A DNA stretch of 33,008 bases from Bacteroidota bacterium (lineage in GTDB: Bacteria; Bacteroidota; Bacteroidia; AKYH767-A; OLB10), in contig JAHEMF010000030.1 of assembly GCA_024643795.1 (NCBI GenBank), positions 1-33,008 of the forward strand. The letters are read 5' to 3'. The notes beneath the pieces were generated by a model, which did not search any database, had not been told where the DNA came from, and saw only the letters and a program-made list of their open reading frames with translations. Shown piece by piece: positions 1-33,008 of the stretch. Position numbers and translations under genes: made by a program. Numbering within the stretch: position 1 is the stretch's first letter; each line of letters opens with the position of its first letter.

Positions 1-3000
1 CATCTCACAGGACCTCAGGCTAACTTTATTGTATCAAGCCAAAATAGCTGTCAGGGAAGTACAATTTCAATAGTTGACAGTTCATTTAATGCCATGTATT
101 ATGATTGGGATTTTGGTGATAACACAACTTCCAATTTGCCTGAACCTGTACATAATTATAATTCCTCTGGAGGGAATTATGTAGTTTCACTGAGCGTTAC
201 TGATTCTTTAGGATGTAAAGATTATATGTCCCAAAGCTACTATACATTGAGCTCGTCAAGCATTTCAGCCAACAAGAATAAAGTTTGCGCTCCTGATTCA
301 GTATCATTTTCATCAATGGGCTTAAACTATAATTCTTATTTGTGGGATTTTGGTGATGGGTTCACTTCTGTACTACAAAATCCTATTCATTTGTACAGTG
401 ATTCCGGTCTGTTTCAAGTTAATCTGATTGTAACTGACTCAACAGGGTGCAATGATACATTAAATTTGCCTTACTTGATAAAGGTGATCAAGCCGGTTGC
501 ATCATTTAGTGCAAATTTTATTAATCCTGGCTGCTTCTCACAGAATGTTCAATTTACAAACACCAGCAGCGGTGCATCGTCATATTATTGGAATTTTGGT
601 GATGGTGCAACGTCAATTCAGGTTAGTCCTATTCATACTTATAACTTATCTGGAAGTTATACAGTTACTCTCATTGCAAGTGAAAATGGTTGTACAAATA
701 CGTTAGCTGTTCCAAATTCAGTTTTCAAGCCAAACCTTAATCCAGGATTCACATATATTCAAAGTTCTGAATGCCTTCCAGTAACAATTGCATTTCAGGA
801 TACTTCGATCGATGCCGTTAATTGGGACTGGGACTTTGGTGATGGAACAAGTTCTAATATACAAAACCCCATCAAGTTATATACTGCTATACCCAATGGT
901 AATATAACACTAACAGTTACTGATGTGCTAGGATGTTCTAAAACAATAAGTATACCTCCCTTTAACATCATGAATGTTGATGCATACATTGATGCTCTTG
1001 AGGGATGCAAGCCATTTACATTGAATATTTCAGATTCATCAAGTTTGGTTACAAACTTGAATTGGTCGATGGGGGATGGAACAAGTCTTAGTGGTACTAA
1101 TATTACACATACTTATCTTAGTCAGGGAATTTATAATATCCAACTCACAGCAACTGCTACATCAGGATGTACTCAAACTATTACTGATTTTGCAACTATA
1201 GTTGTAACAGGCCCCCAAGCAGATTTTAATCAAGCAACAATTGTATCATGTGCTCCAACTACTGTCAATTTTCTAGATAACTCCAGTGATGCTGATAGTT
1301 GGCTATGGAATTTTGGAGATGGTGGAGCGTCGGCAAATGAAAATCCAATCCATATATATAATATACCAGGATTTTATGATGTTTCTCTTATTGTTACAGA
1401 TTCTATGGGTTGCACTGATACTATAGTTAAGAAAGAGATCATACATATTTCAGGTTCAGTTGCTGATTTCTCAATTTCTTCCTTATCAGGATGTAACCCA
1501 AGTTCAATATCTTTTTATGATAGCTCGATAAGTGCATTTACTTGGCTATGGAATTTTGGTGATGGGTCAATTTCTACACTCCAGAACCCTGTTCATACTT
1601 TCGCTGATTCTGGTTCATATACAGTTACATTGATAACCACAGATACCAGTGGTTGTCAGGATTATTTTACTTATCCAATAGATATTCGAATTGAAAACAC
1701 TCCGGTGGTCAACTTTAATTTGCCCTCTTTGGGTGGTTGTGCACCATATGTTCTGACACCACAGAATTATACTACTGGTGCCACGAGCTATGTTTGGAAC
1801 TTTGGAGACGGTACTCAGTCAAATTCAGCATTACCTGTGCATTACTACCCTGATCCAGGTAATTATACTGTGTCTTTAGTTGCTAGTTCCGGTTTATGTA
1901 GTGACACGATGATTTATAACCAGCAAGTAGCAGTTTTTGAAACCCCTTCAGCAGCATTTACTATTGATAATAATAGTGGCTGTTCACCTCTTGCAGTAAA
2001 CTTTATAAACTTAAGTATTGCCGATTCAAATTCAGCTTATTTATGGAATTTTGGAAACGGAAACTCCATCTCGGGTTTGAATGCTACAAACGTATTCTCG
2101 GCACCGGGTTATCATAACGCTTCTTTGATTGTAACAAATTCACACGGCTGTTCTGATACAATGAATGTATCAGGATTAATTTATGTTAATGATACCACAC
2201 CTCCTGCAGATGCCATGTTAAGAAGTGTAAGTGTTACAGGTGAAAATTCCATAGACCTGAAATGGTTAAATACTTCTATATCTGATTTTTATGCATATGA
2301 GATCTACAGATATATACCTTCCTTAGGAAAATATAATTTGCTTTCAACTATATACCAGCAAGGTAATACCAGCTGGAATGCAACAAGCTCGTATAGCGAC
2401 TCCGTTGTGGCAACAAGCATGAATGTTTATGATTATAAAGTCCTGGCGGTTGACGAATGTGACCAGAAACTACCACTTTCAAAGGTCTCAAGACATGTAT
2501 CCATAAACCTTTCAGCACTATCAACTTCAAATGGTGTTGAATTGAACTGGACTCCGTATTTAGGATGCTCTGTAGACAACTATGAGATATTGCGATCAGA
2601 ATTGGGACTTATTAGCTTTACTTCTATAGGGACAGTAGATGGATCCAAAACAATATTCACTGATACAAGTGCAATCTGTAGTGGAAATTATATCTATAAT
2701 ATCAGGGCAACAAACCTTTGTGCACAGGGATTTGAAGCATATTCGGATACAGCAATTGCCTTTATACAAGGTGTTCTGTTCGACCAGCAGTCTGATGTGA
2801 TCAGGGCAACAGTAAAAAATGACAATTACATTTTTGTTGAATGGTCCGCACCTACATTCGGACAGCTATATCTCACAGGCTATGAATTATATCGTTCTGA
2901 AGATAAGTTGAACTATAACCTTATTTCAATATTACCTCAGGGTGTAAATAACTATGATGATACTGATGTGGAAGTTCAAAGTAAGCCCTACTTTTATAAG

Positions 3001-3228
3001 GTCAAGGTTTTAAATATATGTGATGTTCCATCCAATTTTGGAGAGCTTGGTTCATCAATTTATTTAGAATCAGAACTGGATTCTCAAAACAGATCTATTT
3101 TGAAGTGGACACCCTACAAGAAATGGGTTAATGGAGTTGAATACTATTTGATTGAAAAACAGGATCAACACGGATTTTGGCATTCTATCGGAACAGTAGG
3201 AGGGCAAACCCTAGAATACAAAGATTAG
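1..3228 (+). CDS. Multi-PKD-domain surface/secreted protein, 5' end outside window, C-terminus abruptly short
   Basis: The frame is open from base 1, so the start lies upstream; the visible part is 1075 codons and ends at TAG 3226-3228. Nine PKD (polycystic kidney disease-type beta-sandwich) repeats can be counted, each with a W-D/N-F-G-D/N-G core, an H-x-Y/F turn and an L-x-V/A-T-D-x-x-G-C end, spanning roughly the first 740 residues. A Cys at the end of each repeat suggests inter-strand disulfides, consistent with an extracellular protein. About 340 residues of fibronectin-III-like strands follow, with repeated Y-E-I/L-x-R and Y-x-Y-K/N-V/I motifs. In Bacteroidota such proteins usually continue into a gliding-motility-associated (T9SS type B) C-terminal sorting domain. 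Here the protein stops just after a G-G-Q-T-L-E-Y-K-D segment, where that domain would normally begin about 30-40 residues later. Likely adhesin or surface-layer role; exact function unknown. It is convergent with the YihY-type gene. Confidence 0.85.
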   Translation, partial: HLTGPQANFIVSSQNSCQGSTISIVDSSFNAMYYDWDFGDNTTSNLPEPVHNYNSSGGNYVVSLSVTDSLGCKDYMSQSYYTLSSSSISANKNKVCAPDSVSFSSMGLNYNSYLWDFGDGFTSVLQNPIHLYSDSGLFQVNLIVTDSTGCNDTLNLPYLIKVIKPVASFSANFINPGCFSQNVQFTNTSSGASSYYWNFGDGATSIQVSPIHTYNLSGSYTVTLIASENGCTNTLAVPNSVFKPNLNPGFTYIQSSECLPVTIAFQDTSIDAVNWDWDFGDGTSSNIQNPIKLYTAIPNGNITLTVTDVLGCSKTISIPPFNIMNVDAYIDALEGCKPFTLNISDSSSLVTNLNWSMGDGTSLSGTNITHTYLSQGIYNIQLTATATSGCTQTITDFATIVVTGPQADFNQATIVSCAPTTVNFLDNSSDADSWLWNFGDGGASANENPIHIYNIPGFYDVSLIVTDSMGCTDTIVKKEIIHISGSVADFSISSLSGCNPSSISFYDSSISAFTWLWNFGDGSISTLQNPVHTFADSGSYTVTLITTDTSGCQDYFTYPIDIRIENTPVVNFNLPSLGGCAPYVLTPQNYTTGATSYVWNFGDGTQSNSALPVHYYPDPGNYTVSLVASSGLCSDTMIYNQQVAVFETPSAAFTIDNNSGCSPLAVNFINLSIADSNSAYLWNFGNGNSISGLNATNVFSAPGYHNASLIVTNSHGCSDTMNVSGLIYVNDTTPPADAMLRSVSVTGENSIDLKWLNTSISDFYAYEIYRYIPSLGKYNLLSTIYQQGNTSWNATSSYSDSVVATSMNVYDYKVLAVDECDQKLPLSKVSRHVSINLSALSTSNGVELNWTPYLGCSVDNYEILRSELGLISFTSIGTVDGSKTIFTDTSAICSGNYIYNIRATNLCAQGFEAYSDTAIAFIQGVLFDQQSDVIRATVKNDNYIFVEWSAPTFGQLYLTGYELYRSEDKLNYNLISILPQGVNNYDDTDVEVQSKPYFYKVKVLNICDVPSNFGELGSSIYLESELDSQNRSILKWTPYKKWVNGVEYYLIEKQDQHGFWHSIGTVGGQTLEYKD

Positions 3229-3263
3229 GGTTAGCATTTATTAGTTGATCTGATTTAAAGAGG

Positions 3264-4241
3264 TTAAGATGTTGTGTCTTGATCTTGATTTACTTTCATT
3301 TTCTCTTCAGTTGTATTCAATGCATTTTCTATTGAAGCATTTAGTTCAAAACCTAAAATAAGCTGCATAGAGTTGAAATTGATCCATATCAGGATAATTA
3401 TCAGTGTGCCAATTGATCCATAAACTTTGTTGTAAGATGCGAAATTGGCGATGAAATAATTAAACAGAACTGTTGTACCAAGAATCAGAAAAGTGGCTGT
3501 CACTGATCCGACAGAAATGAATGGCCTACGATTGAATTTTGATGGTCCATAGAAATAAAGACAGGATATTGCGAATAATGTCATCCCAATTAATATAATG
3601 TATTTGCCAAATTGAAGAAGATAGTATTCAGTGGTCTTATTTAATATTTCTTTTTGTATGAGGTATGCAGAAGTATATTCTGAAAAAAGGACCAGAGCAA
3701 TGCATAGAATTATACACAAAGCCAATATCCCTGTTAAAAAAAATGAAATCACTCTTTGGCCAATACCTGATCTTTGCTGAATTCCATGGTAACTTTGATT
3801 AAATCCTTCAATCATAGAGAGTACACCATTAGTAGACACGTAAAGTGCTATAAGGAATCCTAGTGAGAGTAGTCCCCCGTGTTGTTGTTGTAGAATATCC
3901 TGAATGGTTGTTTTTGTAGCCTCAAATGTACTCACAGGCATAACTTCTCTGATCAATTCCAATATCTTAAAATCCAGATCATTTATCGGGATATATGGAA
4001 TAAGGGTGAAAAGAAAAATTATTGACGGGAATATTGCTAGGAAGAATGAGAATGAAATAGCCTTAGCTCTCATTTGAATAGATCCTTCAGTTAATCCGGT
4101 TATGAAGAAGCGTAGTATCTGATAAATGGACGTATGTTCCTCTCCAGGATAATGTATTGAAGATAATACCCTAATCAAAGGATTAATGATCACTTTTTTA
4201 AAAAGTGATTTTAATTCTTCAATGATCTCCTTTAATTTCAA
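3264..4241 (-). CDS. YihY/BrkB family inner-membrane protein
   Basis: A 325-residue polytopic membrane protein of the YihY/virulence factor BrkB family. About six hydrophobic helices are visible, and an R-A-K-A-I-S-F-S-F-F motif precedes the first one, as is typical of the family. A G-S-I-G-T-L-I-I-I-L-I-W-I-N-F segment lies in the last helix pair. The family was once called ribonuclease BN, but that activity belongs to another protein; its true role (transport or envelope) is unsettled. The start is TTG at 4241: the codon two upstream is the TAA of nadC in the same frame, and the first internal ATG would remove about 56 residues. The tail after the last helix is charged. It lies 3 bp downstream of nadC and is probably translated by coupling from it. 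Its stop faces the PKD gene stop across 35 bp with no terminator visible. Confidence 0.88.
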   Translation of the reverse strand: MKLKEIIEELKSLFKKVIINPLIRVLSSIHYPGEEHTSIYQILRFFITGLTEGSIQMRAKAISFSFFLAIFPSIIFLFTLIPYIPINDLDFKILELIREVMPVSTFEATKTTIQDILQQQHGGLLSLGFLIALYVSTNGVLSMIEGFNQSYHGIQQRSGIGQRVISFFLTGILALCIILCIALVLFSEYTSAYLIQKEILNKTTEYYLLQFGKYIILIGMTLFAISCLYFYGPSKFNRRPFISVGSVTATFLILGTTVLFNYFIANFASYNKVYGSIGTLIIILIWINFNSMQLILGFELNASIENALNTTEEKMKVNQDQDTTS

Positions 4242-4244
4242 TTG

Positions 4245-5090
4245 TTATTTATTAAATGTGGCTTTAAAGCTAAGATCGAGTATGCGTGCTGAATGAGTAA
4301 GTGCTCCTACAGAAATATAGTCAACTCCTGTTTCAGCATATGCTCTGATATTTGAATAATTTATTCCACCACTTGCTTCCGTCTCATACTTACCACCAAT
4401 AATATCTATGGCTTTTACTAATACTTCAGGAGCAAAGTTGTCTAGCATTATCCTGTTTACATTACCGTTTCTTATTACCTCACTGACTTCATCCAGGTTT
4501 CTGGTTTCGATTTCAACTGGTAGTTTAAGGTTGTTTTTCTTTTGATAGTCATTTACATTTTTAATCGCTTGTGTGATGCTTCCTGAAAAGTCAATATGAT
4601 TGTCTTTTATCAAAATCATGTCATATAATCCAAATCTGTGATTTATACCTCCGCCTATCCGAACTGCCCACTTTTCAAGATCTCTGAGCAGAGGGGTAGT
4701 TTTTCTTGTGTCAAGTATTCTGGCCCTTGTACCGGCTACTTTTAAAACATATTCGTTGGTTGTGGTGGCTATACCGCTCATTCTTTGCATAAAGTTCAGC
4801 ATAACACGTTCGGCAGTGAGCATGGTTATGCAACTACCTGATACTTCAAAAACTATATCACCAACTTTCACTGCCTTGCCATCATTGATAAGTATCGATA
4901 GCTCTAGTTTGGGATCAACGAATTCAAATACCTCTTTGGCTAAATCAACACCGGCTATAATGCCGTTATCTTTTACAAGGAGATGTGCTGTGCCGGTTGC
5001 CTCTGCAGGTATACAGGCATAGGATGTGTGATCCGGTTGGCCCTGGGTGTCTTCTTGTATAGCTGCAGCTATTAGATCTTTATGGTTCAT
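4245..5090 (-). CDS. nadC: Quinolinate phosphoribosyltransferase (decarboxylating)
   Basis: A 281-residue enzyme converting quinolinate plus PRPP to nicotinate mononucleotide, CO2 and pyrophosphate in de novo NAD synthesis; cytosolic. Family motifs are present in order: E-R-V-x-L-N-F-x-Q-R-x-S-G-I-A-T near residue 95, D-T-R-K-T-T-P near 127, G-G-G-x-N-H-R-x-G-L-x-D near 145, I-K-D-N-H near 160, the acid pair of E-I-E-T, I-M-L-D-N-F near 220, E-A-S-G-G-I-N, and D-Y-I-S-V-G-A-L-T-H-S at the end. Length and motif order match the family, and the ATG start at 5090 gives the expected N-terminus. It sits between the DUF4783 gene and the YihY-type gene on the same strand, an arrangement I believe recurs in Bacteroidota. 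The stop codon is in frame with the start of the downstream gene. Confidence 0.97.
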   Translation of the reverse strand: MNHKDLIAAAIQEDTQGQPDHTSYACIPAEATGTAHLLVKDNGIIAGVDLAKEVFEFVDPKLELSILINDGKAVKVGDIVFEVSGSCITMLTAERVMLNFMQRMSGIATTTNEYVLKVAGTRARILDTRKTTPLLRDLEKWAVRIGGGINHRFGLYDMILIKDNHIDFSGSITQAIKNVNDYQKKNNLKLPVEIETRNLDEVSEVIRNGNVNRIMLDNFAPEVLVKAIDIIGGKYETEASGGINYSNIRAYAETGVDYISVGALTHSARILDLSFKATFNK

Positions 5091-5143
5091 TGATGATTAA
5101 AACCTTGGCATGACTTTCGGTCTGGTAAAACGGAAAATAATGT

Positions 5144-5533
5144 CTATTGCTTTTCAAAGCGGATTTCCTGGATCAACTCTTTGGATCCAACTTGCTTAAC
5201 AAAAAAGTAAGTCCGGTATTGTGAACCTTCTGCTGTGACCATGTTACCTATGGCATATTTAGCCCCTTCTTTTGAAACACCTTTGTGTATAAGGCTGAAT
5301 GATTTAGGAGTGTTCTTCTGAAAAAAATCTCTTAAAACCTGTTCGGCATGTGCTTTACTGTATACTTCCTCCTCGTTATTGATTGTGAGGTCTACACTAT
5401 TGTTAAAATATATGGCCACTGCTTTCGCATCTCCAGATCGAATGGCATTTGAGATATCATTATATATATCCAAATTGCCTGCTACAAGTATTGAGCTTAA
5501 GCTGATCAATATCAGTGTAATTATCTTCTTCAT
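5144..5533 (-). CDS. DUF4783-type small exported protein
   Basis: A 129-residue protein with an N-terminal signal peptide (M-K-K-I-I then about 12 hydrophobic residues ending S-I-L-V-A-G). The body alternates helix and strand as in the NTF2-like fold: a helix with D-I-x-N-A-I-R-S-G-D-A-K, strands around the I-N-N-E-E-E-V-Y-S-K segment, and a C-terminal strand pair Y-R-T-Y-F-F-V and I-Q-E-I-R-F. This matches what I know of DUF4783, a Bacteroidota family of unknown function often found beside nadC. It probably acts in the periplasm. It lies 53 bp upstream of nadC on the same strand and is likely the first gene of a three-gene transcript. No catalytic motif can be assigned. Confidence 0.82.
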   Translation of the reverse strand: MKKIITLILISLSSILVAGNLDIYNDISNAIRSGDAKAVAIYFNNSVDLTINNEEEVYSKAHAEQVLRDFFQKNTPKSFSLIHKGVSKEGAKYAIGNMVTAEGSQYRTYFFVKQVGSKELIQEIRFEKQ

Positions 5534-5782
5534 TATGAATCTGTAAGTTGTTTGTCAGATTAACAAAAATCAAGCCATAGCTTAAAATAATATTTCTTCC
5601 TGCTTATTAATTTTCGTTAAGGCGAAAGGTAGCCATTTTTCGGTACCTCAAATGACCTTATCCATGCCAGTTTTCAACCATTTATGGTTAATGTAAATGT
5701 TAGATAATCAGATGAATAAGCCTATTTTTGGTTATTCACTCAGAATATTCTCTTTTAAAACTCGATTTATTACTTTAAGTGC

Positions 5783-6250
5783 ATGAAAATCAAATTATTA
5801 CAAGTTGGCCGAACCACAGAGGCAGAATTGGATACTTTGATTCAGAAATATGGTAAAAGAATTGGGAAGTACTGCGATTTCAAGATTGAAGTAATACCTG
5901 ATCTTAAATTAAAGGGTACTGATAAAGAGGTATTGATGAAAAAAGAGGGGGAGGCAATAATTGCAAGGTTGGCAAGTAATGAATTGGTGATCTTGCTTCA
6001 TGTAGAAGGGGAGGAATTAAGTTCAACCGGTTTTTCTGCCCAGATCAACCAGTGGATGGTGGGAGGTAGAAGTAGGTTTGTTTTCGTAATAGGAGGTGCC
6101 TACGGCTTTAGCGACGAGGTATTGGGAAGAGCAAACTACAAACTGTCATTATCCTCCATGACTTTTTCACATCAATTGGTCAGAGTTATTTTTGTTGAAC
6201 AACTTTATCGTGCATTTACAATTCTTCGTAATGAACCTTACCATCATTAA
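5783..6250 (+). CDS. rlmH: 23S rRNA (pseudouridine1915-N3)-methyltransferase RlmH
   Basis: A 155-residue SPOUT-class methyltransferase that methylates N3 of pseudouridine 1915 in helix 69 of 23S rRNA on assembled ribosomes, using S-adenosylmethionine. Visible family features are an N-terminal M-K-I-K-L-L-Q-V-G, the L-x-V-E-G-E-x-L-S-S-x-x-F-A strand-helix, and the trefoil-knot SAM loop V-F-V-I-G-G-A-Y-G-F. The C-terminus carries L-S-x-M-T-F-S-H-Q-L-x-R, E-Q-L-Y-R-A and the invariant end P-Y-H-H. Length and ends match the family exactly, so the ATG at 5783 is secure. Its TAA overlaps the stop codon of the convergent glycosyltransferase by 4 bp. Confidence 0.97.
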   Translation: MKIKLLQVGRTTEAELDTLIQKYGKRIGKYCDFKIEVIPDLKLKGTDKEVLMKKEGEAIIARLASNELVILLHVEGEELSSTGFSAQINQWMVGGRSRFVFVIGGAYGFSDEVLGRANYKLSLSSMTFSHQLVRVIFVEQLYRAFTILRNEPYHH

Positions 6251-7488
6251 TTAATGATTAGTTTTTCATAAACAGCCTTGTAGTTATCAATTCCTTTTTT
6301 CAGAGAAAAGAAATCAATTGCTCCTTCTCGTATCTTTTGATGGTCTAATTTGTTAACATCTTCTAATTGACTGATAGCAGCTGTAAATCCTGAATCATCA
6401 AGCGGGTCAACAAGAACTCCTGAGTGATATTTGTTAATAACAAGGTCGGTGTCTCCAACACCACTGTTACTAAAAACAGGTATGCCCATGGCCATCAACT
6501 CTCCTTGTTTAGTTGGTGAGGAGGCCTTTTTAGAGTAGCTGGGCTTGATAAAGAAGATCCCATAATTTGCTAAACTTAATAACGATGGTATATATTTTCT
6601 TTCAGCAGCAGTTATGATAAGTCGGCCTTGCGGGATGTTGTATTCCTTCGCAGTACTAAGAATCAGTTTGGATGGTTCACGTGTTATAAACAGGAATGTT
6701 GACCTTGGGTGTGTATTAAGAATGTATTTGAAAAACGCTAACATTTCAGATAGTAAATACCAGGTACCTATGGCCCCCAGATAAACAAAAACAGGTCCGT
6801 CGGATGCCTTTACAAGTCCTTTGATCTTATCATATTCTCTGTTTGTTTCAAATTTTTCAGGATCAAAAAGTTCGATATCACAACAACAGGGAATTACTGT
6901 GATTTTTTCATCTGCATTGGAAATGATGTTCCATGACCTGATCTCTTGTTTTGCATTTTCGGTCAGACTAATTATCCCATCTGAATTCTTAATGAGTACT
7001 TTTTCCTTTTGTTTAAAATATTGATAAATGATCCTGTACAATGGATTCTTCAGGTTCCAAATGTTACCATCAACCCTTTCATCGGCCCAAAAACCACGCA
7101 TATCAAAAAGGTATGGCAAATCATATTTTTTAGATAAACTGTTTGCCACGATTCCTGAAATGTAACTTCTCGCATGTATCAAGTCCGGTTGATTTGACCT
7201 GATTATTCTTGTTGCCACCTTTCGCATCTTAGAAATATCAATCAGGGTAGAAATAATGGGTGGACGCTTTGTGTAATTCTGGGGATACCAGTTTATGCTT
7301 TTACCTATAAGAACCTCTTTTATATTGCTTGCCTGCAACTTGAAATATTCGGGCTTTTCAAAGCTGACCAGGTGTATTATGTATCCCTTTTCACATAGCC
7401 CTAACAAATATGGAAGAACCTGTGACTGCCCCAAAGGGTCGGTCATTCCGTCATATGATAGGTAAAGTACATGTCTGGATTGTGACAT
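6247..7488 (-). CDS. Glycosyltransferase, GT4-like (GT-B fold)
   Basis: A 413-residue two-domain glycosyltransferase. The N-terminal half opens with V-L-Y-L-S-Y-D-G-M-T-D-P-L-G-Q-S-Q-V, a Gly-rich acceptor loop characteristic of a group of GT4-type enzymes, followed by H-A-R-S-Y-I-S-G and F-D-M-R-G-F-W. The C-terminal Rossmann half has V-I-P-C-C-C-D near 200, V-F-V-Y-L-G-A-I-G-T (nucleotide-sugar binding start) near 235, and a donor-site region with S-S-P-T-K-Q-G-E-L-M-A-M-G-I-P-V near 325. In the latter the second Glu of the classic E-x7-E motif is represented by E in K-Q-G-E. Probably cytosolic or membrane-peripheral and active in polysaccharide or glycolipid synthesis; substrate unknown. 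It is monocistronic, divergent from the gene at 7572 and convergent with rlmH. Confidence 0.87.
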   Translation of the reverse strand: MSQSRHVLYLSYDGMTDPLGQSQVLPYLLGLCEKGYIIHLVSFEKPEYFKLQASNIKEVLIGKSINWYPQNYTKRPPIISTLIDISKMRKVATRIIRSNQPDLIHARSYISGIVANSLSKKYDLPYLFDMRGFWADERVDGNIWNLKNPLYRIIYQYFKQKEKVLIKNSDGIISLTENAKQEIRSWNIISNADEKITVIPCCCDIELFDPEKFETNREYDKIKGLVKASDGPVFVYLGAIGTWYLLSEMLAFFKYILNTHPRSTFLFITREPSKLILSTAKEYNIPQGRLIITAAERKYIPSLLSLANYGIFFIKPSYSKKASSPTKQGELMAMGIPVFSNSGVGDTDLVINKYHSGVLVDPLDDSGFTAAISQLEDVNKLDHQKIREGAIDFFSLKKGIDNYKAVYEKLIIN

Positions 7489-7544
7489 AGATTATGCAAA
7501 TTAATCACAATTATCCATAACTGGACTCTCTGGCGTTGATAAAC

Positions 7545-7552
7545 TACCTTTG
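7545..7552 (+). promoter_or_regulatory. Candidate -7 box TACCTTTG
   Basis: Matches the Bacteroidota -7 consensus TAnnTTTG exactly and sits 20 bp before the ATG at 7572, so transcription would start about 12 bp before the start codon. No convincing TTG -33 element is seen at 19-21 bp spacing (CTGG is nearest), so this is a half-site call. Confidence 0.45.
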
Positions 7553-7571
7553 TGTAAACTTTTAACCGGAG

Positions 7572-8186
7572 ATGAGATTATTCCAGGCCATTTTGTTAGG
7601 CTTTTTCATAATTAACACAGTATCTGCCCAAGAAGCTGAAGATACAACCTGGTTTCCTGAACAAGGTGTGTACATGTCATTGGAATCATTACAATCAGGG
7701 AAGCCTGGATATATGTTAGCTGACCTTTATAAATCACAATATGACACATCTTATACCATCAGAGAATGGTCAAGGTCGAGCAGGTTGTTGGTTACTACAT
7801 CTGTAGGTAAAAAAGCCAGCATCAGGGATTCTATTTTTTGTATATCTGAGGATGGTAGGGTGGAGCTTTATATGGGTGGAAGGTTTCACAAAGTACTTGA
7901 GTTTGGAGCTATATGCTACTTCCGTGAATCGTATAAAATTGTAAAGGATCAGATGTCGCCGGTTGTGACAGAAACATATGGTACTGCTGATTACAGGTTA
8001 CTGGAACTGAATACTGGTTTGATATATGATTTCAATCTTTCTAATGTTGAAAACCTCATTAGAAAAGATGAGGAGCTATTCAGGGAATTCAAGTCGATCA
8101 AAAGTTCAAAAAAGAGGAAAAATCTGATGTACCTCTATATTGAAAAGTTCAACAGAAGGAATCCATATCATCCCGGACAGGGTTAA
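7572..8186 (+). CDS. Exported protein of unknown function
   Basis: A 204-residue protein with a clear Sec signal peptide (M-R-L-F-Q then A-I-L-L-G-F-F-I-I, cleavage probably at V-S-A-Q near residue 19-20). The mature part starts with a G-V-Y-M-S-L-E-S-L-Q-S-G-K-P-G-Y element of a kind I associate with small uncharacterised Bacteroidota proteins. It continues as mostly beta structure and ends in a highly basic helix (R-K-D-E-E-L-F-R-E-F-K then K-S-S-K-K-R-K). No enzyme motif is recognised. It lies 10 bp upstream of the AlkB-type gene when that gene is started at its best ATG, so the two are probably cotranscribed; a functional link is only an inference. Confidence 0.75.
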   Translation: MRLFQAILLGFFIINTVSAQEAEDTTWFPEQGVYMSLESLQSGKPGYMLADLYKSQYDTSYTIREWSRSSRLLVTTSVGKKASIRDSIFCISEDGRVELYMGGRFHKVLEFGAICYFRESYKIVKDQMSPVVTETYGTADYRLLELNTGLIYDFNLSNVENLIRKDEELFREFKSIKSSKKRKNLMYLYIEKFNRRNPYHPGQG

Positions 8187-8196
8187 TTTCTACCGG

Positions 8197-9219
8197 ATGA
8201 AAAGGAACTACAAATATGGGTTAAGTGTCATTCCTTCGATCTTAACCATTGTTGGTAATTATTGCGGCGATAACTGGGTTTGGCTCAACTTTTCCTTCTC
8301 ATTATTTTTTCTGGCTTTCGCCGAAATTATCTTACCTGAGGATAAGGGTAATGAACATGATGAAGATATTTACTTTCCGGACTCATTACTGTTTTTTCAT
8401 GTTTTACTTCAGGTCTTTTGCTGGACCACATTACTTGGTTTTGTGATAAGTAATAACAATTTCTTTTTGTTCACTGGAGCAGTACTTTCAACAGGAGTAA
8501 GCACAGGTGCATCGGGTATAGTTATAGCACACGAGTTGATCCATCGTAAAAAAAGGTTATATAATCTGGCAGGACGTTTTTTATTATTTCTCGCCGGAAA
8601 TATTTACTTCTTTGTGGATCACATAAAGGGTCATCACAAAAATGTAGGCCTATACCATGATTCTGCTACAGCTCGCAGAAATGAGTCAGTGTATCATTTC
8701 TTTATCCGTTCGTCATGGGGGCAGTTAAAATTCTCGGTGAATAGTGAGTGTGATAAGCTTATAAAACAAGGAAAAAACCCTTATGGGCTTGGTAATTATG
8801 TGGTGCGTGCAACAGTTTTTCAGTTTATATTGATTGGGATACTCTTTAGTTTATTAGGACCGGTGGCGTTATTGGCACACATACTTCAGGCTTTACTTGC
8901 TAACTTTTTATTGGAATACATAAACTATATTGAACATTATGGTTTAACACGTAATGTGGGGGAGAGGGTCAATGAAGTTCACTCATGGCAGTCTGACAGA
9001 TACATTTCAAGATTTTTCCTTATCGACCTTTCCAGGCATGCAGATCATCACTACTATGCTTCTAAACCGTATCAAAAACTTCTCAGCTATAAAAATAGTC
9101 CGGTACTTCCGGGAGGATATGCTTCAACATTATACCTGGCAATGATCCCTTCATTATGGTTCCGGATCATGAACAGAAAGCTGGACCTACTGGAAGTTCA
9201 AAGAAAAGGAATCAATTAA
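8197..9219 (+). CDS. AlkB-type non-haem di-iron membrane hydroxylase (alkane/fatty-acid family)
   Basis: A 340-residue integral-membrane oxygenase from the ATG at 8197; a farther ATG at 8140 would overlap the previous gene by 47 bp and is less likely. Nine metal-site histidines of the AlkB family are present: H112 and H116 in H-E-L-I-H-R, H142, H146 and H147 in D-H-I-K-G-H-H, H247 in N-Y-I-E-H-Y-G-L, and H281, H284 and H285 in L-S-R-H-A-D-H-H followed by Y-Q-K-L. Five or six hydrophobic helices surround them. The family inserts oxygen at the terminal carbon of alkanes or alkyl chains, taking electrons from rubredoxin. Box 2 shows D where AlkB has E, and D-S where it has D-P. No rubredoxin or reductase gene is nearby, so substrate and electron donor are unknown. 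Its stop overlaps the uvrA end by 8 bp. Confidence 0.88.
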   Translation: MKRNYKYGLSVIPSILTIVGNYCGDNWVWLNFSFSLFFLAFAEIILPEDKGNEHDEDIYFPDSLLFFHVLLQVFCWTTLLGFVISNNNFFLFTGAVLSTGVSTGASGIVIAHELIHRKKRLYNLAGRFLLFLAGNIYFFVDHIKGHHKNVGLYHDSATARRNESVYHFFIRSSWGQLKFSVNSECDKLIKQGKNPYGLGNYVVRATVFQFILIGILFSLLGPVALLAHILQALLANFLLEYINYIEHYGLTRNVGERVNEVHSWQSDRYISRFFLIDLSRHADHHYYASKPYQKLLSYKNSPVLPGGYASTLYLAMIPSLWFRIMNRKLDLLEVQRKGIN

Positions 9220-12058
9220 GTTTAACTTTCAAAAACGTTCCTGTCACAGAGTTTTTTGATTTCACCATTTGTTCAGGAGTTCCTTCAAAAACAACTTCAC
9301 CTCCTTGATCTCCTGCGTCAGGTCCGAGATCTATCACCCAATCAGCGCATTTAATTACATCCAGATTGTGTTCTATGATGATAATACTATTACCCTGGGC
9401 AACCAATGCATTGAATGCATCCATTAGTTTATTGATATCATGAAAATGAAGCCCGGTTGTGGGTTCATCAAAGACAAACAAAGTGGAATGTGCATTACTA
9501 CCTCGGCCTATGAATGATGCAAGTTTTACTCGTTGTGCCTCACCGCCACTCAATGTGGAAGAAGCTTGTCCCAAACGTATATATCCTAAGCCTACGTCAG
9601 ACAATGGTTGAAGCTTAGCTGATATCTTATTTATGTAGTTATGGTATTTATTTTTAATGGCGGGGTTAAAAAACTCCAATGCCTCATCCACGGTTAGGTT
9701 TAAAATATTATCAATGTTTTTTCCATTGTATTCAATAGCAAGGATCTCTTCTTTAAAGCGCTTACCGTGACATGATTCGCACTTCAGGTGAATATCAGCC
9801 ATGAATTGCATTTCAATGGTTACATATCCTTCTCCCTGGCATGTTGTGCACCTTCCGCCATCTACATTGAATGAAAAGTGCGAGGCTTTTAACCCTCGTG
9901 ATTTGGAAAGTGGAAGATCAGCGTACATGGCTCTTATCTCATCATAAGCTTTTACATATGTAACTGGGTTAGATCTTGAAGATTTACCTATTGGGTTTTG
10001 ATCTACCAATTCTGCGTCATGAATTAGCTGGTACTCGCCGCCGATCTTGTCATAGTTGCCCGATTGGTCACTATATCCGCCGTTAATCTTTTTTACTGCC
10101 GGGTAAAGGATCTTTTTAACGAGTGAGGTTTTTCCTGATCCACTTACCCCTGTAATAGCAGTGATTACACCTATAGGGAACTTTACATTGATATTCTTCA
10201 GGTTGTTTTCTCTGGCGCCAATGATCTCGATAAAGTTTTTCCACTTCCGTCGTTTCTCGGGAACCGGGATAGTGACTTCTCCCCTCAGGTATTTGGAGGT
10301 AAGGCTTTTTTGGGATCTTTCCAGTTCATTTGCTTTTCCCTGAAACACTACCTCACCTCCATGTACTCCTGCACCTGGACCAATGTCAATGATCTGGTCA
10401 GCTGAATTCATTATTTCCTCGTCGTGCTCAACTACAATTAGTGTGTTACCCAGTGCTTTCAATTCACGAAGAACGGAGATAAGCTTCATGGTATCACGTG
10501 TATGCAATCCTATGCTGGGTTCATCCAGGATATACATAGACCCTACAAGGCTACTACCCAGTGAGGTTGCAAGATTGATCCGTTGTGATTCACCTCCTGA
10601 AAGGGAATTGGAGAGTCTGTTGAGAGTGAGATATCCCAAACCTACATTACATAAAAACTTAAGTCGGTTTATGATCTCGATCAGTGGTCTGGATGCAACC
10701 GTCTGGTCATGATCTGAAAGTTTAATATTTTCAAAGAAATCAAGACATTTGCCAACCGGAAGTAAAACCAGATCTGTGATATTATGCCCGTCAATCTTTA
10801 CATATCCTGCATCATTCCTTAACCGTGTACCCTTGCATTCAGGACAGATGGTTTTTCCGCGGTATCGCGAAAGCATTACCCTATACTGGATCTTGTATGC
10901 CTGTTCTTCTATAAACTTAAAAAAGTCTTCAAGTCCCTTAAAGTACTTGTTGCCTTTCCAAAGTAGTTCTTTATGATAGCTATTCAGTTCGTAAAAGGGT
11001 TTATGTACCGGGAAGTCGAATTTATGAGCATACTTTATAAGTTTTTCATTCCACTCTTTCATTTTCTCACCCTTCCAGCAAACAATTGCGCCATCATAGA
11101 CTGACAAGCTTTTGTTGGGTACCACCAGGTCTTCATCAATACCTATAACACTTCCAAACCCTTCACATCTTTTACATGCACCATATGGATTGTTAAAACT
11201 GAATAGCAAAGTAGATGGCTCTTCGAACGACATGCCATCGGCTTCAAATTTATTTGAGAATTCAGCGGTTTCTTTTGTTCCATCCGACTTTTCAATTTCT
11301 ATAATACACGTTCCATGGCCTTCATAAAATGCGGTATTAACTGAATCAGATGCACGGGTTACAATTTCATCAATAAGCTCCCGTTTGATTACCAATCTGT
11401 CTATCATGAGTAATGGGGTGGAGTGTTTAAATAAAAACAACCCCTTATCTGTATTGGCGATCTTCATGATATCTTCAATCTTTTCAATTGAGTCATTGAT
11501 CTTGATCCTCGAAAAACCATTTTGCAGCATCACATTTAGTTGCTCCTGGATCTTCCTTCCTCTCATCACCAAAGGAGAATAAATGTAAACCTTGGTCTGG
11601 TCTGATTGAGCAGCAATGAATTCTGTTACATCAGATATCCTGTGTTTGCGAACCTCCTCACCGGATACGGGAGAATATGTCTTGCCGATCCTAGCAAAGA
11701 GTAATTTCAGATAATCGTAGATCTCAGTGGTGGTACCTACGGTTGATCTTGGATTCCGAGTATTGACTTTTTGTTCAATGGCAATCGCCGGACTTATTCC
11801 TTTGATATAATCTACTTCGGGCTTATCCATTCTGCCAATGAATTGTCTCGCATAAGCTGACAGACTTTCAACATATCGGCGTTGCCCCTCCGCATACAGC
11901 GTATCGAAAGCGAGAGAAGATTTACCTGAACCAGATAATCCGGTAACAACCACAAAATTATTCCTGGGAATAGCTACATCCACTTTTTTAAGATTGTGAA
12001 CTGCGGCTCCTTTGATAAGAATGAATTTTTTAGGATCCAGATCGTCTATTTCAGACAT
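9212..12058 (-). CDS. uvrA: Excinuclease ABC subunit A (UvrA)
   Basis: A 948-residue DNA-damage sensor ATPase of nucleotide excision repair, working with UvrB and UvrC. Two ABC modules are visible: Walker [10 protein letters not shown] near residue 40 and G-V-S-G-S-G-K-T-S near 640, with signatures L-S-G-G-E-S-Q-R and L-S-G-G-E-A-Q-R. Each has a following D-E-P-S/T-x-G-L-H Walker B. The zinc motifs are C-x2-C-E-G-F-G, C-P-E-C-K-G and the C-terminal C-T-T-C-Q-G-E-G ... C-E-S-C-H-G pair. The ATG at 12058 is preferred over a TTG at 12085 because a -7 box at 12090-12097 puts the transcript start at about the TTG. Length is normal. It overlaps the AlkB-type gene tail-to-tail by 8 bp. Confidence 0.98.
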
Positions 12059-12089
12059 AGTTATTGTGGGAGTTAAAAGTGGCAATCCG

Positions 12090-12097
12090 CAAAGTTA
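12090..12097 (-). promoter_or_regulatory. Candidate uvrA -7 box TAACTTTG
   Basis: Read on the minus strand this matches TAnnTTTG exactly, 31 bp before the uvrA ATG at 12058; the expected leader is about 25 nt. No TTG is present at the right distance upstream, so only the -7 half is supported. No LexA-like palindrome is seen here. Confidence 0.45.
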
Positions 12098-12134
12098 CTT
12101 ATTAAAATACCTTAATAGTAGGGTGGTTTAAAGC

Positions 12135-12159
12135 CAAAAAAGCCCCTTTGGAAGGGGCT
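12135..12159 (-). terminator. Intrinsic terminator after the exported protein gene at 12166
   Basis: An 8-bp perfect stem (AGCCCCTT / AAGGGGCT, 12141-12148 and 12152-12159) with a 3-nt loop is followed on the minus strand by six T residues (12135-12140). It lies 6 bp beyond the stop codon and separates that gene from uvrA. Confidence 0.85.
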
Positions 12160-12165
12160 CTCAGA

Positions 12166-12819
12166 TCACCATTTTTGGATCGACTTTTTGTATAGTATCT
12201 CCAGCCGGTAGAATTTAATAGGGCCTGCACGGTTGGATGCCTCTGAACCTTCCGGAGCTTCGGAAAGTGAACCAACACGAATAGCCATTGGAGCGATTTT
12301 CAGATTATCGGGAATTATAGGTTGTTCGTCAAAATAAATACTGATCCCATCGCCTGACATGTTACCTGCCTGGAGTTTATTTTTCACATTGGAGGAGTAT
12401 ACAAATTTTCCTTGCATCATACTCTTCAATGAATCCAGAACCTGATTGTAATTGTCGCGCTCTTCTGCCGGATAGTCGATCATATAAGAATAAGCAACCA
12501 GACCGGAATCATTGGCTATACAAACCAAAGTGATATTACCTGATTTTAAACAATCATGATAATTCACTGACTTATAACCATAAAATGAAAGGTTCATATT
12601 CCTCACCATCCTAAAATAATCCTGATGATGTTGAAAGGCAGAAGCTCTTATGGTATCACTTGCAATCTCAAATCTAGGGTCGGACTGGAAGTGTTCATTC
12701 ACTTCAAATGCTGAAGTTCCCCAGCTATAGGGGAAAAGATCTTCATATGTGCATTGTGCATTCATTACTACCGGAATAGAACATGCAAATGCAATAATTG
12801 CAGTAAATCGTTTGATCAT
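12166..12819 (-). CDS. Exported protein of unknown function
   Basis: A 217-residue protein with a signal peptide (M-I-K-R-F then A-I-I-A-F-A-C-S-I-P-V-V, cleavage probably at M-N-A-Q near residue 21). The mature domain begins C-T-Y-E-D-L-F-P-Y-S-W-G-T-S and contains further Cys residues (D-C-L-K, V-C-I-A), suggesting an oxidised periplasmic fold. The C-terminal third is beta-rich, with I-x-I-Y-F-D and Y-R-L-E-I-L-Y-K-K strands. I do not recognise the family. It has its own terminator at 12135-12159 and is separated from rplS by another at 12912-12939, so it is probably monocistronic. A weak -7 candidate TATATTCG lies near 12868-12875 on the minus strand. Confidence 0.72.
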   Translation of the reverse strand: MIKRFTAIIAFACSIPVVMNAQCTYEDLFPYSWGTSAFEVNEHFQSDPRFEIASDTIRASAFQHHQDYFRMVRNMNLSFYGYKSVNYHDCLKSGNITLVCIANDSGLVAYSYMIDYPAEERDNYNQVLDSLKSMMQGKFVYSSNVKNKLQAGNMSGDGISIYFDEQPIIPDNLKIAPMAIRVGSLSEAPEGSEASNRAGPIKFYRLEILYKKSIQKW

Positions 12820-12911
12820 AATTTTGATTGGCTAGAGAATTAAAACAGGTTATTTGGTATTGCGAATATACTTGTCTGAATTGAATTTAGAAACAGTTCA
12901 ATTCTAGGGGT

Positions 12912-12939
12912 AAAAAAAAGCCGGCAACTGCCGGCTTTT
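12912..12939 (-). terminator. Intrinsic terminator of the trmD-rplS transcript
   Basis: A GC-rich stem AAAAGCCGGC / GCCGGCTTTT (12916-12925 and 12930-12939) with loop AACT is followed on the minus strand by an 8-T tract (12912-12919). It lies about 25 bp past the rplS stop. The A/T symmetry would also let it work in the opposite direction. Confidence 0.92.
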
Positions 12940-12963
12940 GGATATAATGTACGGGATGCAGTT

Positions 12964-13311
12964 TTACACCCTTTTTTCTTCAATTCTTGCTTTTTTACCT
13001 GAGAATTTACGCAGATAAAAGATCCTTGCACGTCTGACAACACCGCGCTTATTCACCTCAATACGAGATATTTTAGGGCTGTTAGTAGGGAAGATACGCT
13101 CAACGCCAACACCATTAGATATTTTGCGAACAGTGAAAGTTGCGGTGTTTTCGTGACCCTTACGCTGAAGAACCACACCCTGGAAGAGCTGTTCACGTTC
13201 CTTATTTCCTTCCTTGATCTTATACACAACAGTGACTGTATCACCGGCTTTGAATTCAGGGATTTCGCGTTTTTCTACTAGAGACTCCTCAACAAATTTA
13301 ACCAAGTCCAT
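12964..13311 (-). CDS. rplS: 50S ribosomal protein L19
   Basis: A 115-residue large-subunit protein at the 30S-50S interface. Typical features are the acidic-to-basic pattern P-E-F-K-A-G-D-T-V-T-V near residue 20, I-K-E-G-N-K-E-R-x-Q-x-F-Q-G-V-V-L, G-V-G-V-E-R-I-F-P near 70, S-P-x-I-x-x-I-E-V, and the basic end R-x-A-R-I-F-Y-L-R. The start at ATG 13311 gives the family-standard N-terminus and length. It follows trmD by 108 bp on the same strand, the classical trmD-rplS order, and ends at a strong terminator. Confidence 0.98.
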   Translation of the reverse strand: MDLVKFVEESLVEKREIPEFKAGDTVTVVYKIKEGNKEREQLFQGVVLQRKGHENTATFTVRKISNGVGVERIFPTNSPKISRIEVNKRGVVRRARIFYLRKFSGKKARIEEKRV

Positions 13312-13419
13312 GATAATGAGTTATTTACAGATTGATTTACCTGCTTTTACAGGGACTGCAATATTACGGAAAATATTCACACAAATAACAATAAAAAGTA
13401 AATTCTCTTTCATATTTAA

Positions 13420-14112
13420 TCAATTTGGTGGATCATCTGACAGTAGTCCAGGACGGCGTTCCAGAGTACGTTTCAGCGCCTGGTCATGCTTCCAGTCATA
13501 AATCAGTTTTTCGTTGCCTGATAGCAGGATTTCAGGAACCTTCCAGCCATTGAATTCTGCCGGTCGTGTGAACACCGGGGGGGCCAATAAGTTGTCCTGA
13601 AAAGAGTCGGACAGGGCAGAGGTCTCATCCGACATCACACCGGGTATGAGTCTCCCAACCGAATCACACAATACAGCAGCTGCCAACTCACCACCGGTTA
13701 AAACATAGTCGCCAATTGATACTTCCATAGTTATTAGGTGTTCTCTGATTCGTTCGTCTATTCCTTTATAATGTCCACACAACAAAACTAAATTTTTGTA
13801 GAGTGAAAATCTGTTACATAGCTGTTGATCAAGAAGTTTACCATCTGGACTTAAATAAATGATCTCATCATAACTGCGTTGCTTCCGGAGATCGTCAAGG
13901 CATTTAGCTACAGGTTCGATCATCATTACCATACCAGCTCCACCGCCATATGCATAGTCATCCACTGTTCGGTGCTTATCTGTTGTGTAATCCCTGAGGT
14001 TTATAAGGTTTATTTCTATCAAGCCCTTATCTCTTCCCCGTTTTATTATCGAGTGATCCAGTGGTCCGGTGAGCAACTCAGGGTGTATAGTTATTATGTC
14101 AAAATGTATCAT
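13420..14112 (-). CDS. trmD: tRNA (guanine37-N1)-methyltransferase TrmD
   Basis: A 230-residue SPOUT methyltransferase making m1G37 next to the anticodon, which prevents +1 frameshifting; cytosolic. Seen are the N-terminal [10 protein letters not shown], the [22 protein letters not shown]-type core (near residues 40-62), and the SAM-knot segment [12 protein letters not shown]. It continues with [14 protein letters not shown] and D-S-x-x-R-L-I-P-G-V. The C-terminal domain has [10 protein letters not shown]-x-G-W-x-V-P and L-L-S-G-N. Length is normal. It precedes rplS and follows the CtlX-GNAT gene by 56 bp. One of the tRNA-Leu genes in this window has G at position 37 and is a plausible substrate. 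Confidence 0.98.
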
Positions 14113-14168
14113 TTAATATTTATAAACCAGCTATATATGATATCAAGCTTAAAGTAATAGATTAATTT

Positions 14169-15566
14169 TTAGATGGATTTATTCATTGAATAATGTTGGA
14201 TTGACTCAAACAAAAGGTATGTCTTTTCCAGCATGGAATAACCACTTTTTTGATAAAAAGGTACTGCCGTTTCTCTGGCATGTAAAAATACATCCTTGTA
14301 GCCTAGTTTTGCTGCATGTTTTTCCATGGCACTTAATATAAGTTTACCCACGCCTTTTCCCCTCATCTTTTCACTAACACCCATATACCTGAATTGAACC
14401 GTTTCATCGTTTATAGGATGCATTCTGCCAACTGCCATCACTCTTTCTTCCTCATCGAGCACCATGTAATGTAGCGCCTTATCTTCATCCTCACCAAATT
14501 CTGTTCCTTCAGGCTGATCCCATGGCTCACGGAGTATTTCCCATCTCAAGCGAAAGTATTGCTGAAGATCACTCTCAGTAATCGGAGAAGTAACCTTGAA
14601 TCCGTTTGAAACTGCATATACCTTTGGAAGGAAGTTTTCTGCTATCATACATCGTGCTCCGCCGCCTCCTACTGCTTCAATAGTAGGTATTGAAACACTC
14701 ACGATCTCTGAAAATCTTTCAATGTTCCTTTTTTGTGACGTAAGCAGGCTTTTGAGGGCACTTTCGGATGCTATGGTTAAAGGGGTGCCATTTACAACCA
14801 TAGTGATCATATTGCCGGCAAAGCAAAACATTTGATCTGGGGTAATATGAATCAAATTTCTTCCGGTTTCTTCCAGTTTTGCCAAAACCCTTTTCGATTC
14901 AGTTATCGGCCCAATGGTGTCAGTGCATATAATGGCAAAACCCGGTGCCAGGTTCATTAGAACATTGGTATGGTAAACCGGAGGGGTGGAGTTTGTTTCA
15001 AAAGTAACCGGTTCAAGGTTGTTGAGTTGACAATAATACTCAACGGCTGATTTGTGTGTGCGGTTGCTTAATGCAGCAAAACATAGCTGATTAAGATTAT
15101 CAATTACCATTGAACCTGTACCTTCTAGTATTTGACCAATAGTGAACAGCTTGCGGAGATCGGTGAATTTTGAGATCCTGAATCCTAAAGATTCAATTGT
15201 TTGTGAAAGATCCTCTGTTACCTCTGTCTTTCTTATATCTGATAACATGGGAAAAATATACAAAGATGCATCAGGTGTGGTATTGAACCAATTGTTCAGA
15301 AATACCGAATCCGGACTCCTGCATGCAGCAGGTTCTTCCAGAACATCAATGTGGATTTGCTTTGATGACAGCTTTGTGATCATTCCTTCAAATTCCTTCA
15401 AAGCTATTGCTGATACATCTTGTCCTGGATCTTTTTGAAATACATTAGAAATTGCAGTTTCGGCGTTGAATCCAAAATGTGAGGGCCGTCTTACAAAAAC
15501 TGAATCGGTATATGTTCTGGCACTGAGATGATCTGCAAGAGCGGTAATTTTTTGATGATTAACCAT
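14169..15566 (-). CDS. CtlX/arginine-deiminase-like hydrolase fused to a GNAT acetyltransferase
   Basis: A 465-residue two-domain protein. Residues about 20-315 resemble the CtlX branch of the guanidino-group-modifying (amidinotransferase/arginine deiminase) superfamily. The signs are R-R-P-S-H-F-G-F-N-A-E-T-A-I-S-N, P-D-S-V-F-L-N-N-W-F at 85-94, L-E-G-T-G-S-M-V at 147-154 (E148), Y-H-T-N-V with H199, and G-G-G-G-A-R-C-M-I-A-E with the expected nucleophile C306. Such enzymes hydrolyse or transfer groups at arginine-like guanidines. Residues about 323-455 are a GNAT fold: a loose substrate region, then M-G-V-S-E-K-M-R-G-K-G-V-G-K-L (acetyl-CoA loop, about 395-409) and V-P-F-Y-Q-K-S-G-Y at the end. 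Both active sites look intact. The start codon is 5 bp after the stop of the DnaQ/GIY-YIG gene. The substrate is unknown; arginine derivatives are plausible. Confidence 0.82.
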   Translation of the reverse strand: MVNHQKITALADHLSARTYTDSVFVRRPSHFGFNAETAISNVFQKDPGQDVSAIALKEFEGMITKLSSKQIHIDVLEEPAACRSPDSVFLNNWFNTTPDASLYIFPMLSDIRKTEVTEDLSQTIESLGFRISKFTDLRKLFTIGQILEGTGSMVIDNLNQLCFAALSNRTHKSAVEYYCQLNNLEPVTFETNSTPPVYHTNVLMNLAPGFAIICTDTIGPITESKRVLAKLEETGRNLIHITPDQMFCFAGNMITMVVNGTPLTIASESALKSLLTSQKRNIERFSEIVSVSIPTIEAVGGGGARCMIAENFLPKVYAVSNGFKVTSPITESDLQQYFRLRWEILREPWDQPEGTEFGEDEDKALHYMVLDEEERVMAVGRMHPINDETVQFRYMGVSEKMRGKGVGKLILSAMEKHAAKLGYKDVFLHARETAVPFYQKSGYSMLEKTYLLFESIQHYSMNKSI

Positions 15567-15571
15567 CAGTA

Positions 15572-16675
15572 CTAATTATAATAATGTTTGAAAAACCGAC
15601 TCACAACCGGGTCAGAAGGTATTGGTGTAAGTACTTCCAGTATCGTTTCCGGGTCCCGGATCTGAATAGTTTCATCAGCGATCATATACCCGACAGGTGT
15701 ATTGTTACAAATAGCGAATAATGTTTTTTGGTTTGAAGTAGGACCAGCCTCAAAATGAAACTTCAGTGAATCTTCGGGATTTTGATTTGATATTTGAATT
15801 ATATCATGATCCCCTTCATATTGTACTCCTTGCGCTACCAAACTCTTTCTGTTAAATGGAGGTTGATGTTTCTTAATGAGCTCCCATTCTTTCAGGTTTG
15901 CCAAGGTGTAACTTCCGGTTACCTCGTAATCCACGCTAACAGCATTTTTTGCAAGCCTTTCGAATTTTTTTCCGGTAAAACGCAACAACTTACTGATGGC
16001 TTTTTGCTTTATATTTTTTGCTTTCGCTACATGAAGAATACTGCCATCCTGATCAGAGAACCAAAATATCCCGCATCCGTTTGGAAGTTCATCAAACTGG
16101 CTTCGTTTTAATTTGAGGTCGTCTGGTATGGAATAATAGCCATCGGTATATGTGATGATATCATTTTGGGCTATGGCAATCAGATTATGTAAAATTTCAG
16201 CAGTAGCAATTGCATCAGCCAATGCCCTGTGGGCGTTCTTTAACTCAATGTTGAGATGATTACTCAGGTTTGACAGCCCATAAGATGGAGCACCTTTTAT
16301 TAATTTCCTGGAGGTCCTGTAAGAGCATAATACCTGCCGATCGAACTCAAGGTTAAGGAGCTTAAATTCTTTTTTCAGAAAATTATAATCAAAAGACGCA
16401 TTATGAGCTACAAAACAACATCCTTCTGTTTTTTCAAGTATCCGGTCACTGATGCTTCTGAAGTCGGGTGCATGGGTGAGCATTTCATCTCTTATGCCGG
16501 TGATCTTAGAAATAAATGGCGGAACAGGAATGCCCGGATCTATGAGTGAGTCAAATGTTTCAACGATCTTATAGCCATCGGATATAACAATGCCAACTTC
16601 TATGACCCTGTCGGTGATGGGATTACCACCGGTGGTTTCAAGATCAACTACTGCGTAACGTTGTGGGGAACTCAT
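15572..16675 (-). CDS. DnaQ-type 3'-5' exonuclease fused to a degenerate GIY-YIG domain
   Basis: A 367-residue protein from ATG 16675 (a TTG 21 bp upstream is less likely). Residues about 5-165 are a DEDDh exonuclease of the DNA polymerase III epsilon type: D11 and E13 in V-V-D-L-E-T-T-G-G, D96 in A-H-N-A-S-F-D, and H149/D154 in N-A-H-R-A-L-A-D-A. Residues about 197-280 align with a UvrC/Cho-like GIY-YIG domain, ending with the typical E-L-I-K-K-H-Q-P-P-F-N. In its core, though, G-V-Y has become G-I-F (202-204) and L-Y-V-G has become L-H-V-A (214-217), so nuclease activity there is doubtful. A further roughly 85-residue C-terminal part is unassigned. Exonuclease/GIY-YIG fusions occur widely in bacteria and are presumed to act in DNA repair. 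It is first in a run leading to trmD-rplS. Confidence 0.88.
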   Translation of the reverse strand: MSSPQRYAVVDLETTGGNPITDRVIEVGIVISDGYKIVETFDSLIDPGIPVPPFISKITGIRDEMLTHAPDFRSISDRILEKTEGCCFVAHNASFDYNFLKKEFKLLNLEFDRQVLCSYRTSRKLIKGAPSYGLSNLSNHLNIELKNAHRALADAIATAEILHNLIAIAQNDIITYTDGYYSIPDDLKLKRSQFDELPNGCGIFWFSDQDGSILHVAKAKNIKQKAISKLLRFTGKKFERLAKNAVSVDYEVTGSYTLANLKEWELIKKHQPPFNRKSLVAQGVQYEGDHDIIQISNQNPEDSLKFHFEAGPTSNQKTLFAICNNTPVGYMIADETIQIRDPETILEVLTPIPSDPVVSRFFKHYYN

Positions 16676-16790
16676 TTTGGTTCTAATATAACACAAAAAA
16701 CATGCATTGAAAGGATCGTTGATTCATTTTTTTAAGGTTCTAATTGAAGCTTAACCAAGAATTTTCATTGCTAAATTGAGTAAAAAAAAG
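16676..16790. other. Gene-free stretch between the DnaQ-type gene and the repeat array
   Basis: AT-rich intergenic DNA upstream of the DnaQ-type gene. A run of eight A residues at 16782-16789 (T8 on the minus strand) ends the repeat array and may serve as the U-tract terminating the tRNA transcript. No promoter box with a good match was found for the DnaQ-type gene. Confidence 0.5.
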
Positions 16791-16802
16791 TGCGCGAGAG
16801 TA

Positions 16803-16822
16803 GTCCCGATAGCAATCGGGAC
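16803..16822. repeat. Palindrome in repeat unit A (GTCCCGAT-AGCA-ATCGGGAC)
   Basis: Eight-base perfect arms around AGCA. It would form a stable hairpin in RNA of either strand; on the minus strand it is followed 13 nt later by T8. Confidence 0.9.
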
Positions 16823-16874
16823 GAACTTCTGCAGGTAATGATAAATTAAGAGGGGTAAAAAGTGCGCGAGAGTA

Positions 16875-16894
16875 GTCCCGATAGCTATCGGGAC
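16875..16894. repeat. Palindrome in repeat unit B (GTCCCGATAGCTATCGGGAC)
   Basis: A fully self-complementary 20-mer, differing from the copies in units A and C by the centre (AGCT instead of AGCA). Confidence 0.9.
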
Positions 16895-16947
16895 GAACTC
16901 CTAAAGGTGATGTTGAATTAAGAGGGGGTAAAAAGTGCGCGAGAGTA

Positions 16948-16967
16948 GTCCCGATAGCAATCGGGAC
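16948..16967. repeat. Palindrome in repeat unit C (GTCCCGAT-AGCA-ATCGGGAC)
   Basis: Identical to the palindrome in unit A; closest to the tRNA gene, 41 bp beyond its 3' end. Confidence 0.9.
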
Positions 16968-17007
16968 GAACTTCTGCAGGAATGATGAATTAAGAGGGGG
17001 TAAAAAG

Positions 17008-17091
17008 TGCGCGAGAGGAGAGTCGAACTCCTACAGGTTTTACCCCACAGGCTTCTGAGACCTGCGCGTCTACCAATTTCGCCACTCGCGC
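17008..17091 (-). tRNA. tRNA-Leu (anticodon CAG)
   Basis: Folds as a class II tRNA. The 7-bp acceptor stem GCGCGAG/CTCGCGC is perfect, and the D arm is GCGAAATTGGTAGACGC. The anticodon stem CAGGT/GCCTG encloses the loop CTCAGAA (anticodon CAG, reading CUG). There is a long variable arm, and the T arm is AGGAG-TTCGACT-CTCCT. The discriminator is A at 17008 and CCA is not encoded. Its 3' third is the source of the downstream repeats. Confidence 0.95.
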
Positions 17092-17170
17092 TTATGTTCC
17101 AATTATTTGTCCCCGTAAGGGAATTTTGAAACAACTCCTAATTCAATACGACCATCGTTTTGGTCATTTG

Positions 17171-17252
17171 TGCCCAGAGCGAGATTCGAACTCGCACGGT
17201 TATTACCGCCACCCCCTCAAGATGGTGCGTCTACCAGTTTCGCCACCTGGGC
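17171..17252 (-). tRNA. tRNA-Leu (anticodon GAG)
   Basis: Class II tRNA with acceptor GCCCAGG/TCTGGGC (one G-U pair) and D arm GCGAAACTGGTAGACGC. The anticodon stem CCATC/GGTGG holds the loop TTGAGGG (anticodon GAG, reading CUU/CUC). The variable arm is CGGT-AATA-ACCG and the T arm GCGAG-TTCGAAT-CTCGC. The discriminator is A at 17171 and CCA is not encoded. It lies 79 bp upstream of tRNA-Leu(CAG) on the same strand, probably one transcript. Confidence 0.95.
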
Positions 17253-17263
17253 TTAAAGAGGTG

Positions 17264-17271
17264 CAAAGGTA
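17264..17271 (-). promoter_or_regulatory. Candidate -7 box TACCTTTG for the tRNA-Leu pair
   Basis: An exact TAnnTTTG match on the minus strand, 11 bp before the mature 5' end of tRNA-Leu(GAG), which would place the transcript start a few bases from the tRNA. No TTG -33 element is visible. Confidence 0.5.
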
Positions 17272-17342
17272 TAAATTTGTTGAATCTAATCGCTAGGGTT
17301 AGACCCTCAGAACTGTATAAAAAAGGAAGATAACAGGGATCC

Positions 17343-18293
17343 TTACTTTACAACACCATAAGTGAGCTCAGCCTGAAAAAGAGGGTCCAAAGCATTGAGG
17401 CGGTTTGATACCGATTGGGAAACCTTGATAATGATGTTGTCATTTTCACCAGTATCCGGTAACACTCCAACCACTTTTACATATACAGCTATTCCATTCA
17501 TTCTGTTGGTCACTTTTATGATGGTACCAATAGGAGCGGTACGGTGCAATGCGTAAAATTTATTCTTTCCAAAGTCTGATTCCTGTATCCAAGTGGCTAC
17601 ACCGGTCTCGGTTACTTGCATTAATGTTTTACCTCCCGGTGCTTTCTTGACTTCTGATACAGTACGTGTAGGTCTTTCAGAGCTAATTGCATCAGCAACC
17701 ATTGGAGTGGCAACTTCAATATTTACTACAGAAGGGGTTTCTTCATTTGATGCAATCGTGTTTTCAGGTGTGGAAAAATCGGCTTGTGATGTTATTTCAT
17801 CTCCTCCTTTATAACTTACAATGATCCGCTGATCAAGCTTTAGGTCGTAACTAGGTAGCGAATTATATTTCATGATATCTTCAACAGTAGTGTTAAAGCT
17901 TTTTGAAATACTGTACATAGTGTCACCATGTTTAACTGTATAGTATACAGGAACTTTTTTCCCCACAACATTTGGCTTTGCAGGAGGTGTGTTACCAACC
18001 TGAGTAAAGGAACTTTTGGCAGGTATATTAATTATCTGTCCTTCTCTGATATCCCGTATGCCGGAATTGGCACTTTTGATCTCATTGACAGTTACTTTGT
18101 AACGCCTGGCTACTGTTTCAAGTGTTTCTTTGGAATCTACCTTGTGCAGGATGTATTTTTTCCCTTCCATCCATCGAACACGAAGAGAATCAGGAGGAGT
18201 GGATGCGTTTGTATGACTGCCATTAAACAGCATGGTTAAAAAGCATGCTATAGTGCATGCCGAAGTTAAAATCCGGTCCAAATGCTTATTCAT
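17343..18293 (-). CDS. Double-LysM protein with an RlpA-like double-psi beta-barrel domain
   Basis: A 316-residue exported protein; ATG 18293 gives a signal peptide (residues about 1-30, hydrophobic from I8 to F23), whereas the upstream TTG adds nothing. LysM domains lie at about 47-91 (Y-I-L-H-K-V-D-S-K-E-T-L) and 117-161 (Y-Y-T-V-K-H-G-D-T-M-Y-S-I-S), and bind peptidoglycan glycan chains. After a Thr/Ser/Pro/Glu-rich linker (about 165-225), residues 230-313 match the RlpA-like barrel: G-V-A-T-W, Y-A-L-H-R-T-A-P-I-G-T with H250, and V-T-N-R-M-N-G-I-A-V-Y-V-K-V. The catalytic-loop Asp of the usual N-D-R-G-P motif is missing (V-V-G-V-L-P), so it may bind cell wall rather than cleave it. It is divergent from the NfeD gene. 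Confidence 0.85.
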   Translation of the reverse strand: MNKHLDRILTSACTIACFLTMLFNGSHTNASTPPDSLRVRWMEGKKYILHKVDSKETLETVARRYKVTVNEIKSANSGIRDIREGQIINIPAKSSFTQVGNTPPAKPNVVGKKVPVYYTVKHGDTMYSISKSFNTTVEDIMKYNSLPSYDLKLDQRIIVSYKGGDEITSQADFSTPENTIASNEETPSVVNIEVATPMVADAISSERPTRTVSEVKKAPGGKTLMQVTETGVATWIQESDFGKNKFYALHRTAPIGTIIKVTNRMNGIAVYVKVVGVLPDTGENDNIIIKVSQSVSNRLNALDPLFQAELTYGVVK

Positions 18294-18385
18294 CCAACAA
18301 TACCTCGTAATTTTACACAATATTAGCTCAATATGAACCTTATCTGACTTTCAACGTGTTAGGCTTTTTCAACATAATAATTAAC

Positions 18386-19780
18386 ATGCAATCAATGAAC
18401 AGATTTTATTCACGTATTAGCCTGATTACAGGTGTATTGACATTCTGTTTCTTAACGTGTTTTTTACAGAGGTCGGTATATTCTCAGGATACTTCTTCAA
18501 ATAATGCAGGTAAAACCGTGTATGTTTTGCCAATTCGTGATGAAATAACACCCGGAATGGCCAGGCAGGTATCTGCAGGGTTAAAAGAAGCTACTAATTT
18601 GAATGCCGACCTTGTTGTGATCCATATGAACACTTATGGGGGGTTACTGGATGCTGCCGACAGTATAAGGACCCGGTTACTTAATTCGGAGATCCCGGTT
18701 GTATCTTTTATAGATAACAATGCCGCTTCAGCGGGTGCTTTGATCTCAATAGCATGTGAACGCATTTATATGCGTGAAGGTGCAAGCATTGGTGCAGCAA
18801 CGGTAGTCAATCAGTCTGCGGAAGCTTTACCGGATAAATATCAGTCCTATATGCGTAGTATGATGCGTTCAACAGCAGAGCAAAGAGGGCGCGATCCACG
18901 TATTGCAGAAGCCATGGTAGACCCATCCATTGTAGTGCCAGGTGTGAGCGACTCTGGCAAGGTATTGACCTTCACAACTCAGGAAGCCATAACAAATGAA
19001 TACTGTCAGGGTCAGGCCCATGACCTTAGGTCTGTTATGAAACTTGAAGGGTTGGAAAATGCAAGCATAGTGACTTATGCACCTACTTTTCTTGAAAAGA
19101 TGATCGGGTTTTTGGTAAACCCTGCCATCAGTGGAGTGCTCCTGTTGATCATAATGGGGGGTATTTATTTTGAGTTACAAACCCCAGGAATAGGATTCCC
19201 GTTACTGGCTGCAGTAGTTGCAGCCTTGTTATACTTTGCACCACTGTATCTTGAAGGGCTTGCAGCGAATTGGGAAATACTGATCACTATGGCAGGATTT
19301 ATTCTTATTGCAATCGAGGTTTTTGCGATACCGGGGTTTGGTATAGCAGGTGTTTCAGGCATTATTTTAATGGTCACAGGATTCACATTCAGTCTTATCG
19401 GGAATGATGGATTTGATTTTTCACCGGTTCCTGACCGTGAGTTGATATGGTCGCTGGCAGTTGTGGTAGCTTCAATGTTTGGAGGATTATTTGTTTCCTA
19501 TTTTGTAGCCAAACGAATTCTCAAGACCACAAGGTTCAATAAGCTGGTACTGACCAACGAAATGTCTGCCAAACAAGGGTATGTATCATCTGATCCAGGA
19601 TTGTCTTTGTTGATCGGACAAACGGGTACAACGGGTTCTTACCTTAGGCCTTCGGGTAAAGTTATCATTGATGATACAGTTTATAATGCAAGTGCCGACC
19701 GGGGGTTCATCCCGAAAGGTGAAACAGTTGAAGTAGTGAAGTACGACGGACTAACGCTATGGGTACGTATAAAAAAATAA
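18386..19780 (+). CDS. NfeD-family membrane-bound ClpP-class serine protease
   Basis: A 464-residue protein started at ATG 18386 (a GTG at 18356 would put charged-free residues before the signal peptide). After a signal sequence (about 10-33) comes a ClpP-like domain. Its visible motifs are V-I-H-M-N-T-Y-G-G at about 78-86, the nucleophile Ser115 in N-N-A-A-S-A-G-A-L, and a following E-G-A-S-I-G-A-A. A Lys near 151 is the likely general base, by analogy with the Pyrococcus 1510-N protease. Four or five transmembrane helices occupy about 245-370, and the C-terminus is an NfeD OB-fold (G-Q-x-G-x-x-G ... P-K-G-E-x-V-E-V-V). Long NfeD proteins usually act with a stomatin-like partner; none is adjacent here. 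The next gene starts 2 bp after its stop. Confidence 0.9.
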   Translation: MQSMNRFYSRISLITGVLTFCFLTCFLQRSVYSQDTSSNNAGKTVYVLPIRDEITPGMARQVSAGLKEATNLNADLVVIHMNTYGGLLDAADSIRTRLLNSEIPVVSFIDNNAASAGALISIACERIYMREGASIGAATVVNQSAEALPDKYQSYMRSMMRSTAEQRGRDPRIAEAMVDPSIVVPGVSDSGKVLTFTTQEAITNEYCQGQAHDLRSVMKLEGLENASIVTYAPTFLEKMIGFLVNPAISGVLLLIIMGGIYFELQTPGIGFPLLAAVVAALLYFAPLYLEGLAANWEILITMAGFILIAIEVFAIPGFGIAGVSGIILMVTGFTFSLIGNDGFDFSPVPDRELIWSLAVVVASMFGGLFVSYFVAKRILKTTRFNKLVLTNEMSAKQGYVSSDPGLSLLIGQTGTTGSYLRPSGKVIIDDTVYNASADRGFIPKGETVEVVKYDGLTLWVRIKK

Positions 19781-19782
19781 AT

Positions 19783-20307
19783 ATGAAAAGGTTTTTTATA
19801 ATTGTATTACTGATGATTCCTGCTTTTGTAATAGCACAATCAGATGAAAAGAATGATAGTAGTATAGCTTCAGCCGACTCCTCTAAACATAAAAGGTATT
19901 CACTTACGCTGGCACCATCTATTGGTGCGGGACTTTATAGGAATGAACTTGCTCCTTCATTTTATATTGGTATAGGAATAAAGAAGCGTAACTTTTACGA
20001 AGTCAACTTTAATTCCTCAAGCATATTCTTTTTTGAACGCGATATTGATCGTAATTATGAGATTTTTAGAAACACTTTCATTAACGCTGAATTCCTGCTG
20101 AACCTTTCATTCTTTGGCATTGGTGAATTAAACAACTGGAATGGTTTAGGATTCGGATATCTTGTTGAATCAAAAGGGCAGTATTTTCGTGAGACCACGT
20201 TTCAACTTTACTACCGTAAAAAAATGCGATACTTTTCTATTGTTCCCGGGTTGATCCTGAGTGATAATTTAAAAGAGGTGTTTCCAATAATATCGATCAG
20301 GCTATAA
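19783..20307 (+). CDS. Small exported beta-rich protein, possible outer-membrane barrel
   Basis: A 174-residue protein. The ATG at 19783 begins a signal peptide (M-K-R-F-F-I-I-V-L-L-M-I-P-A-F-V-I-A-Q), so it is preferred over an ATG at 19759 inside nfeD. After a Ser/Asp/Lys-rich linker the sequence is a run of amphipathic strands: Y-S-L-T-L-A-P-S-I-G-A-G-L-Y, S-F-Y-I-G-I-G-I, F-Y-E-V-N-F-N, F-L-L-N-L-S-F-F, T-F-Q-L-Y-Y and F-S-I-V-P-G-L-I-L. The last residues are I-S-I-R-L. This pattern suits a small 8-strand outer-membrane barrel, but no family is recognised. It is almost certainly cotranscribed with nfeD (2-bp gap) and ends 5 bp from the convergent kynA stop. Confidence 0.75.
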   Translation: MKRFFIIVLLMIPAFVIAQSDEKNDSSIASADSSKHKRYSLTLAPSIGAGLYRNELAPSFYIGIGIKKRNFYEVNFNSSSIFFFERDIDRNYEIFRNTFINAEFLLNLSFFGIGELNNWNGLGFGYLVESKGQYFRETTFQLYYRKKMRYFSIVPGLILSDNLKEVFPIISIRL

Positions 20308-20312
20308 GTCGA

Positions 20313-21341
20313 TCACTTGGTGGCAAACATTAAATGATCTTCCAGTGCTTTGGGTAATGCAGGTATTTTGCGTCGTTCAACCAGATAGGAGGTAAGTTCG
20401 GCGATCTCTTGAAAGATATAATGTTTATCGAGTGCTGCTTTTAAATAATCCTTTCCGCTGCTGCCTCCTGTTCCTACACGTGTACCAATCATGCGATGTA
20501 CCATGTTCATATGCCGGTAACGCCATGTTGCCATTTGTTCGTCGATCTCCAGCAGGCAATTCAACAGTTGATAAGGCACTTGCAATAACGGGTAATCACG
20601 GTATAACATAATGAACAAAGCGGCTCTGTTCGCCTTTGCACTCAGTCTGCGGTCAGCTGTGAACTCATTGCTGAAAAGCAGGTCATCAAATCTTTGTCTG
20701 TTTTCTTTTTCGCCGGTAACCAAACTTGATGTATAAGCATCAGCATACTTGTGCCAGAATCCTTTTGCTGCACCCTCAAATCCAGACCAGTATTCTTCAT
20801 TCTCAATGAATGGCATCCTTTCAAGCCATTGGTTTAGAGCTTCAATCACTGAAGTCTGAGCTTCTACACTTTGAACGTCATCTTTTTGTTCTTGGCGGAG
20901 TTGTGACAGGTAATACTCCTTTCCGTGACGATCTTTTAATTTTAACCCCAGTGATGCTTCAACTTGTTTGAATTGAACGCTCTGAAATCCGGAAGCGGGA
21001 CGTAACAGATCCCTGAAATCAAGAAAATCCAGTGGAGTCATTGTTTCCATGATCGATATCTGATGTACTGCAACTTCCAGGATCTTTATCACTCTTTTCA
21101 TCCGATGGACCACTGTGTTCAGATCGGGTGAGTTGTCATTGATCTGCCCCTTGCTGAAAATAGATTTAATGGAATTGATCTCGAACAAGATCTGTTTGAA
21201 CCACAGTTCATATGCCTGATGTGTAATAATAAAAAGCATCTCATCATGTGCTTCAACTCCTGCCAGGTCGCTCTCAGGTTGCTGGGCATTGAGTATTTTT
21301 TCAAGTTGAAGGTAGTCGCCGTAGTAAACTTCTTTTGACAT
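20313..21341 (-). CDS. kynA: Tryptophan 2,3-dioxygenase
   Basis: A 342-residue haem enzyme that opens the indole ring of L-tryptophan to N-formylkynurenine, the first step of the kynurenine pathway; cytosolic tetramer in characterised members. Clear motifs are the substrate-site H41 in I-T-H-Q-A-Y-E-L-W-F-K-Q, the D-F-L-D-F-R-D-L-L-R-P-A-S-G-F-Q-S block near 106-121, and the proximal haem ligand H277 in W-R-Y-R-H-M. T291 lies in the G-T-G-G-S-S-G loop that binds the substrate amino group, 14 residues after H277 as in the human enzyme. It follows the sodium/solute symporter by 36 bp on the same strand. No other kynurenine genes lie in the window. Confidence 0.97.
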   Translation of the reverse strand: MSKEVYYGDYLQLEKILNAQQPESDLAGVEAHDEMLFIITHQAYELWFKQILFEINSIKSIFSKGQINDNSPDLNTVVHRMKRVIKILEVAVHQISIMETMTPLDFLDFRDLLRPASGFQSVQFKQVEASLGLKLKDRHGKEYYLSQLRQEQKDDVQSVEAQTSVIEALNQWLERMPFIENEEYWSGFEGAAKGFWHKYADAYTSSLVTGEKENRQRFDDLLFSNEFTADRRLSAKANRAALFIMLYRDYPLLQVPYQLLNCLLEIDEQMATWRYRHMNMVHRMIGTRVGTGGSSGKDYLKAALDKHYIFQEIAELTSYLVERRKIPALPKALEDHLMFATK

Positions 21342-21377
21342 AAAAATCGTATTGAATTATTTGGCTATAAAGTTAAG

Positions 21378-22853
21378 TTAATTAGCGCTAATGGTATGTT
21401 TGTTTTTCCCTTGCGGGGAAGAAAAAAGCCACATACCAATGAATGTGAGCATTCCATTCACCACAAGTAATTCAAACCCAAATTTATAACCATTAAAGAT
21501 CATTTGAGAATAGTTGCTCATTAAATAACAGATCAAAGGGCTGACGATGCATACAACAGGGATGATCTTGTCTCTTACATCCCTGTTAGTGAACAAACCA
21601 AAGCTATACATGCCTAGCAGTGGGCCGTAGGTATATCCCGCCACTGTAAATAATTCCTTGATAACACTTTCATTGTTGATGGCTCGAAATATCAGAATAC
21701 AAAGGAACAATACTGCTGACATACCAACGTGAACATATTTACGTGTTCTTAACTGGGTTTCCTTTGGTTTGTTGCGGATGTCAAGAATGTCTATGCAAAA
21801 AGATGTTGTAAGGGCAGTCAATGCTGAATCAGCACTTGAATATGCAGCAGCTATCAACCCCAGTATAAATAATACAGCAACAACCGGACCCAGGTGTCCG
21901 CCCATAGCTAGCATAGGGTATAGGTTATCACTTTTTGCAGGCAAACTGATGGATGACAGGTCAGTAAAAATGTATAACATGGCTCCTAGACTCAGGAAAA
22001 GTAAATTCACAAAGATCAGTGAGATACTGAACCATAACATATTCTTTTGAGCTTCACCAATGTTGCGACAGCTCAGGTTTTTTTGCATCATATCCTGATC
22101 CAATCCGGTCATTGCTATTGCTATGAATGCTCCTCCTATAAAGTGTTTCCAGAAATAATTGGATGAGTTGCTATCATCAAAAAAGAATACCCGTGAATGT
22201 TCACTAAGTTTTATTTCAGAGATCATGTGCTCTATGCTCCATCCTAATGATGAAGATATGCTGTAAAGTGTAATCACAACTGCACCCAACATGAATACTG
22301 TTTGTAGTGTGTCAGTCCAAATAATGGTTTTGATACCTCCTTTGGCAGTGTACAACCATATTAACAGAATCGTAACGATTACTGTGATCCAGAATGGAAC
22401 TCCCAGTGAATTAAAAATTGTAAATTGTAATACGTTGGCAACCAGGAATAACCTAAACGATGCTCCAATGGTTCTGGATAGTATAAAAAAGAATGCTCCG
22501 GTTTTATAGGTCCAGAATCCAAAGCGGTGATCAAGGTAGGTGTAAATTGAAGTAAGTTGCAACCGGTAGTATAATGGCATGAGAACAGTTCCTATTACCA
22601 GATACCCTACCATGTAACCGAATACCGTTTGCATATAAGCGAACTGGCTTGAGCCCACCCAACCGGGAATAGAAATAAAGGTAACTCCCGATAAGGAAGC
22701 TCCTATCATGCCAAATGCAACAATGTACCAGGGCGACTTATGACTACCGGTGAAGAAAGCTTCGTTATCTGCTCCTTTGGAAGTAAGAGTAGAAACGAAT
22801 ATAAGTCCTGCAAAGTAACAGGCTACTATGAGCAATATGACCAGGGGCGACAT
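21378..22853 (-). CDS. Sodium:solute symporter (SSS family)
   Basis: A 491-residue polytopic inner-membrane transporter with about 13 hydrophobic helices. SSS hallmarks are an N-terminal F-F-T-G-S-H-K-S-P-W-Y-I-V-A-F-G-M-I-G-A-S-L-S-G stretch (residues about 33-56), T-A-K-G-G-I-K-T-I-I-W-T-D-T-L-Q near 168-183, and G-L-D-Q-D-M-M-Q near 245-252. A-A-Y-S-S-A-D-S-A-L-T-A-L-T-T-S-F near 335-351 carries the Ser/Thr residues expected for the Na2 site. Substrate cannot be read from sequence. The 36-bp gap to kynA suggests a shared transcript, so an aromatic or other amino-acid-related substrate is conceivable but unproved. It is divergent from recR. Confidence 0.9.
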   Translation of the reverse strand: MSPLVILLIVACYFAGLIFVSTLTSKGADNEAFFTGSHKSPWYIVAFGMIGASLSGVTFISIPGWVGSSQFAYMQTVFGYMVGYLVIGTVLMPLYYRLQLTSIYTYLDHRFGFWTYKTGAFFFILSRTIGASFRLFLVANVLQFTIFNSLGVPFWITVIVTILLIWLYTAKGGIKTIIWTDTLQTVFMLGAVVITLYSISSSLGWSIEHMISEIKLSEHSRVFFFDDSNSSNYFWKHFIGGAFIAIAMTGLDQDMMQKNLSCRNIGEAQKNMLWFSISLIFVNLLFLSLGAMLYIFTDLSSISLPAKSDNLYPMLAMGGHLGPVVAVLFILGLIAAAYSSADSALTALTTSFCIDILDIRNKPKETQLRTRKYVHVGMSAVLFLCILIFRAINNESVIKELFTVAGYTYGPLLGMYSFGLFTNRDVRDKIIPVVCIVSPLICYLMSNYSQMIFNGYKFGFELLVVNGMLTFIGMWLFSSPQGKNKHTISAN

Positions 22854-22946
22854 ATGAATTACGCTTGAAGGGTCGAAAATACTGATTATGACTATCTATA
22901 TAATTGATATTCAGTACAGATTTTAATTTTTTTTGAACAAAAGGCA

Positions 22947-22978
22947 TTGGCATACATGGCCTTAAAAGGGTAAATTTG
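22947..22978 (+). promoter_or_regulatory. recR: Candidate recR promoter (TTG-N21-TAAATTTG)
   Basis: A TTG at 22947-22949 and an exact TAnnTTTG box at 22971-22978 are separated by 21 bp, the full Bacteroidota -33/-7 arrangement. The predicted start (about 22984-22986) falls directly before the ATG at 22987, so the mRNA would be leaderless or nearly so. Confidence 0.6.
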
Positions 22979-22986
22979 GGGTCTTT

Positions 22987-23610
22987 ATGAACCAACATTT
23001 ACCATCAAGACTTTTAGAAGCGGCAGTGAATGAATTCAGCCGTCTACCGGGCGTAGGTCGGAAAACAGCACTCAGGCTTGTTTTGCATCTTTTACGGCAG
23101 CCTAATTCAGATGTAGAACGATTTGGAAATGCCCTGATCAACCTGAGGCAGAAAATTAATTATTGCGATGAATGTAAGAATATCACCGATTCAGCCGTTT
23201 GTGATATTTGTGCTGATAAAAAACGTGACCGATCGGTTATCATGATAGTAGAAGATATCAGAGACGTGATAGCAATTGAAGGAACTCACCAATACCGGGG
23301 GCTTTATCATGTACTGGGTGGTATATTAAGTCCTATAGATGGAATTGGTCCATCACAACTTAATGTTGACAGTTTGATAAATCGTGCAAACGGTGAAGAT
23401 GTAGAAGAACTGGTCATGGCATTGAGCACAACCATGGAAGGTGAAACAACATCTTATTATTTGTATAAAAAACTTCAGCCTACCGGTAAAAAGGTAACAG
23501 CTATTGCAAGAGGTATATCAATTGGCGGTGAACTAGAGTATACTGATGAGGTTACACTAGGCCGGTCAATACTGAACCGCACACTTTATTCTGAAAACAA
23601 AACTGTTTGA
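22987..23610 (+). CDS. recR: Recombination mediator RecR
   Basis: A 207-residue protein that with RecO (and RecF) loads RecA on gapped single-stranded DNA. Features in order are an N-terminal helix-hairpin-helix with L-P-G-V-G-R-K-T-A near residues 20-28, and a four-Cys zinc finger at C60, C63, C72 and C75. A Toprim domain starts I-M-I-V-E-D near 86 and includes Y-H-V-L-G-G-x-L-S-P-x-D-G-I-G-P. The C-terminus holds T-x-x-G-E-T-T-S-Y-Y-L and A-R-G-I-S-I-G-G-E-L-E-Y. Length is normal. It leads a plus-strand run with the GT2 fusion 48 bp downstream. Confidence 0.98.
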   Translation: MNQHLPSRLLEAAVNEFSRLPGVGRKTALRLVLHLLRQPNSDVERFGNALINLRQKINYCDECKNITDSAVCDICADKKRDRSVIMIVEDIRDVIAIEGTHQYRGLYHVLGGILSPIDGIGPSQLNVDSLINRANGEDVEELVMALSTTMEGETTSYYLYKKLQPTGKKVTAIARGISIGGELEYTDEVTLGRSILNRTLYSENKTV

Positions 23611-23658
23611 CATCATATTTTATAATTCAAAACCTTATTGCCACTTTCTGCAAATAGC

Positions 23659-25641
23659 ATGAAACTTTCCGTAATAATCGTTAACTATAATGTAAGACAT
23701 TTTTTAGAACAATGCCTCAAGTCGGTAGTGGTAGCCATGGAGGGATTAGAAGGTGAGATTCTTGTTGTAGATAATAATAGTGTTGATGGGTCGGTGGAAA
23801 TGGTGAAGTCCAATTTTCCGCAAGTACAACTTATCCCAAACAAAGAAAATGTAGGCTTTTCAAAGGCGAATAATCAGGCAATAAGGATGTCGTCTGGTGA
23901 GTTTGTGCTGCTTCTTAATCCTGATACCGTGGTACAGGAAGACACCTTTGAAAAGTGTTTAAAGTTTCTGGATGAAACTCCTGGTGCCGGTGCTTTGGGC
24001 GTTCAGATGATAGATGGTAAAGGCCGGTTTTTACCTGAATCGAAACGTGGCCTCCCAACACCTGAAGTTGCGTTTTATAAAATATTCGGTTTATCAGCAT
24101 TGTTTCCCGGTTCAAAAAAATTTGGCAGGTATCATCTCGGTTATCTTTCTAAAGACCAGAATCATGAAGTTGATGTATTGTCAGGTGCGTTTATGATGCT
24201 GAGAAAGCTTGTATTAGATAAGGTTGGATTGCTGGATGAAGACTACTTTATGTATGGAGAAGATATAGACCTTTCATATCGTATCATAAAAGGAGGTTAT
24301 AAGAATTATTACTTTTCAGATACTCGTATCATACATTACAAAGGGGAGAGCACTAAAAAGAGCAGCGTTAACTATGTGATTGTATTCTACAAAGCGATGG
24401 TGATCTTTGCACGAAAGCATTTTTCATCCAAAAGAGCTGGATTATTTTCTGCACTTATCAATATTGCTGTGTTCCTGCGAGCAACCTTAGCACTTATGAG
24501 CAGGTTTGTCAGGAAATCTATATTGCCGGTAACTGAAGGGTTGTTGTTTTTCGCAGGTATGTATTTTCTCACCCAATACTGGGAGAGTACTGTAAAGGAG
24601 CTTAACTATCCTCCATTGTTCATGAATTTGGTAGTGCCGGTGTATGTGTTAGTATGGGTAATTTCAATTTATTTAAGCGGAGGGTATGATCCGCCTTTCA
24701 GGTTGCTCAGGATAGTGCGTGGGATATTTTCAGGTACCATTATGATACTGGTTGTTTATGCATTGCTGAGTGAGGAGTATCGTTTTTCACGTGCACTCAT
24801 TTTAATAGGCACTATATACAGCAGTGTTGCTTCTGTATCACTCAGGTTATTACTGGATGCCGCCGGAGTTAAGGGCTTCAGACTAGCAAGGAAAGAGAAA
24901 AAGAAAGTGGTGATAGTTGGCGGTTCTGAAGAGGGGCAAAGAGTGTTGTCAATAATTCAGCTTTCAGGTCAACCAGTTGAATTTATAGGATTTGCTGATA
25001 CCAATTCAAAAAATGAGGTTGGCAATTCAGGTGAATTCTCAAAGTTTAGATTGGGTGATGTTGAGAGCCTGAACGAAATTGCAGAAGTTTATGGAATTGA
25101 TGAAATAATATTCTGTGCAAAGGATATATCTTCTCATGACATAATCAATCAAATGTTACAACTCACAGAGTCGGCTCTTGAATACAAAATAGCACCTCCT
25201 GAAAGCCCTTTCATTATTGGCAGTAACTTTTTAGATGACAGAGGCGATGTTTATTTGATGGATGTAAAATCTATTACCACAGCTGCCAATAAACGTAATA
25301 AACGCTTGTACGATATCATGTCTTCGTTTTTCCTGCTGATCACATTTCCATTGATGGCTATAATAATAAGGTCGGGACTTTCTTTATTCAGAAACATAAT
25401 AAGAGTTTTGTTTGGCAAGTATACCTGGGTTGGCTTTGCAGCGATGGATGATGAAACGGACCTTTCACATGCTACAAAAACATTAAAACCGGGAATATTA
25501 TCGCCGGTGGATGGGTTGATTCATCCTGTTGAGGATAAATTCACCATCGCCAGGCTGAATGTACTATATGCGAAGGATTATCATATTGAAAAAGATATGA
25601 AGATCATGTTTCGTGCATTCAGAGAACTGGGCAGGCATTGA
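23659..25641 (+). CDS. GT2 glycosyltransferase fused to a degenerate polyprenyl-phosphate sugar transferase module
   Basis: A 660-residue protein from ATG 23659 (a TTG at 23638 is less likely). Residues about 1-235 are a GT2 domain of the rhamnosyltransferase-like type: V-I-I-V-N-Y-N, V-D-N-N-S-V-D-G-S, N-x-G-F-S-K-A-N-N, L-L-N-P-D-T (DxD equivalent) and F-M-Y-G-E-D-I-D-L (catalytic acid). Then come about five transmembrane helices (about 265-405) and a Rossmann-like domain starting K-V-V-I-V-G-G-S-E-E-G near 414. A C-terminal part resembles bacterial sugar transferases (K-R-L-Y-D-I-M-S-S plus a hydrophobic hairpin, L-K-P-G-I-L, and Y-A-K-D-Y-H-I-E-K-D-M-K-I-M). The catalytic K-F-R-T-M and D-E elements of that family are absent. 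Probably membrane-bound and involved in surface glycan synthesis. Confidence 0.83.
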   Translation: MKLSVIIVNYNVRHFLEQCLKSVVVAMEGLEGEILVVDNNSVDGSVEMVKSNFPQVQLIPNKENVGFSKANNQAIRMSSGEFVLLLNPDTVVQEDTFEKCLKFLDETPGAGALGVQMIDGKGRFLPESKRGLPTPEVAFYKIFGLSALFPGSKKFGRYHLGYLSKDQNHEVDVLSGAFMMLRKLVLDKVGLLDEDYFMYGEDIDLSYRIIKGGYKNYYFSDTRIIHYKGESTKKSSVNYVIVFYKAMVIFARKHFSSKRAGLFSALINIAVFLRATLALMSRFVRKSILPVTEGLLFFAGMYFLTQYWESTVKELNYPPLFMNLVVPVYVLVWVISIYLSGGYDPPFRLLRIVRGIFSGTIMILVVYALLSEEYRFSRALILIGTIYSSVASVSLRLLLDAAGVKGFRLARKEKKKVVIVGGSEEGQRVLSIIQLSGQPVEFIGFADTNSKNEVGNSGEFSKFRLGDVESLNEIAEVYGIDEIIFCAKDISSHDIINQMLQLTESALEYKIAPPESPFIIGSNFLDDRGDVYLMDVKSITTAANKRNKRLYDIMSSFFLLITFPLMAIIIRSGLSLFRNIIRVLFGKYTWVGFAAMDDETDLSHATKTLKPGILSPVDGLIHPVEDKFTIARLNVLYAKDYHIEKDMKIMFRAFRELGRH

Positions 25642-25665
25642 TCCAAATTTTTTGATGTGGCCGGA

Positions 25666-26439
25666 ATGAATGACCGTGATTTAAAAGTATTTTTAGATGA
25701 GAAGGTAGTACAATATAATACACCTGAATTCATAGCTGATGATCCGATCCTTATCCCTCACAGGTACAACCTGAAAAATGATATCGAAATCAGTGGACTT
25801 TTAGCTGCCACATTAGCCTGGGGTAACAGGAAATCAATAATAAAGAATGCAGAGGTCTTGCTTGAAAGAATGGATGGTGAGCCATCAAATTTCATAAGAA
25901 ATTCTTCAACAAAGGATATCAATTCTGCTGTTCAGGGTTTTTGTCACCGTACGTTCAATGAAGTGGATGCTGCGTTTTTTATTAAAGCAATAAGTTGTGT
26001 TTTGAAAGATTACGGTGGCATGGAAGAGCTGTTTTTTGAAGGCTTTAAAAAGTATGATGGTTCAGCTATGCATGCCTTACACCATTTTCGTGAAGTTTTC
26101 TTTTCCTACCATACTCCCGGCCGTACCTCTAAGCATGTTTCAGATCCTCTAAAAAATTCAAGTTCAAAAAGGCTTTGCATGTATTTGCGTTGGATGATTC
26201 GTAAAGACAATAAAGGAGTGGATCTTGGGATCTGGGAAACGATTGATGCATCGGATTTAATGTTACCACTCGATACACATACAGGGAGGATATCAAGAGC
26301 CTTGGGACTTTTAAAAAGGAAACAAAACGACTGGAAGGCTGTTGAAGAGGTAACAGCAAGATTACGTCAATATGACCCAGCAGACCCTTCGAAATATGAT
26401 CTGGCTCTTTTTGGAATAGGAATGTATGAAGACTTCTGA
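25666..26439 (+). CDS. TIGR02757/DUF2400 family protein
   Basis: A 257-residue protein from ATG 25666 (a GTG 9 bp upstream is possible). It matches the pattern I know for TIGR02757: D-P-I-x-I-P-H-R-Y near residue 24, D-I-E-I-S-G-L-L-A-A-T-L-A-W-G-N-R near 40, and R-L-C-M-Y-L-R-W-M-I-R-K-D near 165. It ends with G-V-D-L-G-I-W, L-x-L-P-L-D-T-H-T-G-R, and the C-terminal Y-D-L-A-L-F-G-I-G. The L-D-T-H and following helices recall HhH-GPD base-excision glycosylases, so a nucleic-acid role is possible but not established. It follows the GT2 fusion by 24 bp and abuts the PhoH stop tail-to-tail with no gap. Confidence 0.85.
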   Translation: MNDRDLKVFLDEKVVQYNTPEFIADDPILIPHRYNLKNDIEISGLLAATLAWGNRKSIIKNAEVLLERMDGEPSNFIRNSSTKDINSAVQGFCHRTFNEVDAAFFIKAISCVLKDYGGMEELFFEGFKKYDGSAMHALHHFREVFFSYHTPGRTSKHVSDPLKNSSSKRLCMYLRWMIRKDNKGVDLGIWETIDASDLMLPLDTHTGRISRALGLLKRKQNDWKAVEEVTARLRQYDPADPSKYDLALFGIGMYEDF

Positions 26440-27801
26440 TTATAGGAGTTCTCCCGCCAGGTTCGCCAACTCTGACCTTTCACCACGTTCAAGAGTGATA
26501 TGAGCGTATAGCGGATTACCTTTGAGCTTATCAATAATATGAGACAACCCGTTACTGTGTGAATCAAGATATGGTGTGTCTATCTGGTTCACGTCACCAG
26601 TAAAAATAATCTTGGTATTCTCACCTGCACGGGTAATAATAGTCTTCACTTCATGAGGTGTAAGGTTTTGTGCTTCGTCAACTATAAAGCAGATGTTTGA
26701 TAAACTACGTCCTCGGATATATGCAAGCGGTGTGATATGTAGTTTTTCATTCTCTACCATTTCACTCAACTTTTGATATTCTTTATCGGATTCTCTGTAT
26801 TGTCCCTGTATAAATTTCAGGTTATCCCACAGCGGTTCCATATAGGGATTGATCTTTGACTTTATATCACCCGGCAAGTATCCAATATCCTTATTACTTA
26901 ATGGTACAATAGGCCGCGCAAGGAATATTTGTCTGAAGCTTGATTTCTGATGTAATGCAGATGCAAGTGCAATAAGGGTCTTTCCTGTGCCCGCAACTCC
27001 TTGTATCGTCACCAATTTTACCCTTGAATTCAGTACAGCATGCATGGCAAATGTTTGTTCTGCATTTCTTGGACGAATTCCATAAGCTGATTCTTTGACC
27101 ACTCTTTCCAAGCAGTCGTTTTCGGGATTATAGCAGGTAAGTGCAGAACTTGATTCGTATTTTGAACGCAGAATATAATAGTGATTGGCAATCGGTTTAC
27201 CTCTGCTTACCACATCCTTAAAAAATGCATGGCCTTCAGAATATATCTGATCAATAGCTTTTTTATTTGCATTCTTTACTACGGACTTTCCGGTATACAG
27301 GCCTTCAATATCCTTTACTTTACCGGTCTGGTAGTCTTCTGCATTTAAATTAAGCGACTTTGCTTTCAGCCTCAGGTTTATATCTTTTGATATGAGCGTA
27401 ACCTGTCGGTGAGGATTCTGCTCTTTAAGAACAAGGGCAGCATTTAATATGTTATGGTCGGCTTTTTTCTCACCAAAAACTTTGTTGGCATCAACACTTG
27501 AGTGTTCGTGCATCAGCACGGTGAATTTACCTTTAGTAGGACCGTTAAGTGGTATCCAATCCTGAAGAGAGAACTCACCTGAAAGTTTATCAAGATTTCT
27601 GATGAATTCACGGGCCTCGTAATTAATTACGTCATTACCCTTTTTAAATCTGTCTATTTCTTCAAGAACAGTAATTGGTATGGCAACGTCATGTTCTTTA
27701 AAATTTTGAATGGCATTATGATCAAAGAGAATGGCTGATGTATCAATAACAAAAATCTTCCTCTCCTTGATAAAGCTCTTGTTCGCTTTTCGGACAACCA
27801 T
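26440..27801 (-). CDS. PIN domain-PhoH-like ATPase
   Basis: A 453-residue two-domain protein of the PhoH2 type. The N-terminal PIN RNase domain has its acidic set at D20 (V-I-D-T-S-A), E48 (V-L-E-E-I-D), D115 (K-A-D-H-N-I) and D140 (S-K-D-I-N), all apparently intact. The C-terminal PhoH ATPase domain has Walker A G-V-A-G-T-G-K-T at 268-275, P-L-S-N-K-D-I-G-Y-L-P-G near 300-311, and Walker B F-I-V-D-E-A-Q-N at about 372-379. It ends with the sensor-like F-T-G-D-V-N-Q-I-D-T-P. PIN-PhoH proteins characterised in actinobacteria unwind and cleave RNA. ATG 27801 is the start. A possible minus-strand -7 box TATATTTG lies at 27858-27865, giving a roughly 50-nt leader. Confidence 0.93.
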   Translation of the reverse strand: MVVRKANKSFIKERKIFVIDTSAILFDHNAIQNFKEHDVAIPITVLEEIDRFKKGNDVINYEAREFIRNLDKLSGEFSLQDWIPLNGPTKGKFTVLMHEHSSVDANKVFGEKKADHNILNAALVLKEQNPHRQVTLISKDINLRLKAKSLNLNAEDYQTGKVKDIEGLYTGKSVVKNANKKAIDQIYSEGHAFFKDVVSRGKPIANHYYILRSKYESSSALTCYNPENDCLERVVKESAYGIRPRNAEQTFAMHAVLNSRVKLVTIQGVAGTGKTLIALASALHQKSSFRQIFLARPIVPLSNKDIGYLPGDIKSKINPYMEPLWDNLKFIQGQYRESDKEYQKLSEMVENEKLHITPLAYIRGRSLSNICFIVDEAQNLTPHEVKTIITRAGENTKIIFTGDVNQIDTPYLDSHSNGLSHIIDKLKGNPLYAHITLERGERSELANLAGELL

Positions 27802-27947
27802 GCAGAGTTATTTTTATATATAGATGTGTAAAACATTTGTCAAATTGGTGATATGAACAAATATAACTCCTGAAATATGGGTTGGGAGGGGTTGGTATTT
27901 AATTAATACACATTAGGGTGTTGATAAAGGCATAGGCAAGAATTTGG

Positions 27948-27955
27948 TATCTTTG
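27948..27955 (+). promoter_or_regulatory. Candidate -7 box TATCTTTG for the BatA-like gene
   Basis: An exact TAnnTTTG match 29 bp before the ATG at 27985. The nearest upstream TTG (27921-27923) is 24 bp away, slightly long for the -33 element. Confidence 0.5.
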
Positions 27956-27984
27956 GGCCGCCCTTTACCTGAAGACCCACAATT

Positions 27985-30048
27985 ATGGCAGAACTGCGGT
28001 TCGTACACCCTGAGTTTTTATATGCCCTTGCATTGGTCGCCATCCCAATAATAGTTCACCTTTTTAACTTTCGGCGATACAAGAAAATAACCTTCACTAA
28101 TGTTAAATTTCTGCGTGAGATCACTGAAGAAACAAGTTCGAGGTCGAAACTTAAACACCTGCTTACCCTTTTAGCCAGAATATTGGCAGTAGTATTTCTT
28201 GTATTAACGTTTGCGCAGCCTTACATCCCCGCAAAGGGTATTAAACAAAATGCCGGAACCAATGCTGTCAATTTTTATATTGATAACTCGTTTAGTATGG
28301 ATGCCGGAACCCGTGAAGGAACATTACTGGATAAGTCACGTGATCTGGTTAAAGAAATAGCTTCATCTTACAAGCCATCCGATAAATTTCAGCTGCTGAC
28401 CAATGATTTTGAACCTGCACACCAGCGTTATTATTCTCGTGACGAATTCCTTTCTGTTGTTGAAAAAGTTAAGATAAGTCCTGTGGTAAAGGATCTGGGT
28501 GAAATAATGACCCGGCAATCAGACGCTCTGGCTGAAAGTGGACTTGAAAACAGATATTCTTATATCATTTCTGACTTTCAAAAACCATTTATTCAGAATA
28601 AATCAATAAACAATGACAGTTTGGTCAATAGTACATTTGTTAGGCTTCAGGCCGATGATGTAGCTAACATCTCTATAGACTCTATCTGGTTTACGTCACC
28701 GGTGTTACAAAAGTCACAACCTGCCGAACTGAATGTTTTACTTGTAAGTTCCGGAATCTCTGATGAGCAACAGGTATCTGTAAATCTTTCCATTGACAAT
28801 GTACAAAGGGCTGTTGCAAGTGCTGAACTGAATGAGTCAGGCAGAGTAGAGGTAAAGCTCACTTTTACTCCTGAACATACCGGGTGGTTCAAAGGCCTGG
28901 TTACAATTGATGATACTCCCATACAGTTCGATGATGAATATTTCTTCAGCTTCAGGATCAATGAATCTATCAGGGTGTTGAATATTTATGAAAAGCAATC
29001 TTCCAACTATTTCGATGCCTTGTTCAGTAATGAAGACTATTTCACATACAAAAGTAATGAATCAGGCAATGCCGATTACTCTGGATTTGATGATCAGGAT
29101 CTGATAATAGTAGATGGCTTGACTAATATATCATCCGGACTGGCTTCAGAACTTGGAAAATTTATCGAGGCAGGGGGGACTTTAGTGCTGTTTCCTGACT
29201 CATCAGCAGCAACAGGTTCTTATGATATATTACTTTCCAGGTTGGGAACAGAACTTTTTGAGAGCTGGGTGAGTTCTGAGAACAGAATTGAGGAACTTAA
29301 CCTTAAGGATCCTGTTTTTGAAGGAGTATTCACAGGTGCCTCCCGAATTGATGCAGGTACCGACCTGCCGGTTTCAAACGGGTATTTGAAAATTACAAAA
29401 GCTGCTTCAATTCAAAGAGAAGAGCTCATGTTGTTCAGGTCTGATGATCCATTTATGTTAAAATACTCAGCAAGGAAAGGACCTGTTTATTTGTTCACTG
29501 TACCACTGAATGATCACAACAGTAACTTCGGCCGCCATGCATTGTTTGTGCCGGTAATGTTCCGTGTAGCCTTATTGAGCAAGAAGCAAAATCAGTTGTC
29601 ATACAAAATAGGTGATCAGGAAATGGTAAATACCGGACTCTCAAATATACAAGGTGATGAGTCACTGCACCTGATTCATAAAGGATATGAATTCGATATC
29701 ATTCCTGGACTGAGGACTTTGTTGAATCAGGTATGGATGTATACAGGTGATCAGCCTCAAAGATCAGGATTGTATGAGCTCATGTCTGGTGATTCGTTGA
29801 TATCAGTAATTGCATACAATTATGACAGGTCTGAATCAAGAATGGAGTTTTTTAGTGAAGAACAATTGAACAAATTTCTTAAAGACAGTAAATTAGGCAA
29901 TTCAAGGGTGTTTGAAGGTGGAAACCAGGCACTACAAGGGATCATGAATGTGGATATCAGAGGTATTGCACTTTGGAAGTATTGTCTTATTTTAGTTCTG
30001 TTGTTCCTGATGGTAGAAACATTATTATTAAAATATTTTAGGTCATGA
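27985..30048 (+). CDS. BatA-domain, VWA-like membrane protein
   Basis: A 687-residue inner-membrane protein. The N-terminal double-transmembrane BatA module is clear: F-V-H-P-E-F-L-Y-A-L-A-L-V-A-I-P-I-I-V-H-L-F at about 6-27, the basic F-R-R-Y-K-K linker, T-N-V-K-F-L-R, and a second helix at about 58-77. A von Willebrand A-like domain follows with a MIDAS motif D-N-S-F-S at 100-104. Beta-rich and possible class I glutamine-amidotransferase-like parts come next (D-L-I-I-V-D-G near 375, L-G-K-F-I-E-A-G-G-T-L-V-L-F near 390), and one C-terminal helix ends the protein. The family is common in Bacteroidota; its job is unknown, with Bat proteins linked to envelope stress tolerance. Its TGA overlaps the next ATG (ATGA). 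Confidence 0.87.
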   Translation: MAELRFVHPEFLYALALVAIPIIVHLFNFRRYKKITFTNVKFLREITEETSSRSKLKHLLTLLARILAVVFLVLTFAQPYIPAKGIKQNAGTNAVNFYIDNSFSMDAGTREGTLLDKSRDLVKEIASSYKPSDKFQLLTNDFEPAHQRYYSRDEFLSVVEKVKISPVVKDLGEIMTRQSDALAESGLENRYSYIISDFQKPFIQNKSINNDSLVNSTFVRLQADDVANISIDSIWFTSPVLQKSQPAELNVLLVSSGISDEQQVSVNLSIDNVQRAVASAELNESGRVEVKLTFTPEHTGWFKGLVTIDDTPIQFDDEYFFSFRINESIRVLNIYEKQSSNYFDALFSNEDYFTYKSNESGNADYSGFDDQDLIIVDGLTNISSGLASELGKFIEAGGTLVLFPDSSAATGSYDILLSRLGTELFESWVSSENRIEELNLKDPVFEGVFTGASRIDAGTDLPVSNGYLKITKAASIQREELMLFRSDDPFMLKYSARKGPVYLFTVPLNDHNSNFGRHALFVPVMFRVALLSKKQNQLSYKIGDQEMVNTGLSNIQGDESLHLIHKGYEFDIIPGLRTLLNQVWMYTGDQPQRSGLYELMSGDSLISVIAYNYDRSESRMEFFSEEQLNKFLKDSKLGNSRVFEGGNQALQGIMNVDIRGIALWKYCLILVLLFLMVETLLLKYFRS

Positions 30049-31340
30049 AAGTACTTCTGAAGAGTGCACGCATAGTTGGATCTGAAGGTAAGTTTGAAAA
30101 TAAGCGTGTCGATATTTTAATTGAAAAGGGTGTTATCACCAAGGTAGCAGCTTCTATTTCTGAACCTAAGGGGGCTAGAGTAATAAAATCAAAGAACCTT
30201 CATGTTTCTCCGGGGTGGTTTGATATGAAAGTCAATTTCAGGGATCCGGGTGATGAAGTAAAAGAAGATCTACATTCGGGAGCAAGGGCCGCAGCCGCAG
30301 GAGGTTTTACAGGCGTACTTTTGATGCCATCTACAAACCCACCCATTCAATCAAAAAGTGAAGTTGAATATGTATTGAAGAAGTCAGCCTCAACCCCGGT
30401 TGATATTTTTCCTGCAGGAGCGCTATCGGTTCATATTAAAGGGGAGGACATTACAGAGATGTTTGATATGAAGAAAGCAGGTGCAATAGCATTCACTGAT
30501 GATAGAAAGGCTGTAAAAGATTCGGGACTGATGTTACGGGCAATGCAGTATTGTCAGAATATAGGATCAACACTGATCAGTTATGCAAATGACCCTGGAA
30601 TTACCGGGAACAATTCAGTAAATGAAGGTATTCATTCTACCATAGCAGGTTTTAAAGGCACGCCGGCCCTTGCTGAAGAGATCTTCACCGACAGGGATAT
30701 AAGAATTTGTAAATATGCTGAAGGTAAGATCCACTTTGCCACAGTAACTACAGCATCAGCTATCCGACTAATAAAAGATGCAAAGAAAGCTGGAGTAAAA
30801 GTAAGTTGTGAAGTAACCGCACATCACATTTTCTTTGATGATTCCATGATTGCAGGGTATGATACAAATTATAAAGTGAAGCCGCCACTCAGGTCTAAAG
30901 AGGATGTGGCAGCGTTAAGAAAGGCAGTGAATGAAGGGATCATCGATGTGATCTGTTCTGATCATTCACCACAGGATATTGAATCTAAGGATACGGAGTT
31001 TGACTTTGCTTCCAGCGGTATTATAGGACTTGAGACTTCATTTGCAGCTGCAAACACAGTGCTTGATGGAAATGAAAATGTTGGAATGATGGTTGACCTG
31101 TTTGCTCGCAACCCAAGAAAGATACTTGGATTAGATATGCCCCAGATCAAAACAGGGGAGAGTGCAAACCTGACCATCTTCGACCCTTCACATAAATGGA
31201 CCTTTACTGATGAAGATATAATATCAAGATCATATAATACTCCATTTGTTGGAACAGAATTCACCGGAGTGGTTATTGGTATCATAAACAAAGGGCAGTT
31301 GGTCTTAAGGGAATCTTTGATCCACGAAGTAGTTAATTAA
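30045..31340 (+). CDS. Dihydroorotase homologue lacking the metal-binding histidines (probable pseudoenzyme)
   Basis: A 431-residue amidohydrolase-fold protein of the type I dihydroorotase family. Overall similarity is clear: G-W-F-D-x-K-V-N-F-R-D-P-G-D at 57-70, A-A-A-A-G-G-F-T-G-V near 82-91, M-P-S-T-N-P-P near 94-100, A-F-T-D-D near 149-153 and S-D-H-S-P at 305-309. But the ligands are lost. The H-x-H of strand 1 is K62-x-N64, the next His is Y180 (S-Y-A-N-D), and the following is T233 (H-F-A-T-V). Only the Asp residues (D152/D153, D306) remain. Active dihydroorotase needs these His residues, so catalysis of carbamoyl-aspartate cyclisation is unlikely. Non-catalytic paralogues exist that scaffold aspartate transcarbamoylase. 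It overlaps the BatA-like stop by 4 bp, so translation is coupled. Confidence 0.88.
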   Translation: MKVLLKSARIVGSEGKFENKRVDILIEKGVITKVAASISEPKGARVIKSKNLHVSPGWFDMKVNFRDPGDEVKEDLHSGARAAAAGGFTGVLLMPSTNPPIQSKSEVEYVLKKSASTPVDIFPAGALSVHIKGEDITEMFDMKKAGAIAFTDDRKAVKDSGLMLRAMQYCQNIGSTLISYANDPGITGNNSVNEGIHSTIAGFKGTPALAEEIFTDRDIRICKYAEGKIHFATVTTASAIRLIKDAKKAGVKVSCEVTAHHIFFDDSMIAGYDTNYKVKPPLRSKEDVAALRKAVNEGIIDVICSDHSPQDIESKDTEFDFASSGIIGLETSFAAANTVLDGNENVGMMVDLFARNPRKILGLDMPQIKTGESANLTIFDPSHKWTFTDEDIISRSYNTPFVGTEFTGVVIGIINKGQLVLRESLIHEVVN

Positions 31341-31370
31341 TAGTATGCTTTTTCAGCACCGGTAAGGCAG

Positions 31371-31403
31371 AAAAATACCCGGTGCCGACTTGCGACACCG
31401 GGT
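31371..31403 (-). terminator. Terminator-like hairpin after the coiled-coil lipoprotein gene
   Basis: Stem ACCCGGTG / CACCGGGT (31377-31384 and 31396-31403) with an 11-nt loop is followed on the minus strand by ATTTTT (31371-31376). A third related segment GCACCGG at 31356-31362 could pair with CCGGTGC (31379-31385) instead, so two exclusive folds are possible. Confidence 0.65.
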
Positions 31404-31427
31404 CCCCCATCTTCATGAACAGAAAAG

Positions 31428-32303
31428 CTAACCAGTAATTATTACAAGGTATTTGGACGTTTTCCAAAACCTCGTAGGGTTTGTCACTTTTAAGCTGGTG
31501 ACTATATCTTTATCATCCTTTACCAGAGTATAAGAATCGGTAGGATGGTTTGTTACTACTTTGATGCTCTTATTGTTCAGCACAAACTCGGTGACTTTGG
31601 TGATATCTATTTTTATAAAACTATCAGTATTAAAGTCTTGCTTTAATAGCTTTTCCTTTCCTATTCCCAGAAAGCCACCTTCTGCACTAATAATATTCTT
31701 AGCCTTAAGATCTTTATAATTGCCTGTAATGTAATAGGCTGTGTTAATCTGATTGGTCTGATCGGCTATGATTGATTCTTTAGTTTGATTTTGTGTGTTC
31801 AGAGAGTCAACAGAAACATTTAATGTTTCTACTATAAGCTTCATTTCTAAAAGCTGTTCATTCAAAACAGATATTTCAGCATCTTTCTTTTGCAGATCTT
31901 CAGTGAGTCGGTCAAGTTTCTTTCTTAATGCTGCAAGGTTGATATTCGACTTTCTAAGCTGACTATTCAACGTTTCTATCTTATCCTGATTCTCCTTGAG
32001 AAGATCTCCTATCAAGGAAATATTTGTGCTTATACGGTCTCTGATATCCTGATTGAACTCAGTGGAATTCTTAGTATCCATTGAAATAGCATTCTGAGCC
32101 TGAGTAATACTGTCAAGGTTGATCTCTATTTCGTTGAGTGTTTCAATGAATGAATTCAGAGATGAATCTTTAGCTTCATTTACTACCAGAATCGAGTCAC
32201 GTTCCCACATGGCTTGCTCCATTTCGGGTTTGTAGTCCTTACATGCAGAAAAGTAGAGCAGTAGAGGGAGTACTTTTAGTGTATTAGAAGAAAGTATCTT
32301 CAT
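31428..32303 (-). CDS. Coiled-coil lipoprotein of unknown function
   Basis: A 291-residue protein from ATG 32303 (a GTG 9 bp upstream is possible). The N-terminus M-K-I-L-S-S-N-T-L-K then hydrophobic V-L-P-L-L-L-Y-F-S-A-C fits a lipoprotein signal, with Cys at about residue 21 as the lipidation site. Residues about 45-185 are strongly heptad-like and Asp/Asn/Gln/Lys-rich (for example L-K-E-N-Q-D-K-I-E-T-L-N-S-Q-L-R-K), predicting a long coiled coil. A C-terminal beta domain follows (I-K-I-D-I-T-K-V-T-E-F, Y-T-L-V-K-D-D). Similar coiled-coil lipoproteins occur in Bacteroidota without known function. It is probably monocistronic, with a candidate promoter box at 32338-32345 and a terminator-like hairpin at 31371-31403. 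Confidence 0.8.
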   Translation of the reverse strand: MKILSSNTLKVLPLLLYFSACKDYKPEMEQAMWERDSILVVNEAKDSSLNSFIETLNEIEINLDSITQAQNAISMDTKNSTEFNQDIRDRISTNISLIGDLLKENQDKIETLNSQLRKSNINLAALRKKLDRLTEDLQKKDAEISVLNEQLLEMKLIVETLNVSVDSLNTQNQTKESIIADQTNQINTAYYITGNYKDLKAKNIISAEGGFLGIGKEKLLKQDFNTDSFIKIDITKVTEFVLNNKSIKVVTNHPTDSYTLVKDDKDIVTSLKVTNPTRFWKTSKYLVIITG

Positions 32304-32337
32304 AAGCAACACGCCATACAGGCATGAGATTCGTAGC

Positions 32338-32345
32338 CAAAAGTA
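32338..32345 (-). promoter_or_regulatory. Candidate -7 box TACTTTTG for the lipoprotein gene
   Basis: An exact TAnnTTTG match on the minus strand, 34 bp before ATG 32303. No -33 TTG at standard spacing. Confidence 0.4.
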
Positions 32346-32418
32346 TACGGAGAGTATGCTCGCTCTGCATGAACTATGATCAACTTATTCACAATGAATT
32401 GTTGATTGCTATGAAAAG

Positions 32419-32454
32419 AAAATAGGGAGGCTTGATTTCAAGCCTCCCTATTTT
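32419..32454 (-). terminator. Strong hairpin terminator after the T9SS cargo gene
   Basis: A 17-bp perfect inverted repeat (AAAATAGGGAGGCTTGA, 32419-32435, and its complement at 32438-32454) with a 2-nt centre and flanking A/T runs. It lies about 20 bp beyond the stop of the sorting-domain gene and could work in both directions. Confidence 0.88.
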
Positions 32455-32474
32455 GTAATTGTATTACTCAGGAT

Positions 32475-33008
32475 CTAGTTGATCACTTGGAATCGTATGC
32501 GGGTGCTGCCTTTTATAGAATTTATTTTCAGGAAGTATATCCCATCATTCAGTGTACTTACATTGATCTTTTGCTGCAACATGCTTCCATTTTCAATCTT
32601 GATAGGATCGAGTACGGTTCTTCCTTGTACATCAATGACCTCCATGCTGCCATCAAAAGTAATGGCCTGTTGTGATGTAATGTTCAGAACTTCATCAACT
32701 GGGTTAGGAAATACATTAAATGCAATACCATCAATTTCATTCAGGCTAATGGTTATTACATTAAATGGTGGAGACAACGATGTACAACCATTTACAGTAA
32801 CTGCCACAGTATATGTTCCTGTTTGTGTCAGGTTTAAAGACTGTCCAGTTTCACCTGCTAAAATTGATCCATTAAGAATCCACTGGTTTCCGGAAGGAGC
32901 CGAAGATACTAAGGTATTCCCCAGTTGTCCGATATTAGGAGTTGCAGGGAACGGATTAACGGTTACAACCACCGGTACTTTATTGCTTTTACACCCTTCA
33001 GATACTTT
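32475..33008 (-). CDS. Secreted protein C-terminus with a T9SS type A sorting domain (5' end outside window)
   Basis: An open frame runs to the window edge without a stop, so only the last 177 codons are visible. The visible N-terminal part has Ig-like features: G-C-K-S-N-K-V-P-V-V-V-T-V-N-P-F-P, then G-N-Q-W-I-L-N-G and G-T-Y-T-V-A-V-T-V-N-G-C. The last about 80 residues are a Por-type sorting domain: F-N-V-F-P-N-P-V-D-E-V-L-N-I, M-E-V-I-D-V-Q-G-R-T-V, and N-V-S-T-L-N-D-G-I-Y-F-L-K-I. These domains route proteins through the type IX system and are usually removed at the cell surface. The cargo's function lies off window. TAG at 32475-32477 ends the gene and a strong hairpin follows. This implies the organism has T9SS. 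Confidence 0.9.
   Translation of the reverse strand, partial: KVSEGCKSNKVPVVVTVNPFPATPNIGQLGNTLVSSAPSGNQWILNGSILAGETGQSLNLTQTGTYTVAVTVNGCTSLSPPFNVITISLNEIDGIAFNVFPNPVDEVLNITSQQAITFDGSMEVIDVQGRTVLDPIKIENGSMLQQKINVSTLNDGIYFLKINSIKGSTRIRFQVIN

Follow-up and report, generated by a model that had tools for sequence, protein, structure and literature searches.

A protein joining a CtlX-type predicted citrulline hydrolase to a GNAT acetyltransferase in Bacteroidota

Contig JAHEMF010000030.1 of the Bacteroidota bacterium assembly GCA_024643795.1, a stretch of 33,008 nucleotides referred to here as the window, encodes a protein in which a CtlX-like domain is followed by a GNAT acetyltransferase domain. 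The first-pass annotation recognised the fusion and both of its halves, and took it to imply either consecutive chemistry or shared recognition of one arginine-like substrate. The locus raises the questions of what each half does and why the two came to share one polypeptide. The reading that we regard as fairly probable is that of a two-domain enzyme, comprising a CtlX-type citrulline hydrolase and a GNAT of the YjcF/SACOL1063 clade, which were joined as former neighbours and would be largely independent in their work.

The fused gene and its distribution

A single uninterrupted frame spans both halves of the protein, of CtlX/DDAH type at aa ~20-315 and GNAT at aa ~322-465 (Table 1). The Pfam models DDAH_eukar and Acetyltransf_1 match aa 31-312 and aa 335-443, respectively, in agreement with the first-pass assignments. 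The NCBIfam CtlX model NF046062 aligns to aa 23-312 but its score of 286 bits does not reach the equivalog cut-off of 334, which counts against the CtlX assignment, whereas the fused homologue of genome G026 passes at 365.5 bits. The gene lies between trmD-rplS and a nuclease gene, as had been noted; the latter encodes a DnaQ-type exonuclease that matches UvrC at about aa 198-284 and is separated from the fused gene by 5 bases. No second CtlX was found in this genome (2.88 Mb in 110 contigs, 99.8% complete). Elsewhere in the window a fatty-acid desaturase-type membrane protein (8140-9219, plus strand, PF00487 91.1 bits) and a tryptophan 2,3-dioxygenase family protein (20313-21341, minus strand, PF03301 276.6 bits) are encoded.

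Table 1. Coordinates of the fused gene, its candidate functional residues and its neighbours in the window
Feature	Position	Strand	Evidence
rplS (L19)	12964..13311	minus	TIGR01024 139.8 bits
trmD, downstream neighbour	13420..14112	minus	NF000648 298.7 bits
Fused CtlX-GNAT gene, 465 aa, ATG start	14169..15566	minus	Homologous fusions in G026 and G027
GNAT half, aa 322-465	14172..14603	minus	PF00583 53.3 bits; model pLDDT 95.1; SACOL1063/YjcF fold
Acetyl-CoA loop R402-G407 (RGKGVG)	14346..14363	minus	Last Gly invariant in 21/21 GNAT rows
Short junction, aa 316-321	14604..14621	minus	Protein alignment with G026/G027 fusions
CtlX-type half, aa 20-315	14622..15509	minus	PF19420 253.5 bits; NF046062 286.4 bits; best PDB fold ArgZ
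C306, nucleophile candidate	14649..14651	minus	62/62 CtlX rows
N201, at the position of the second guanidinium-binding Asp of deiminases	14964..14966	minus	Asn in 62/62 CtlX rows
H199, catalytic His candidate	14970..14972	minus	62/62 CtlX rows
E148, catalytic Glu candidate	15123..15125	minus	62/62 CtlX rows
N92, at the position of the first guanidinium-binding Asp of deiminases	15291..15293	minus	Asn in 62/62 CtlX rows
Upstream neighbour, a DnaQ-type exonuclease with a UvrC-like stretch at its C terminus	15572..16696	minus	PF00929 121.2 bits

Both halves occur in one uninterrupted frame in three of 39 genomes of the order, namely the window genome (G000), G026 and G027, while in G028 a TAG codon lies between the halves and makes them two adjacent genes. 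Among the stronger matches, listed from 396 genomes drawn from the class, only G000, G026 and the interrupted G028 show both halves together. The G026 and G027 proteins, from the same family and with the same gene order, are 41-42% identical to the window protein, and their junction, which follows FLPK, is similar to that of the window protein and of nearly equal length. The CtlX parts of G026 and G027 differ with a dN/dS ratio of 0.09 and their GNAT parts with one of 0.16, so that both parts appear to be under constraint. Since the same fusion is encoded by two further genomes with both halves constrained, a frameshift or assembly artefact was rejected as its source. The fusion, which is conserved in at least three genomes, combines known domains in a new way. 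It was not seen at any of 80 named genome loci, of which 72 contain a CtlX ORF above 100 bits, nor did any of the 151 plasmid records with matches cover 80% of the query. A literature search on CtlX and on fusions of citrullinase or DDAH with acetyltransferases returned no title naming a CtlX-GNAT fusion. A long CtlX frame of 514 aa at locus L116 was discarded, as it appears to owe its length to high-GC DNA through which the frame runs on falsely.

Fold and predicted chemistry of the two halves

The full-length model of the protein (pLDDT 87.6) gives the CtlX half the fold of the guanidino-modifying superfamily, and the alignment shows the Cys, His and Glu residues at the positions named by the first-pass annotation. 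The best PDB match over model residues 20-314 is ArgZ with a Z score of 29.7; the ArgZ/AgrE arginine dihydrolases (PDB 6jv0, 6jv1, 6lrf) score 29-30 and superimpose with an rmsd of 2.5-2.6 over 266-268 residues, followed by AstB (25-27), DDAH (25-26) and ADI (22-24.5). Differences in Z of less than 1 count as ties, and a common fold proves no function. The two acidic residues that bind the guanidinium group in arginine deiminase and DDAH are absent, and asparagines take their places in the motifs FLNN (aa 89-92) and HTN (aa 199-201). In P. gingivalis PAD (PPAD) the guanidinium is bound by D130 and D238, of which D130 is indispensable while substitution of D238 by Ala or Asn abolishes activity (PMC4487231); judging from the superfamily alignment these probably occupy the same two positions as N92 and N201. 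The same exchange is described for CtlX, where FTRD has become FPNN and HLD has become HTN, by Price et al. (2022), who regarded CtlX as a putative citrullinase and called for biochemical studies (PMC9007349).

The window half thus shares with CtlX its sequence family, the FxNN and HTN motifs, the Cys nucleophile motif and a context of ornithine catabolism, and differs in being fused to a GNAT. ArgZ and AgrE resemble it in having Asn at the first acid position (N92 is aligned by HMMER to N71 of AgrE, numbered by counting along the alignment) and in being two-domain proteins, with an ornithine cyclodeaminase as partner according to the name of the NCBIfam model, and their reaction ends at ornithine. 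They are 14% identical to the window protein and, unlike it, retain HLD at the second position and carry another partner domain. The CtlX half probably converts citrulline to ornithine. C306 would attack the ureido carbon of citrulline with H199 as acid/base, N92 and N201 would hold the neutral ureido group, and the ornithine released may pass to ornithine aminotransferase.

The surroundings of CtlX in other genomes were surveyed by BLAST with example proteins in 106 loci, taken both from the genomes drawn from the class and from named genomes, with flanks of 1.5 to 6 kb that were in some cases limited by contig ends. ADI-family genes were found near CtlX in 17 loci, argS in 10, arginase in three and ornithine aminotransferase in three; at least one of these was present in 25 of the 106 loci and none in the other 81. 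A Saprospiraceae MAG (L139:2230-5562) carries rocD and, just after it, a gene for a 648-aa arginase-CtlX fusion (arginase 215.1 bits against a cut-off of 227.6; CtlX 414.8 bits). Here CtlX is likewise joined to a second enzyme, but the partner is an arginase, the upstream gene is rocD and the arrangement was seen once, in one MAG. Both halves of this protein are predicted to yield ornithine. The invariant Asn pair, the dihydrolase-like fold, the arginase-CtlX protein beside rocD and the presence of ornithine aminotransferase without arginine synthesis (see below) converge on ornithine as the product of the CtlX half.

The C-terminal half, modelled alone, combines a GNAT fold with an acetyl-CoA loop. 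The consensus of this loop in GNAT proteins is Q/R-x-x-G-x-G/A, and the RGKGVG sequence is found where the first-pass annotation placed it. The closest folds are SACOL1063 (PDB 5jph; Z 21.8, rmsd 1.8 over 143 residues) and YjcF (PDB 1q2y; Z 20.4), ahead of glyphosate acetyltransferase (Z 19.6) and RimI (Z 17.7). Unlike the window protein, SACOL1063 and YjcF are single-domain chains; they are 27-32% identical to the GNAT half and their substrate loop differs by eye. AbHpa2, a homologue of SACOL1063, is reported to acetylate Thr, Trp, Tyr, Ser, Arg and His "similarly to its homologue" (PMC10267138). The C-terminal half is probably a functional acetyl-CoA-dependent GNAT of this clade, with a small amino compound as its acyl acceptor.

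Gene order and the origin of the fusion

The wider associations of the GNAT gene were examined in 30 loci taken from the 59 matching genomes among 197, seven of them inside the order of the window genome and 23 outside. A class III CoA-transferase gene (caiB) lies within 1.5 kb of the GNAT gene in 14 of the 23 outside loci, whereas neither CtlX nor trmD was found within that distance in any of them. On this wider scale the GNAT therefore pairs with the CoA-transferase, which suggests an acyl-CoA route for the GNAT. The CaiB-GNAT pair recurs across Bacteroidia (L206, L207, L212, L213, L214 and nine further loci); at L191 a DUF6089 beta-barrel gene stands between the two genes, and a similar layout is seen by eye in other loci.

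Within the family, 18 genomes contain CtlX. The halves are fused in three, directly adjacent in two (G025 and G028) and apart in six, while four (G019, G032, G033 and G034) have the order ctlX-caiB-GNAT and another three (G020, G030 and G031) fit this order across contig ends. Some relatives retain ctlX-caiB-GNAT-trmD. CaiB is absent from all five genomes with fused or adjacent genes, and the window genome has no PF02515 match at all. The six genomes in which ctlX and the GNAT gene lie apart (G017, G018 and G035-G038) lack CaiB too, so that its loss by itself does not predict adjacency. On the simplest reading, a cluster of the order exonuclease-ctlX-(caiB)-GNAT-trmD-rplS would have lost caiB, leaving ctlX and the GNAT gene as neighbours that subsequently fused. 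The gene order in relatives suggests that the genes fused because they had become neighbours, and with synteny supplying this simpler cause the claim that the fusion implies consecutive chemistry is not supported. The CtlX tree and the GNAT tree each need two changes to account for the fusion, a number that the starred branches of the latter make obligatory; an AU test leaves a single fused clade unrejected (p-AU 0.289 and 0.383). Two origins, if true, would favour a functional link between the halves.

Metabolic setting and alternative readings

The window genome has no ADI match (PF02274), and its sole carbamoyltransferase match (PF00185) is pyrB, located beside a gene that by eye is pyrR-like. 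ArgG was not found above cut-off in any of the 24 family genomes (control 14/14), nine of which have weak matches below it, whereas ornithine aminotransferase exceeds its cut-off in 23 and all 24 encode an arginase family protein. The acetylated-citrulline route of arginine synthesis that the first-pass annotation had entertained was rejected, as it would require an N-acetyl- or N-succinylornithine carbamoyltransferase and ArgG. The capacity for ornithine breakdown together with the missing ArgG agrees with catabolism or salvage and not with arginine synthesis. Arginine auxotrophy is probable across the whole family.

The main competitor to largely independent halves is a sequence of two steps, in which ornithine made from citrulline is N-acylated by the GNAT half and thereby trapped as N-acetylornithine or another acylornithine. 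In Proteobacteria ctlX often lies beside aruG, an ornithine/arginine succinyltransferase gene (PMC9007349), and the amino acid acetylation by AbHpa2, a homologue of the nearest solved GNAT relative, as well as the possibly double origin of the fusion would agree with such a sequence of reactions. Yet outside the order the GNAT gene lies near caiB in 14 of the 23 loci and near CtlX in none, and within the family it persists in four genomes that lack CtlX (G021, G022, G024 and G029), which makes consecutive chemistry rather unlikely. It is more doubtful still that the ureido compound hydrolysed by the CtlX half is something other than free citrulline, such as C-terminal peptidyl-citrulline or N-carbamoylputrescine. 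The co-occurrence of CtlX with a secreted PPAD-like protein, described below, speaks for a substrate of this kind, and the genes of free arginine and ornithine metabolism in 25 of the 106 CtlX loci speak against it.

Two further readings have little probability. That the CtlX half is a guanidino hydrolase of the arginine or methylarginine deiminase type, as the first-pass annotation proposed, is in keeping with its superfamily and its retained Cys, His and Glu, but the loss of both guanidinium-binding acids throughout the alignment and the inactivity of PPAD D238N (PMC4487231) make it very improbable, and the label was rejected. A role of the GNAT half in translation, acting on tRNA or a ribosomal protein and riding with trmD-rplS, is the least credible of all: trmD does follow the GNAT gene in 13 family genomes, and the two are also adjacent in G001 of another family, but this linkage is missing from all 23 loci outside the order and the YjcF and SACOL1063 folds rank above RimI. 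It is the CtlX-type citrulline hydrolase joined to a formerly neighbouring GNAT that best accounts for the locus.

A second contig of the window genome (C55, L215:6607-8328) encodes a candidate source of citrulline, a PPAD-like protein of 573 aa with a signal-like N terminus and a T9SS sorting tail. It matches the PAD_porph domain with 134.8 bits and aligns with P. gingivalis PAD at aa 50-480 with an E value of 1.2e-40, and in the alignment it keeps the RDY, HxD, N and C elements of the catalytic set. The counterpart of PPAD Y233 appears by eye to be Val, and the substrate preference may differ. PPAD-like frames of this length occur in 15 of the 18 CtlX-bearing family genomes and in none of the five that lack CtlX (Fisher p 0.0017, a value that ignores kinship, four of the five belonging to one genus). 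The architecture was established by Pfam for G000 and G026 only and the other genomes were counted by frame length; G416, whose CtlX status was not examined, was left out. A 2015 paper stated that among prokaryotes P. gingivalis alone citrullinates (PMC4487231), although similar bacterial PADs are in print for Bacteroidetes and Gammaproteobacteria (PMC7864903). A speculative scheme, to which we attach a low probability, is that in arginine-auxotrophic environmental Bacteroidota a T9SS-secreted PPAD-like enzyme citrullinates peptides outside the cell, the products are imported, CtlX recovers ornithine from them and, in some lineages, the fused GNAT acylates that ornithine at once.

The analysis confirms that the fusion is real, but the fusion by itself reveals no new pathway, and it warns against taking domain fusions as evidence for pathways where gene order can account for them in a simple structural way. 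The predicted citrullinase activity of the widespread CtlX is made directly testable by the comparisons described here. Should the link between the PPAD-like protein and CtlX hold, it would offer a reason for protein citrullination by non-pathogenic bacteria; under the peptide-citrullination scheme, if true, the citrullination of proteins would serve bacterial nutrition.
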